Source of the DNA: a virus
IMG/VR virus record: IMGVR_UViG_3300013102_000043
Coordinates: 1 to 46,443 of that record
Length of the DNA: 46,443 nt
Reading direction: 5' to 3' (one strand)
In this document: one piece after another, positions 1 through 46,443 of the stretch
Layout: every line of letters begins with the position of its first letter
How positions within the stretch are numbered: the stretch's first letter is position 1
The notes under the pieces: generated by a model
What the model was told of the DNA's origin: nothing
The model's database searches: none
Seen by the model: only the letters and a program-made list of their open reading frames with translations
Translations under genes and position numbers: made by a program

Positions 1-744
1 CTTGGCGTCCGCGAAGTCTTGGTCGGTCTGCAGCGTGGTTTTCACCGAGTCGATGACCGCCAAGGCCGATTGCTCGAACACTTTGAGGTTGCTCGCGGTC
101 ACCATGCCGGTCAGTTCGATGCGTAGCGCCGGCAGCTCGTCAGGCGCCTTGCCGACGACAATCGAAGGGGCGTCGGCCATCTCGAAATTCGCCAGATCAG
201 CCTCGAACTGTTTCCAGCCCTCGACCAGTTGTTCGGCGCGGCCGGCGACCGGGCGGTATTCCATGCTGACGAAGTTCTCATCAGTGCCGTCCGAGCAAAC
301 GAAAATCACGCGCTCGGCGCCGCTCACCAGCAGTTGCTGTTCGAGCTGCCAGTAGTAATGCGGGGCTAGATCTCCGGCCTTCACCTGGGCCACCAGCGAT
401 TCGTTCCAGAGCTTATGCTCGAACAATGTCTCGCCGAGCATCGTCGCGCCGTCCATCGAGGCCAGCAGATTGCCCAGCGTGCCAACTACCGGATACAGCT
501 CTTCGCCGATCAGCGCTTCAACCAGTGGCCGGGCCGATGCTTCGGTGGCATGACCCTTGTCAAAGATGTACTGCTGCGACGGGGTGACGTCGGCGACGAT
601 GCCGGTCTTCTTCATCGTGAGCAGTTCGGTGCGGGTCTGGTATTTCGACGCGCCTTTCATTGCCGGCGCTTCGGATGCGGTGAAGTGCTTGGCGCGCAAT
701 GCATGCCACTCGGCGGAGCCTTGGGCAACGTTATGAATTTTCAT
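1..744 (-). CDS. YqaJ-type phage recombination exonuclease (partial)
   Basis: The reading frame starts at the ATG at 744-742 and runs off the left edge, so the C-terminus is missing. The protein begins MKIHNVAQGSAEWHALRAKH, with the residue pattern GSxEWxxLRxxxxTAS typical of YqaJ/lambda-exonuclease-like (PD-(D/E)XK) recombinases. Further in, EHKLWNE and YYWQLEQQLLVSGAE fit the catalytic E-x-K and Q region of the fold. The family degrades one strand of double-stranded DNA ends and hands the ssDNA to an annealing protein. The start overlaps the recT stop by 4 bp (ATGA), so the two are translationally coupled as in other exonuclease/RecT pairs. The identification is by motif and context. Confidence 0.88.
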   Translation of the reverse strand, partial: MKIHNVAQGSAEWHALRAKHFTASEAPAMKGASKYQTRTELLTMKKTGIVADVTPSQQYIFDKGHATEASARPLVEALIGEELYPVVGTLGNLLASMDGATMLGETLFEHKLWNESLVAQVKAGDLAPHYYWQLEQQLLVSGAERVIFVCSDGTDENFVSMEYRPVAGRAEQLVEGWKQFEADLANFEMADAPSIVVGKAPDELPALRIELTGMVTASNLKVFEQSALAVIDSVKTTLQTDQDFADAK

Positions 745-1640
745 GCTGCGTCTCCATCGAGGGCTTTGAGGTTGGTGATGGTGTCGATCTGGGACTGGGT
801 CAGCGTGTACTTGCTGCTGATGTTCGCGATGATGTGGTCTGGGTTGGTGCGGCCCGAATCAATGAGCGGTTGCCACTTCGCGATGTTCTCGGCGAGCAGT
901 TCATCGGAGTAAGCAGGAAGGGCGTCTGAACCTGGTTCGGAACGGACTTTGGTCGGCGATACGTCACGAATTATCGGGGCCGACTCCTCGAGTTCGTCCG
1001 GGCTGTACACTCCGAGGATCACATCAGGGCAGTACAGGCGAGACCAGCGCTTGGTGGCCAGATAGGCCAGTTGTTGGCGAGGATCATCAGCCCAGAGAGT
1101 GCTGTTGCGGGTGCGAGCTTGAGCCAGCAGCAATTCCAGGACACGTGGATCATCTTCGCCGCGGAAGGTGGCCCAGACTTTCACGCCCAAGCCTTCTTCG
1201 TCTTCGAGCCTCCAGCCTGGCTGGCGGTACTGTTTGCCTTCGCTGTTGGTCTTAATGTCGAACTTGCCGATAACCTTTTCCCAGGCGCCGTACCACTCAT
1301 AATGCAGGCGATCCAGAACCGGTGCGCAGGTGGTAATCACCGCATTGACCAGTTGCGCTTCATAGCCGAGCACACCGTTGACCAGGTGGGTTTTCTGCGC
1401 GACTGCGAACGGGTTCATCTTCCACTGCATGGACTGCATGACGACCGCCAGGCAATCCGCCGAATTTCCGTTGAAATGCTTCGGCACCGTGGCGCGGCCG
1501 GTGGCCATGACATCGGCCAGGCGCATCATCTTGTCGAGGCTGTCACCGTCGAGCACCAGAGCGCTGGTGCTAGTCGCGGCATGGGGAAGGATATGCAGAG
1601 TTTGTTCGTGCGCCACCGGCGCCACACTATGTGCGGACAT
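741..1640 (-). CDS. recT: RecT-family single-strand annealing protein
   Basis: A 299-residue protein, the normal RecT size. It would anneal complementary ssDNA during phage recombination, with the YqaJ-type exonuclease encoded just downstream. The central segment contains AVVMQSMQWKMNPFAVAQ and GYEAQLVNAVI, and the C-terminal half has QLAYLATKRWSRLYCPDVI, all characteristic of the RecT family. The start is an ATG at 1640 with AAGGA about 6 bases upstream. The tail after about residue 225 is acidic and less conserved, as is usual. It lies in the leftward operon. No frame damage is seen. Confidence 0.92.
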   Translation of the reverse strand: MSAHSVAPVAHEQTLHILPHAATSTSALVLDGDSLDKMMRLADVMATGRATVPKHFNGNSADCLAVVMQSMQWKMNPFAVAQKTHLVNGVLGYEAQLVNAVITTCAPVLDRLHYEWYGAWEKVIGKFDIKTNSEGKQYRQPGWRLEDEEGLGVKVWATFRGEDDPRVLELLLAQARTRNSTLWADDPRQQLAYLATKRWSRLYCPDVILGVYSPDELEESAPIIRDVSPTKVRSEPGSDALPAYSDELLAENIAKWQPLIDSGRTNPDHIIANISSKYTLTQSQIDTITNLKALDGDAA

Positions 1641-1683
1641 GACTGTTCCTTGCCGCGATGCACGCAGCGTTTGAAGTGATGAG

Positions 1684-1800
1684 TTATTGAGTGAGCTGGC
1701 CGGAGTAGGCGCTTGCCAGCATCCAGGCGGTGAAGAAGAGCAGGGCGATGGCTGAGCCGCGCCAGAACCAAAAGCGCTTTGCGCGCTGATAGGAAGTCAT
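1684..1800 (-). CDS. Small membrane protein, 38 aa
   Basis: A 38-residue frame starting MTSYQRAKRFWFWRGSAI and ending SAYSGQLTQ. Basic and aromatic residues at the N-terminus are followed by one hydrophobic segment (about residues 17-31, SAIALLFFTAWMLAS), so one membrane span is predicted. Its ATG overlaps the upstream gene's TGA (ATGA at 1797-1800), which argues for real translation by coupling. The function is unknown. Small single-span proteins are common beside phage recombination genes, but I do not recognise this family. Confidence 0.6.
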   Translation of the reverse strand: MTSYQRAKRFWFWRGSAIALLFFTAWMLASAYSGQLTQ

Positions 1801-1991
1801 GGCCGAACCCTTACCGCGATCCGGCCGCCTTTCATGGTTGCCGCCAGATGGCGCGGTAGGCTGGCGACCAAAGCTTCGCGTGACTTGCCAATCACCTCGT
1901 TGAACGGTAGGCCGAAACCCAGCAGGATCAGCTTCGATTCGATCTCGTCGAGCTGCTCGTCGATTAGTGATTTAACTGGTGCGGTCGTCAT
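1797..1991 (-). CDS. Hypothetical early protein, 64 aa
   Basis: A 64-residue protein beginning MTTAPVKSLIDEQLDEIESK. The N-terminal half is acidic and helical. The C-terminal half is basic (GKSREALVASLPRHLAATMKGG). No domain is recognised. The start overlaps the upstream stop by 4 bp and its own stop overlaps the next start by 4 bp, so it belongs to a tightly coupled leftward early operon leading to recT. No signal peptide or membrane span. Confidence 0.65.
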   Translation of the reverse strand: MTTAPVKSLIDEQLDEIESKLILLGFGLPFNEVIGKSREALVASLPRHLAATMKGGRIAVRVRP

Positions 1992-2221
1992 GCTGCAGCT
2001 CCTTGCCGGATCGATTCGTTATAGGTGGCGTAGATCTGGTCGATGCGCGCCCTGTAGTGACGCTGCTCGCCGTCGTCGATGACGCGCAGCAGGTAGGCCA
2101 AAGTGATAGCCGATGTCGCCGCCGAGCTGGCGTTTGGCTGGCCCAAATCGCGGATCATGTTGTCGATCTCGCCTTCGATCCAGGTAACTGCCGTCTGGTG
2201 GTCGCGTTGTTCAATGCTCAC
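1988..2221 (-). CDS. Hypothetical early protein, 77 aa
   Basis: A 77-residue, mostly helical soluble protein (MSIEQRDHQTAVTWIEGEID at the start). No catalytic motif is seen. It overlaps its neighbours by 4 bp on both sides and is part of the leftward operon between the 82-aa gene and the 64-aa gene. The function is unknown. Coupling and codon usage like the flanking genes are the reasons to accept it. Confidence 0.65.
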   Translation of the reverse strand: MSIEQRDHQTAVTWIEGEIDNMIRDLGQPNASSAATSAITLAYLLRVIDDGEQRHYRARIDQIYATYNESIRQGAAA

Positions 2222-2466
2222 GCTGCGCCTCCTCTTGGTGGACAGACCTCTTCCATTTGCGCCATGGCCAGGCCAATGCGCCGCTTCAGGCTTTTGCGCT
2301 TTTCGATTGCGCGGGCAGCACGATCAGCCAGCGCCTGAGTGCGCATCTGCTCGGCAGCCTCGTAGTCGTGGAACTCCTCGGGTTTCGATTTCTTCTCGCG
2401 GCCCCAAGCGTCGTAACGCCTATCCCACTCTCGGGCCTGCGCACCGTCTGCATAGCTGGTTGCCAT
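2218..2466 (-). CDS. Hypothetical early protein, 82 aa
   Basis: The frame is open farther upstream to 2559, but I chose the ATG at 2466 because a GGAGG lies 7 bases before it. From there the protein begins MATSYADGAQAREWDRRYDA and is highly charged, with a long basic helix near the end (RAARAIEKRKSLKRRIGLAM), suggesting nucleic-acid or protein binding. It overlaps the next gene by 4 bp. No known family is recognised. Confidence 0.62.
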   Translation of the reverse strand: MATSYADGAQAREWDRRYDAWGREKKSKPEEFHDYEAAEQMRTQALADRAARAIEKRKSLKRRIGLAMAQMEEVCPPRGGAA

Positions 2467-2557
2467 GGTCGCCTCCAGAGTGGCGGGGTGTTGATCCAAC
2501 AAAACTCGGCTGCACTCATCCGTTCCGCTGGTTGCCGTTGGGCGCGGAGGGGAGTGC

Positions 2558-2704
2558 ATGCGGGTATGGTCGGGAAGGGTGCCCAGGCCCGCTACTGGCG
2601 ACGGCCAGGGTTTGCAGCATCAAGTTGTCTTCTTGCGCTGGGGTGGCCTACCGGAAATCCGGCTGATGCGCGGTGACATCGACGACCTACTGTCCGCTGC
2701 CTGA
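2558..2704 (+). CDS. Candidate small rightward gene, 48 aa
   Basis: A short frame on the strand opposite to the surrounding operon. It starts MRVWSGRVPRPATG and ends LRWGGLPEIRLMRGDIDDLL followed by SAA. An unusually good ribosome binding site (GGAGGGGAG) sits directly upstream of the ATG, and the C-terminal part looks like ordinary protein rather than shadow sequence. No promoter was identified and the family is not recognised. It could be an antisense accessory gene or chance. The opposing strand here has no convincing gene. Confidence 0.35.
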   Translation: MRVWSGRVPRPATGDGQGLQHQVVFLRWGGLPEIRLMRGDIDDLLSAA

Positions 2705-2901
2705 ATGGGTGTTGGGCGCAGCCTTCAGGCTTGCTGTGCCACGCGGGTGAATCGTTCAGCTACTTCATGGCAAAACCTCCGTAACGAAGGGCAACTGCCG
2801 TGCATTCCTCGGTAGTTGGTTGCGATGCAGGTGGGCGGTTATAGGCCGCAGTTTCGTCCGCATCCTTCTGCCCACTCAGCGAATGGGTAGAGGTGATGCC
2901 G
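2705..2901. other. Intergenic stretch, no firm gene
   Basis: On the leftward strand a frame ending TEECTAVALRYGGFAMK then stop at about 2760 has no usable start after the 2902 stop codon. It also contains a good GGAGG followed by ATG-AAG-TAG, a two-codon frame. This may be the remains of a small gene. I cannot support a complete one. Confidence 0.3.
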
Positions 2902-3657
2902 TCAGTCGTACAGGCCGTAGCTGAAATCGTCTTCCTCGCAGTCCACCAGAATCTTGGAGGCCCCAAAGTAAAGAGCGGCGAGCAGCTTCTCGAACTTCGA
3001 TCTGAAACGCAGCGTTTGACCGATCTTCTCGTTGTCGATGCGAGCGGCGTAGACGGTGCCGATCTGACGACCTTTGTCGTCTCGGTCATTTCCGCGCTTA
3101 TCGAACGAGATGTGGATCGCGTTATCCAGGCTGTACTCACTGCGTTCGCGGCTGCTATAGGACGATTCTTCTTTTGGCTCCTTGTCGAAGTAGATGTGCA
3201 GGCCGCCATATTCGGATTCTTGAAAACGAATGTCCGGACGCTCCCAGCGCTCCTCTGCGGCGCTTTCCTTGTGGTTGTCGATGAAGGATTCCAGCAGGTC
3301 TTGCAGGCTGATCACTTCGGGCATCTGATCCTTGGTGAGCACTTCGTCGATGGCTTCCTGGGCGCGACGGACCATGTCGGCCTCTACACCGCTGGCTTCC
3401 CACTTTTCTTTCAGCGCTTTGGCGATCATGTCGTTGTAGCGGGTCAGTTCGAAGACTGTGGTCAGGTTGGCTGGCAGTGCCGCCTTGATTGCCTCCTCAA
3501 CCTGCTTGCCCATGTCACCGTAACGACCAAAGCAGTTGTCGATCACCTTGGTGAACATGATCTTCACATGCTCGTCGATGATTGCTGCCGGCTGATCACC
3601 TGCAGCAAAGGCAGTGACTCGCTCAGCCAGCAGCGCTTGAAGGGTTTGCTCGCTCAT
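2902..3657 (-). CDS. Hypothetical early protein, 251 aa (first gene of pL operon)
   Basis: I chose the ATG at 3657 (MSEQTLQALLAERVTAFAAG) because GGAG lies 9 bases upstream. The same frame is open back to a TTG at 3858. The protein is helical and charged, with a middle segment EVISLQDLLESFIDNHKESA and a C-terminus rich in acidic residues (VDCEEDDFSYGLYD). A segment around GGLHIYFDKEPKEESSYSSR looks like a small beta domain. It is the promoter-proximal gene of the leftward recombination operon. No enzymatic motif or family is recognised, so the function is left open. Confidence 0.7.
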   Translation of the reverse strand: MSEQTLQALLAERVTAFAAGDQPAAIIDEHVKIMFTKVIDNCFGRYGDMGKQVEEAIKAALPANLTTVFELTRYNDMIAKALKEKWEASGVEADMVRRAQEAIDEVLTKDQMPEVISLQDLLESFIDNHKESAAEERWERPDIRFQESEYGGLHIYFDKEPKEESSYSSRERSEYSLDNAIHISFDKRGNDRDDKGRQIGTVYAARIDNEKIGQTLRFRSKFEKLLAALYFGASKILVDCEEDDFSYGLYD

Positions 3658-3688
3658 TTGGTACTCCGTGCTTGTCGGTTGTTTTCCC

Positions 3689-3712
3689 AATGCACCCGTT
3701 ACCAGGTGCATT
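3689..3712 (-). promoter_or_regulatory. Hairpin in the pL leader just before the first gene
   Basis: AATGCACC and GGTGCATT form an 8-bp perfect stem with an 8-base loop, ending about 32 bases before the 3657 start. It has no T-run, so it is not a normal terminator. It may shape translation of the first gene. Confidence 0.45.
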
Positions 3713-3903
3713 AGTGAAACTTTCCGCCGTGACCCGCTACTGGCGTCGATCATCGGCCTACCCCCAAATTTTTCTTCCAGCCGCGGGCCTTTCGGCTTGT
3801 TCTCCCGCTGGATAACTGTTCTTGGCGTTTTACGCTGCACGCCCGGGTCAGTTGCCAACCCTCTGAACCGTTAAGGCCGGTTCATCGCTGCCTTTGAATC
3901 TGC

Positions 3904-3941
3904 GCCGGTGGTGATCCGGCAAAGGGTGTCGCTAAAGAGCG
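3904..3941 (-). promoter_or_regulatory. nut-like site: boxA plus boxB-like hairpin
   Basis: Read leftward, CGCTCTTTA at 3941-3933 matches the boxA consensus of lambda nut and rrn operons. Twelve bases later comes a small hairpin, GCCGG-loop-CCGGC (3920-3904). This order and spacing mirror lambda nutL, and the site lies about 40 bases downstream of the predicted pL start. The match is seen in the sequence. That it supports antitermination is inferred, and no N-like protein was recognised. Confidence 0.5.
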
Positions 3942-3986
3942 GCGCGGCTTTCGCTGCTGGGCCGGTGTTGCGTTGGCCTGAGATGA

Positions 3987-4032
3987 ATATTAGGCAATGA
4001 CTAATAATCTGTAAATAGCTAATGCCTTATTA
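3987..4032 (-). promoter_or_regulatory. Leftward early promoter pL with two operator sites
   Basis: On the minus strand TTTACA (4015-4010) and TAATAT (3992-3987) are separated by exactly 17 bases, a good sigma70 promoter. TTAGGCAATGACTAA lies between and over these boxes, and TAAGGCATTAGCTA (rc) lies just upstream. Both resemble sites between cI and cro, so they are predicted CI/Cro operators (OL). Confidence 0.65.
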
Positions 4033-4045
4033 TTTTTCGTGAGGC

Positions 4046-4072
4046 AACAAAAAGCCCGGCGTTGGCCGGGCT
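4046..4072 (-). terminator. Terminator of the immunity operon
   Basis: Read leftward, AGCCCGGC-CAAC-GCCGGGCT is followed by TTTTTGTT. It ends the cI-side transcript before it reaches pL, the place of lambda timm. Confidence 0.75.
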
Positions 4073-4077
4073 CGTTT

Positions 4078-4188
4078 TCAGTCGCGAATTCTTCGCCAAC
4101 GGATCTCGAATTTGCAGTCGTTTAGGTGTTCGATGCTTGCACCATTCCCCTTCAATGTCCTGCTTGCATGCCTCAGGGCTTTCGGCAT
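4078..4188 (-). CDS. Small basic protein, 36 aa
   Basis: MPKALRHASRTLKGNG at the start and CKFEIRWRRIRD at the end. The composition is strongly basic. The frame is open a little upstream (RNERRR) after a GGAG, so a non-ATG start is possible. It stops a few bases before the terminator at 4046-4072, as the last gene of the leftward immunity transcript would. The function is unknown. Short proteins of this look occur in Pseudomonas prophages, as far as I recall. Confidence 0.45.
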   Translation of the reverse strand: MPKALRHASRTLKGNGASIEHLNDCKFEIRWRRIRD

Positions 4189-4688
4189 GCGACGACGCTC
4201 GTTTCTCCTAGACCCTTAGCATCGCTTTCAGCGCGCTGACAAGCACGTAGCGAGTTCTTGGTTTGAATACCTCGGCTGAGAATGGTTGCGCGGTCCAGGC
4301 CTGCGCTATGCGCGGACAGTGTTAACTCGCCATATTTTTACTAGTGCGGAATCTAGGCACGATGTCCCGTTACGCACGAAAAGGGGTTGGTATAGCACGC
4401 GCGAGAGGCTGGTCAGAATTTTGAAGGGGAAGTTGGACGGGTAGAATTTCGGATTCAATATCGATCTGATTGAACACGGTTTTAAGGTGGGATAATGCTC
4501 TTAAATTTACAAGTTGATAACTTGATTTCAACTAAAATATAAGTATTACATTAATTATTGTCTCATGACGCGTCTACAAATAATGTGGCAGTGGGACGTT
4601 TAGATATAGAAGAGAAGCTCTATGCTTTTCGCGCTGCCACCGGAATTTATAATAGAATATCTGTCGCCCGCGACAATAAATTACTTTA
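4189..4688. other. Non-coding stretch downstream of the TOPRIM-like gene
   Basis: No convincing gene. The right part (from about 4480) is AT-rich like the ATPase/TOPRIM pair and marks the edge of that insertion. The left part has normal phage composition. It holds small palindromes, such as CAAGTT-GAT-AACTTG near 4510 and TGTCGC-CC-GCGACA at about 4662-4677. The second could be a weak leftward terminator for the TOPRIM-like gene. Confidence 0.4.
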
Positions 4689-5399
4689 TCAGCAGTCAGC
4701 ATTGTCCGAGGCTGTTTTACTAGCTGCTGGGATAAGTCGTTGTAATGCTTCTATAAATATCGTCAAACTCAGGCTTTGAGACTTTTTGTCTTCGATATCT
4801 TTAAGTCTTCTAATTTTTTTACAAATTATTGAGTATTCTTTGTACCGCTTCACGCTGCTAATGTTTTCTTTGGTTAGTAGGTGGGCTAAACGACGAGCGC
4901 AGGTATTTATTTGCGGCTGTTTTTTTGGGGTTGGCTCGTAGAAAGGCAAAATCCAACATTCAATCGAGTGAATTGATATTGCAAATATAATTTGATCCTG
5001 GTACTGGTTGTAAAATCCATCCGGGAATTTGCTAATTATCAAAGATGTTACTTCTGATATAATTTGTGCTTCGGGGATCTCTCCATTGGAGTCTGTCAAC
5101 TGAATACCAAAATTCTGGTGCCCCCCAGTATCAGTATCCATCTGTATAACAAGATATCGATTATAGGCCATGGCTTTATTAAGTGAGTTCTGGCAGGAGC
5201 AAAACTCGAAAACTCGTTCCCATCCCCCTTTTGGCCCATACCATGCGTTATCTGTTTCGTCAGGCTTGGGATGAAAGCGGTTTATGTAGATTTGGTTTTC
5301 TAAATTTTTCGCGAGCGTTGTATGGATTAGTCTTTCTATGACTGCGTGATCCGATACACCTTCAGTAACGAGGGCAAAGCTTGTCGCCTTAGAATCCAT
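4689..5399 (-). CDS. TOPRIM-like partner of the AAA ATPase
   Basis: A 236-residue protein from the ATG at 5399. The frame also allows a GTG at 5411, but only the ATG has an AGGTGG upstream. Near the start FALVTEGVSDHAVIERLI gives the TOPRIM-style glutamate (E13), and YLVIQMDTDTGG gives a D-x-D (D88, D90). HSIECWILPF near residue 147 recalls the E-x-W segment of RloB and DUF4276-type TOPRIM proteins. Members of this fold act as nucleases or nucleotidyl-handling effectors. It overlaps the ATPase gene by 11 bp and is AT-rich. The likely role is effector of a two-gene phage-exclusion module. The family assignment is by motif only. Confidence 0.6.
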   Translation of the reverse strand: MDSKATSFALVTEGVSDHAVIERLIHTTLAKNLENQIYINRFHPKPDETDNAWYGPKGGWERVFEFCSCQNSLNKAMAYNRYLVIQMDTDTGGHQNFGIQLTDSNGEIPEAQIISEVTSLIISKFPDGFYNQYQDQIIFAISIHSIECWILPFYEPTPKKQPQINTCARRLAHLLTKENISSVKRYKEYSIICKKIRRLKDIEDKKSQSLSLTIFIEALQRLIPAASKTASDNADC

Positions 5400-6645
5400 T
5401 TGGTAGGCCACCTATCAATCCACTCATAAACATTTCAGATAGAGGAATCTTGTCGTCCTTGTCTTTTGTAATTCGCCTTACATTGCTAAATCCGTCAATA
5501 TCCCTCGAAACAACGAACAGGCGTTGGTCGTCGTCCGATAGATTTAATCCATCTAGGATCGCAGGATTGTGGGTTGTTAGGATTGCTTGTTTATTGTTTT
5601 TTTTAGAAAGATTAACTATTATTTGTATGAGTTTTCTGCATAGTTTTGGGTTTAGCGATGCATCAATGTTGTCAATTGCAAAAAAACTTGGGGTTAATTC
5701 GGTGGAGAATAACGCAAAGTAAAACGCTAAAAATAAAAAGCCTTCATTAGCACTTCTTTGGTCGAAGCTAGCATGGTCAGCATCTAGAAATCTGTCTTGA
5801 ATCTCGAGTGAGGCCGGCATGCTACCTTGTTCTGCTTTTATAGTTAATCCGTCAAACCAGTCGAGCAGGCGAAGAGAGCCATTTATACTGTTTATTGGAT
5901 CTTTGTTATCTGATTCAGATAATACATTTAAAAGTTTAATCAAGCCTTCGCCATTTATTCCTAGAGGCTCTATTTGTCCTTCTTTGTCAAAAAGGCGGAG
6001 AGCTGTATTTTCCGGTGAATAAATAATAAAATCGCTAAGCTCTTTATATGGGGCCACTAACTCTTCTTGGTAGGAAGTAATAAAGTTGAAAAAGCTAGTG
6101 CTTGCGGAAATGGGTACCGTTATAGGAAGCGCTTTCTTTCCTCTTCTCTTTGGTTGCGATTTTTTGGACTCGTCGAGCGCTTTGCTCAGATTTTTTATAA
6201 CTTCAAGCATCTCATTTTTTGAAGTGGTCTTACTCTCAAGAAAATCTTGAAACTTTTGCGACAGAGCTCCCTCGCTGCCATCTTTTACTGAGGCGGTGTG
6301 CTCCCAGTTGGAATAGGGTTTATTGTCATTTTTCATTAAAAATGACACTGGGGCTTTGTCTTCGGGCGTTACATCAATGCTAATTATTTCAGATTCTGAA
6401 AAGCCTGGGAAGCGAGGTCTCATAAGCTGTGGCTGTGTAACCCGTATACCGCGAGAGATAAGAAACTCACTATCAAGCTTCCTAGCGCTCGCAGCACCAG
6501 CCAATGCAATGCCTTCAAGAATATTGCTCTTGCCTGCGCCATTTTCGCCCACGAAAACATTAATTCGGCCAAGAGAAATCTTTAAGTTGTCGATCGACTT
6601 AAAGTTTTGAATTTCGATCGTTTTAATCACTTGTCTTATATCCAT
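5389..6645 (-). CDS. AAA family ATPase (RecF/OLD-like, abortive-infection type)
   Basis: A 418-residue ABC-type ATPase. Near the start IEIQNFKSIDNLKISL is followed by Walker A GENGAGKS (33-40). RSANEG near 293 is the signature-like loop, FFAIDNID (321-328) the Walker B, and TTHNP with H359 the switch histidine. The usual Walker B glutamate is asparagine here (D-N). There is no TOPRIM domain in the same chain. That domain is supplied by the next gene, as in PARIS (AriA/AriB) and RloAB. The gene is AT-rich and lies directly downstream of cI, in the position of lambda rexA. The likely role is sensor/motor of a phage-exclusion system (inference). Confidence 0.75.
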   Translation of the reverse strand: MDIRQVIKTIEIQNFKSIDNLKISLGRINVFVGENGAGKSNILEGIALAGAASARKLDSEFLISRGIRVTQPQLMRPRFPGFSESEIISIDVTPEDKAPVSFLMKNDNKPYSNWEHTASVKDGSEGALSQKFQDFLESKTTSKNEMLEVIKNLSKALDESKKSQPKRRGKKALPITVPISASTSFFNFITSYQEELVAPYKELSDFIIYSPENTALRLFDKEGQIEPLGINGEGLIKLLNVLSESDNKDPINSINGSLRLLDWFDGLTIKAEQGSMPASLEIQDRFLDADHASFDQRSANEGFLFLAFYFALFSTELTPSFFAIDNIDASLNPKLCRKLIQIIVNLSKKNNKQAILTTHNPAILDGLNLSDDDQRLFVVSRDIDGFSNVRRITKDKDDKIPLSEMFMSGLIGGLPNGF

Positions 6646-6796
6646 AGTTCAATGGTGCTAAACAAGCACGTTGCTGAAAAGCAGCTTAGTGCGTTAGCGG
6701 GCGCGAAGCAAGGTTGCGATTCCGACACCGCCTGCGACACATCATACAAATTCAATTAGATTTTGGGTCCGGTGTCCTCGTAACGTTGTCATTGGG
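6646..6796. other. Spacer between cI and the ATPase gene
   Basis: About 150 bases with partial inverted repeats (GACACC near 6723 against GGTGTC near 6770). No T-run terminator is seen leftward, so read-through from cI into the ATPase gene is possible. Confidence 0.35.
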
Positions 6797-7558
6797 TTAT
6801 CGCGCGAACATTCCCCACCAGAAGACGTGCCCCAGTATCGCTATATTCTGATCCTGTATCTCAGTAAAGGTGTAATCCTCATCTGGATGCTCTTCCCGGT
6901 TAAAGCTGCGAAGTCGAATGCCAGAGGGCAGTCTATAGAGCTGCTTCACGCGAAGCTGACCATGATGGGTGATCGCATACATGTCGCCATCGACGATGTC
7001 ACCCAGCGAGCTCTTGCCTATGTTGATGCCTACGGTGGCGCCATCGCGCAGCACCGGCAGCATGCTGTTGCCGCTGACGACCACGCATTTCGCGTTGCTG
7101 AACATAACGTTGTTATGACGGAGGTCTTTCTTGAAGAAGCGTAGTTTGGCGGTGTCGCTTTCTTCGATCACAAATCGGCCCGAGCCGGCAGCCAATTCCA
7201 CTTCTCGGAGGAAAGGGACGTAGACCTCGTCATCGTCGAGAGGGGTATTGTCGTCCCAAGGCTTGATGTCCGAGAGGTGGACGTCAGCACGGATGGCTCG
7301 ACCAGAGCCTACCTCGGCCTCTGAAGCCGAAAGAATATTGCCCATTCTATCGCTTAAGCCCCAGTGAGCAGGCTTCACAACGTCCGAGAAATACTCAATC
7401 AGCTCCATGAGCTTCGACTTATCGATTCGACCCGTCTTCACCCAGCCTTGGACAGACGGACCTGCCACGCCGAAATCTTCGGCGAGCTTCTTCTTTGTAA
7501 CGCGTTTGGCGACCCGAGCTTGCTCGATGGCTGCGCCTAATTCAGGACCTGTAAGCAT
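6797..7558 (-). CDS. cI: CI-type repressor with S24 autopeptidase domain
   Basis: A 253-residue repressor. Residues 20-50 form a helix-turn-helix (KKKLAEDFGVAGPSVQGWV). The C-terminal half is a LexA/S24 peptidase with cleavage site A124-G125 (ELAAGSGRF), nucleophile S165 (SGNSMLPVLRDG) and K205 (LRVKQLYR). It keeps the prophage silent and should self-cleave with RecA after DNA damage. It is divergent from cro across the operator region, and downstream of it lie the ATPase and TOPRIM-like genes. All key residues are present. Confidence 0.92.
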   Translation of the reverse strand: MLTGPELGAAIEQARVAKRVTKKKLAEDFGVAGPSVQGWVKTGRIDKSKLMELIEYFSDVVKPAHWGLSDRMGNILSASEAEVGSGRAIRADVHLSDIKPWDDNTPLDDDEVYVPFLREVELAAGSGRFVIEESDTAKLRFFKKDLRHNNVMFSNAKCVVVSGNSMLPVLRDGATVGINIGKSSLGDIVDGDMYAITHHGQLRVKQLYRLPSGIRLRSFNREEHPDEDYTFTEIQDQNIAILGHVFWWGMFAR

Positions 7559-7627
7559 TGCCTAATTAAGCCTATCCATTAGTCGAGTAGGCAATGGCTT
7601 GTTGAAAAATAGCCTATGCCTTATATT
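7556..7627 (+). promoter_or_regulatory. OR region: repressor operators and promoter pR
   Basis: Between cI and cro lie several copies of a 14-15 bp motif: GCCTAATTAAGCCTA, AAGCCTATCCATTAG, GTAGGCAATGGCTTG and TAGCCTATGCCTTA. They resemble TTAGGCAATGACTAA and TAAGGCATTAGCTA at pL. A rightward promoter is possible with TTGTTG (7599-7604), a 17-base spacer covering one site, and TATATT (7622-7627). A divergent promoter for cI should lie in the left half. The sites are seen. Their binding by CI and Cro is inferred. Confidence 0.65.
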
Positions 7628-7655
7628 TGCCACATGACAAACCTGAGTACCCCCC

Positions 7656-7877
7656 ATGACACCAGCAGAAGCGGTGCGTAAGGCAGCCGGGATTTTGGGC
7701 AGCCAAACAGAGTTGGCCAGCCGTCTTGATGTTCGAGCTCCAACTGTTAGCCAGTGGTGTTCCGGAGATCGACCGGTCCCGGCAGCAAGAGCGATTCAGA
7801 TCGAAGCGCTAACGAATGGCGAAGTGGAAAGGGGGCAGCTTTGCCCGTCTTTTCCTTGGGCCGAGATGGCCGCCTAA
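7656..7877 (+). CDS. cro: Cro-like regulator (YdaS family)
   Basis: A 73-residue helix-turn-helix protein starting MTPAEAVRKAAGILGSQTEL, with LDVRAPTVSQWCSGDRPVPA as recognition region and PAARAIQIEAL after it. This is the pattern of YdaS/Cro proteins encoded divergently from the repressor. It would shut down cI transcription and temper early promoters. It is the first gene from pR. Confidence 0.85.
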   Translation: MTPAEAVRKAAGILGSQTELASRLDVRAPTVSQWCSGDRPVPAARAIQIEALTNGEVERGQLCPSFPWAEMAA

Positions 7878-7931
7878 GCGACACCCCTGTCCGCCGATCC
7901 GATGAAGCCAGATTAGAAGAGAGCAGTCCCC

Positions 7932-8549
7932 ATGGAAACGTCCAGTTCAAGACACAGCGTGCAAACCCGTGACCAGGTGCTGGTCGCGCACGCAGCAAAC
8001 CAGATCGCCCGCACCAGCCTGAGCCAGGACGATTTCGCGCAGGCGCTGAGTCGTGAACTGCATTTGGCTTGCCAGGAAAAGGCTACGGCTAAAGAAGTGC
8101 CGGACTTCGGCGCGCTGACAGAACTGAACAATGTCGGTGAGTTCGTTAAGGCGACTGGCCGCTGGCTGAAACGTGTCCAGCGCTGGTTGTCGGGCGATCA
8201 AGACATGCCGTCTTGGCTGGAAGAGTCGTGGGTGAATGCTCTCGAACCCGAGTTCCGCGATCACTGCATCAACGAACTGGCCGGCCGCTACGGGCTAATC
8301 GGCGCCCGGCAGATGACCAGCGACCAATGCGCAAACAAAAGTTTTGGCGCTTTGATTCGCGCTCTGGGTGATGTGATCGACACCGGAAGCGACGTCTTTG
8401 ACGACCAGGTGATGTGCGAGGCGGACTTGCCACATCTTCCTGCGTTCGCCAAGCAATGCCGTCAGGTTGAAGCAAGGGCAGGGGAGTTGGGGCGGAAGGC
8501 TGATGAACTGCTTACGAAGCACCGACCGAACTTGAAATCCATCGCCTGA
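7932..8549 (+). CDS. Hypothetical early protein, 205 aa
   Basis: The gene lies directly behind cro and ahead of a terminator. The protein starts METSSSRHSVQTRDQ. It is helical, with a Trp-rich segment WLKRVQRWLSGDQDMPSWLE and a following DHCINELAGRYGLIGARQM. The position fits a CII-type or YdaT-type regulator, but no clear helix-turn-helix or toxin motif is seen, so the function is left open. The start ATG has GAAGAGAG upstream. Composition matches the phage core. Confidence 0.7.
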   Translation: METSSSRHSVQTRDQVLVAHAANQIARTSLSQDDFAQALSRELHLACQEKATAKEVPDFGALTELNNVGEFVKATGRWLKRVQRWLSGDQDMPSWLEESWVNALEPEFRDHCINELAGRYGLIGARQMTSDQCANKSFGALIRALGDVIDTGSDVFDDQVMCEADLPHLPAFAKQCRQVEARAGELGRKADELLTKHRPNLKSIA

Positions 8550-8560
8550 ATTCCAGACAC

Positions 8561-8591
8561 AAAAAAGCCGACGTACGAGGTCGGCTTTTTC
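8561..8591 (+). terminator. Terminator in the rightward early operon
   Basis: GCCGAC-loop-GTCGGC followed by TTTTT. It lies between the 205-aa gene and rha, a place where lambda has tR1. Read-through by antitermination would be needed to express replication genes. Confidence 0.8.
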
Positions 8592-8619
8592 TACAGCGGT
8601 AAAGCAAGTGGAGAAGATT

Positions 8620-9435
8620 ATGCACGCACAGACACAACAGAACAATACCGGACAGGTCGCGACACGTTTTGTTAATTCCGAAAACGTGTCGCGGGCCACG
8701 ATGTCGTCCCGCGAGATCGCCAACGTCACCGGCAAGCGTCACGCCAACGTGAAGCGCGACATCGCTGCGATGTTGAAAGAACTCAAATTAGATGTACTCA
8801 GTTTTGAGCACATCTATCTGGACGGTCAAAACCGCGAGCAGGTCGAGTACATGCTCGATCGCGAGCAGACCGACTGCCTGCTCACCGGCTATAGCGCGCC
8901 GATGCGCATGAAAGTGATTCGCCGCTGGCGTGAGCTGGAACAGCAGCAGGGCGCCCGCGAACAGGTCCTGCTCAATGGCACCAAGGTCGTCGGCGAGATC
9001 GCCATCATGGAATGCTTCACGCGCCTGCTGAAGCCCGCTCCATCCTGCCAGATGGCCATGCTCACGAAGATCGCCCAGAACAACGGCCTGGACCCGAAGT
9101 TTTTACCAAGCTATGCCGTCGATGCTGCGCCAGATGCTGCGCCAGATGCTGCCGGCGGCTCCTCGATGCCCACCAAGTCGGCCACGGCGCTACTGAAAGA
9201 CAACGCCATTTGCGTTTCGCCAGCGGCATTCAACCGCGCACTGGAAACCAGGGGCCTTCTTAAACAGCTCCAGCGCAAGAACTCCAAACGGGAAATGGTT
9301 CCGTTCTGGTCGGTGACTGAGCAGGGCCTTCGTTTCGGTAAGAATTTGACCAATCCTCAATCCCCTCGCGAGACACAACCTCACTGGTACGTGGATCGTT
9401 TCCTTGAGCTGGCTGCATTGGCTGGGAAAGGCTGA
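8620..9435 (+). CDS. rha: Rha-family phage regulatory protein
   Basis: A 271-residue protein from the ATG at 8620 with GGAG upstream (a GTG at 8608 is in frame). Residues about 24-115 form a Rha domain: TMSSREIANVTGKRHANVKR, then a region with DREQTDCLLTGYSAPMRMKV. The C-terminal part has a KilA-C/antirepressor-like segment (FNRALETRGLLKQLQRKNSK). Rha proteins affect early phage development and interfere with growth in some hosts. Two oddities: a 36-bp palindrome lies inside the N-terminal codons, and a 12-bp repeat at 9121-9153 encodes DAAPDAAPDAA. Confidence 0.85.
   Translation: MHAQTQQNNTGQVATRFVNSENVSRATMSSREIANVTGKRHANVKRDIAAMLKELKLDVLSFEHIYLDGQNREQVEYMLDREQTDCLLTGYSAPMRMKVIRRWRELEQQQGAREQVLLNGTKVVGEIAIMECFTRLLKPAPSCQMAMLTKIAQNNGLDPKFLPSYAVDAAPDAAPDAAGGSSMPTKSATALLKDNAICVSPAAFNRALETRGLLKQLQRKNSKREMVPFWSVTEQGLRFGKNLTNPQSPRETQPHWYVDRFLELAALAGKG
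8658..8693. repeat. 36-bp palindromic element, copy 1 (inside rha)
   Basis: CGCGACACGTTTT and AAAACGTGTCGCG are perfect 13-bp arms around a 10-base spacer. A second 36-bp element with the same outer ends lies at 15888-15923. Inside rha it encodes ATRF...ENVSR just before the Rha domain. Confidence 0.8.
9121..9153 (+). repeat. 12-bp tandem repeat in rha
   Basis: GATGCTGCGCCA twice plus a partial third copy, coding for DAAP units. It is a possible site of slippage-based length variation in a linker. Confidence 0.8.
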
Positions 9436-9436
9436 C

Positions 9437-10417
9437 ATGCAATACACCGTCACGATCAACCAGGTGAAGGCGCTGGAGTGGGGGCTGAATTCTCAGCAGG
9501 CCCTGCTGTTTGCCTTCGTCTACGAGAGCCCGAGCTGGGCCAATCCAATCAAGACGGATACTGGAATCTACTTCGCCCTGAGCAAGAGCAAGATCGTGGA
9601 AGAACTGCCGTTGCTCACGGATAAACCGGACACCGCTTACCGCCTGCTCAAAGCCCTGCGAGATGCCGGCCTGATCGAGTTGTCGAGTACTTCCAGCATC
9701 ACGCTGATCCGCCTGACCGAGAAGGCGAAAGAATGGAACCGCAAATTGGATGGGTCGGAAAAATATCCGACCTCTGATGCGATTGATGGTCGGAAAAAAA
9801 TCCGATCTACCTCGGATAAATCTCCGAGCAAGGTCGGAAAAAAATCCGGGCCAGGGTCGGAAAAATCTCCGACAAATCAGGGTACCAATAATCAGGGTAC
9901 CAATCAGGTAACCAGTAATCAGGATTTGCAGGACGGTACCGACAAGCCGGCCCAGTCCCGCGGTCTGGTGCTGGTGGTCGATCGCTCTGAGGCGCCACGG
10001 GTTGAGATCCCCGCCGACATGCCGGGACCCAAAGACCAGACCTGCAAGACATTCAAGACCTGGGCGAACTACGCCATGGCTTACCGCAAACGCTACGGCG
10101 CCTGGCCGGTGTGGAATGCCAAGGTCGGTGGTCAGCTCGGTCAGCTTGTCAGCCGCCTGGGCGCTGATGTCGCACATCACGTCGCCGCCCACTTCCTGAA
10201 AACCAGCGACGCCAGCGTGCTGCGCAAGTGCCACAGCCTCAACGAGCTGCTGGCCAACGCAGAGAGCTATCACACCCAGTGGGTCACCGGTCAGCGCATC
10301 AACGGGACAACCGCCCGCCAGATGGAACGTACCGAGGCGAACCACTCAGCAGCAGAGCAGGCTTCGCAAATGGTCCTGGCCAAGCGTCAGGCAGGAGAGC
10401 GCAATGAATACCTCTGA
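9437..10417 (+). CDS. O-like replication initiation protein
   Basis: A 326-residue protein from the ATG at 9437, which follows the rha stop by one base. Residues 1-100 look like a winged-helix replisome-organiser domain (LNSQQALLFAFVYESPSW, then AYRLLKALRDAGLIELSS). The middle (about 105-175) is a low-complexity linker written by DNA repeats. The C-terminal domain includes FKTWANYAMAYRKRYGAWP. A DNA-binding N-domain, an origin inside the gene and a C-terminal partner domain are as in lambda O. It would bind the iterons within its own gene and recruit the host helicase. Confidence 0.78.
   Translation: MQYTVTINQVKALEWGLNSQQALLFAFVYESPSWANPIKTDTGIYFALSKSKIVEELPLLTDKPDTAYRLLKALRDAGLIELSSTSSITLIRLTEKAKEWNRKLDGSEKYPTSDAIDGRKKIRSTSDKSPSKVGKKSGPGSEKSPTNQGTNNQGTNQVTSNQDLQDGTDKPAQSRGLVLVVDRSEAPRVEIPADMPGPKDQTCKTFKTWANYAMAYRKRYGAWPVWNAKVGGQLGQLVSRLGADVAHHVAAHFLKTSDASVLRKCHSLNELLANAESYHTQWVTGQRINGTTARQMERTEANHSAAEQASQMVLAKRQAGERNEYL
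9753..9923 (+). other. Probable phage replication origin (iterons)
   Basis: Five imperfect palindromes of 18-21 bp, type GGTCGGA-AAAAT-TCCGACC, start at 9753, 9788, 9811, 9832 and 9855. They are followed by direct repeats of AATCAGGGTACC (two copies plus a GTAACC variant) to about 9923. The site lies inside the O-like gene, as the lambda origin does in O. Confidence 0.7.
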
Positions 10418-11204
10418 AATGTCAGACGCCCAGGTAGCAGGTCTGGCGGCGGCTATCTGCGCCACCGCCGAAGCAATGGGCCAGGAGATCAGTCCCGGCA
10501 CCGCTGCGTTGATGGCTGAAGATTTGTCGGTTTACCCAGTCGCCATCGTTCGTGACGCATTGAAGTCCTGCCGCAATGAAGTGAAGGGGCGACTGGCAAT
10601 GGTCGAGATCCTCTCGCGCGTGCAGCTCAAGGATGGTCGGCCAGGAAGGGATGAGGCCTGGTCGATTGCACTTACCGCAGGCGACGAATCCGAAACAGTC
10701 GTGATGACCGCCGAGATACGCCAGGCGATGGTTGCCGCTCAGCCGATCTTGAGTCGTCGAGACGTAGTTGGTGCACGAATGGCGTTCAACAGCGCCTACG
10801 AGCGCCTGGTATCCACAGCCAGAGCGGAAGCCAAACCGACCACTTGGAGCGTTTCCCTCGGCCTCGATCCGGGGCGCCGGGTTACAGCGATTGAATCGGC
10901 TGTGCGTATGCAACTGATCACCCACCAGGCCGGTACCCAGTACTTGGCTGACCTTCGCATTCCGCCCATCACTACGGATGGCCAGGCCATTGCCGGGCTT
11001 ATCACAGGTTCCACCGCAGAGCCCTCACCGCACCTGCGCGAGAAGCTCGCTGAAGTGCGCCAGATCGTCGATGCGGCGAAGGCCCGGCAGAAGCGCGAGC
11101 GACTCAAGAAGGCTCAGGCAGATCGAGTCGACACATATCTGCGCAAGCGTAAGTTCCGAGCGGCTATCGCAGCAGCACAACGCAAGGAGACATTCTATGG
11201 CTGA
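10404..11204 (+). CDS. Replication-region protein, possible helicase loader (P-like position)
   Basis: A 266-residue protein overlapping the O-like gene by 14 bp. The N-terminal segment has YPVAIVRDALKSCRNEVKGR, then DGRPGRDEAWSIAL, a pair of motifs I associate with phage replication-region proteins. The C-terminus is strongly basic (KARQKRERLKKAQADR). It has no Walker motif, so it is not itself a DnaB or DnaC ATPase. Position suggests lambda P-like partner function, but this is not proven by sequence. Confidence 0.6.
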   Translation: MNTSEMSDAQVAGLAAAICATAEAMGQEISPGTAALMAEDLSVYPVAIVRDALKSCRNEVKGRLAMVEILSRVQLKDGRPGRDEAWSIALTAGDESETVVMTAEIRQAMVAAQPILSRRDVVGARMAFNSAYERLVSTARAEAKPTTWSVSLGLDPGRRVTAIESAVRMQLITHQAGTQYLADLRIPPITTDGQAIAGLITGSTAEPSPHLREKLAEVRQIVDAAKARQKRERLKKAQADRVDTYLRKRKFRAAIAAAQRKETFYG

Positions 11205-11784
11205 ACTCGCATTGATCCGCACAGCCCAGGGTTTGGTGCCGGCCACCGAAGCCGACCGTGAAACCGTCCAGAAGTGGAAGGCTGGCCAGATCATTCACGG
11301 CAAGTTCACCCGCATGCGCAACGGCAAATTCCACGGCAAGTTCTTCTCGATGCTCGACCTGGCTTGGGAGTACTGGGAGCCGGTCGGCGGCCTGATTCCG
11401 CGCCAGGAGATGCGCGGCATTCGGGGGCTGGCCAAGTTCTTCGAAGCGCAGAGCGGCAAGCCGGGGCAGCTGTCGGACGCCGTCGCGACATACGTAGCCG
11501 GCCTTGAGTCGACTCGCGCTGAACGCTTCCCGGCCGTGGACAAGTCCCGCGAAGCTTTCCGTGAGTGGGTGACGATCGAGGCCGGCCATTTCCACCTGGT
11601 GCACACGCCCGAAGGAATCCGAAAAGAGGCCAAGTCGATCAGTTGGGCAAACATGGATGACACTGCTTTCGAGCCGCTTTATCGCGACGTCTTCAACGCC
11701 TGCTGGCGGTTGGTGCTATCTGCTCACTTTGAGAATGAAGCTGACGCGCTTTCTGCGGCTGATCAGCTGGGGAGCTACGCATGA
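11197..11784 (+). CDS. DUF1367 family protein
   Basis: A 195-residue protein from the ATG at 11197 with GGAG upstream, overlapping the previous gene by 8 bp. The N-terminus has MAELALIRTAQGLVPATEAD and the core HGKFFSMLDLAWEYWEPVGG, characteristic of DUF1367, a family found in nin-type regions next to recombination genes. The biochemical role is unknown. It is in a 4-bp overlap with ninG. Confidence 0.8.
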   Translation: MAELALIRTAQGLVPATEADRETVQKWKAGQIIHGKFTRMRNGKFHGKFFSMLDLAWEYWEPVGGLIPRQEMRGIRGLAKFFEAQSGKPGQLSDAVATYVAGLESTRAERFPAVDKSREAFREWVTIEAGHFHLVHTPEGIRKEAKSISWANMDDTAFEPLYRDVFNACWRLVLSAHFENEADALSAADQLGSYA

Positions 11785-12362
11785 GCCTTCCCGCCAAACA
11801 ACCCCGACCGAAGCAGTGCAAGAACCCTGCATGCGGCATCAGTTTCCCGCCGCAGCGCTTGGGTCAGGCCGTGTGCAGCCCTAAGTGCGGCCTGGCCATC
11901 AAGGATGTGAATCGGGAGAAAGCGCGTAAGTCGCTGGCCGAGCTCGGCCGCAAGGAGATTCGCGCAGCCAAGGAGCGGATCAAGCCGAAAGGGCAGTACA
12001 TGAAGGAGGCTCAGACTGCTTTCAACGCCTGGGTTCGTGAGCGTGACGCGGCTCTGCCGTGCATCAGTTGCGGCCGCCACCACCAGGGCAAATACGACGC
12101 AGGGCATTACCGTACTGTAGGCAGCAACCCTGCGCTTCGCTTCGAGCCGCTGAACTGCCACCGCCAGTGTTCACCGTGCAATACCCAGCTGTCCGGGAAC
12201 ATCGTCAATTACCGCATCGCGCTGGTGAAGCGGATCGGTACCGAGGCAGTCGACTGGCTGGAAGGTCCGCATGAGCCGAAGAAGTACACCATCGAAGAAC
12301 TGAAGGCGATGACCGCCGACTACCGGGCCAAGACCCGCGAACTAAAGAGGGCGGCAGCATGA
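11781..12362 (+). CDS. ninG: NinG/Rap recombination protein
   Basis: A 193-residue protein of normal family length. An N-terminal zinc-type pattern CKNPACGISF...VCSPKC is followed by a long basic helix. The nuclease-like core has LPCISCGRHHQGKYDAGHYR, with CNTQLSGN after it. NinG (lambda Rap) is a structure-specific nuclease that processes recombination intermediates. It overlaps neighbours by 4 bp on both sides. Confidence 0.92.
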   Translation: MSLPAKQPRPKQCKNPACGISFPPQRLGQAVCSPKCGLAIKDVNREKARKSLAELGRKEIRAAKERIKPKGQYMKEAQTAFNAWVRERDAALPCISCGRHHQGKYDAGHYRTVGSNPALRFEPLNCHRQCSPCNTQLSGNIVNYRIALVKRIGTEAVDWLEGPHEPKKYTIEELKAMTADYRAKTRELKRAAA

Positions 12363-13054
12363 TCTATCCAAGTGTTCTGAACGCAGTTGTCTCGGCCCTC
12401 GCGGCTGAGGCGATCGACAACACCAGCAAGCAGGCGTGGCAGAAGCTGTACAACTCTGCCGACGAAGAGGAGGGCGGGGATCTGGCGACACTGGTTCGCT
12501 CGCGCGGCACCGACACCATCGATCGCACACAAGTGGATTGCTGGGTATCTGCTCGACTGCACCGCGCGCTCGAACCGAAGCACTGGAATGCGCTGGTGGC
12601 GAAGTACAGCACCCACAAGGGGCGCAAAGTGCAGGCGATCTCAGCTTTGCAGGCCCTGATTAGCACCCCGGCTCCGAAGCTGTTTTTGTACAAGGCGACT
12701 ACGGCCTGGGCCATCCCGCAGCTGAAGGGCGCGCGACCGAAGGTGATGACCTCGGTGTCTGTTGAGATTCCGCTCGATGCTCCGGATTGGCGTCGCGAGG
12801 CTGTGGTGACGGCAGCACTGGCTGCCGGCCAGGCCAAGGTAAAGAAAGACGAGTCCCGGTCCGCCGGCATGATCGTGCTGAAGGACAGCTTCTACGACAT
12901 GAACACCTGGGACAACGATGGCACGCCGGAGTCGACTCGGCGCCGCTGGAGGCAGTCCATTCAGAAGTCGGCGGATGATTTGGTGAACGAGGCGCTAGCC
13001 CATGCCTGCGATATTCTGGAGGCGGAAGGGCTCCTGATGGATAGTGCTGCGTGA
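12359..13054 (+). CDS. Hypothetical protein in the antitermination-Q position, 231 aa
   Basis: The gene overlaps ninG by 4 bp and ends the early operon, the place where lambdoid phages carry Q. The protein begins MIYPSVLNAVVSALAAEAID, with a middle part RTQVDCWVSARLHRALEPKH and a C-terminus TPESTRRRWRQSIQKSADDL. Arg-rich helices would suit nucleic-acid binding. I recognise no Q family or zinc motif, so a late-regulator role is inference from location only. Confidence 0.6.
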   Translation: MIYPSVLNAVVSALAAEAIDNTSKQAWQKLYNSADEEEGGDLATLVRSRGTDTIDRTQVDCWVSARLHRALEPKHWNALVAKYSTHKGRKVQAISALQALISTPAPKLFLYKATTAWAIPQLKGARPKVMTSVSVEIPLDAPDWRREAVVTAALAAGQAKVKKDESRSAGMIVLKDSFYDMNTWDNDGTPESTRRRWRQSIQKSADDLVNEALAHACDILEAEGLLMDSAA

Positions 13055-13119
13055 GCTTTAGCGCGGGACAAAGAAACGTCCTTTGCTACAGTCTACTGAT
13101 CAAAACAGGAGTGCATGCT

Positions 13120-13452
13120 ATGCGCTATATGGAGTTGGTCGGGGTGGTAAGTTTAGCGGTTGCTGTATCGTCATGTGCAAGCAGTGGAAACAAGATCAGT
13201 CAAAGCCAAATTGATCAGATAAAAATTGGCGAGACCACATTCAATCAAATGATTGAGATCTTTGGCGCGCCTGTTGGGCAGGGCTATGGAAGTGAAGGGC
13301 ATCTGACTGCCAATTGGATGTACATATATGCTGGGCCGTTTGGATCAGGAATGGAGCAACAAGTCCTTGCCGTCTATTTTGATGATAAGGACAAAGTGCA
13401 AAAGTACAACTTGCTCAACCAGTCACCCGATGGGGTTCGATTTGGAAGATGA
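13120..13452 (+). CDS. Small lipoprotein, BamE/SmpA-like
   Basis: A 110-residue protein from the ATG at 13120 with AGGAG upstream. A signal peptide ends at a lipobox, LAVAVSSC (Cys about residue 19), so it should be lipidated. The mature part has QIKIGETTFNQMIEIFGAPV and YVYAGPFG-like strands, the fold pattern of SmpA/BamE domains (small outer-membrane lipoproteins). It is followed by its own terminator and is probably lysogen-expressed cargo. Confidence 0.7.
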   Translation: MRYMELVGVVSLAVAVSSCASSGNKISQSQIDQIKIGETTFNQMIEIFGAPVGQGYGSEGHLTANWMYIYAGPFGSGMEQQVLAVYFDDKDKVQKYNLLNQSPDGVRFGR

Positions 13453-13537
13453 GATTCACAAATCCTGTTGACATCACTGAGCGGATGAGCGAAATTAGTC
13501 CCATCCTGTCATTCTTGCGCGTTTAGGATTGACCAAG

Positions 13538-13566
13538 AAAAGCCCGGCAGATGTCGGGCTTTTTTG
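13538..13566 (+). terminator. Terminator after the lipoprotein gene
   Basis: AGCCCG-GCAGATGT-CGGGCT followed by TTTTT. Confidence 0.85.
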
Positions 13567-13591
13567 TACATAGTCCTTGAGGATCGAGCAC

Positions 13592-13966
13592 ATGGAAATG
13601 TGGGAGTTGGTCAGACGCCTTATTGCTGGGGCAAATGGTGGGTGTCAATCGTTCACACCTAGTTTGATCGGTGACCTTTACCATCGTGATTTGGTTGTGG
13701 CAAAACAGGAAATTGGTCTCACCTATCAAGAAGTCTTGGACTTCGCTGATTGTCTTTCTGAGCAAATGCAGGAAGAAGGCCTCATACGGCAAGCCGGTGT
13801 AAGAGGTAGGGGGCCGGCGATACTGGGTGCGATGGAGCGCACTGAACTTGGTGAAGAGCTTTATGACGCCCTTCGCGGACATAACGTCGTTAGTTTTTTC
13901 GAGGGCATGCATGCGGAAGTAGATGCTGCCGAAATCCGAAGGCTCCTGCACCAGTTGAACTCCTGA
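13592..13966 (+). CDS. Hypothetical protein, 124 aa
   Basis: From the ATG at 13592 with GAGG upstream (TTG at 13577 in frame). The protein begins MEMWELVRRLIAGANGG. The middle (VLDFADCLSEQMQEEGLIRQ, then GRGPAILGAMERTELGEEL) reads like a small winged-helix domain. It stands alone between two terminators, so it is a separate unit. No family is named with confidence. Confidence 0.6.
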   Translation: MEMWELVRRLIAGANGGCQSFTPSLIGDLYHRDLVVAKQEIGLTYQEVLDFADCLSEQMQEEGLIRQAGVRGRGPAILGAMERTELGEELYDALRGHNVVSFFEGMHAEVDAAEIRRLLHQLNS

Positions 13967-13986
13967 ATTTCCTTTGCTTCACCCTG

Positions 13987-14011
13987 AACCCGGTCACCGA
14001 GCCGGGTTTTT
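13987..14011 (+). terminator. Terminator after the 124-aa gene
   Basis: AACCCGG-loop-CCGGGTT followed by TTT. Confidence 0.8.
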
Positions 14012-14278
14012 ATTGCCCGCAAGAAACTATCCGCCGTATCCAAGGCGGCCCTTGGGAAGACCTGGACACTGATAAGCCAGCATTTGCGGTGCTACAAGAA
14101 AACAACGGCAGCCCGCGCACCCTGCACACCAATGCTTATAGGGTGGCGCGAGACAGAACTGCGAGATCGATGCATAAGGGCGTCGACGCTGTGAAGGCCT
14201 TCGGCAGACAGGAGGGGAAAGACCCTCACACCTATTTCGGGCCTCGCATTAAGCGGGGCCTTTCGCGTCAGTCAGAAT
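14012..14278. other. Non-coding region before the lysis genes
   Basis: No supported gene. A rightward hairpin at 14240-14264 (GCCTCGC-loop-GCGGGGC, then TTT) resembles the terminator at 14603-14630. The late promoter and antiterminator-loading site are expected in or near this stretch, but I could not assign them. Confidence 0.4.
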
Positions 14279-14515
14279 CTACAAAGATCGGTGCCAAGTT
14301 ACTTCGGTGATGCCGCTTAATCTCACGAAATCTCGCATTGCTCTGATTGTTCCGCCGCATGGCGGACCTGAACCAAGAATGCTGCCAGAGTGAATTAAGG
14401 AGAGGTAGCAAGCATCCGCCTCTGTCATGGTTGTCGAGGGATGGGCGAACACGACGCGGTACCCGTTGAAGCTGTAGCAGATAATAAAATTCGAGAGCTT
14501 CACGGCGGACCTCAT
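14279..14515 (-). CDS. DUF6555-like small protein
   Basis: A 78-residue frame on the opposite strand. It starts at the ATG at 14515, with a GTG at 14503 as an alternative because it has GAGG in front. The beginning LSNFIICYSFNGYRVVFAHP and the end ITEVTWHRS match the outline of small Pseudomonas DUF6555 proteins, which end in a similar V-x-W segment. The function is unknown. It sits between two rightward terminators in a gap of the lysis region, so it is likely an independently expressed accessory gene. Confidence 0.5.
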   Translation of the reverse strand: MRSAVKLSNFIICYSFNGYRVVFAHPSTTMTEADACYLSLIHSGSILGSGPPCGGTIRAMRDFVRLSGITEVTWHRSL

Positions 14516-14602
14516 GGCCACTGGCTATCACCTGTTGAGCCTAGTATGGGTGCGAGTAAATTGCTCTTGCCTCCGGTCTGAATGATTCAAAACTCTTTAT
14601 TT

Positions 14603-14630
14603 GAGCCTCGCCAATGTGCGGGGCTTTTTC
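14603..14630 (+). terminator. Hairpin terminator upstream of the holin genes
   Basis: GCCTCGC-loop-GCGGGGC followed by TTTTT. Confidence 0.75.
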
Positions 14631-14717
14631 GTTTTCGGCTCCACCACACCCATCGCTCTGAGCTGGGAGTGCTGCAGGGGCTGATTCAATTCACGTCATG
14701 CCAATGGAGTCGAGCGC

Positions 14718-15050
14718 ATGGAGCTTCTCTACCGCCTGCTCGACAGGTTGGATACATGGTTCACAGCTGGACTGCTCGGGGCAATCGCTGCGAGCTGGTG
14801 GCACCGGGACGACCTGGTAGACCGGAAAGCCTGGGTGATCTTCATCTTCTCGGGCGCTGCATGCGCCCACTACCTGACGGGTTTGGTCAGTACCTACCTT
14901 GGCGTTGTCGAGCCTCGCAGCGTTGCCGGTATCGGCTTCCTGCTCGGCACCTTCGGCGGATCGCTGATCGCGGCAATCACCCGAGCCATCAAAGCCGCTG
15001 ATCTCTGGGCGTTCATCCGCCAGCGGTTCGGGGGAGGCAATCCACCATGA
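14718..15050 (+). CDS. Holin-like membrane protein (first)
   Basis: A 110-residue protein with three predicted membrane spans: about 15-28 (FTAGLLGAIAASWW), 38-60 (AWVIFIFSGAACAHYLTGL) and 66-88 (GIGFLLGTFGGSLIAAI). The start has GGAG 8 bases upstream. Size, topology and position just before another small membrane protein and Rz/Rz1 support a class I-type holin that would open the inner membrane at lysis. No endolysin follows directly. It is encoded at 43361. Confidence 0.72.
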   Translation: MELLYRLLDRLDTWFTAGLLGAIAASWWHRDDLVDRKAWVIFIFSGAACAHYLTGLVSTYLGVVEPRSVAGIGFLLGTFGGSLIAAITRAIKAADLWAFIRQRFGGGNPP

Positions 15051-15391
15051 ATTACGAACTGATCAACTCCATCGCGGTAGGTCTGATTTCGCTGTGGGCC
15101 ACCTGGTGCGTACTGAGCGGGAAGGTGAGGGACGGCATCCTTGGGAAGCTGATCTACTCGACGATCGCCATCAGCGGTTTTGTGGTGATGGTTCGGAGTC
15201 AGAACATCTTCTTCGGCCCGACCACCGCAGGACTGACGCTGCATGTGTCTCTGGCCCTTGCCGGCGTCCGCCACATCTTCATGGTCACGTACTGGCAGCC
15301 GGTGAAAGCCTGGCTCTGCCGGACGCTGAACTGCGAGCACTGTATGACCTGCGACAAGGTCGGCAAGGCATCAGAGAGAAAGACGCCATGA
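15047..15391 (+). CDS. Holin/antiholin-like membrane protein (second)
   Basis: A 114-residue protein overlapping the first holin-like gene by 4 bp, with GGAGG before the ATG. Hydrophobic segments at about 5-24 (LINSIAVGLISLWATWCVLS), 34-52 and 60-82 predict three spans. The C-terminus is cysteine-rich and basic (CRTLNCEHCMTCDKVGK). It is a probable second holin or regulator of holin timing. Which of the two is the actual holin cannot be told from sequence. Confidence 0.65.
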   Translation: MNYELINSIAVGLISLWATWCVLSGKVRDGILGKLIYSTIAISGFVVMVRSQNIFFGPTTAGLTLHVSLALAGVRHIFMVTYWQPVKAWLCRTLNCEHCMTCDKVGKASERKTP

Positions 15392-15885
15392 ATCTTCTTC
15401 GGATGGTCCCGATGTGGTTGTGGTTCGCCCTGGCTGCGCAGGCATCCATCGGCTACCTCTCGTGGCGGCTGGAAAGCGTGAAGGCTGACCGCGCACTCGT
15501 AGCGACCGAGCGCGATACGGCCAATGCTCGGGTGACTTCCCTCGGCAACACACTGCGCCTGCAACGCCAAATCACTGATGACATCAACCGAGTCTCCGAC
15601 GATGCGAAAGCCAAGACTGAACACGTTACGGCTGCCGTTGCTATTGCTGATAGCCGGGCTCGCAGCCTGCAGCAGCAAATCACCGACCTCGTTGCCAGCC
15701 GAAAGTCCTGTACTGCCGAGGTTGCCAGCGGAAGCAAGGCAAGAGCCGACCTTACCGTTCTGCTCGCCGACTTGCGTAGAAGCGCTGACGAGCGAGCGGG
15801 AAGCCTGGCAGAAGCGCTTGACCGAAGCCGAATAGCTGGCTTTGCGTGTGAGGCGGCTTACTCGGCTGCACAGAAGAGCAAGTAA
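15388..15885 (+). CDS. Rz: Rz-like inner-membrane spanin
   Basis: A 165-residue protein starting at the ATG at 15388 (4-bp overlap). One N-terminal membrane span (about 6-24, MVPMWLWFALAAQASIGYL) is followed by a long periplasmic helix with heptad-like spacing (ADRALVATERDTANARVTSL) and many polar residues, the standard i-spanin design. With the embedded Rz1 it would fuse inner and outer membranes at the last step of lysis. Confidence 0.82.
   Translation: MNLLRMVPMWLWFALAAQASIGYLSWRLESVKADRALVATERDTANARVTSLGNTLRLQRQITDDINRVSDDAKAKTEHVTAAVAIADSRARSLQQQITDLVASRKSCTAEVASGSKARADLTVLLADLRRSADERAGSLAEALDRSRIAGFACEAAYSAAQKSK
15602..15835 (+). CDS. Rz1: Rz1-like outer-membrane spanin lipoprotein, embedded in Rz
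   Basis: A 77-residue frame lying wholly inside Rz in another frame. It starts MRKPRLNTLRLPLLLLIAG and reaches a lipobox LAAC (Cys about 23), then a Pro/Ser-rich part (SPTSLPAESPVLPRLPAEA). A short secreted lipoprotein nested within Rz is the hallmark of Rz1. An in-frame ATG at 15578 is also possible. Confidence 0.82.
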   Translation: MRKPRLNTLRLPLLLLIAGLAACSSKSPTSLPAESPVLPRLPAEARQEPTLPFCSPTCVEALTSEREAWQKRLTEAE

Positions 15886-15887
15886 TC

Positions 15888-15923
15888 CGCGACACGTTTC
15901 GCGATTCAGCAAATTGTGTCGCG
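15888..15923. repeat. 36-bp palindromic element, copy 2
   Basis: CGCGACACGTTT at the left and GTGTCGCG at the right, the same total length (36 bp) and the same ends as the element in rha, with a different centre. It lies in the gap between Rz and the next gene, 15 bases before its start. Confidence 0.75.
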
Positions 15924-15938
15924 ACATTGGAGAAGGGC

Positions 15939-16193
15939 ATGACCGCCAAGCTTATTGATTTCAAGCGTGAGGGCTGGCGCGATGCCGCCAAGACGCTCCG
16001 CAAGATTGCTGATGATCTAGATGCCGGTGTGCATCCGGAATGTACTGTTGGTGCCTTAACCCTGATCAGCCCAAAAGGCGAGGTCACTGTGTTCGGGCTG
16101 GGGCCTAAATGTGACGACCTGCAGTGCTTGGGTGCCATGCGACTGGGTGAGCAGAAGCTGATTGATGTGTTGCTTGATGGCGGGGAAGGGTAA
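15939..16193 (+). CDS. Hypothetical protein, 84 aa
   Basis: Start ATG at 15939 with GGAGAAGG upstream (an in-frame TTG lies at 15927). The protein begins MTAKLIDFKREGWRDAAKTL and is a small alpha/beta protein with GALTLISPKGEVTVFGLGPK. The family is unknown to me. It is soluble, and there is nothing to link it to lysis apart from position. Confidence 0.6.
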   Translation: MTAKLIDFKREGWRDAAKTLRKIADDLDAGVHPECTVGALTLISPKGEVTVFGLGPKCDDLQCLGAMRLGEQKLIDVLLDGGEG

Positions 16194-16224
16194 GTGTGCC
16201 GCAGGTGAGTGCGGCACAGTTATG

Positions 16225-16425
16225 TTACTTGACTTTCAACGCTTGCTGAATCTGGTCGGCGTAAGTCGAGAGCATCTTCATGTGAGCACTCAGGCTGAAC
16301 TTCTGATTGCCGCTCCCTGCATATGCGTGGATCAAATCTAGTGCCGCAGCAACCGCCGCAGCGCGCTTTGCTTCGCTTTTCAAGGATGAGTTGTTGGCAA
16401 TAATTGGGGCGAATGTTTCAGACAT
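16225..16425 (-). CDS. Hypothetical small protein, 66 aa, opposite strand
   Basis: Start ATG at 16425 (MSETFAPIIANNSSLKSEAK) with AAGGAAG upstream. The frame is open to 16467, but the extension lacks a binding site. The protein is all-helical, with an Ala-rich centre (AAAVAAALDLIHAYAGSGNQ) and no membrane span. It is convergent with the 84-aa gene, suggesting independent expression. The function is unknown. Confidence 0.6.
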   Translation of the reverse strand: MSETFAPIIANNSSLKSEAKRAAAVAAALDLIHAYAGSGNQKFSLSAHMKMLSTYADQIQQALKVK

Positions 16426-16497
16426 AACTACTTCCTTGCATTGATTGATCCTTACCAATACCGGCAACGCGCCACTATTTCAAGCTCAAGGTGCCCC

Positions 16498-17121
16498 ATG
16501 GACAGGCCGTACCCTCCAGCGTCCTTGCTTGAATTGTCCGAGCTATCCAGCTTCGGTATCCGCCTTGTCCCTGCTCCGGAAGTGTGGGAATGGCTCCAAG
16601 CCGAGATCCTCGCCGACACCGGTAGCATCCACAACGAAGACCACGCCCATCTGATAGATGCGGACGTACGAGTCATGTGGGCGTCTGCCGCCTTCACGAA
16701 GAAGGGTCGGACGGTGGTTGGTCAAGCCGAGCAGGTAGCGTTCCGCGCCGGCGGCTGGCAGAAGGCCCGGATGGAACAGCAGATGCAGGATTGGTTCGGC
16801 GATGTGCCGGCCTTCATCATCACCCTGGCTGCCGATTACTGCTCCCAGTGTTCCGACGCTGACTTCTGCGCCCTGATCGAGCACGAGCTGTACCACATCG
16901 CCCAGGCGACTGATAAGTACGGCCAACCAGCCTTCACCGAAGAGGGCACCCCCAAACTGAAGCTACGTGGACACGACGTCGAAGAGTTCGTCGGTGTGGT
17001 CCGCCGTTACGGTGCAAGCCCTGACGTTCAAGCGTTGGTGGATGCTGCAAACAGTCCTGCTGAGGTGGGGAAATTGAACATATCGAGGGCCTGCGGAACC
17101 TGTCTGCTCAGATCGGCCTGA
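16498..17121 (+). CDS. Putative phage metallopeptidase
   Basis: A 207-residue protein from the ATG at 16498 with AAGGTG upstream. The zinc-protease motif H-E-x-x-H is present in LIEHELYHIAQATD near residue 130, preceded by FIITLAADYCSQCSD. This fits the phage metallopeptidase family found next to terminase genes, whose role is not settled (head-protein processing or host modification have been suggested). It directly precedes terS. Confidence 0.75.
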   Translation: MDRPYPPASLLELSELSSFGIRLVPAPEVWEWLQAEILADTGSIHNEDHAHLIDADVRVMWASAAFTKKGRTVVGQAEQVAFRAGGWQKARMEQQMQDWFGDVPAFIITLAADYCSQCSDADFCALIEHELYHIAQATDKYGQPAFTEEGTPKLKLRGHDVEEFVGVVRRYGASPDVQALVDAANSPAEVGKLNISRACGTCLLRSA

Positions 17122-17152
17122 CCCCTGACAGACCTAAGACGGAAATTACCCT

Positions 17153-17614
17153 ATGGCAGCCCTGAACAGTGAGGTGAAAGGCTTCATGGTTCAGGCCTTG
17201 GCGTGCTTCGACACACCTTCGCAGGTTGCAGCTGCTGTCCGAGAGGAATTCGGTATTGAGGTCACCCGCCAGCAGTGTGAGGCCCAAGACCCGACCAAAC
17301 GTGCCGGGAGAGATTTGGCGAAGAAGTGGGTGACGCTGTTTCACGACACCCGCAAGCGCTTCCGCGAAGAGACAGCTGAGATCCCGATCGCCAATCGTGC
17401 GTTCCGCCTGCGCGCCATGAACCGCTTCGTGGAGAAGGCCGAGACGATGAAGAACATCGGCTTGGCCATGCAGATCCTGGAGCAGGCCGCGAAAGAGAGC
17501 GGCGACATGTACGTCAACCGCAATCGGAAGGACGAGCCTGACGATGAGCCGGCAATACCGACCCGTATCCAGGTCGATGTAGTGGATGCGAGGAAGCCGA
17601 ATGCCGAGCCTTAA
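17153..17614 (+). CDS. terS: Terminase small subunit (DUF2280 type)
   Basis: A 153-residue protein. The N-terminal part is a helix-turn-helix-like region (FDTPSQVAAAVREEFGIEVT, then RQQCEAQDPTKRAG), typical of DUF2280. It would bind phage DNA at the packaging start and guide TerL. The C-terminus (acidic, DEPDDEPAIPTRIQVDVVDA) overlaps terL by 14 bp. Confidence 0.85.
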   Translation: MAALNSEVKGFMVQALACFDTPSQVAAAVREEFGIEVTRQQCEAQDPTKRAGRDLAKKWVTLFHDTRKRFREETAEIPIANRAFRLRAMNRFVEKAETMKNIGLAMQILEQAAKESGDMYVNRNRKDEPDDEPAIPTRIQVDVVDARKPNAEP

Positions 17615-18902
17615 CGTTCCGCAGGCTCACTTCCTCACGCTGCCTCACAAGTTCCGCGCATTCGTTGCAGGGTTCGGCTCAGGGAAGACCTGGGTCGGAT
17701 GCTCAGCACTGTGCAAGCACTTCATGGAGTGGCCGGGCGTCAACGCTGGGTACTTCGCGCCGACTTACCCGCAGATCCGGGACATCTTCTATCCGACAGT
17801 GGAAGAGGTGGCCTATGACTGGGGGCTGAAGACCAAGATCAACCAGGCGAACCACGAGGTTCACATTTACAGCGGCCGGCAGTATCGCGGCACTGTGATT
17901 TGTCGGTCGATGGAGAAGCCGCAGACCATCGTCGGCTTCAAGATCGGCCACGCCCTGGTGGATGAGCTGGACGTGTTGACGTCGATCAAGGCTCAGCAGG
18001 CCTGGCGCAAGATCATTGCCCGGATGCGTTACAACCTGCCCGGGCTGAAGAACGGGGTGGATGTAACCACGACGCCGGAAGGCTTCAAGTTCGTCTTCTT
18101 GCAGTTCGTGAAGCAGCTCCGCGACAAGCCGAAGCTGAATGAGATGTACGGCCTGGTGCAGGCCAGCACGTTCGACAACGAGCTGAATCTGCCAAGCGAC
18201 TACATCGAATCGCTGATGGAGTCGTATCCGCCGCAGCTGATCCTCGCTTACCTCAACGGTCAGTTCGTCAACCTGACGTCCGGCTCGATCTACCACACGT
18301 ACGACCGCAAGCTGAATCAGTGTTTCGACACTGTGCAGCCGGGCGAGCCCCTATTCATCGGCATGGACTTCAACGTCGGCAAGATGGCGGCGATCACTCA
18401 CGTCAAGCGGGAGCAGGGTCTGCCCCGCGCAGTCGATGAGTTGATGGATGGCTACGACACGCCGGACATGATTCGACGCATCAAAGAACGCTACTGGGAG
18501 CATACCGGCAACGACTACAAGAAGACTTGCGAGATCCGGATCTACCCGGACGCCTCGGGTGATTCGCGCAAGTCGGTCAACGCCAGCGTCACCGATATCG
18601 CCATGCTCAAGCAGGCAGGCTTCACAGTCATCGCGCCGGCGGCCAACCCGCCAGTGAAGGACCGGATAAACGCTATGAACGCGATGTTTTGCAATGCGCA
18701 GGGCGAACGGCGATACCTGGTCAACCCGTTCACATGCCCGACCTATGCCGACGGCCTCGAGCAACAGATCTGGGCGCCGAATGGTGAGCCGGATAAGAGC
18801 CAAGGCAACGACCACGCCAACGACGGCGGCGGTTACTTCATCCATCGCGAGTACCCGATCATCAAGCCGGTCACCGCTATCAAAATGGGATACGCCCGAT
18901 GA
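17601..18902 (+). CDS. terL: Terminase large subunit
   Basis: A 433-residue protein from the ATG at 17601 with GAGGAAG upstream. The ATPase part has Walker A GFGSGKT (24-30) and Walker B ALVDELD with D121/E122. The nuclease part begins FIGMDFNVGKMA (D256), with IYPDASGDSRK after it and DHANDGGGYF near the end. It is the motor and nuclease that fills the prohead. Length and motif order are normal. Confidence 0.95.
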   Translation: MPSLNVPQAHFLTLPHKFRAFVAGFGSGKTWVGCSALCKHFMEWPGVNAGYFAPTYPQIRDIFYPTVEEVAYDWGLKTKINQANHEVHIYSGRQYRGTVICRSMEKPQTIVGFKIGHALVDELDVLTSIKAQQAWRKIIARMRYNLPGLKNGVDVTTTPEGFKFVFLQFVKQLRDKPKLNEMYGLVQASTFDNELNLPSDYIESLMESYPPQLILAYLNGQFVNLTSGSIYHTYDRKLNQCFDTVQPGEPLFIGMDFNVGKMAAITHVKREQGLPRAVDELMDGYDTPDMIRRIKERYWEHTGNDYKKTCEIRIYPDASGDSRKSVNASVTDIAMLKQAGFTVIAPAANPPVKDRINAMNAMFCNAQGERRYLVNPFTCPTYADGLEQQIWAPNGEPDKSQGNDHANDGGGYFIHREYPIIKPVTAIKMGYAR

Positions 18903-20314
18903 GCAACGACGTCTCCTTCAAGCGCGCGGACTACGTCGAAGTGCTGGACCGATGGGCGACCGTTCGCGATGTCTGCGCCGGCCAGCACCGGGTGGTTTCT
19001 CGGTTGCCGTACATCAACGCACACGACAAATCGCCGGAGAACACCGACCGGAACAAGGCCTATCGCGAGCGTGCGGTGTTCAAGAATGCTACTGGCCACA
19101 CGCGTAATGGTTTGCTGGGATTAGCCTTCCACAAAGACCCGACGCTCTCCGTGCCAAAGAAGCTGGAGTACTTGCAGGACAACGCCAACGGATCCGGGGT
19201 GAGTATTTACCAGCACTCCCAGGGCACGCTGGAAAAGGTGCTTGAGGCTGGTCGTCATGGTCTGTACGTCGATTACCACCAAGATAATGGTGCTGGTGGC
19301 CACTCAGTGATCCTGTCGTACTGCGCCGAGGACATCATCAACTGGCGCACCGGTATGGTGAACGGCCACAACGTGCTGACGTTGGTCGTTCTGCGTGAGA
19401 TTCCAGAGATCCAGGATGGGTTCGGCTTCAAGGTGGTCGAGCAGTTCCGTGAGCTTGCACTTGAAGCTGAAGGTTTTGTCTGCCGAGTTTGGCGTCGATC
19501 AGGTCCAAGAGGTGGTGGCCCACTTGAGGTCATGGACACATTTACTCCAGAGGGCATTACCGGGCGCCTCAAAGAAATCCCGTTCACATTCGTCGGTGCA
19601 CAAAACAACGATCCAACAATCGACGAGTCACCGCTTTACGACATCGCAATGATCAACCTGGGGCATTACCGCAACAGCGCTGACTACGAAGACAGCGTCT
19701 TCTGGTGCGGCCAGGCTCAGCCATGGATCTCCGGCCTGGATGAGCAATGGCGCGACCATATGGAGAAAAACGGCGTTTACGTCGGCTCCCGGGCGCCAAT
19801 GCTGCTTCCCGCAGGCGGCGCCTTCGGTTATGCACAGCCATCACCGAACACCCTGGTCAAAGAGGCAATGGCCGACAAGAATCAGATGATGATCGAGCTG
19901 GGCGCCCGAATGGTTGTTGCGTCACTGGCTGCTAAAACGGCTACCGAGTCCCGCGGTGATCAGTCTGCATCGACATCGGTGCTGGCCGGTTGCGTGGCAA
20001 ACGTCAGCGAGGCCTATACCCGGGCGATCATGTGGTGCGGCCAGTACATGGGCATCAGTGACAAAGTCGCCTACCAGGTTAATCAGGAGTTCGTCGAGCT
20101 GACGGCTGATCCGCAAATGATCACGGCCTTGGTTGGCTTGTGGCAGAACGGCGGCTTCGCGAAAGCGGACCTGCGGGCTTACCTGCGCAAACTGGGCTTG
20201 ATCGCCCCGGAGCGCACAGACCTACAGATCGATGGCGAGCTTCAAGAGCAGGCCGATGGCCTGGGCCTGGATGACGAGGTAACACCAAATGGCGGCAAAC
20301 CAAGCAATCCTTGA
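18899..20314 (+). CDS. Portal protein (DUF4055)
   Basis: A 471-residue protein overlapping terL by 4 bp. Recognised from RAVFKNATGHTRNGLLGLAF near the N-terminus, LRDVLEAGRHG-like helices, and DEQWRDHMEKNGVYVGSRAP further on, the DUF4055 portal outline. It would form the dodecameric ring at the head vertex. The gene ends within the start of the next head gene (26-bp overlap). Confidence 0.87.
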   Translation: MSNDVSFKRADYVEVLDRWATVRDVCAGQHRVVSRLPYINAHDKSPENTDRNKAYRERAVFKNATGHTRNGLLGLAFHKDPTLSVPKKLEYLQDNANGSGVSIYQHSQGTLEKVLEAGRHGLYVDYHQDNGAGGHSVILSYCAEDIINWRTGMVNGHNVLTLVVLREIPEIQDGFGFKVVEQFRELALEAEGFVCRVWRRSGPRGGGPLEVMDTFTPEGITGRLKEIPFTFVGAQNNDPTIDESPLYDIAMINLGHYRNSADYEDSVFWCGQAQPWISGLDEQWRDHMEKNGVYVGSRAPMLLPAGGAFGYAQPSPNTLVKEAMADKNQMMIELGARMVVASLAAKTATESRGDQSASTSVLAGCVANVSEAYTRAIMWCGQYMGISDKVAYQVNQEFVELTADPQMITALVGLWQNGGFAKADLRAYLRKLGLIAPERTDLQIDGELQEQADGLGLDDEVTPNGGKPSNP

Positions 20315-21374
20315 CGCCGCGATCCGGCACGCTGTCTTCCTCGAAAAGCTGAAGGCGGGGGAGGTCGGCAAGTTTGCACCTTTCCTCAAGGAGATTGACC
20401 GCTCGATCCGCGACCGACTCACCCAGACGGACCTGACCGACTACAACGTCAAGCGTCTGGAGGCGCTACTGAAGGAAGTCGACAGCCTGTTGTTGGGCAT
20501 CTTCGACCGCTACAGCGTGCAGCTGAACCTCGACCTGATCGACATTGCCAACTACGAAGCCGAGTTCGAGGCGACGAGCTTGGCCAGGTCTGCGCCGGTC
20601 GGCGTGTCGCTGGACGTGGCGGCGCCGACGGCGGCGGCCATCAGGGCGGCAGTACTAACGAATCCACTCAGCGTGCGTGGCACCGGTGGTGGGAAGCTGC
20701 TGAAGTCGTTCATCAAGGGCTGGACCTCCGCCGAGCGGGAGCGCGTCACCGGCACGATCCGGCAAGGCTTCTTCGAAGGGCAGACGAACTTTCAAGTCAT
20801 CCGCAACATTCGCGGGACCAAGACGGCGGGGTACAAAGATGGCGTCCTGGCTACGACAAATCGCAACGCCAGCACGGTCGTGCACACCGCGATTCAGCAT
20901 GTGTCGTCACAGGCTCGCATGGAAGTGGCCAAGGCCAATACGGATATCGTGGCCGAGATTGAAATGGTGGCCACTCTGGACAGCAAGACCAGCCAGCAAT
21001 GTCGCTCGATGGATAAACGCCGGTTTCCGGTCGATTCCGGCCCACGGCCGCCGTTTCACCCGAACTGCCGCACTACGTTCATTCTTCTGACCAAGCTCAG
21101 CGAGATGTTTGCCAAGGGCGCTACGCGGGCTTCGGTCGGGGCGGATGGTGGAGGCCAGGTCAGTGCGAGCCTCGACTACTACCACTGGCTTCAGCAACAG
21201 CCGGCGTCGTTTCAGGATGTCGCAATCGGCCCGGTGCGCGCGAAACTGTTCCGTGAAGGTGGGCTGAGCGTCGAGCGATTTGCCGAGTTGCAGCTGGATC
21301 GTAACTTCTCGCCGCTGACCCTAGTGCAGATGAAGAACTTGGAGCCGCTGGCGTTCGAGAGGGCAGGAATTTGA
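20289..21374 (+). CDS. Mu gpF/SPP1 gp7-like head morphogenesis protein
   Basis: A 361-residue protein. The conserved part is in the C-terminal half: STVVHTAIQHVSSQARMEVA, then TSQQCRSMDKRRFP and PPFHPNCRTTFI, the Cys/His signature of Mu F-like minor head proteins. Such proteins go into the prohead in few copies and are needed for DNA entry. It overlaps the portal gene by 26 bp. Confidence 0.88.
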   Translation: MAANQAILDAAIRHAVFLEKLKAGEVGKFAPFLKEIDRSIRDRLTQTDLTDYNVKRLEALLKEVDSLLLGIFDRYSVQLNLDLIDIANYEAEFEATSLARSAPVGVSLDVAAPTAAAIRAAVLTNPLSVRGTGGGKLLKSFIKGWTSAERERVTGTIRQGFFEGQTNFQVIRNIRGTKTAGYKDGVLATTNRNASTVVHTAIQHVSSQARMEVAKANTDIVAEIEMVATLDSKTSQQCRSMDKRRFPVDSGPRPPFHPNCRTTFILLTKLSEMFAKGATRASVGADGGGQVSASLDYYHWLQQQPASFQDVAIGPVRAKLFREGGLSVERFAELQLDRNFSPLTLVQMKNLEPLAFERAGI

Positions 21375-21376
21375 GG

Positions 21377-21895
21377 TCAAGGAGCTATGCATTTCGCTCT
21401 CTCGGACTCAATGTTTTTGATGACTTCAAAATACAGGTTTGGCCAAAGACCAGCCTCAGTAGTGAGCTCCTTATAAACACGTACATTGTCGCTCTCGGAT
21501 ACGTTGAGTGTTTCGCGCATCAGACTAGAAACCTTGAGCGTTTGAACGGAGATTTCTGGGGCATACACAGCAACCATGAATGCATTTTTCATCAGCGTTT
21601 CTGCTCGTTCATTCCAGCCGACCACGTCCCTCAATGGGCTGTAGGCGTAGGTTGTGATGCTTGCGATGCTTTTAAGGAATGCATCTCCCTTGGACCGTAG
21701 TGTGTCCTCGCGCTTATCCATTCGCTGAACGCAATTCTGGATACGGTTTTGGTTAAGAGAGTCATTACTTGCCATTAACGTAAGCGCGGAGCTACCCAAA
21801 GCGCCGATTAGCGCGGCTGCAGAGCTAACGATCGCGACCGTTATGGTTTCTGATAGAGAAAAGAAACGACCTTTTGGTGCGAGGGGCATGCTCAT
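21377..21895 (-). CDS. Membrane-anchored protein of unknown function (moron) in the head operon
   Basis: A 172-residue protein on the opposite strand. I chose the ATG at 21895 (AAGGATGAAG in front). In-frame ATGs also lie at 21901 and 21889. One membrane span near the N-terminus (about 17-39, ITVAIVSSAAALIGALGSSA) is followed by a soluble, polar domain (MDKREDTLRSKGDAFLKSIA). No family is known to me. The base composition is more AT-rich than the head genes. It is a likely superinfection-exclusion or host-modifying moron, by context only. Confidence 0.65.
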   Translation of the reverse strand: MSMPLAPKGRFFSLSETITVAIVSSAAALIGALGSSALTLMASNDSLNQNRIQNCVQRMDKREDTLRSKGDAFLKSIASITTYAYSPLRDVVGWNERAETLMKNAFMVAVYAPEISVQTLKVSSLMRETLNVSESDNVRVYKELTTEAGLWPNLYFEVIKNIESERAKCIAP

Positions 21896-21960
21896 CTTCA
21901 TCCTTGTTTATATCGCCATGTGGCGGCGGCCGGATCTTCACAGCCAAAAATTATGAATAC

Positions 21961-21983
21961 AACCCGCTTCGGCGGGTTTTTTT
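21961..21983 (+). terminator. Hairpin with T-run before the scaffold gene
   Basis: AACCCGC-TTCG-GCGGGTT followed by TTTTT. It stands upstream of the scaffold gene, so late transcription must read through it. Confidence 0.85.
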
Positions 21984-22026
21984 ATGCCTGCAAAGCGGGC
22001 AAAACATACCCAAGGGGTGCATCAAC

Positions 22027-22755
22027 GTGGCAGAAGAAAACGAGATCGACCTGGAAAACCCGGCAATCAAGGCCGCTATCGCGACTGCCGTTGAAGCATC
22101 CGTCTCGGGGCTGAAAACCAAGAACACGGAGCTGCTGGGCAAGCTGAAAGACACCACCGGCAAGCTGACCCAGTTCGAAACCCAGTTTGAAGGCATCGAC
22201 ATCGACGCCGTCAAAGGGTTGCTGAGTCGGGCCGGCCAGGACGAAGAAACCAAGCTGCTGACAGAGGGCAAGGTGGACGAAGTCTTCAACCGCCGGACTG
22301 AGCGCCTGCGTGCCGACACCGACAAGCAATTGAAGGCCATCACCGCGCGCGCCGAGAAGGCTGAATCCTTCGCCGCCAAGTTCCAGGGCAAAGTCCTGGG
22401 TGACTCGGTGCGTGGCGCAGCACTGAAAGCCGGCGCTCTGCCGGAAGCAACTGACGACATCATCCTGCGCGCCAAGGGCGTGTTCTCACTGAATGAAGAG
22501 GGCGAAGCAGTCGCCGTCGATGAGTCTGGCCAGACCATCCTCGGCAAAGACGGCAAAACCCCTCTGACTCCGCTCGAATGGGCGGAATCACTGCGCGAAA
22601 GCGCACCTCACCTGTGGCCAAGGGCTTCAGGAACACAAGCCCCGGGCGGGGGTGGCGGCCAGGCTGCATTCAAACGCTCCGAAATGACCTCCGAGCAAAA
22701 GCGCGACTTTCAGCGCAAGCACGGCCAAACCGCATACCTCGCATTGCCCAAGTAA
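22027..22755 (+). CDS. Scaffolding protein
   Basis: A 242-residue protein. I chose the GTG at 22027 (VAEENEIDLENPAIKA) because AAGGGGTG lies just upstream and the frame before it crosses the terminator. It is acidic and helical, with a coiled-coil-like section LLGKLKDTTGKLTQFETQFE. The C-terminus carries a Gly-rich linker and a basic tail (FKRSEMTSEQKRDFQRKHGQ), the classic capsid-binding end. It lies just before the capsid gene. Confidence 0.82.
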   Translation: MAEENEIDLENPAIKAAIATAVEASVSGLKTKNTELLGKLKDTTGKLTQFETQFEGIDIDAVKGLLSRAGQDEETKLLTEGKVDEVFNRRTERLRADTDKQLKAITARAEKAESFAAKFQGKVLGDSVRGAALKAGALPEATDDIILRAKGVFSLNEEGEAVAVDESGQTILGKDGKTPLTPLEWAESLRESAPHLWPRASGTQAPGGGGGQAAFKRSEMTSEQKRDFQRKHGQTAYLALPK

Positions 22756-22767
22756 GGGGATTCACCC

Positions 22768-23718
22768 ATGGCTACAACCGTAAACAGCGACCTGATCATC
22801 TACAACGATGAGGCGCAAACCGCATACCTGGAGCGTGTCCAGGACAACCTCGATGTGTTCAACGCGTCGTCCAACGGCGCGATCGTTCTCGACAACGAGC
22901 TGATCGAAGGCGACTTCCGCAAGCGCTCGTTCTACAAAATCGGCGGCTCTCTGGAGCATCGCGACGTCAACTCCGTCGGCAAGGTAACCGCCAAGAAGAT
23001 CGGCGCCGGCGAAGCCGTGGGCGTCAAGGCTCCGTGGAAATACGGCCCGTACCAGACCACCGAAGAGGCGTTCAAGCGCCGCGGTCGTCCGGTGGAAGAG
23101 TTCTCCCAGATCATCGGCGCCGACGTGGCCGACGCTACCCTGGAAGGCTTCATCCAGTACGCCACCGCTGCGCTGCGCGCTGCGATCAGTTCCAACGCCG
23201 GCATGGTGGTCACCGCCAACATCGAAACCGACGGCAAGAAGACCCTGACCCGTGGCATGCGCAAGTTCGGCGACAAGTTCGGCCGCATTGCCCTGTGGGT
23301 CATGCACTCCAGCGCTTACTTCGACATCGTCGACGAGGCCATTGCCAACAAGGTCTACGAAGAAGCTGGCGTCGTGATCTACGGCGGCCTGCCGGGCACC
23401 CTCGGCAAACCGGTACTGGTGACCGACACCGCTCCTGCGGACGTAATCTTCGGCCTGCTGCCGAACGCTGTGGTGATCACTGAATCCCAGGCCCCAGGCT
23501 TCCGCTCGTACAACGTGGACGACGAGGAAAACCTCGGTATCGGCTACCGCGCCGAAGGCACCGTCAACATCGACGTGCTGGGTTACAGCTGGAAGGACGC
23601 CGTCGGCGGCGCAAACCCGACCCTGGCGGCCGTTGGTTCGGCTGCCAACTGGGTCAAACACTCCGACAGCGACAAGGTCACCGCCGGCGTGATGATCACC
23701 CTGACGACGACTCCTTAA
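22768..23718 (+). CDS. Major capsid protein
   Basis: A 316-residue protein with the start ATG after AAGGGGATTCACCC. Features: QAAYLERV-like N-arm (AQTAYLERVQDNLDVFNASS), GDFRKRSFYKIGGSLEHRDV, a long central helix region, and RSYNVDDEENLGIGYRAEGT toward the end. Length, position behind scaffold and the Ala/Gly-rich sheet domain fit an HK97-fold capsid of the type seen in DUF4055-portal phages. Confidence 0.9.
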   Translation: MATTVNSDLIIYNDEAQTAYLERVQDNLDVFNASSNGAIVLDNELIEGDFRKRSFYKIGGSLEHRDVNSVGKVTAKKIGAGEAVGVKAPWKYGPYQTTEEAFKRRGRPVEEFSQIIGADVADATLEGFIQYATAALRAAISSNAGMVVTANIETDGKKTLTRGMRKFGDKFGRIALWVMHSSAYFDIVDEAIANKVYEEAGVVIYGGLPGTLGKPVLVTDTAPADVIFGLLPNAVVITESQAPGFRSYNVDDEENLGIGYRAEGTVNIDVLGYSWKDAVGGANPTLAAVGSAANWVKHSDSDKVTAGVMITLTTTP

Positions 23719-23732
23719 AGTTCACTCACGAA

Positions 23733-23752
23733 AGCGGCCAGCGATGGCCGCT
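23733..23752 (+). other. Hairpin before the next RBS
   Basis: AGCGGCC-AGCGAT-GGCCGCT with no T-run. It lies directly before the GGAG of the next gene. Confidence 0.6.
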
Positions 23753-23764
23753 ACGGAGATTTCC

Positions 23765-24337
23765 ATGGAACTCATCTATTCCACTCAAAGCTCCGGCTTT
23801 GACCCAGATAAGCGTTATCGCAACCCGGAGCACTTCGACCGCCCAGAAGCAGGCGTGACCGGTGTTGTTGTGATTGGCGACTGGCCAAGCGTGGTTGATG
23901 CCTACGAAGATGTCGGCGTCGAAGTGACGCTGAAGGAAGTCGAGCAACGCCAGGTGCTGGTTGTTGGTGCTGGCGACAACCAGGCTGAACTGCAAGAGTT
24001 GATCGGCAAGCTTCGCATCGAAAGCGATACGGTCCGGGCAGTGATTGATGGCCTGGAAGCCGGCGAGATTGAAAAGCCGGAAGCTGGTGAGCTCGCAATC
24101 CGCCTGTTTTATGCCATCGACGGCATCCGCCTTCAGATGGTCGATCTGGCCGGTGCGCGCGATGATCTCGTAACGGAAAATGAGACGCTGCGCAATGAAC
24201 TCGCCGAGTTGAAGGCGGGCGAAGGCGTAGAGGTCGAAGCCCTGAAGGCTAAGCTCGATGTGGCAGGCGTTTCGTACCGCGCGAATGCGTCGAAAGAATC
24301 CTTGGAAAAGCTCGTCGCCGACCTGCCCAAGGCGTGA
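23765..24337 (+). CDS. Head-region protein with HeH/LEM-like C-terminus
   Basis: A 190-residue protein starting at the ATG at 23765 (CGGAGA upstream). The N-terminal part has MELIYSTQSSGFDPDKRYRN. The middle is acidic and coiled-coil-like (LVTENETLRNELAELKAGEG). The end, LDVAGVSYRANASKESLEKL, matches the small HeH/LEM DNA-binding-like module found at the ends of phage head proteins. A role as head fibre or head-completion accessory is inferred. Confidence 0.62.
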   Translation: MELIYSTQSSGFDPDKRYRNPEHFDRPEAGVTGVVVIGDWPSVVDAYEDVGVEVTLKEVEQRQVLVVGAGDNQAELQELIGKLRIESDTVRAVIDGLEAGEIEKPEAGELAIRLFYAIDGIRLQMVDLAGARDDLVTENETLRNELAELKAGEGVEVEALKAKLDVAGVSYRANASKESLEKLVADLPKA

Positions 24338-24399
24338 TACTGCTGGCTGTCGGTAAAGCGGCTGCCAATCATTCAAAGCTCATTTCAGCGAGTTGATCC

Positions 24400-24903
24400 A
24401 TGACACTCATCATCGAGGACGGCACGGGCAAGCCAGACGCCGAAAGCTACGCGAGCGCCGCGGACCTGGTCATGTACGCCGGCAAGTTCGGCGTGACCAT
24501 CCCTGCGGACGAGCCCACGCAAGAAGCGCTGCTGCGCCGGGCCGCCTTGGCGATGGATGGCATGACCTGGAAGGGACGCAAGATGGATAGCGATCAGGCT
24601 CTGGCCTGGCCGCGGCGAGGGGTTGAACTGGACTGCCAGATCAAACCCGACAATTACCTGCCTGCGCGCATCCAGTACGGACAGATGGCCCTTGCTGCCG
24701 AAATTCATCAGGACGATATCGACCCAGTGGAGAAGCGCAAAGGCGCAATCACCCGGGAGCGCGTTGAGGGCGCAGTTGATCGCGAGTACGCGACAATCTC
24801 AAACACCAGTGGCCGACTGTTGCCCGCGGCGCCGGATCGTCCGAGCGCCACGCAGTTTGCTGACTACTTGCAGAGGCGGGGCTTGTTTGCTGTGAGGGCG
24901 TGA
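24400..24903 (+). CDS. Head-tail connector, DnaT-like putative ssDNA-binding family
   Basis: A 167-residue protein. The features IIEDGTGKPDAESYASAADL, LLRRAALAMDGMTWKGRKM and LAWPRRGVEL are the signature of the phage family annotated DnaT-like, which sits at the connector position. The real role is probably head completion, judged by the gene order capsid - this - head closure - tail completion. Confidence 0.82.
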   Translation: MTLIIEDGTGKPDAESYASAADLVMYAGKFGVTIPADEPTQEALLRRAALAMDGMTWKGRKMDSDQALAWPRRGVELDCQIKPDNYLPARIQYGQMALAAEIHQDDIDPVEKRKGAITRERVEGAVDREYATISNTSGRLLPAAPDRPSATQFADYLQRRGLFAVRA

Positions 24904-24936
24904 TATAGGTTCGAACTTCAACTATGGAGAGCCTGT

Positions 24937-25152
24937 ATGACGTTCAAAGACGACAATGAAATGATTGCTTGGGACCAATTCGCCGCCGCTGCAATCCTAG
25001 CGATTCAGGAAAAGTGGGAAGGTCAACGGAACAGGACAAGCGGGGCAGGCTCGGTTTATGCCAGCCAACCTAAAACCGATGCGGAGTTAGCTGAAGCATC
25101 GGCATCCGTTGCGGACCTACTGTTAGAGCAGCGTAGAAAACGTATTAGCTAA
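24937..25152 (+). CDS. Small hypothetical protein, 71 aa
   Basis: Starts MTFKDDNEMIAWDQFAAAAI with GGAGAG upstream. Helical and soluble, with a basic tail (LLLEQRRKRIS). The family is not identified. Small genes of this type lie between connector genes in many Pseudomonas phages. Confidence 0.62.
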   Translation: MTFKDDNEMIAWDQFAAAAILAIQEKWEGQRNRTSGAGSVYASQPKTDAELAEASASVADLLLEQRRKRIS

Positions 25153-25159
25153 AAATGAT

Positions 25160-25182
25160 CCCAGTCATTGCGCTGGGCTTTT
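25160..25182 (+). other. Intercistronic hairpin with short T-run
   Basis: CCCAG-loop-CTGGG followed by CTTTT, 11 bases before the GGAG of the next gene. Confidence 0.65.
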
Positions 25183-25198
25183 CACATCTGGAGCCACC

Positions 25199-25567
25199 AT
25201 GGCCTTCTACGACGAAATGGCCGTGATGGCTCTGGAGATGATCACAGAGTTCGGCCAGCCCGTGACCATTCGAGCAGTTACCGTCGGCGAGTACGATCCC
25301 GATACCGGTAGCGCACCGCCTGACACCATCACTGAGCAGACCGCCCAAGGCATCCTTCTCGACTTCACCGGCCAAGAATTCCAGAACAACAGCCTCATCA
25401 AGCAAGGCGACAAGAAACTCAAGATCGCGGCGCAGGGTTTGGCGTGGGCGCCTGACCTGTTGAACAAGGTCATTGTCCAAGGTCGCACCTGGTCAATCGT
25501 CCCACCGCTGAAAGAGATCAACCCGGCCGGCACACCGATTTTGTACGAGCTGCAGGTGCGATCGTGA
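25199..25567 (+). CDS. Head-closure/neck protein
   Basis: A 122-residue, beta-rich protein (ITEFGQPVTIRAVTVGEYDP, then GILLDFTGQEFQNNSLIKQG and KVIVQGRTWSIV). The order capsid - DnaT-like - this - gp10-like matches head-closure (stopper) proteins of siphoviruses. The assignment rests on fold pattern and position. It overlaps the next gene by 4 bp. Confidence 0.68.
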   Translation: MAFYDEMAVMALEMITEFGQPVTIRAVTVGEYDPDTGSAPPDTITEQTAQGILLDFTGQEFQNNSLIKQGDKKLKIAAQGLAWAPDLLNKVIVQGRTWSIVPPLKEINPAGTPILYELQVRS

Positions 25568-26217
25568 GCAAGTACTCGGGCCTCAATGGCAGCTTCGCCG
25601 AGAACATCCGCCAGTTTGCTGAGCAAGCCAAATCCGGGCTCGACGCTACGTTCCGCGAGATCGTGATTGAGATCGGCAGCAGCGTCATTCGCATGTCGCC
25701 GGTGGGCAACCCTGAGATCTGGGCGGCAAACGTTGCACATCGCCAGACCAACACCGCGGCGGCTGATGCCTATGACGCGCACGTCGAAGTGCGCAACGTG
25801 ATCAAGTCGCTGACGCCGAGCAACTTCACTAAGGCCGGGAAGCTAAAGCGCAGCGTGAAATATGCCAAGCCCCTGACCAAGACTGAGCGCGACCAGAACT
25901 TCAACGTGAACGGACTGGTCACCGGCAAGGACTACGTGGGCGGGCGCTTTCGCGGGAACTGGCAGTTTTCTATCGGATCACCAGTTGATGGCGTTATCGA
26001 TCAGATCGACCCAGCTGGCAATGTCACGCTCGCCAAGCTGAAGCTTCAGGTCGAGCAATTGACCATCGGTGAGACGGCCTACATCGTGAATAACCTGCCG
26101 TATGCGGTACCGCTTGAGTACGGGCATTCGAAGCAGGCGCCCGGCGGGATGGTTCGCATCACCCTGGCCCGGTTCCAGCAGATCGTCGATGAAGCCACCA
26201 GGAACAACCAGGTATGA
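25564..26217 (+). CDS. HK97 gp10-like tail-completion protein with internal insertion
   Basis: A 217-residue protein. The N-terminus is helical (ENIRQFAEQAKSGLDATFRE), the core SSVIRMSPVGNPEIW, and later YVGGRFRGNWQFSIGSP and YVNNLPYAVPLEYGHSKQ-like segments match the gp10 family. Between NPEIW and GKDYVGG there is an added stretch of roughly 60 residues (about 61-120), longer than usual for the family. It would join head and tail. Confidence 0.78.
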   Translation: MSKYSGLNGSFAENIRQFAEQAKSGLDATFREIVIEIGSSVIRMSPVGNPEIWAANVAHRQTNTAAADAYDAHVEVRNVIKSLTPSNFTKAGKLKRSVKYAKPLTKTERDQNFNVNGLVTGKDYVGGRFRGNWQFSIGSPVDGVIDQIDPAGNVTLAKLKLQVEQLTIGETAYIVNNLPYAVPLEYGHSKQAPGGMVRITLARFQQIVDEATRNNQV

Positions 26218-26630
26218 GCCATAACCTCATCGCTTCAATCTACGAGGCCAAGTTGATCAATTGGGCGAAAGCTCTATCGGTACCGCTAAAGGTCGTCGTC
26301 GAGAACGAGGCTTACACGCCCGTTGACGGCGTCACCTACCTGAAGGCGTTCACGCTGCCGGCCGACACCGCGAGCAACACGCTTGGCGGTGACCACAAGC
26401 TGTACACCGGTGTGTTCCAGATCAGCATCGTGGCGCCGTCGGGCAAGTACCGCGGCGCGGCCGGAGCGCTGGCTGATCAGATCGCTGCCTTGTTCCCTCT
26501 GTACGAACGGAACACGAAGGGCGCGCTGACCGTTGTGACGATGACGCCGGTTGATCCGGGCCCCGGCATTCCAGACGACACCACCTTCACCGTGCCTGTG
26601 TCCTTTCTGTACCGAGCAGATACAAACTAA
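26214..26630 (+). CDS. Tail terminator protein (gpU-like, DUF4128)
   Basis: A 138-residue protein overlapping the previous gene by 4 bp. SIYEAKLINWAKALSVPL is the N-terminal helix. TYLKAFTLPADTASNTLGGD and LYTGVFQISIVAPSG are typical of DUF4128 terminators. It would cap the tail tube and fix its length with the tape measure. Confidence 0.82.
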   Translation: MSHNLIASIYEAKLINWAKALSVPLKVVVENEAYTPVDGVTYLKAFTLPADTASNTLGGDHKLYTGVFQISIVAPSGKYRGAAGALADQIAALFPLYERNTKGALTVVTMTPVDPGPGIPDDTTFTVPVSFLYRADTN

Positions 26631-26652
26631 TCCGCCCATTGGGCAAACCCAG

Positions 26653-26674
26653 AACCCGCCATTGAGCGGGTTTT
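26653..26674 (+). terminator. Intercistronic terminator-like hairpin
   Basis: AACCCGC-CATTGA-GCGGGTT followed by TT. It lies between the tail terminator and tail tube genes. Confidence 0.7.
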
Positions 26675-26701
26675 GTCATTTCTGAAAAGAGGAAAACACC
26701 A

Positions 26702-27358
26702 ATGGCTGGCATTCAAATGCCCAACGGCGCAACGTTCGAAATTGCTTCCGCCTACGGCACGGCAATCCCATTTACGGTACTGAGCAACGCGAACCCGGCG
26801 GTAGCTACGGCCGTGGCGCACGGGCTGGCTGAAGGCGACATCATTGCGGTCAACTCCGGTTGGACACGCCTCGACGGGCGCGCCGTTCGGGTTGCCGATA
26901 TCACCAGCGGCACCTTTGCGCTGGGCGGCGTCAACACAACCAGCGTTCAGCAGTACCCGGCCGGTTCTGGTGTTGGCTCCGCGCGCGAAGTTACCTCGTT
27001 CACCGAGATCTCGCAGATCACCGAGTTGAACTCCGCCGGCGGTGATCAGCAGTTCCTGACCTTCGGCTTTCTGGCTGACGACGATGATCGCCAAATGCCT
27101 ACCACCAAAAACCCAATCACCTTGACCATCACCGTTGCCGACGACCCGTCTAAGCCCTATGTCGATGTCTGCGAAGCTGCGGACGACGATAAGCAGGTAC
27201 GAGTTCTGCGCCTGAATCTCCCGGGTGGCAGCAGCATCGTTTACAACGGCTACGTGTCGATCACCTCGACTCCGACCATGTCGCGTAACAACCTGATGAC
27301 CCGCGTCATCAGCATCGCGCTGACCGGTCGTCCAACCCGTTACAGCGCTGGGGCGTAA
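26702..27358 (+). CDS. Major tail tube protein
   Basis: A 218-residue beta-rich protein (MAGIQMPNGATFEIASAYGT at the start; FTEISQITELNSAGGDQQFL in the middle; ITSTPTMSRNNLMTRVISIA near the end). Position between the tail terminator and the chaperone/frameshift pair, size and the N-terminal IQMPNG-type motif identify the tube subunit. It has a strong RBS (AGAGGAAAA). Confidence 0.87.
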   Translation: MAGIQMPNGATFEIASAYGTAIPFTVLSNANPAVATAVAHGLAEGDIIAVNSGWTRLDGRAVRVADITSGTFALGGVNTTSVQQYPAGSGVGSAREVTSFTEISQITELNSAGGDQQFLTFGFLADDDDRQMPTTKNPITLTITVADDPSKPYVDVCEAADDDKQVRVLRLNLPGGSSIVYNGYVSITSTPTMSRNNLMTRVISIALTGRPTRYSAGA

Positions 27359-27367
27359 GGAAGGCAC

Positions 27368-27748
27368 ATGGCAAAGTTCACGCTTATCCAGAACCCTACC
27401 TTCAAGGCAGACGTCATGCTTCCTACGGTCGGCGGCGAACCTGTGAAGGTGGTGTTCGAGTTCAAGTATCGCGACCGAACCGAGTTGGCAGATCTGTACG
27501 CCGACTGGGGTGAGCGGCATAAGGCGCTCGGCCTGAAATCGGAAGAGGTGGGGCTGAAGCAGTTCACCGCCTTGCTGATTGACCTTCAGGTGGAGCAGCT
27601 CAAGGCAATTGTCGCGGGCTGGGATGTCGACGAAGAGTTCACTGATGAAAATCTGCGCATCCTGGTCAGTTCGATTAGCGCCACGCCAAGCGCGGTGCTG
27701 GGCGCTTACTCCGAGGCATTCAGCAAGGCTCGACTGGGAAACTCCTAA
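27368..27748 (+). CDS. Tail assembly chaperone (gpG-like)
   Basis: A 126-residue protein: FTLIQNPTFKADVMLPTVGG, then VFEFKYRDRTELADLYADWG. It is the G-type chaperone that coats the tape measure during tail assembly. The last codons contain the slippery heptamer GGGAAAC, and the stop TAA follows 4 bases later, so part of the ribosomes should continue into the T part. Confidence 0.86.
   Translation: MAKFTLIQNPTFKADVMLPTVGGEPVKVVFEFKYRDRTELADLYADWGERHKALGLKSEEVGLKQFTALLIDLQVEQLKAIVAGWDVDEEFTDENLRILVSSISATPSAVLGAYSEAFSKARLGNS
27736..27742 (+). promoter_or_regulatory. Programmed -1 frameshift site
   Basis: GGGAAAC is read G-GGA-AAC in the gpG frame, a canonical X-XXY-YYZ heptamer (lambda uses GGGAAAG). 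The -1 frame is open from here through 28062. Confidence 0.85.
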
Positions 27749-28065
27749 GCGTCTCGCGCAAGCTGTACGAGCCCGGGCCTTCAGCGGAGTCGCTGGCGGC
27801 CTTCGGCCTTTCTCTGAGGGACTTGCCCGAGGAAGTCTGTGAGGTCTGGCCGGATACTTGGCAGGCGTTCCAGGTCTTCGAGGCGCTGAGCACCCAGTGG
27901 CGTACAGGGGCGTGCGGCGCTACCGGTCTGGATTACACGTCAATTCGCGATGTCGCTGGCTTCCTCGGTTTAACCCGGGCCCAGGCCACCGACATTTTCC
28001 CAGATCTCCGCATCATGGAAGCCGAAGCCCTGCGGGTGATGGCGGAACAGAGGGGCAGTAAATGA
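27742..28065 (+). CDS. T part of the G-T tail chaperone (DUF1799)
   Basis: This frame has no good start of its own (only a TTG at 27823 without a binding site). After a -1 shift it continues LLSVSRKLYEPGPSAESLAA, then the DUF1799 part (EVWPDTWQAFQVFEALSTQW) to the stop that overlaps the tape-measure start by 4 bp. The predicted G-T fusion is about 232 residues. The T domain recruits tail tube subunits in lambda. Confidence 0.82.
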   Translation, partial: LLSVSRKLYEPGPSAESLAAFGLSLRDLPEEVCEVWPDTWQAFQVFEALSTQWRTGACGATGLDYTSIRDVAGFLGLTRAQATDIFPDLRIMEAEALRVMAEQRGSK

Positions 28066-31000
28066 CCACCAACTTCGCGTCCCTGGGCATCGAGGTCAAT
28101 TCGTCGCAAGCGGTCAAGGCCGCTGACGAATTGGACAAGCTGGTTGATTCGGCTGTTGATGCCGAAAAGGCTATCGACGATCTCGGTAAGACCGGGACCG
28201 AACTGGCCGACACCGGCAAGAAGATTGTCCAGGCTGAGCGCGAGGTTGCGCAGGAGATTGAAAAATCGACCGGCTCCACCCAGCGTCAGACCGAGGCAAG
28301 ACGGAAATCAGGCGCAAGTGCTACCAGCGAAATCGCCATCATCAGCCAGCTCGAAAAGGCAATGTCCGGCAACATCGGCAGCATCGAGCAGCTGGTTCAG
28401 GCTGAAGGGTTGCTAGAGCGCGCTCGCAAGGGCGGCCTGGTCACAATCGAGCAGCAGGAGGCGTATCAGGACCGTCTCGGCAAAGCCTACGACAAGATCG
28501 AAAAAGCCGAAGCCAAGGAAGTCGCACAGAAACAGCGCCTGATCGACGCGGAAAACCGTCAGATTGAAGCGCTGAAGCGCACGGTCAATGGCATAGATCC
28601 CGTGACCGCGAAGCTGGGCAAACTGGAGGCGCAGGAAAAGGCGCTCGAAGCACTCAGGGTCAGCGGGGCGATCTCATCCGAGCGATACGCTGAAGCCCTG
28701 GCTAAAATCGGAAAGGACCGGGCGGGACTAACCGCGACAGAAACCGCATTCGACAAACTGAAGCTCGGAACCCGCCAAGCTCAAGAAAACGTCATGCAGC
28801 TGACCAACGCGCTGTCATCTGGCGATTTGGGTAGCGGGGCGAGGGCCATTGCTCAGCTCGGCGCCGGCGCTGGAGCGTCTGCCAAAAGCATGGCGGCTTT
28901 GCTGCTTCCGGCGGGCCTTCTCGCGGGCGTGATCGGCGGGCTCGGTTATGCCTACTTAGATGCGATGAAGCAGGCCCGGGAGTTCAACGCCGCAATCAAC
29001 GGCGGCTCGAATGACGCAGGTCAGAGCATTGCCAGCCTAAAGTCCATGAGCGAATCGGCTGGCGTGCTGACCGGCAACCTGTCCGGCGCGCGCGAGGCTG
29101 TCATTGCGCTGGCTTCTGGTGCAGCCACCAGCAGCATTCAGATGCAGAACCTGGCGCAGGCGGCGGCTGCCATCGGCGAGGTTACGGGGAAGGGCACCGG
29201 TGATATCGCCAAGTCACTGGCCAGCGCTGGTGAAACTGCCACCGACGCTGCCGCCAAGATCAGCGATCAATACGGCCTGCTGACTTACGAGCAATACGAA
29301 GTCATTAAGGCGATCGACGATCAGGGTGACCACCAGCGTGCGCTTGATGTCCTGAGTGAAAGCCTGAATCTATCGGCACAGGAGCGGCTGAAGGCCTACC
29401 GTGCTTCCCTGTCAGATGTCGAGCGCGACTGGGACAACATCAAGATCGCGATCACCGGTGCCTATGGCGCCATCCGGTCAGAGGTCTTCCCGGACCTGGC
29501 CAAGCAGATCGAGATCACACAGCGTGTACTCGACACTCGCAAGGGTGGCGGTGTTGCTGGTGCGGTATCGAACGGCCTGAGCTCGCTCAACTCGTTTCTG
29601 GGGCTCGGTACCGGCGAGAATGATGACTCCACCACAGCGCTGGAGGCAAAGCTTGCAAGCTTGAAAGCTCGGCAATTGGCCAGCCAGAACCTTGCCGGAG
29701 CAACCGGCGAGACAACCCACGCAAACAAGGAACTGATCGCCGTCCAGAAGGATCTGGACAGGCAGATGGAGGACTTGAACCCGCTTGCAAAGCGCCAGGA
29801 GGCCTATAAAAAGCTCAACGATCAGTTCATGAAGCTTTATCAGGACGCGGAGAAAACAGGGCAGAAGGCTTCGCTGCTTGATGGTGTAAATTTCGACGGA
29901 GCCAAGTTCTCCGGCGGAGCATACGACAAGCTGCGCAAAGCTATCGATGACAGCAAAAAAGACCCTAAGGCCGCAGCGGGCAGTGTCGACCTGACCGGCT
30001 TCAACGATGCAAAAAACCAACTCACCACCATTGTGGCCGAGTACAGCAACGCCCAGAAACAACTGGATGCGGCGCAGAAAGCTGGGCTGATCTCCCAAGC
30101 CGAGTACGCGGTAAAACGTGAAGGCCTGATCGGCAACGAACGGGACGAGGTGACGGCTGCTTACGAAGCCGAGATCGCGGCGCTGGAGGCGGTTAAAAAC
30201 AAGTCCAGCACCACGGCAGCGCAGCGCATTCAACTCGATCAGAAGATTGCTGACGCACGCACAGCCATGGTGAAGGCACAGAAGGACGCCGACAGCCAGC
30301 AGGAGGTTTTAGCGCTCGACGAAGAGACTCGCCTCAAAAAGCAAACCTACTCCATCGATCGCTATGTCGAAGCTCTAGGTCAGCAGCAGAAAGCTTTGGA
30401 GTTGGCTGGCCGCCGCGCAGTGCTTGGTGTCGGCCAGGGCGACAGGCAAAACGCACTCAATGGCGAGCTGAACAGCCAGCAGGACCGTTTCGCGCAGCAA
30501 TCTCTGGAACTGGAAAACCAACGTTCCGACCCATCACGGAAGATGGACCTCGACGAGTTCGAGAAGAAGTCGCGGGCGCTCGCAGATGCGAATAAGAAGG
30601 CAACCGACCAAATCCGGCAGAACTATGCCGACGTCGAAGCGGCACAAGGTGACTGGACCAAGGGTGCTACATCGGCCTGGGCTAATTACCTGGATTCGGC
30701 ACGAGACATTGCCGGGCAAACGCGGAACCTATTCACCAATGCGTTCAGCTCCATGGAGGACTCGATCGTCAATTTCGCCATGACCGGGAAAGCATCGTTC
30801 GGGGACTTCGCCAAATCGATTCTGGCCGACATGGCTCGCATTGCAACTCGACAGGCCAGTTCGGCATTGCTGGGTAGCTTGGTCGGCGCTGCAACGAACT
30901 ACTTCGTTGGTGGTGGCGGTAACGGGCTGGCCTCCGGTTCTGCCGGTGCTGCTTCGTCAGCCGCAGGAGCGTCTCAGGCCGGATACACCAACGTCGACTT

Positions 31001-31379
31001 CTCTGGCTACAGAGCGGCCGGCGGACCTGTCGCCCCCAACTCTCTGTATGAGGTCAACGAGCTGGGGCCGGAACTGTACAACGAGGGCGGCAAGTCCTTC
31101 CTTATGACTGGCGCAAACGGCGGCAGCGTAACGCCGCTGACGTCTGGTGGTGGCCCTGGTGTCGCTGCACTCAGCAGTGGCAATTCGGGTGCGTCGATCA
31201 GCATCAGCGCTCCGGTCAGCGTGGTCACGCAAGACCGAAGTTCAGAAGGCATGCAGCTCGATCAGCAAGCACTGGCACAGAACCTTCAAACGCAAATGAA
31301 GGCCGCGGCGGAGAAAGCCGTGGCTGAGTCTTGGCGCGCTGGTGGTGTCAGTTTTCGCAACGTTAACGGGAGAGCCTGA
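28062..31379 (+). CDS. Tail tape measure protein
   Basis: A 1105-residue protein, the longest but one in the window. The N-terminal part is coiled coil (KAADELDKLVDSAVDAEKAI), then a lambda-H-like domain with a hydrophobic span near 280-300 (LLLPAGLLAGVIGGLGYAYL), more coiled coil, and a C-terminal domain with FGDFAKSILADMARIATRQA and Gly-rich stretch before AAGGPVAPNSLYEVNELGPE. It sets tail length and is ejected with the DNA. Confidence 0.95.
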   Translation: MTTNFASLGIEVNSSQAVKAADELDKLVDSAVDAEKAIDDLGKTGTELADTGKKIVQAEREVAQEIEKSTGSTQRQTEARRKSGASATSEIAIISQLEKAMSGNIGSIEQLVQAEGLLERARKGGLVTIEQQEAYQDRLGKAYDKIEKAEAKEVAQKQRLIDAENRQIEALKRTVNGIDPVTAKLGKLEAQEKALEALRVSGAISSERYAEALAKIGKDRAGLTATETAFDKLKLGTRQAQENVMQLTNALSSGDLGSGARAIAQLGAGAGASAKSMAALLLPAGLLAGVIGGLGYAYLDAMKQAREFNAAINGGSNDAGQSIASLKSMSESAGVLTGNLSGAREAVIALASGAATSSIQMQNLAQAAAAIGEVTGKGTGDIAKSLASAGETATDAAAKISDQYGLLTYEQYEVIKAIDDQGDHQRALDVLSESLNLSAQERLKAYRASLSDVERDWDNIKIAITGAYGAIRSEVFPDLAKQIEITQRVLDTRKGGGVAGAVSNGLSSLNSFLGLGTGENDDSTTALEAKLASLKARQLASQNLAGATGETTHANKELIAVQKDLDRQMEDLNPLAKRQEAYKKLNDQFMKLYQDAEKTGQKASLLDGVNFDGAKFSGGAYDKLRKAIDDSKKDPKAAAGSVDLTGFNDAKNQLTTIVAEYSNAQKQLDAAQKAGLISQAEYAVKREGLIGNERDEVTAAYEAEIAALEAVKNKSSTTAAQRIQLDQKIADARTAMVKAQKDADSQQEVLALDEETRLKKQTYSIDRYVEALGQQQKALELAGRRAVLGVGQGDRQNALNGELNSQQDRFAQQSLELENQRSDPSRKMDLDEFEKKSRALADANKKATDQIRQNYADVEAAQGDWTKGATSAWANYLDSARDIAGQTRNLFTNAFSSMEDSIVNFAMTGKASFGDFAKSILADMARIATRQASSALLGSLVGAATNYFVGGGGNGLASGSAGAASSAAGASQAGYTNVDFSGYRAAGGPVAPNSLYEVNELGPELYNEGGKSFLMTGANGGSVTPLTSGGGPGVAALSSGNSGASISISAPVSVVTQDRSSEGMQLDQQALAQNLQTQMKAAAEKAVAESWRAGGVSFRNVNGRA

Positions 31380-31717
31380 TGGCGATCGAGCGCTTCACTT
31401 GGCCAACCCAAAATGGAGACGCGCCCGATATCACCTATCGGGTGCGCACCGCGCAGTTTGGTGATGGTTACAAGCAAGAGTCTGGCGACGGGCCGAACAA
31501 CAAACAGGACTCCTATCCGATCTCCTACACCGGGCCCAAGACCAAGGTGCTAGAGATGATGGCGTTCTTTGATCGGCATGCCGGCGCGAAGGCGTTTCTC
31601 TGGACCACTCCACTCGGTGAGCTGGGGTTGTTTACCTGCAAAAAGCCGGTTCCTACCCCGATGGGCGGGGGCGCATTCAAGCTCACGGCCACTTTCGACC
31701 GTGCATTCCAGCCATAA
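31379..31717 (+). CDS. Minor tail protein M
   Basis: A 112-residue protein. FTWPTQNGDAPDITYRVRTA, then FGDGYKQESGDGPNN and AFLWTTPLGELGLFTCKK match lambda gpM. It starts within TGATG of the tape-measure stop. It is part of the tail tip, followed by L, K, I and J as in lambda. Confidence 0.92.
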   Translation: MAIERFTWPTQNGDAPDITYRVRTAQFGDGYKQESGDGPNNKQDSYPISYTGPKTKVLEMMAFFDRHAGAKAFLWTTPLGELGLFTCKKPVPTPMGGGAFKLTATFDRAFQP

Positions 31718-31726
31718 GGGGCAACC

Positions 31727-32476
31727 ATGCCGCTGATCAGTGACATCCAGGTGCTTCAGCCTGGCAGCGAAGTGCTGCTCTTTGAATTGGACGGCTCAGA
31801 CTACGGGGCGGACGTGCTGCGCTTTCACGGGCATGCCATCCCGCACACGCCTGAGGAGTTGATCGCCGCCGGCGCGGATGCTGACCAACTGCCTGCGAAG
31901 CCGATCTGGTTCCAGGGCAACGAGTACGGCGCCTGGCCCATGCAGATCGACGGCATCGAGGCCAACGGCGACGGTACAGCGGTACGGCCTTCGCTATCGG
32001 TCGGAAATGTCAACGGACGCATCACTGCGCTGTGCTTGGCATTCGATGATCTGCTCGAGTTCAAGCTGACGATGCGTCACACCTTGGGCACGTACCTGGA
32101 CGCGCAGAACTTTCCTGCCGGCAACCCAACGGCTGACCCAACCCAAGAGACGATTGAGGTCTGGTACATCGACCAGAAAACGAACGAGGACGGGGAGACG
32201 GTTAGTTGGGAGTTGGCCAGCCCGGGCGACGTCGGCGGTGAATCCATTGGCCGACAGGCAACCACCTTGTGCCACTGGTGCCTCACCGGCGGCTACCGTG
32301 GGCCGAACTGCAACTACACCGGACCGTACGTGACGAAGGACGGGGTTGTTACTGACAACCCCGAGCTGGATGAGTGTGACGCCACGTTGGGCCGGGGCTG
32401 CATCCCGCGCTTCGGTGAGGGCAATCCGCTGCCGTTTGGTGGCTTCCCTGCCGTTTCCCTGATCGTTCGGAGCTGA
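31727..32476 (+). CDS. Minor tail protein L (Fe-S type)
   Basis: A 249-residue protein, as expected for lambda gpL. The C-terminal third carries cysteines C182, C185, C195, C217 and C225 (TLCHWCLTGGYRGPNC and later DECDAT, RGCIPRFG). Lambda gpL binds a 4Fe-4S cluster through C-terminal cysteines, and the same is likely here. It joins tube and tail tip. Confidence 0.92.
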   Translation: MPLISDIQVLQPGSEVLLFELDGSDYGADVLRFHGHAIPHTPEELIAAGADADQLPAKPIWFQGNEYGAWPMQIDGIEANGDGTAVRPSLSVGNVNGRITALCLAFDDLLEFKLTMRHTLGTYLDAQNFPAGNPTADPTQETIEVWYIDQKTNEDGETVSWELASPGDVGGESIGRQATTLCHWCLTGGYRGPNCNYTGPYVTKDGVVTDNPELDECDATLGRGCIPRFGEGNPLPFGGFPAVSLIVRS

Positions 32477-32478
32477 CC

Positions 32479-33243
32479 ATGCGCAAGCACATCTTGAAAG
32501 CGATTCAGGCTCATGCGGCTGCCGAGTACCCGAAAGAGTGCTGCGGTGTGCTGCTGGGCATTGGGCGCAAACAGCAGTACTACCCGTGTCAGAACATCTC
32601 GACCGAACCGAACGAAGAGTTTCGAATCGATCCGGAGGAATACGCCGCGGCGGAAGACATCGGCGAGGTGATCGGCATCGTTCACTCGCATCCTGATGCT
32701 ACGAGCAGACCTTCGCCGCGGGACCTGGCCATGTGCGAAGCGACTGCGATGCCTTGGCATATCCTCAGCTGGCCCGAGGGCGACCTGCGGACAGTGATGC
32801 CGACTGGCGGTGTTCCGCTGTTGAAGCGGCCGTTCGTCCACGGTGCCTGGGACTGCTGGCAGGTCTGCGCCGATTGGTACAAACGCGAGTGGGGACTGGA
32901 GTTCGAAGCCTTCAAGCGCGCTGATGGCTGGTGGGAAAGCACCGACAATACCAGCCTGTACGAGGCGAACTACGAGGCGGCCGGCTTCTATAAGGTCGAC
33001 CAACCGCAACGCGGCGACATGGTCGTCATGGAAGTAGGGCGCACCGTGTATCCGAACCATGCAGGGATATTCCTTGGCACCGATCCGACACTACCAGGTG
33101 AAGACGCGGCCACCTTCGGCCCCGGGCCTTTCATGCTTCACCACCTGTACGGGCGGCCGAGCGAGATCATTGTGTTCGGCGGCCCATGGCTCGACCGAAC
33201 ACGTCTGATCCTCAGGCACAAGGATGCCCAACAGACCCATTGA
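32479..33243 (+). CDS. Tail assembly protein K (JAMM and NlpC/P60 domains)
   Basis: A 254-residue protein of two domains. Residues 1-110 are a JAB/MPN metalloprotease with E20, H69-x-H71, S79 and D82 (VHSHPDATSRPSPRD). Residues 115-245 are an NlpC/P60 cysteine peptidase with C126 (GAWDCWQVCADW) and H194 (YPNHAGIFLG). All active residues are present. It is needed for tail tip assembly and probably cuts peptidoglycan. Normally I follows directly. Here 2.3 kb intervenes. Confidence 0.93.
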   Translation: MRKHILKAIQAHAAAEYPKECCGVLLGIGRKQQYYPCQNISTEPNEEFRIDPEEYAAAEDIGEVIGIVHSHPDATSRPSPRDLAMCEATAMPWHILSWPEGDLRTVMPTGGVPLLKRPFVHGAWDCWQVCADWYKREWGLEFEAFKRADGWWESTDNTSLYEANYEAAGFYKVDQPQRGDMVVMEVGRTVYPNHAGIFLGTDPTLPGEDAATFGPGPFMLHHLYGRPSEIIVFGGPWLDRTRLILRHKDAQQTH

Positions 33244-33249
33244 GCATGT

Positions 33250-33831
33250 CTACAGCACTGCGCGTGGAAGGTTGGTGAGATCAACACTACAAAGGAAATT
33301 GTGCACCCATGAAAGTAGAGAGCCATGATCCTGTGCGGAGCGAGCGCGGGGAAATATCGTTATCAGATATTGTGGATCGCTTCCACGGAACGAAAATTCC
33401 CGATACTCCCATTTCACATTTTGATGAAGTGCATCGGCAAGGCCGGGATACGCAGAGCAATTTTCGTTCGACCATTCCAGCCACAAACGATAAATGCCTT
33501 TAATCGCCTCTTCGTTCTGGGCAAGTTTCTGGTTACGTGGAGTGAACTCGACGTAGGAGTAGTAAGCCCCGTCAACGTCCCCTGTAAGACAACCCAGCGT
33601 CATAAACACCCGATTAGGGGCATTCATCGAGATCAGCAGTTCTCTCAAACCGTTTTCTGCCGTGGCCTCATGAATTACGTCAATCAGCTCCGGGTTCTCT
33701 ATCAGATTGATCCCGCCGTTGTTGCGGTCACCATTTACGGAGATGTCTGCCGACTGGAACGGCCAGGTCTTATAGCTTGTAGAGTCGTCAACCTTATTCA
33801 TTTCGGCGTTTACTGCCTGACTCGAAACCAC
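33250..33831 (-). CDS. Hypothetical moron protein, 193 aa
   Basis: On the strand opposite to the tail genes. I use the GTG at 33831 because GGAGG lies 5 bases upstream. An ATG at 33801 is an alternative. It is a soluble protein (INLIENPELIDVIHEATAEN; YYSYVEFTPRNQKLAQNEEA), with no signal peptide and no motif I know. The composition is less GC-rich than its tail neighbours. It is likely independently expressed cargo. Confidence 0.68.
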   Translation of the reverse strand: MVSSQAVNAEMNKVDDSTSYKTWPFQSADISVNGDRNNGGINLIENPELIDVIHEATAENGLRELLISMNAPNRVFMTLGCLTGDVDGAYYSYVEFTPRNQKLAQNEEAIKGIYRLWLEWSNENCSAYPGLADALHQNVKWEYREFSFRGSDPQYLITIFPRARSAQDHGSLLSWVHNFLCSVDLTNLPRAVL

Positions 33832-33974
33832 ATTGACCTCCTAGGTCATAAACGCGCCGAAATTGGCGCAATCCCAGTCCTTGGGCTTGCAGGCAAAGGA
33901 CTGGGAAATCCGTTGTATGGCGGCAAGAGGCTACTACGGAGGGTGACGGGGCGTTACTGGGGATTCGTACAGGC

Positions 33975-33999
33975 GAGAAAACCCGGACGTCGCCGGGCT
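33975..33999 (-). terminator. Leftward terminator after the 53-aa gene
   Basis: Leftward, AGCCCGG-CGACGT-CCGGGTTTT. Confidence 0.65.
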
Positions 34000-34013
34000 C
34001 GTTAGGGAGTGAT

Positions 34014-34175
34014 TCAGCGCGAATCTGCTTTCCGCGCGCGCCGACGAGAAGATCCTTCACTTCGTTTACGAAGCCACGTAGCGATAGCGTGTATCGGATG
34101 GAGGACGGCAGCGAGCACGCCGAGAAAAAGGATGATGAAAATGATGATCAGCGGGAAGCTTTCATGCGAGAACAT
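34014..34175 (-). CDS. Small membrane protein, 53 aa
   Basis: Start ATG at 34175 with AGGAG upstream. MFSHESFPLIIIFIILFLGV gives one membrane span (about 8-30). The C-terminus is very basic (WLRKRSEGSSRRRARK). It has its own terminator downstream. The function is unknown. One-span proteins with basic tails are common among phage morons. Confidence 0.6.
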   Translation of the reverse strand: MFSHESFPLIIIFIILFLGVLAAVLHPIHAIATWLRKRSEGSSRRRARKADSR

Positions 34176-34256
34176 GGTGGGTACTCCTGTAGTCACTATG
34201 TCGGAACCCGCAGACTAGACGCTTTGAACGATGGTTTCGATGAACGTATGTTCATG

Positions 34257-34289
34257 CTCTGGCGCCTGAATTGTGATACGGCGCCAGAG
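34257..34289. repeat. 10-bp inverted repeat
   Basis: CTCTGGCGCC, a 13-base spacer, GGCGCCAGAG. The arms are perfect and there is no T-run. It lies upstream of the 53-aa gene's start, so an operator is possible. Confidence 0.65.
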
Positions 34290-34350
34290 AAAAGATTTTC
34301 GAAACGTACCGCGATCGCAGGGCATAGCCGGTGATATCGTGCACCCTTTC

Positions 34351-34375
34351 CCACAGGAGTGACCTGCATGAAATT
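34351..34375 (+). repeat. 25-bp direct repeat, copy 1 (broken lipoprotein start)
   Basis: Identical over 25 bp to 35035-35059, the RBS and first codons (CACAGGAGTGACCTGC-ATG) of the lipoprotein gene. Here the frame goes MKLLRG and then into unrelated sequence. Confidence 0.85.
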
Positions 34376-34398
34376 GCTGCGGGGGATTTGTACAGTCA

Positions 34399-34425
34399 GA
34401 AAAAAGCCCGGAAAGGTCCGAGCTT
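34399..34425 (-). terminator. Leftward terminator of the RDD gene
   Basis: Leftward, AGCTCGG-ACCTTT-CCGGGCT followed by TTTTT. Confidence 0.72.
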
Positions 34426-34440
34426 CTCGGTTTCAGCTCA

Positions 34441-34857
34441 TTAATCCCGAACGGCAATGCGCATCTGGGCTAAGTCTCTGTTCGGCATGACGTAGGTTTT
34501 CGCGAGCATGTCGCCGACGCGCTGGCATCGATCAGCACGGGCGACAATGAAAATTGTGATGAGCCCTAGTAGCGCTTCAATATGCCTGGTCAAACCCCGG
34601 ATCAAAGCCTGTGCAAAAGTTGGTGAGTTTCCAGCACCATTGATCACCGCTATGCGGAAAACATATTTGCCCAGCGTTTTCCCTCCCCAACACCACTCCA
34701 AAATCGGAAAGTACAAAAGATAGAGCGCCGTTTGAAAAAACGACCCAAAGTAAAGATCTGCTTCGTTCATCCCGTGGAGGCTGGCAACGATCGCCGCCAT
34801 GTCGAGTGCGTAAGCCCCTATTCGCCGCATCAATAGGGGGGTTCTTGCTACTTCCAT
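34441..34857 (-). CDS. RDD-family membrane protein
   Basis: A 138-residue protein from the ATG at 34857. The frame allows 34947 (168 aa), and neither start has a strong binding site. LLMRRIGAYALDMAAIV is the RDD N-terminal motif (Arg-Arg-x-x-A-x-x-x-D), and WCWGGKTLGKYVFRIAVI is the second conserved segment. Two or three membrane spans. RDD proteins are transport-like or unknown. Opposite strand, own terminator: cargo. Confidence 0.78.
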   Translation of the reverse strand: MEVARTPLLMRRIGAYALDMAAIVASLHGMNEADLYFGSFFQTALYLLYFPILEWCWGGKTLGKYVFRIAVINGAGNSPTFAQALIRGLTRHIEALLGLITIFIVARADRCQRVGDMLAKTYVMPNRDLAQMRIAVRD

Positions 34858-35034
34858 AAACTCTTCGTTCCAATGCCATTTGAATATTTCAAGATTCGTA
34901 TTCCAGCCTGCGAAAAGGGCTGGGTCACCAACCTGATGTAAAGGCATAACGCTACTATGGCAATGTCGAGCGCTTCCACTGGCTTTTCATCCACACTGGA
35001 TGCCCGGACAGTGCTGCGCTAAAGTGCTTCATTT

Positions 35035-35059
35035 CCACAGGAGTGACCTGCATGAAATT
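35035..35059 (+). repeat. 25-bp direct repeat, copy 2
   Basis: Covers the ribosome binding site and the first codons of the lipoprotein gene. With copy 1 it flanks the RDD cassette. Confidence 0.85.
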
Positions 35060-35474
35060 ATTCGTAGGGGCGTTGGCTGTCGCATTGCTGGCGGGATGTG
35101 CATCATCCGCTATACCGGTGAGTCAAGCGGAATCAGTCCCGCGGGATGAACTCTATGCATTTCAGTCCAAACCTTCTGGCGAAAGCGGGAAAGTAACTGT
35201 CGTCCGGGATGCGGGGATGGTTGGTTCTGGCTGCGACATTGTTGTGTACGTCGATGGTCGGAAAGCGGCGAAAATAGGAACCGGTCAGCGTGCAAGCTTT
35301 TACCTTCCGGTGGGCACTCCAAGCATTGGGGCGGGACTCGCGGGATCTGGTTTGTGTGCGGGAGCTGCAATTCGAACAATTTCAGCCAACGTACAGACCG
35401 GGAAGGAAAGCATCTACAGGATCAGCGGCGATATTGGCGGCTTTTACATAGGGCCCTACGTCGATTACCAGTGA
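35052..35474 (+). CDS. Lipoprotein, 140 aa
   Basis: Start ATG at 35052 with AGGAG upstream. The signal peptide MKLFVGALAVALLAGC has a clear lipobox (LLAGC, Cys 16). The mature protein is beta-rich with Gly-rich stretches (GKVTVVRDAGMVGSGCDIVV; YLPVGTPSIGAGLAG). It could be a DUF2846-like or surface-exclusion lipoprotein. I cannot name it with certainty. It is codirectional with tail genes and ends at a hairpin. Confidence 0.72.
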   Translation: MKLFVGALAVALLAGCASSAIPVSQAESVPRDELYAFQSKPSGESGKVTVVRDAGMVGSGCDIVVYVDGRKAAKIGTGQRASFYLPVGTPSIGAGLAGSGLCAGAAIRTISANVQTGKESIYRISGDIGGFYIGPYVDYQ

Positions 35475-35485
35475 CAGAAATTCAA

Positions 35486-35510
35486 ACGGCCGCCTTCGGG
35501 CGGTTTTTTT
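35486..35510 (+). terminator. Hairpin with T-run before gpI
   Basis: CCGCC-TTCG-GGCGG followed by TTTTTTT, then the RBS of gpI. Confidence 0.85.
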
Positions 35511-35526
35511 GCGTCAGGAGAAAGCC

Positions 35527-36129
35527 ATGCAGGCAACGACCGCACATTATCAGCCCATGACCACCATCAAACTGTCCGGATCCCTTGCACATAAATTTGG
35601 TCGAGTTCATCGGCGTCTATTGGACTCTGGTCAGGCTTGGGAAGCGTTCAAGGCCCTGAAAGTAACGCTTCAGGGGTTCAAGGAGGAGATTCAGCGCCTA
35701 GATCGTTTGGGAATGCGATTTGCGATTTTTCGTAATGGAAAGAACGTCGGCGAGAAAGAGTTTGGTCTCGGTGGCTCGAGTGAAATTCGTATCGTGCCCA
35801 TTATCCAAGGCAGCAAAAGAGGGGGGCTGATTCAGACAATTGTCGGAGCGGTCTTAATCGTCGCCGGTACGTTCTTTTCGGCAACCCCTCTCGGGGCTCC
35901 ACTCATTGGGGCCGGCATCGGCCTCGTCGCCGGCGGAGTCATCCAGATGCTCAGCCCCCAGGCATCCGGCCTCAAGCAGAGCGCATCCCCCGACAACGCG
36001 CCGTCCTACGCCTTCGGCAGCGCCAAGAACACCACAGCCAGCGGTAATCCGGTGCCGATCTGCATCGGCGAACGCCGGTGGGGCGGCATGATCATTTCCG
36101 CATCGATCTACGCGCAAGACAAAGCGTAA
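35527..36129 (+). CDS. Tail assembly protein I
   Basis: A 200-residue protein from the ATG at 35527 (AGGAGAAAG upstream). The N-terminal half is a ubiquitin-like beta part (TTIKLSGSLAHKFGRVHRRL; FAIFRNGKNVGEKEF). The middle is a hydrophobic glycine-rich pair (LIQTIVGAVLIVAGTFFSAT; GAPLIGAGIGLVAGGVIQML). The C-terminus has GNPVPICIGERRWGGMIISA, as in lambda gpI. It acts before J. Confidence 0.9.
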   Translation: MQATTAHYQPMTTIKLSGSLAHKFGRVHRRLLDSGQAWEAFKALKVTLQGFKEEIQRLDRLGMRFAIFRNGKNVGEKEFGLGGSSEIRIVPIIQGSKRGGLIQTIVGAVLIVAGTFFSATPLGAPLIGAGIGLVAGGVIQMLSPQASGLKQSASPDNAPSYAFGSAKNTTASGNPVPICIGERRWGGMIISASIYAQDKA

Positions 36130-36148
36130 TCCGCACGCAGCAAGCAGG

Positions 36149-36171
36149 CCGCCCATGAGGCGGTTTTTTTT
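36149..36171 (+). terminator. Hairpin with T-run before gpJ
   Basis: CCGCC-CATGA-GGCGG followed by TTTTTTTT, then the GGAGGAAA of gpJ. Confidence 0.85.
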
Positions 36172-36186
36172 CGCCTGGAGGAAAGC

Positions 36187-39100
36187 ATGGGCGCAGCACA
36201 GATGATCGATATCCACGGCGCGAAGGGTGGGGAAAGCAAGCCGAAGTCGCCGACCGAGGCCAGCGATAGCCTGCGCTCGACCAACTTGGCCAAGCTACTG
36301 ATCGCCGTGGGCGAGGGTGAGTTCGACGAAGTCCCAACCGATTACGACATTTTCCTCGACAACACCCCGATCCGGGACGCGAGCGGCAACTACAACTTCC
36401 CAAACGTGAGGTGGGATTGGCGCTCAGGCTCGGTGGATCAGACCTTTATTCCCGGCATTCCTTCGGTAGAAAACGAAACCTCGCTGAACGTGGAGCTGCG
36501 CAGCGATGCACCCTGGGTGCGCTCAATCAGCAACATCCAGCTGTCTGCCGTGCGCGTGCGCCTGGCTTGGCCGGCGCTTCAGCAGCAAGACGATGAAGGC
36601 AACGTCGGCGGGTACCGAATCAAGTACGCCATCGACGTGGCCACTGACGGCGGAGCGTATCAGCAGGCGCTGGTCGATGCCGTGGATGGCAAGACCACCA
36701 CGCGTTACGAGCGTTCGCCACGCATCAACCTGCCCGATGCGACTACTGGCTGGCAGATCCGCGTCCGCCGCCTGACGCCAAACCAGAACAGCAACAAGAT
36801 CGCCGACACCATGCTGATCGCCGGTTACACCGAGGTGATCGACGCCAAGCTGCGCTACCCGAATACCGCGCTGCTTTACATTGAGTTCGATGCCGAGCAG
36901 TTCACCAACATTCCAGCCGTAACCGTGAAGTGTCGCGCGCGCAAGTGGCAGGTTCCGAGCAACTACGACCCGATCGCCCGGACCTACACCGGGACGTGGG
37001 ACGGTTCCATGAAGCAGGCCTGGACCAATAACCCGGCGTGGATCACCTACGGGGTTTGCACCAATGATCTGTTCGGCCTGGGCAAGCGCATCAAGTCGTT
37101 CATGGTCGACAAGTGGGAGCTCTATCGGATTGCGCAATATGCCGATCAACTGGTGCCGAATGGCCTCGGCGGCGTAGAGCCTCGCTTCCTCTGCGACATG
37201 AACCTGCAAGGCAAGGCTGATGCCTGGTCGCTGCTGCGGGATATCGCCGGCATTTACCGCGGCATGACGTACTGGGCCCAGGGCCAGCTGGTGATGCAGG
37301 CGGACATGCCGCGCGCGCAGGACTTCGACTATGTCTTCACCCGCGCCAACGTCATCGACGGGAAGTTCTCCTACGGCAGCGCCTCGGCGAAGACCCGCTA
37401 CACCCGCGCCTTGGTCAGCTACGACAATCCAGCAAACAACTACGATACCGACGTCATCCCGTTTGCCGATCTGGATCTTCAGCGCCGTATGGGCGACAAG
37501 CCTACCGAGCTGAGTGCCATTGGCTGCACCCGCGCGTCGGAAGCCCAGCGCCGCGGTAAGTGGGCGATCCTGAGCAACAATCAGGACCGCACCGTGTCGT
37601 TCAAGACCGGCATGGAGGGGGTGATCCCGCTCCCGGGCCACATCATCCCTGTAGCGGATTCGCTGCTGGCTGGCCGTGAGGTGGGAGGGCGTATCTCCGC
37701 CGTCGCTGGCCGTGTCGTGACGCTGGACCGTGACACCCAGGCCAAGGCAGGCGATCGTCTGATTATCAACCTCCCCGGCGGGCGGGCCGAAGGTCGCACC
37801 GTGCAGAGCGTGAATGGCCGCGCCGTCACCGTCACCACCAATTACAGCGAGCCACCGCTGCCACAGTTGCAATGGGCATTGGACGCTGATGATCTGGCGA
37901 TCCCGCTCTATCGCGTACTGCGGACCAAGCGCACAACCGAAGGCGACTTCGAGATCAGTGCGCTGCAGTACGACCCAAGCAAGTTCGCCTACATCGACAC
38001 CGGCGCACGCCTGGAAGAGCGCCCAATCAGCGTAATCCCGATTACTGTCGTCCCGGCCCCGGCCAGCGTTACGGTCACGTCGACCTCGGTTGTCTCCCAG
38101 GGCATCGCCGTCGCCACCATGACCATCACCTGGCCAGCAGTGAACGGCGCAGTCGGCTATGACGTGGAGTGGCGCAGGAACAGCGGCAACTGGATCAAGC
38201 TGCAACGTACGGGCATGACCAGTGTTGACGTGGTGGGCATCTATGCTGGCGCCTATGTGGCCCGCGTCCGAGCGGTGAGCGCCTTCGATATTTCGTCGAT
38301 CTGGCGCAACTCGATCCTGACCAACCTGAAAGGCAAAGAGGGCCTGCCGTCGGCGCTAAGCTATCTGACGGCGACACCACTGTTGTTCGGTATTTACTTG
38401 AAGTGGGGCTTCCCGGCTGGCGCTGAGGACACCCAACGGACGGAGATCTGGTACGGGCCGACGACCAGCCTGGAGGCCGCGACCAAGCTGACAGACCTGT
38501 CGTACCCGCAAAGCGATTTCTCAATGCTGGGCTTGCGCGCTGGGGTGACGCTCTACTTCTGGGGGCGCCTGGTGGATCGGATCGGCAACATCGGTCCGTG
38601 GTACCCGATCGGCATGGGTGCGCAGGGCCAATCCAGCTCAGACGCCGCTGCGATCTTGGAGATGATCGCCGGGCAGATCGGAGAAACCGAGCTCGGTCAG
38701 GGCCTGCTGGACGAGATCAACAAAATCCCAGGCCTTCAGGACCAGATCAATGCGCTGGACGGACTGAAGGGCTACGACCCCGAGCTGCCTTACACCAAGG
38801 GACAGTTGATCGTCGAAGGCGGTCACATCTATCAGGCCGTGCTGCCTGTTCCACTGGCTACGCCTCCACCAAACCTGACGTACTGGGCAGACGTGGGCGA
38901 CCTTCTCGAGACAGCCAACGGCCTGGCCGAGCGGGTGGCTACCCATACCACGGAGATCAACGAGCTCGACGGTGTGGTCACTGCACAGGCGACAGCCTTC
39001 CAAGCGTTGCGCGCATCTTATCGGGACGACGGCGGAGAAGGTGATCTTGCGGACGCGCTTCAAGGTTGGGGCAGCACGGCAAGCATTGCAACCGAGTCGA

Positions 39101-39750
39101 AGGTAAGGGCGTCTGAAAACGAAGCAACGGCGAGGACTGTAACCGAGCTGACGTCGACGGTTGGTGAGAATCAGGCAGCCGTTATTGATTTGCGGCAAAC
39201 CGTGGCAACCGACAAGGAGGTCACCGCGCAAGCGATCACTCAGGTCAATGTGAAGGTCGGCGAGAACACTGCTGCCATTCAGGAAACCTCGACTGCCTAC
39301 GCGGACACCAGCGGCAAGCTCTCGACCATGTGGTCCGTGAAGATGCAAATCACTGCCGGTGGGCAGTACGTCGCCGCCGGCATCGGTTTGGGTATCGAGA
39401 ACACCGGCGCCGGCCTGCAAAGCCAGTTCCTGGTGAGTGCCGATCGCTTCGCCATCGTCAACACCATCGCCGGCGGCGCCATCTCGGTTCCGTTTGCGGT
39501 GCAGGGTGGCCAGGTGTTTATGAACTCGGCGTTTATCGCGGACGGCACCATCACCAACGCCAAGATCGGCAGCTACATCAGCTCGACCAATTACATCGCC
39601 GGCCAACAGGGCTGGATTCTCAACAAGGACGGGACGCTGGAGATCAACGGCATCGTTCCCGGGCAGGGGCGGCTGGTGATCAACTCGCTGAACGTCTCGG
39701 TCTACGACGCCAACAACGTGTTGCGTGTCCGGCTCGGTTATCTGGGGTGA
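36187..39750 (+). CDS. Tail tip / host specificity protein J
   Basis: A 1187-residue protein. It begins MGAAQMIDIHGAKGGESKPK and continues with the J core (LLIAVGEGEFDEVPTDYDIF; AWITYGVCTNDLFGLGKRI). A fibronectin type III-like section lies around 640-740 (VPAPASVTVTSTSVVSQGIA), then long helical stretches (IETNELDGV-type repeats, TSTVGENQAAVIDLRQTVAT). The C-terminus has IADGTITNAKIGSYI, the usual trimeric tip. It contacts the host surface. Confidence 0.95.
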   Translation: MGAAQMIDIHGAKGGESKPKSPTEASDSLRSTNLAKLLIAVGEGEFDEVPTDYDIFLDNTPIRDASGNYNFPNVRWDWRSGSVDQTFIPGIPSVENETSLNVELRSDAPWVRSISNIQLSAVRVRLAWPALQQQDDEGNVGGYRIKYAIDVATDGGAYQQALVDAVDGKTTTRYERSPRINLPDATTGWQIRVRRLTPNQNSNKIADTMLIAGYTEVIDAKLRYPNTALLYIEFDAEQFTNIPAVTVKCRARKWQVPSNYDPIARTYTGTWDGSMKQAWTNNPAWITYGVCTNDLFGLGKRIKSFMVDKWELYRIAQYADQLVPNGLGGVEPRFLCDMNLQGKADAWSLLRDIAGIYRGMTYWAQGQLVMQADMPRAQDFDYVFTRANVIDGKFSYGSASAKTRYTRALVSYDNPANNYDTDVIPFADLDLQRRMGDKPTELSAIGCTRASEAQRRGKWAILSNNQDRTVSFKTGMEGVIPLPGHIIPVADSLLAGREVGGRISAVAGRVVTLDRDTQAKAGDRLIINLPGGRAEGRTVQSVNGRAVTVTTNYSEPPLPQLQWALDADDLAIPLYRVLRTKRTTEGDFEISALQYDPSKFAYIDTGARLEERPISVIPITVVPAPASVTVTSTSVVSQGIAVATMTITWPAVNGAVGYDVEWRRNSGNWIKLQRTGMTSVDVVGIYAGAYVARVRAVSAFDISSIWRNSILTNLKGKEGLPSALSYLTATPLLFGIYLKWGFPAGAEDTQRTEIWYGPTTSLEAATKLTDLSYPQSDFSMLGLRAGVTLYFWGRLVDRIGNIGPWYPIGMGAQGQSSSDAAAILEMIAGQIGETELGQGLLDEINKIPGLQDQINALDGLKGYDPELPYTKGQLIVEGGHIYQAVLPVPLATPPPNLTYWADVGDLLETANGLAERVATHTTEINELDGVVTAQATAFQALRASYRDDGGEGDLADALQGWGSTASIATESKVRASENEATARTVTELTSTVGENQAAVIDLRQTVATDKEVTAQAITQVNVKVGENTAAIQETSTAYADTSGKLSTMWSVKMQITAGGQYVAAGIGLGIENTGAGLQSQFLVSADRFAIVNTIAGGAISVPFAVQGGQVFMNSAFIADGTITNAKIGSYISSTNYIAGQQGWILNKDGTLEINGIVPGQGRLVINSLNVSVYDANNVLRVRLGYLG

Positions 39751-39753
39751 GCT

Positions 39754-40110
39754 ATGGCTTCATTTGGACTGCGTGTTTTTGATGAAAGCGGTGGCCTATC
39801 CATGGACACCAACAGCTTCACCTACCAGGTGATCTGGCAGGGCGTGATCGACTTCAGTGGAGTCGCGCCCGACTACACGCTGAGCATTCCGGGCTTCAAC
39901 CCGGCTAACTGCGTGTTCATGATCATTCCGACACGGGCACAGGATGTGCAGTCATCCGAAACTGACGGGAGCGGGAACCAAAAGTCCTATCCGTACGTCG
40001 CGACGGCGGTGAACCAGGTGGTTGTCAGGAGAAAAAATCCATCCGCGAGCGCTGGCACTATTGGCTCAACGGTTGCCGCCAAGGCCTACGCGATAAGGTA
40101 CTCGATATGA
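39754..40110 (+). CDS. Tail-tip accessory protein, 118 aa
   Basis: Beta-rich protein, MASFGLRVFDESGGLSMDTN at the start. RVxDxxG-type starts are common in small proteins encoded after J in Pseudomonas phages. The start has GGTGAG upstream, 3 bases past the J stop. Probably structural. No known enzyme motif. Confidence 0.7.
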   Translation: MASFGLRVFDESGGLSMDTNSFTYQVIWQGVIDFSGVAPDYTLSIPGFNPANCVFMIIPTRAQDVQSSETDGSGNQKSYPYVATAVNQVVVRRKNPSASAGTIGSTVAAKAYAIRYSI

Positions 40111-40766
40111 GTTTTGGATTTCAGAGCCTCAACGACAATGCATTTGTTCAGATTGACGCCGAGGCCCCCAGACTTTGCATGCTCACCAAGGGGGCGTATT
40201 CAGGGACTACCAATGCCTCTGGGGTATTTGCCAGAGCAATTACAAGCCAGGACCCGCCGCTAGTGTTCATTCGCCCGGATCAGGGGGCGATCCAGGTTCC
40301 GATATCGGTGTGGTTCACCGGTGGGCCGGGAAACTGGACCGGGTTCACCATGAAGGCATCCAACGTCAACGCGACGTTAAGCGGTCAGTATTTCGTGGCT
40401 GCATGGGCGTCCATGGGCACGGCAGCCTATGGGCTGCGGTTGTGGGACCAGAACACGGCGCTTGTTTACGACAGTGGCGCGCCGGCGGTTGTCGTGACCT
40501 TCGCGGCAGGAAACTGGACGTACCTCGGAGAGGAGCAGTTGACCGTGGGCCACCGGTATTTCTGGGGAATCAACAAGATGCTCGGCTCAGGCGAGTATGT
40601 CTCCCTTAACCCTTTCGCCATGAATTGCCACAACAATGCGTCGGGTGGCGGTTGCGCACTTGGCGTCGATTACGCCAACGGCCGGATCATGATGTACAGC
40701 CTCGCAACAACTGCCTGGACTGACCAAGGTCACCGGCCATTTCTCTGCGCCAAATTACTGGCCTGA
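40107..40766 (+). CDS. Tail-tip accessory protein, 219 aa
   Basis: Overlaps the previous gene by 4 bp. It begins MSFGFQSLNDNAFVQIDAEA, then beta-rich low-homology sequence with many Gly, Trp and Asn (WFTGGPGNWTGFTMKASNVN). Likely a tail decoration or carbohydrate-binding accessory. The function is inferred from position only. Confidence 0.68.
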   Translation: MSFGFQSLNDNAFVQIDAEAPRLCMLTKGAYSGTTNASGVFARAITSQDPPLVFIRPDQGAIQVPISVWFTGGPGNWTGFTMKASNVNATLSGQYFVAAWASMGTAAYGLRLWDQNTALVYDSGAPAVVVTFAAGNWTYLGEEQLTVGHRYFWGINKMLGSGEYVSLNPFAMNCHNNASGGGCALGVDYANGRIMMYSLATTAWTDQGHRPFLCAKLLA

Positions 40767-40805
40767 CTTCTTCCGCTTCGCACCTATTCATTCTGGAGAT
40801 ACTTA

Positions 40806-42065
40806 ATGCCCTGGTACAAATCAGGAACGGTCTCTGTCACCCTAAATTCCAATGCCGTGATCGGCGCGAGTACAGCATTCATTGCCAACAGCCGCGTCGG
40901 TGATGCGTTTCGAGGGCCTGACGGCGGCTGGTATGAAGTCACCAACATTGCCAGTGACACGGCCATGTCGATCGCCCCGAATTACCAAGGCGCGACCAAT
41001 GCAGCCGGCACTTACGCGCTGGCGCCAATGCAGGGCTACGTCAAAGACTCGGCCGATGCGCTGCGAGCGTTGGTCAATCAGTTCGGCGGTGTGCTGGCGG
41101 TGCTGGGAGAAACACCTACGCAGGCAGGGGTGCGTAACGCGCTCAACCTGACCAATGCCGATGGCCTCCCTGAGGGGCAGACCAACAAATACGCTACTCC
41201 CGCCACGGTGCGCGGAATCACGCTGGCCGGTCTTGATCTGACGGTTAAGACGCCGGTGGTCGCGACCGACACTGTCCTTGCTGCGCTCGGAAAGCTGCAG
41301 GCGGGCAAAGCTGTGAGCGGTGCAAACAGTGACATCACCGAGATCACCGGCCTCACAAAACCGTTGTCGATTGTTCAGGGCGGCGTATCGGCCGGCTACA
41401 TCGAGGGCCTTATCATGTCCTGGAACAGTGCGAACTCGCTCTCGGTAGGGATCGGTGCTGCGTATGTGCCAGGCACCGGAAAGGTGTTGCAGTTAACGGC
41501 GCCGCTTACGCTAAGCGGGCTTACTCTTGCGGCCAGTACCTGGTATCACGTTTATCTGTATGACAACGCGGGTGTCGCCGCGATTGAGGCCGTAACGACT
41601 GCGCCAGCGGCTACATACTTTGGTACCGCAAGGGCAAAGAATCTCGATGCATCGCGTCGCTACATCGGATCTATGCTGACCGACTCGGCCGGTGGGCTGT
41701 ACAAATGTCGATTTTTAAGTTTCGGCAAAGTTAAATATCTCGCATCAGTACTTAACGCACCTTTTATGGTTGTTGCTGGAAATTCTACTGCTATCGCAAC
41801 TGTTGACTGTTCAAGTATTGTTCCGGTCACCTGCTTCGAGGCTGAAGGAGTAGCACTTAATGGGGCTTCTGTAGGGGGTATTTATATTTCTAACTCAGAT
41901 GTTGGCGGTCTTTCAATTAATATCTTCCTCCAAGCATACGCCGCTGGAGTCGCCAGCTACACGACTGTAACGCTGGATGCGTCGCAGAGGTTTACTTATG
42001 CTTTTGATCAAACCCCTAATGGGCTTTTTCGGTTTCGAGTTGCAGGATACAAATATGAGAGGTGA
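40806..42065 (+). CDS. Tail fibre protein
   Basis: A 419-residue protein. N-terminal tail-binding part: MPWYKSGTVSVTLNSNAVIG, AFRGPDGGWYEVTNI, ADALRALVNQFGGVLAVLG. The middle has ALGKLQAGKAVSGANSDITE, a typical fibre shaft-linker motif. From about base 41710 the code turns clearly AT-richer, so the C-terminal roughly 115 residues are probably an exchanged receptor-binding end. The next small gene follows immediately. Confidence 0.85.
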   Translation: MPWYKSGTVSVTLNSNAVIGASTAFIANSRVGDAFRGPDGGWYEVTNIASDTAMSIAPNYQGATNAAGTYALAPMQGYVKDSADALRALVNQFGGVLAVLGETPTQAGVRNALNLTNADGLPEGQTNKYATPATVRGITLAGLDLTVKTPVVATDTVLAALGKLQAGKAVSGANSDITEITGLTKPLSIVQGGVSAGYIEGLIMSWNSANSLSVGIGAAYVPGTGKVLQLTAPLTLSGLTLAASTWYHVYLYDNAGVAAIEAVTTAPAATYFGTARAKNLDASRRYIGSMLTDSAGGLYKCRFLSFGKVKYLASVLNAPFMVVAGNSTAIATVDCSSIVPVTCFEAEGVALNGASVGGIYISNSDVGGLSINIFLQAYAAGVASYTTVTLDASQRFTYAFDQTPNGLFRFRVAGYKYER

Positions 42066-42067
42066 CT

Positions 42068-42250
42068 ATGTACGCGATTTCGGAAAACGGATGGAGATCA
42101 GTAGGAGATAGCAATGAAATTGCTGAGGGGGAGGTTTTAGTAGATGATATTCCTAAATGGTTGTCTGAGAAAGTTAGATCTGACGAACTGAAGTATATGG
42201 AAGGGCTCGATGAGCCCCTCGATCGAGTGATTATGAGAAAGCTCCTCTAG
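42068..42250 (+). CDS. Small protein after the fibre, 60 aa
   Basis: Start ATG at 42068 with GAGAGG upstream. MYAISENGWRSVGDSNEIAE opens the protein. It is acidic and soluble, AT-rich like the fibre end, and could be a fibre-assembly helper or partner of that fibre tip. Not recognised. Confidence 0.65.
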   Translation: MYAISENGWRSVGDSNEIAEGEVLVDDIPKWLSEKVRSDELKYMEGLDEPLDRVIMRKLL

Positions 42251-43227
42251 CTATCGGCTTTAACCTGAATTGATTCAGAGTTAATAATCTTTCGTTTTTT
42301 CTTAAGTGACAGGGCCGGCTTTTCTACCGCGAACCAGCTGAAAAGGGATACAGCTATTAGTACTGGTGCACCCACAAAGAACATACCCTCAAATGAGCTA
42401 GGAACAAGTTTTGACGACATATAGAATATAGGGTCATGAAACACGTATACCCCATATGAAATATCGAATGGCATTTTCGGTAGGGATGGTGCATTTAAGC
42501 ACAGGTTCAACGCTAGAAAACCACCAATGGGAACCATGTACCAAGCTTGCGGAGGGAGATGGTAGTATATGTTTAGCGCTGTTACGAGTATCAGAACAAA
42601 GGCGAGCAATAACCAAGGTAGTTTTGAAAGTTGTTCCTTGTATAGAAAAACAAGGTTTCCGGTAAATAGTGCTGGGATGAGGTTTGTTATGCGCCATACT
42701 GGCTCTTGCTGGTCAAATACTGCTGCAATGCCGCATGAAACTACAAAGCAGCTCCAAATTATTATTTTGTGGTTGTATGCCCTCATTGCAATAAGCAATG
42801 CCATGATGGCGTAAGCTATTTCCTCCCAAAGTAGCGACCAAAGTGAACCGTTGCCGCCCGGACTGGATAGCAGCATTCCACCGCCTATGTAAATTTTGAT
42901 GGAGCCAATAACGCCGATATAGAAGCCCCACACAAAACCACTAACGACTAACGAAAGTATTAAAGCTGGAAGTATCCTCAAGGCTCTTTTTTGCATAAAG
43001 TGAAACCAGCTTCTGCTCGATGCAAAGCTGTTGAACATAAGGTAGCCAGAGAGAGCCAAAAACGTTGGAACCATTGGAAACGGGATCGCTCCAAAAGGAA
43101 CGTCCTCGCCATTAACCACTCTGGAAAAGTAGCCAGCATGAAAGTAAGCGACGGAAAACGACAAAAAAAGTCGAAGCCAGTCAAAGTTTGAATTCCTATT
43201 AGCCTCAAGCGGCTGCCGACTGGTCAT
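42247..43227 (-). CDS. Acyltransferase-3 family membrane protein (putative O-antigen acetyltransferase)
   Basis: A 326-residue polytopic protein. NSNFDWLRLFLSFSVAYFHA near the N-terminus carries the family's R-x10-H-like start (LRLFLS...YFH), and about ten membrane spans follow. The family moves acyl groups onto surface sugars. Encoded by phages it usually changes the O-antigen and blocks further adsorption. It is opposite-strand, AT-rich, and adjacent to the fibre. RBS AAGGACG before the ATG at 43227. The substrate cannot be told from sequence. Confidence 0.85.
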   Translation of the reverse strand: MTSRQPLEANRNSNFDWLRLFLSFSVAYFHAGYFSRVVNGEDVPFGAIPFPMVPTFLALSGYLMFNSFASSRSWFHFMQKRALRILPALILSLVVSGFVWGFYIGVIGSIKIYIGGGMLLSSPGGNGSLWSLLWEEIAYAIMALLIAMRAYNHKIIIWSCFVVSCGIAAVFDQQEPVWRITNLIPALFTGNLVFLYKEQLSKLPWLLLAFVLILVTALNIYYHLPPQAWYMVPIGGFLALNLCLNAPSLPKMPFDISYGVYVFHDPIFYMSSKLVPSSFEGMFFVGAPVLIAVSLFSWFAVEKPALSLKKKRKIINSESIQVKADS

Positions 43228-43247
43228 TTGTCGTCCTTATGTAAAAA

Positions 43248-43274
43248 TGGCGGTCATGCTATCCGATACCGCCT
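43248..43274. repeat. Inverted repeat upstream of the acyltransferase
   Basis: GGCGGT, a 14-base spacer with CATGC, and ACCGCC. It lies between the acyltransferase start and the endolysin hairpin. It may be an operator for the acyltransferase promoter. Confidence 0.4.
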
Positions 43275-43322
43275 GATGACTCCATAGACCCAAGCCACAA
43301 CGGCCAACCATCAAAAAAACTG

Positions 43323-43345
43323 ACCGCATTTAGCGGTTTTTTTTT
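43323..43345 (+). terminator. Hairpin with T-run before the endolysin
   Basis: ACCGC-ATTTA-GCGGT followed by a run of nine T, then GGAGAAAAG and the ATG of the endolysin. Confidence 0.85.
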
Positions 43346-43360
43346 GCCTGGAGAAAAGCG

Positions 43361-43786
43361 ATGACAGTATATGAAAAAGACCGCGACATCCTCGCACGCA
43401 CGCTATGGGGGGAGGCTCGAGGCGAGAGTCTCGCCGGCCAGATTGCCGTGGCCTGGACCATCCGCAATCGCGTCAACGACGGTAAGGCCAAGTCGTGGTG
43501 GGGTGAGGGTTACGCCGGCGTGTGCCAGAAGCCGTACCAGTTCAGCTGCTGGAACAAGAGCGACCCAAACTATGCCTACCTGAGTGGCGCGAAGCCAATC
43601 CCGTTCCGTGAGTTTGCTCAGGCGCAGATCGCCGCTGACCAGGTGATTGCAGGCAGGGTGCCTGATCCTACTGGCGGCGCCACCCATTACTACGCGACCA
43701 CCATGCTGAAGCCACCAGTCTGGGCGAAAGGTGCCAAGCAGACGCTGAAGCTCGGTCATCACGTCTTCTTTAGGGATGTGCCTTAG
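43361..43786 (+). CDS. Endolysin, SleB-type cell wall hydrolase
   Basis: A 141-residue protein. DRDILARTLWGEARGESLAG holds the catalytic glutamate region of the SleB/hydrolase_2 fold. VAWTIRNRVND, then YQFSCWNKSDPNY and GATHYYATTMLKPPVWAKGA complete it. There is no signal peptide or membrane anchor, so it needs a holin (at 14718/15047) to reach the peptidoglycan. It is the only lysin seen and is far from the holins. Confidence 0.92.
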   Translation: MTVYEKDRDILARTLWGEARGESLAGQIAVAWTIRNRVNDGKAKSWWGEGYAGVCQKPYQFSCWNKSDPNYAYLSGAKPIPFREFAQAQIAADQVIAGRVPDPTGGATHYYATTMLKPPVWAKGAKQTLKLGHHVFFRDVP

Positions 43787-44321
43787 CAAGCGGCATTTGT
43801 GGGCCACTATCAAATTCGAATCTCTCGCCGTAGATCGAGCAATATTCAGTGTGGAGACGAAGATGTCTTTCTATGTAGTCGTCAATAGGCTCTTTCGCAT
43901 TTGTAAACTGCAGTTCCACCAGCTGGATGTTGTGACCAACTGGAAGCATAAATGGAGTATTTATAGACTCTATTGAAATTATTTTGCACCTGTCGAGACT
44001 TCCAAATGCATTCTTAATTAGGGCTTCGCCTGACCCATCAACTTTGGAGTGATTTTTATAAATGCTTAGCGCAGCTATTCTTGCGGGTCCAAGTCCGTCA
44101 TTGCGTAAGGTTATTGTAAACAGGTTGTCGTTCTCTTCGCTGTGAACTGCTAGATGAGGCCGTACCGACAGCCGATTATGTTTTCGTGACAGGTGCGACT
44201 GGTAAATTGTGGCAAATAAAGCGAGAAGCGCAATAATTCCCGAAGCTATAGCGGGTATATCGTCAGTCCAGTTGGTTTCAGGTGCCGCATTGATGAGTAT
44301 GTATTGAATGTCGTTGTTCAC
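43770..44321 (-). CDS. Membrane-anchored hypothetical protein, 183 aa
   Basis: Starts at a GTG at 44321 (weak RBS). MNNDIQYILINAAPETNWTD is followed by one membrane span (about 25-44, IPAIASGIIALLALFATIYQ) and a cytoplasmic, beta-type domain (LFTITLRNDGLGPARIAALS). It overlaps the end of the endolysin by 17 bp on the opposite strand. AT-rich. A moron; possible superinfection-exclusion role by context. Confidence 0.65.
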   Translation of the reverse strand: MNNDIQYILINAAPETNWTDDIPAIASGIIALLALFATIYQSHLSRKHNRLSVRPHLAVHSEENDNLFTITLRNDGLGPARIAALSIYKNHSKVDGSGEALIKNAFGSLDRCKIISIESINTPFMLPVGHNIQLVELQFTNAKEPIDDYIERHLRLHTEYCSIYGERFEFDSGPQMPLAKAHP

Positions 44322-44527
44322 GCGCCACCATTATTGGTTTGTTGCAGTATGATTTCGAAATCAACTGTGCGAAATTTTGCTACAGCATCGAGAAATCGTC
44401 GCCTCAGATCGCAAGCAATTGATAAATCCCGGTCGACACAGAATACGGGATTTCTATCGGGCTGAGCCCGTCATTACGTCATCTTTGACTCAGCGACTGA
44501 AGCGCGGACGAAAACCTTAGCCCCGTC

Positions 44528-45223
44528 TTAGAACAAGCCGGCGCCCTCCAACGGCTTGATCAGATCCGGCCCCTGGTTGTGCACATTTCCGATGGCTCGG
44601 TCGACCTTGAACCACTCGAACGCCTCTGTCGGATCACCTTGGAGCAATACCATCTGTTCGGCGCGCTCTTTTGGTGTAGCCGGGTCCAGCCATTCACGCG
44701 CCAGTTCGGGCGAGAGCGTCACTGGCCTGCGATCCTGGATGTCCACCATGCCGCCGGCGCTGTCGGCGGTGATGATGACGAAGCCGTCGTGCTCGCTGGG
44801 TTCACGTTCGGCGTTTGGGTATTGGCCGATCGCGGCGCACAGGATCGGCGCTCTATCACGTCGGCGGATCAGATAAGGCTGCTTCTTGGGGCCGCCTTCG
44901 TCCACCCACTCAAACCAGTTGTCGATCGCGATGATTGCCCGGTGCGGCCAGATCGCGCGGAAGAACGGACCGTGGGCGACTTTCTCCACCCGGGCGTTGA
45001 TCGGTGCCGCGCGGTCTTTGGCCCAGTGTGGTCGCCACCCCCAGCGAACCATGTCCGCGCGCAGAAACTGACCCTCTTGGTGAAAGAGGGCAAGTTGCGT
45101 GGTCGGAGCGGCGTTATAGCGCTCGAAAGGCTGGTCGCCGGCATAGTTGATCAGTGCGTTTGGAATACTGAGCGCTGCCACAAAGTCGTGAATGCCTCGG
45201 TACTGGGAAAGTCCTCCGCACAT
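44528..45223 (-). CDS. SRAP-domain protein (YedK/HMCES-like)
   Basis: A 231-residue protein with GAGG 8 bases before the ATG. C2 (after Met removal the N-terminal catalytic Cys), N37 (YNAAPTTQ), N76 (INARVEK) and E105 (NWFEWVDEGG) are in place. The motif that normally reads I-H-D-R is I-Q-D-R here (Q163, codon CAG), so the conserved His is missing. SRAP proteins cross-link to abasic sites in ssDNA and protect them. It lies behind a LexA-box gene. Confidence 0.88.
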   Translation of the reverse strand: MCGGLSQYRGIHDFVAALSIPNALINYAGDQPFERYNAAPTTQLALFHQEGQFLRADMVRWGWRPHWAKDRAAPINARVEKVAHGPFFRAIWPHRAIIAIDNWFEWVDEGGPKKQPYLIRRRDRAPILCAAIGQYPNAEREPSEHDGFVIITADSAGGMVDIQDRRPVTLSPELAREWLDPATPKERAEQMVLLQGDPTEAFEWFKVDRAIGNVHNQGPDLIKPLEGAGLF

Positions 45224-45251
45224 GGTTAAACCCTCACTCTGAATACCGAGC

Positions 45252-45602
45252 TTAGATGATCGTCTTTGAGTCAGGGGTCAGGCCATCCAGTAACCCGCGC
45301 AGCCGGTCAGCTTCCCGTTTGTAGCCTCGCGCTGCTACGTCGAGGTCGTACAGTTCCTTGCGGACTTTTGCGAGCTGCCCAGATCGCTCCCGAAGATTGC
45401 TCATCACTACGTCACGTTGCGCTGAGGCTTCGTCGTACATTTGCACCAGGCCGAAGATGTTCTCGCGAGCTTTGCGCAGCTGCAGGGTCAGTTCCTGGAC
45501 TTCGTTTTCCAGCATCAATTTGTAATGGGTGATGGTTTCCAGTTCGGTCGGGCATCCAAGCCAGTCGCTGGTGTCTTCGATGTCGAGGGGGTCCACGGTC
45601 AT
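45252..45602 (-). CDS. Coiled-coil hypothetical protein, 116 aa
   Basis: Starts at the ATG at 45602 or the GTG at 45596. The latter has AAGG at a better distance. MTVDPLDIEDTSDWLGCPTE leads to a long coiled coil (LMLENEVQELTLQLRKAREN; NLRERSGQLAKVRKELYDLD). It is first in a leftward unit with the SRAP gene, 28 bases apart, preceded by a LexA box. The function is unknown. Confidence 0.65.
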   Translation of the reverse strand: MTVDPLDIEDTSDWLGCPTELETITHYKLMLENEVQELTLQLRKARENIFGLVQMYDEASAQRDVVMSNLRERSGQLAKVRKELYDLDVAARGYKREADRLRGLLDGLTPDSKTII

Positions 45603-45614
45603 GCCTTATCGATA

Positions 45615-45630
45615 CTGTTCAGATGTACAG
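45615..45630. promoter_or_regulatory. LexA (SOS) box
   Basis: CTGTTCAGATGTACAG fits CTGT-N8-ACAG, the gamma-proteobacterial LexA consensus. It lies 13 bases upstream of the 45252-45602 gene, so damage should induce that gene and the SRAP gene. Confidence 0.75.
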
Positions 45631-45682
45631 TAGTCGATGCGGGCATGATCGGGCGATGGCGAGGCGACGAACTGTAGATCCG

Positions 45683-45892
45683 TCAGTCTGGCGACATCAG
45701 CACTGCGAGCGTCAGCTTGATGAACTCTTCGTTCTTGTCGATGGTGTCCAATGCGCCGCGTACGTTGTCTGCGACGTCAGCCGAGCCTCGCGCCTCGACC
45801 CAATTGGAAAGCTCCAGGATGGCGGCTTCCAGGGCGAGTTGGTTTTCGTTGATCTTGAACAGTAGGGAGGGGAGCAGGTCTGAATTTGGCAA
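45683..45892 (-). CDS. Hypothetical protein, 69 aa
   Basis: Starts at a TTG at 45892 with GAGGAA upstream. It is helical (ENQLALEAAILELSNWVEAR; ADNVRGALDTIDKNEEFIKL), a form I recognise as a common small Pseudomonas prophage protein without known role. It is separate from the LexA-controlled unit. Confidence 0.7.
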   Translation of the reverse strand: MPNSDLLPSLLFKINENQLALEAAILELSNWVEARGSADVADNVRGALDTIDKNEEFIKLTLAVLMSPD

Positions 45893-46199
45893 GGCGATTC
45901 CTCTGTGTGGTTGGGAAAAGCGTAGCAGTCAAAAAAGGATTGGTGTTCGGTCGGCAGGACGCCGGGGGGGAGGGCGTGACTTTTGCGTGACTCTCTCACG
46001 CACGTGTAAGTACTTGTGGGCATTCGATTGCAGCGAGCGCCAGTAAAAACGGCCATTTCACAAGGTCTTACAGGGGTACTGCGTGCATGGGGTGCTAGGG
46101 GTCTAGTGCAACCGCTTGCGCGTGTAGAGATATGCAGAAACGGCATACCTTTGGTTTCTCTCACCTCGCGCTGATCGCTTATTTATGAATCCAAATCAG
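45893..46199. other. Non-coding prophage end
   Basis: No supported gene. A small inverted repeat GCGTGA-CTCTC-TCACGC at about 45984-46000 and several TTTTT/AAAAA tracts suit an attP arm region. Confidence 0.4.
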
Positions 46200-46289
46200 A
46201 GGTTTTTCCGGGCCGCAATCTTCGAAGGGTATGCGGGAACATTGGGCTACATGGCAGGCCAATAGGCTTGATTGCGGACCGGAAAACCT
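46200..46289. repeat. Large imperfect inverted repeat beside attR
   Basis: AGGTTTTTCCGG and CCGCAATC (46200-46220) are mirrored by GATTGCGG and CCGGAAAACCT (46270-46289), about 20 bp arms with one bulge and one mismatch. Inside, ATTGGGC and GGCCAAT make a second stem. Confidence 0.8.
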
Positions 46290-46321
46290 ATTGAAAGCCA
46301 CGGCCTGATTGATTTTCCCTT

Positions 46322-46380
46322 GGGACTTAAAATCCCCCGCTCGTAAGGGCGTGCCGGTTCGATTCCGGCTTCGGGCACCA
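46322..46380 (+). tRNA. 3' part of tRNA-Leu(UAA): right attachment site (attR)
   Basis: GGGA-CTTAAAA-TCCC gives the anticodon arm (anticodon TAA), then the long variable arm, the T arm GCCGG-TTCGATT-CCGGC, and TTCGGGC-A-CCA. The 5' half (acceptor 5' strand GCCCGAA and D arm) is absent. This is what a phage integrated in the 3' end of tRNA-Leu leaves on its far side. The intact copy should lie left of the window. Confidence 0.85.
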
Positions 46381-46388
46381 TGAATATC

Positions 46389-46430
46389 AAGGGCTTGCGT
46401 GAGATACCTCATGCAAGCCCTTATTTCTTT
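46389..46430 (+). terminator. Terminator downstream of tRNA-Leu
   Basis: AAGGGCTTGC, inner TGAG-ATAC-CTCA, GCAAGCCCTT, then TTATTTCTTT. It is host sequence or part of the duplicated core. Confidence 0.8.
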
Positions 46431-46443
46431 GCTCCGCAAAAAC

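Follow-up and report, generated by a model that had tools for sequence, protein, structure and literature searches.

What is the function of two AT-rich genes that lie behind the cI-type repressor gene of a lambdoid phage? The window, which is the whole stretch of DNA analysed, is a 46,443-base IMG/VR virus record similar to PseuP_222, phiAH14a, Medea1 and other lambdoid Pseudomonas siphophages. The initial annotation had read the pair as a candidate new phage-exclusion system expressed in the lysogen, made up of an ABC ATPase and a TOPRIM-like effector in the place of lambda rexAB. The genes concerned are the following:

6797-7558, minus strand: cI-type repressor (Peptidase_S24, E 2e-17; PHROG transcriptional repressor, E 2e-37; 51 related loci)
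5389-6645, minus strand: ATPase gene, 418 aa, PDC-M31A-type ABC ATPase
5389-5399, minus strand: overlap of the two genes (stop codon of the ATPase, start codon of the effector), 11 bp, from sequence
4689-5399, minus strand: effector gene, 236 aa, PDC-M31B-type, TOPRIM/DUF4276/RloB-like

The two-gene AT-rich operon behind cI is real. As had been annotated, the pair is AT-rich, the two genes overlap by 11 bp, and they lie downstream of cI on its strand; the GC content is 40.2% for the pair vs 56.6% for the window, and 151 bp separate cI from the ATPase gene. Both reading frames are intact. The effector ORF extends from 4689 to 5411 (minus strand); the ATG at 5399, which yields the 236-aa protein, has a good ribosome-binding site (AGGTGG, 9-14 nt 5′ of the ATG), and the overlap makes translational coupling of the two genes likely. 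An alternative GTG start of the ATPase gene at 6630, where most homologues begin, would give 413 aa. The two ORFs are not a product of chance, because homologues of both recur in the same arrangement on plasmids, on prophage contigs and in a cyanobacterium.

Elsewhere in the window two minus-strand genes (42247-43227 and 43770-44321) stand among the late plus-strand genes and are possibly lysogenic-conversion genes; the former has, as read by eye, an acyltransferase-like N-terminus. An Rfam Proteo-phage-1 RNA matches at 14034-14113 on the plus strand (E 5.2e-8).

The 418-aa protein is an SMC/Rad50/PtuA-type ABC ATPase. The Walker A (GENGAGKS, 33-40) and H-loop (TTHNP, 357-361) motifs named in the initial annotation were found, together with a signature-like SANEGFLF (298-305), and all three are intact. 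Pfam assigns the protein to AAA_21 (E 1.2e-18) and AAA_15, and its AlphaFold2 model (pLDDT 77.9) retrieved the retron I-A ATPase, Rad50, SMC and PtuA with Foldseek (E 1e-13 to 1e-11). Among PADLOC models PDC-M31A scored best (E 6.5e-75), followed by AriA (E 6.9e-26); AbiLi also matched (E 8e-22).

The invariant residues of the 236-aa partner, the order of elements in its model and its hhalign scores lead us to conclude that it is a TOPRIM protein of the DUF4276/RloB clan, not of the AriB type. The annotated E13 and D88-x-D90 are accompanied by G14, D17, an HSxECW motif (144-149) and K184; E13, G14, D17, D88 and D90 are kept in every one of 18 pairs, at identities down to 16-17%. The elements of the AlphaFold2 model (pLDDT 83.7, pTM 0.84) follow each other as strand 1, E13, helix, strand, helices, strand 3, helix and strand, with D88/D90 ending strand 3, which is the beta-alpha order of a TOPRIM domain. 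The single sequence matched Pfam families below cut-off (RloB with 18 bits vs the curated 31.5; DUF3226 with 14 bits), whereas its homologues match DUF4276 (best E 2.5e-7), RloB, DUF3226 and OLD-like TOPRIM; 11 of the 17 homologues match DUF4276 and 11 match RloB (E up to 1). In hhalign comparisons with alignments built for this analysis, controlled by column shuffling, the effector profile scored 43.8 against DUF4276 (probability 83%; best of 60 shuffles 18.4) and 40.7 against RloB (probability 68%; best shuffle 18.1), whereas the score of 15.3 against DUF4435, the AriB type, whose alignment was small and mixed, was at noise level (shuffles up to 17.7).

Structure prediction and profile comparison had both been proposed with the initial annotation; the former gave the TOPRIM order of elements, the latter a match to DUF4276 and RloB but not to the AriB type, and the earlier caution that the effector is not clearly AriB proved justified, as neither an AriB nor a DUF4435 match was obtained. 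Foldseek comparison of the effector model with the PDB returned mostly weak Rossmann-like matches headed by GajA (8wy4, E 0.033; 8x5i, E 0.068) and none below E 1e-3, and sequence searches with the single sequence and with the profile did not match a solved structure. The effector is predicted to be a metal-dependent nuclease: the model and the residues support the fold and the active site, from which we infer the activity.

The claim of novelty did not stand. Judged by sequence, the pair is a member of an already listed candidate family, PDC-M31 of PADLOC-DB 2.0, and we consider its membership and its architecture practically certain. The effector matches PDC-M31B (E 1.4e-8), as do all 17 aligned homologues. 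Using tblastn, we found both genes side by side on plasmids of Azospirillum, Acinetobacter, Paracoccus and Pseudanabaena, and, on a plasmid of Enterobacter, an ATPase match next to which a partner lies; a broader scan revealed further pairs, ten of them in viral contigs and one in the genome of a Microcoleus. Pairs of this type are carried on small mobilizable plasmids, and 8 of the 11 viral records carrying the pair encode an integrase. The ATPase gene always comes first, at an intergenic distance of -20 to +15 nt (18 pairs measured), and every full-length ATPase homologue checked, that of locus L009 included, has an adjacent effector. The distances among the ATPases and among the effectors co-vary (Spearman 0.72, a value reached in none of 5000 permutations). 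On an Enterobacter conjugative plasmid (L008:8081-11188) a CBASS-like set of SAVED-domain and ThiF genes comes after the pair. The Microcoleus effector homologue (L047, G001:C102:10680-11342) contains one in-frame TGA; its ATPase is intact.

PDC-M31 is rare in the sampled gammaproteobacteria, since the effector profile had no match in 385 genomes; the same profile did recover the Microcoleus relative. An effector-only scan of genome contigs gave no match, and a scan of genome contigs with the ATPase alignment yielded one true relative, the remainder being generic ABC ATPases. In named phage records tblastn did not detect the effector. A literature search, made mostly without subscription papers and preprints, found no paper naming PDC-M31 and none joining DUF4276, an ATPase and defence.

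The Walker B motif of the ATPase (FFAIDNID, 321-328) has Asn326 at the position expected for the catalytic Glu. In the motif table 16 of 18 homologues have Asn at this position and two have Ser, the latter being the Acinetobacter plasmid copies L007 and L010. In a profile alignment the Asn is paired with Gln of an SMC1 head structure and with Glu of a retron ATPase; Gln at this position of SMC1 is the usual hydrolysis-trap mutation. Glu is kept in the readable ATPases adjoining DUF4276 and RloB genes, and in the ATPase-DUF4435 fusions that we found (D-E-P-E). The sequences show the missing Glu to be a family-wide, unreported trait, and ATP hydrolysis would be expected to be slow or absent. Because all 18 sequences have lost the Glu, the PDC-M31 ATPase might form an ATP-locked clamp on the toxin, and the trigger would then be its forced opening or the loss of ATP, not a hydrolysis cycle. 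We regard this clamp as possible but doubtful; the conserved loss nevertheless leads to a specific prediction on how ATPase-TOPRIM pairs are held and triggered.

How the pair would be transcribed depends on three sites:

6646-6796, minus strand: cI-ATPase intergenic region, without terminator-like site and without consensus promoter
4661-4676, minus strand: weak hairpin just 3′ of the effector gene (z -0.29)
4052-4073, minus strand: strong hairpin terminator (-23 kcal/mol, z -3.8)

The pair had been placed before a terminator. This is correct for the strong hairpin at 4073-4052, which lies about 0.6 kb downstream of the effector gene inside conserved phage sequence and is likely to end a cI-ATPase-effector transcript. 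The adjacent hairpin at 4661-4676 was rejected as the effector's terminator on account of its weakness.

Comparison with related Pseudomonas phages showed that the pair occupies a region of variable content:

4185-6796, no strand assigned: swappable cargo slot behind cI, with conserved flanks and differing contents in 15 related Pseudomonas phage loci
3801-4184, no strand assigned: left flank of the slot, conserved at 80-93% identity (blastn) in loci L081-L084, L086 and L087

Shorter blastn matches to the left flank were found in nine other loci. The flank and cI are common to all fifteen, and the genes between them differ. The slot contains BstA in L088 and L091, HEC-04 in L090, PDC-M66 in L084 and PDC-S42 in L083; with the window included, known or candidate defence genes were found among the slot ORFs scanned in at least 7 of the 16 slots. 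For BstA, encoded behind cI, abortive infection has been demonstrated, and the authors of that work described the region behind cI, lambda's rexAB place, as a hotspot (PMC8585504). HEC-04, in which an ATPase is fused to a TOPRIM domain, acts against T4 and T5 (PMC12111858), and the RexAB-type defence of a Pseudomonas putida prophage belongs to the operon of a CI-like repressor and lies behind it (PMC12894663).

Several other slot contents deserve mention. The BstA homologue of L091 has an identical counterpart in PseuP_222, encoded behind cI and listed as 'hypothetical protein' (L043:5397-6314, minus strand). In L081 (6853-9513) and L082 (7186-9858) AT-rich genes encode HSDR_N- and S1-domain proteins (886 and 890 aa) without a PADLOC match; these are possibly unlisted defence genes. 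An AT-rich three-gene cassette (approximately 340-403, 108-110 and 159-167 aa) is present in L096 (5631-7638) and L099 (6570-8393); neither Pfam nor PADLOC gave a match for its first protein, nor did PADLOC for the second protein of L096. L089 (7544-8826) has an AT-rich two-gene cassette (280 and 147 aa), of which the larger protein matches neither Pfam nor PADLOC.

The region behind cI in these Pseudomonas phages is a general slot for exclusion genes, of which BstA and HEC-04 are proven and others are unnamed. The rex analogy for the pair's place, which the initial annotation had drawn, is well supported: the pair is on the same strand behind cI, no terminator intervenes, and the slot is variable in related phages. 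As a rule for PDC-M31 the rex position was rejected. Other prophage copies lie near the ends or away from the repressor, and therefore co-expression with cI would be specific to the window phage, and the position informs on this phage's cargo slot and not on PDC-M31.

The earlier reading of a lysogen-expressed exclusion module is well supported by this context, and it is strengthened by the presence of BstA, HEC-04, PDC-M66, PDC-S42 and HSDR_N-type proteins in the slots of sister phages. We consider phage exclusion a highly probable function of the pair. The best explanation overall, which we hold to be probable, is an abortive-infection module expressed in the lysogen, in which an ATPase restrains, and serves as sensor for, a toxic TOPRIM nuclease. 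Some caution is advised by two PADLOC-DB entries: the candidate PDC-M63, and PDC-S04, gave no defence in the native host (PMC12409345), and since PDC-M63 was inactive when tested, defence by PDC-M31 is not to be taken as proven.

The pair would be expressed in the lysogen together with cI. An ATP-bound dimer or multimer of the ATPase would bind the TOPRIM protein and keep it inactive, as suggested by the AbiL, RloB-type and PARIS pairs. The proposal that the ATPase restrains the effector is based on two analogies: in Escherichia coli an AAA ATPase neutralises its partner, an RloB-type TOPRIM toxin (PMC10440598), and the Toprim protein AriB cuts tRNA once released from AriA (PMC12409363). A product or activity of the infecting phage would then release or activate the nuclease, which would cut an essential host nucleic acid, and this cleavage would abort the infection. 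On balance we favour this order of restraint, release, cleavage and abortive infection, if by little. The nucleic acid would most likely be tRNA or another RNA by analogy with AriB, DNA being possible; we put forward RNA as the substrate tentatively, at somewhat less than even chances, and tRNA as the target is suggested by the analogy only.

A trigger of the PARIS kind, in which the ATPase as an AriA-like hexamer senses a specific anti-restriction protein (Ocr, for example) and sets free an effector that cuts tRNA, would agree with the two-gene order, with AriA being the second-best PADLOC family for the ATPase and with the TOPRIM residues of the effector. We think it unlikely, as the effector has no AriB match, its DUF4435 score does not exceed that of shuffled profiles, and the ATPase has Asn where the ATPase-DUF4435 fusions keep the Glu of Walker B. 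Quite unlikely, in our judgement, is a plain toxin-antitoxin or addiction module, in which the ATPase would neutralise the TOPRIM toxin and the pair would merely stabilise the element carrying it. Neutralisation of an RloB-type toxin by its AAA partner (PMC10440598) and the homologues on small mobilizable plasmids speak for such a module, but an integrated prophage would gain little from it, and the slot holds defence genes in sister phages. The pair could also control superinfection or lysogeny in the phage's own cycle, acting for instance on related phages or in DNA repair at induction and not in the exclusion of unrelated phages. We judge this very unlikely: the pair adjoins cI and combines an SMC/Rad50-type ATPase with a nuclease-like partner, but most homologous pairs are away from a repressor, many of them on plasmids, and the slot contents of sister phages are unrelated. 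It is highly improbable that the pair is a horizontally acquired passenger without expression or function in the window phage, as its deviating GC content, the lack of a consensus promoter and the absent catalytic Glu might suggest, because both frames and all other motifs are intact, the Glu is missing throughout the family (Asn in 16 and Ser in 2 of 18), the effector has a good ribosome-binding site and no terminator follows cI.

The abortive-infection module that we favour can be compared with several known systems. Lambda rexAB, RexABpp of P. putida and BstA are likewise exclusion genes located behind a prophage repressor on the same strand, but their proteins and mechanisms are unrelated to the window pair. 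HEC-04/IbfA and OLD/GajA also combine ATPase and TOPRIM functions, and HEC-04 occupies the same slot downstream of cI; they are, however, single fused polypeptides with a TOPRIM domain of another subfamily, and a fused OLD-type protein was rejected for the window, where two overlapping genes encode two proteins. PARIS likewise consists of two genes, the ABC ATPase (AriA) first and the TOPRIM effector (AriB) second. Membership in PARIS was rejected on the AriB and DUF4435 results and on the AriA match, which is much weaker than that to PDC-M31A; in addition, the window ATPase has lost the Walker B Glu. AbiL (AbiLi/AbiLii), RloA/RloB and NetFlax D29/D44 similarly pair an AAA ATPase with an RloB-type TOPRIM protein and have EG, DxD and NPCFExW/HSxECW motifs in common with the window effector, but this effector does not match AbiLii and stays under the cut-off of RloB proper (PF13707), and the readable ATPases next to RloB keep the Walker B D-E, whereas the window ATPase has Asn. 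Both proteins match PDC-M31 in the same order and at similar sizes, no departure being seen among the features compared, and the pair is a compact example of this candidate defence family in a temperate phage.

Follow-up and report, generated by a model that had tools for sequence, protein, structure and literature searches.

The SRAP proteins YedK and HMCES use Cys2 to cap abasic sites in single-stranded DNA, and they guard replication forks and replication intermediates from breakage. SRAP takes its name from the SOS response, but what it does in phages has so far been guesswork. A second point of comparison for the locus described here is the antirepressor of coliphage 186, which is named Tum. 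SRAP genes have been described in temperate phages (SPBc2 and a Burkholderia prophage), and a damage-sensor or switch role was proposed in the main text of that paper (PMC3765255), where the terms "LexA box" and "SOS box" are absent. Likewise, yedK and SRAP are absent from the main text of a paper on the Salmonella SOS regulon (PMC8072944). No report of a LexA-controlled phage SRAP was found in a search of open-access papers.

The stretch of DNA analysed here, hereafter the window, was the IMG/VR record IMGVR_UViG_3300013102_000043, positions 1 to 46,443 (46,443 nt). Its source is a lambda-like Pseudomonas prophage with RecE/RecT genes at the left edge and a CI-like repressor that carries a Peptidase_S24 match (E 2e-17). 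At the right end, the minus strand is transcribed in the order of the 69-aa gene, the LexA box, a coiled-coil gene (cc), SRAP, and the 183-aa gene (Table 1). An exact LexA box before the 69-aa gene was not found in the scan of the window. The tRNA-Leu-like sequence at the contig end matched the annotated tRNA-Leu of an Acinetobacter phage record at 84.7%, and a search of the window for a complete tRNA gene at this end found none. Because of this partial sequence, an attachment site is likely at the right end. Two other regions of the window were also noted. An AAA_21-type ATPase and a weak RloB-like match (4689-6645) adjoin the repressor and resemble a defence cassette, and an O-acetyltransferase-type acyltransferase gene just before the endolysin (42247-43227) is likely a surface-modification moron.

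Table 1. Features of the prophage window that bear on the cc-SRAP locus
Feature	Position	Strand	Remarks
CI-like repressor with peptidase S24 domain	6797..7558	-	phage's own RecA-responsive switch
Rha/Ant-type gene	8608-9435		
Endolysin (cell wall hydrolase)	43361..43786	+	convergent neighbour of cc-SRAP
183-aa gene	43770-44321	-	between endolysin and SRAP; matches only phrog_35671 (unknown function)
SRAP gene	44528..45223	-	231 aa; YedK/HMCES family; 28-nt gap after cc ORF
Gln163 codon CAG	44735..44737	-	position of catalytic His (YedK His160); CAC/CAT in relatives
Gly4 codon GGA	45212..45214	-	position of conserved Arg4; CGA in relatives
cc gene	45252..45596	-	114 aa from GTG; ATG ORF 45252-45602 = 116 aa
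LexA (SOS) box CTGTACATCTGAACAG	45615..45630	-	TA...TA flanks; end 18 nt before cc GTG
TCGA(T/C)T element	45632..45637	-	directly before box; from alignment of 91 upstream stretches; possible -35
69-aa gene	45683..45892	-	phrog_12397 (function unknown); upstream of cc, adjoins cc in many loci
Partial tRNA-Leu-like sequence	46322..46380		contig end

The first-pass annotation had placed a LexA box before a coiled-coil gene and SRAP, and a perfect CTGT-N8-ACAG was indeed present at this position. The box CTGTACATCTGAACAG was the sole exact match to this pattern in the window, and 0.60 matches are expected by chance per 46 kb. The single match, taken without comparison, was not significant in the window. 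Accordingly, its position and conservation were compared across loci. A scan of the window with the 20-base E. coli-type consensus, allowing up to three mismatches, returned zero matches. In a set of 88 loci from viral and genome contigs, which included the window, excluded seven loci with less than 60 bp upstream, and counted loci as distinct by the DNA around the gene so that near relatives were still present, an exact box was located within 150 bp upstream of cc in 81 loci, compared with 16 of 4000 tiles cut from the same loci. When one mismatch was allowed, the box was present in 88/88 loci and 147/4000 tiles. A second, genome-derived set was obtained by searching 298 Pseudomonas genomes and consisted of 30 loci of the best-scoring ones; at least four of these loci repeat genomes already sampled. 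Here, an exact box was found in 27/30 loci (tiles, 1/565), and a box with up to one mismatch was found in 30/30 (tiles, 28/565).

The position of the box was as constant as its sequence. The best box was located 20-32 bp before the aligned cc start in 85 of the 88 loci, the exceptions being L012, L037, and L109. Alignment of 91 stretches anchored on the box gave the consensus gcCTCgATTA-CTGTATATcCaAACAG-TAt..a.aAgGc...accGTGGAcc, with an information content of 1.9-2.0 bits at CTGT and CAG and mostly <0.5 bits at 45-75 bp upstream. Thus, the fixed position and the conservation in the 88 and 30 loci rendered the box significant despite the chance-level single match. Moreover, five cc-carrying Pseudomonas genomes have recA boxes (CTGTATAAGTAGCCAG) and lexA boxes (for example, CTGTATAAAAAGACAG) of the same type as the cc box, the one-mismatch CCAG form included. 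A palindromic, host-type box conserved at the cc promoter is what would be expected of a member of the LexA (SOS) regulon. The annotation had also assigned control of the unit to host LexA instead of CI, and the recA/lexA type of the box agrees with this assignment. As the box was the only such site in the window, it is not an operator of the phage's own repressor. Host LexA probably acts on it.

The second gene of the operon was clearly related to YedK. SRAP matched PF02586 over residues 1-214, a full-length domain (148.8 bits, cut-off 27.1, E 2.1e-43), phrog_1599 with E 8.1e-71, and YedK structure chains over the whole length with E about 1e-48. Cys2 (MCGG) was present in all of 100 distinct sequences, window included, and the Asn of NARVE (YedK Asn75) and the Glu of WFEW (YedK Glu105) were retained. 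The active-site His, called absolutely conserved in the main text of PMC3765255, was replaced by Gln163 in the window copy, and the conserved Arg4 was replaced by Gly. Among the 100 sequences, the window SRAP alone read DIQDRRP, while 96 read DIHDRRP or DVHDRRP and three differed elsewhere in the motif. At the 133 columns conserved at ≥97%, the window SRAP carried four private changes (alignment columns H165Q, corresponding to residue 163, R4G, E199D, and R217H), which was the joint highest number of the 100 sequences (median, 1). In viral contigs, the His motif was found in at least 120 stretches and the Gln motif in one other stretch. This stretch (L207:7303-7992, minus strand) encodes an SRAP that is otherwise intact, and it had no cc match; no further viral SRAP with Gln in place of the catalytic His was found.

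According to PMC9436759, the H160Q change in YedK lowered the cross-linking rate about tenfold and severely slowed reversal. By analogy, the window SRAP is probably impaired. With the catalytic His and Arg4 lost, it would be a slow cross-linker and may be decaying; thus, the gene was regarded as an SRAP homologue by descent and was not counted as a fully active SRAP enzyme. The Gln and Gly residues may also be a sequencing or assembly error. The earlier suggestion that the phage supplies abasic-site protection was therefore weakened for the window copy. A more far-reaching explanation is that the window SRAP is simply decaying and that cc alone is functional in a fading accessory locus. The four changes at otherwise conserved places and the SRAP remnants in relatives are in line with this explanation, but the open reading frame is intact, the dN/dS to relatives is low (0.04-0.11, although this mostly reflects older constraint), and L207 has the same His-to-Gln change in an otherwise intact SRAP. 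Decay of this kind was considered a serious possibility, somewhat short of even.

The association between cc and SRAP was then found to be loose. Of the 55 viral loci, 32 had an intact SRAP no more than 700 bp after cc, as did 4 of the 12 genome loci and 7 of the 30 loci in the second set; the remaining 23, 8, and 23 loci, respectively, contained cc without an intact SRAP, and a few cc loci held SRAP remnants. Conversely, the 92 distinct close SRAP loci comprised 33 that lacked cc and 59 that contained it, and in 54 of the latter an exact box was found within 700 bp; as the SRAP scan covered the best 80 of 477, these shares hold for the present samples only. An obligate cc-SRAP pair was rejected because of these SRAP-less cc loci and cc-less SRAP loci, and the proposal that the coiled-coil protein is a dedicated SRAP partner found no support in this form, as SRAP also occurred behind other genes or alone. 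In these arrangements, cc is the SOS gene that stays constant, and SRAP follows it in some loci only.

Such optional presence is expected of accessory genes, and it could be explained if cc-SRAP served lysogenic conversion. The unit would then give the lysogen additional protection of abasic sites during the SOS response and would play no part in phage growth. The loss or remnants of SRAP in some loci, the location at the prophage end, and the LexA-type rather than phage control all suit this explanation. However, the operon would be expressed just as the prophage is induced and the host nears its death. This explanation was considered unlikely.

The product of cc was characterized through sequence and fold comparisons. 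The true start is probably the GTG at 45596, because an AAGG Shine-Dalgarno sequence lies 7 nt before GTG and 1 nt before ATG, and because relatives have ACG, ATC, GTC, or others for ATG, while GTG-GA(C/T) is mostly kept. The protein comprises a conserved head, MDPxxIEDTSDWLGCPTxLET, followed by one long helix, and its tail is variable. W12, L13, G14, and P16 were invariant in 48/48 sequences, and the AlphaFold2 model contained a single helix at residues 18-113 (mean pLDDT 88.5, pTM 0.49). With a dN/dS of 0.10-0.20 against 13 relatives, cc is under purifying selection by this measure. Where 4 kb of downstream sequence was available (84 loci), a lysis gene converged on cc in 76. The conserved boxes define a small SOS protein family present in about a third of the sampled Pseudomonas genomes (92/298 with E up to 1e-5, although the weak matches, with E above about 1e-9, may represent coiled coils of a different kind).

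The candidate that cc is an already known protein was rejected. No Pfam family scored above the cut-off, and NCBIfam, as well as PHROGs searched with 48 members, gave nothing usable. The best match among PDB sequences was a designed coiled coil (E 0.001), with generic coils making up the rest, and the fold search gave two matches, neither with E under 1. The box and cc were also present in the named phages PseuP_222 and VW-6S. Their cc homologues, each behind an exact LexA box, are labelled "minor tail protein" (PseuP_222, L155:2142-2480) and "DarA" (VW-6S, L157:2489-2848) in GenBank; these labels were rejected, as the family, sequence, and fold searches lent them no support.

An antirepressor was also considered for cc, specifically a LexA-controlled protein comparable to GfoA/GftA of Gifsy or Tum of coliphage 186, which would bind the repressor of its own or a neighbouring prophage and trigger induction, with SRAP as a passenger. 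The same control, the small size, and the place outside the immunity region are shared with such proteins, and the constant head with a variable tail would suit varied repressor targets. According to Lemire 2011 (PMC3121763), such proteins can act on the repressors of other prophages, and Fels-1 has one although its own repressor is cleavable. However, the repressor in the window contains an S24 peptidase, so no antirepressor is needed; cc matches no antirepressor family; and a Rha/Ant-type gene is already present elsewhere in the prophage. Owing to the S24 repressor and the missing family match, this identity was demoted to an alternative that we consider quite improbable.

LexA-type boxes were not confined to loci with cc. 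In 29 of the 33 cc-less close SRAP loci, a 224-241-aa CxxC protein with a CPxCLDRF...DCPTCxGxG-like motif was encoded just before SRAP. A box with up to one mismatch stood immediately before the CxxC gene in 26 of the 27 loci that had enough upstream DNA (12 exact; tiles, 55/1273), at about 790 bp before SRAP. In the other four cc-less loci, an exact box was found 75-77 bp before SRAP in L092 and L128 and a one-mismatch site in L125, while the 700-bp scan of L132 found no box near SRAP. The provisional view that cc-less SRAPs are without SOS control, drawn from two exact boxes in the 33 loci within 700 bp, was overturned by these boxes further upstream. As an observation in its own right, L074-L138 (29 loci) and L154 represent a second SRAP operon type, in which a LexA box is followed by the CxxC protein (phrog_19595, no Pfam) and SRAP.

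A DNA-pattern scan for the active site gave at least 120 stretches, of which 101 distinct loci were used, 65 of them without cc. Among the matches listed, 29 of these 65 loci had an exact box no more than 140 bp from SRAP itself (tiles, 28/5330) and the other 36 had none in this interval; of the 23 cc-less loci whose SRAP was <60% identical to that of the window, 21 had such a box. Phage pAN (L156) and an Erwinia phage (L160) had no box suited to SRAP. The boxes before CxxC-SRAP and lone SRAP genes thus indicate that LexA control of phage SRAP is widespread. On a plain reading of the loci, such control appears to be common and to occur through three layouts, with cc, the CxxC protein, or no other gene first. 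Strictly conserved boxes before these three layouts make the guess about the phage role testable in lysogens that are easy to handle. A chance match, with the operon constitutive or CI-controlled, was considered negligible despite the 0.6 exact matches expected in the window, as the box is conserved at a fixed position in the 88 and 30 loci and boxes also precede other SRAP operons.

Taken as a whole, cc-SRAP is probably a two-gene SOS accessory operon under host LexA with an impaired SRAP in the window copy. It would constitute a moron, carried by the lambda-like Pseudomonas prophage at its right end. As the conserved box suggests, host LexA would keep the operon off, and after DNA damage, RecA filaments would stimulate LexA self-cleavage and the operon would be transcribed. 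This would coincide with the cleavage of CI and the onset of prophage replication. SRAP family members in prophages would then cap abasic sites as YedK does. In a study of DNA glycosylase defence (PMC11078745), however, deletion of host yedK left Brig1 immunity against T4 unaltered; thus, SRAP may be dispensable where abasic sites arise in phage DNA. The cc product would be a separately conserved SOS protein, with its short invariant head and long helix, and probably a dimer. It would work with or without SRAP and might most plausibly bind a protein of host repair or replication as an adaptor, a role that its fold and regulation weakly suggest. The promoter and cc would still be under constraint while the window SRAP may decay.

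A wider proposal is that several temperate lineages have repeatedly placed an abasic-site shield under host LexA with swappable adaptor first genes. The unit would protect phage DNA as it replicates in the SOS response, also from immunity of the base-excision type. This wider proposal is offered only tentatively and is doubtful at present.

Compared with the YedK/HMCES abasic-site cross-linkers, the window SRAP shares homology over the whole length as well as Cys2, the Asn of NARVE, and the Glu of WFEW. Unlike them, it carries Gln at the His160 position and Gly in place of Arg4 and is located in a prophage, behind a LexA box and together with a coiled-coil gene. The operons of Aravind et al. 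(2013; PMC3765255), in which SRAP accompanies umuDC, imuAB-dnaE2, or dinB, likewise place SRAP in an SOS context. However, those contexts contain translesion polymerases, whereas the phage operons described here start with cc or the CxxC protein; in the window, the operon behind the box consists of cc and SRAP alone, with no translesion polymerase gene. The antirepressor operons of Gifsy and of coliphages 186 and N15, as described in PMC3121763, share a host-LexA-controlled unit outside the immunity region. In contrast to these, the prophage in the window has an S24-type repressor with its own self-cleavage domain, cc matches none of the antirepressor families, and SRAP is a repair-type product. 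The arrangement resembles that of Pseudomonas phages F116 and Presto, in which an exact LexA box is followed by a first gene and SRAP, with lysis genes facing them further on. In F116, the order is the box, F116p69, a 30-aa ORF, and SRAP, and the first gene is F116p69 and not cc. A distant relationship of F116p69 to the CxxC protein is evident from 26% identity over 154 alignment columns (E 4e-6) and from a match to phrog_19595 (E 1.9e-8).
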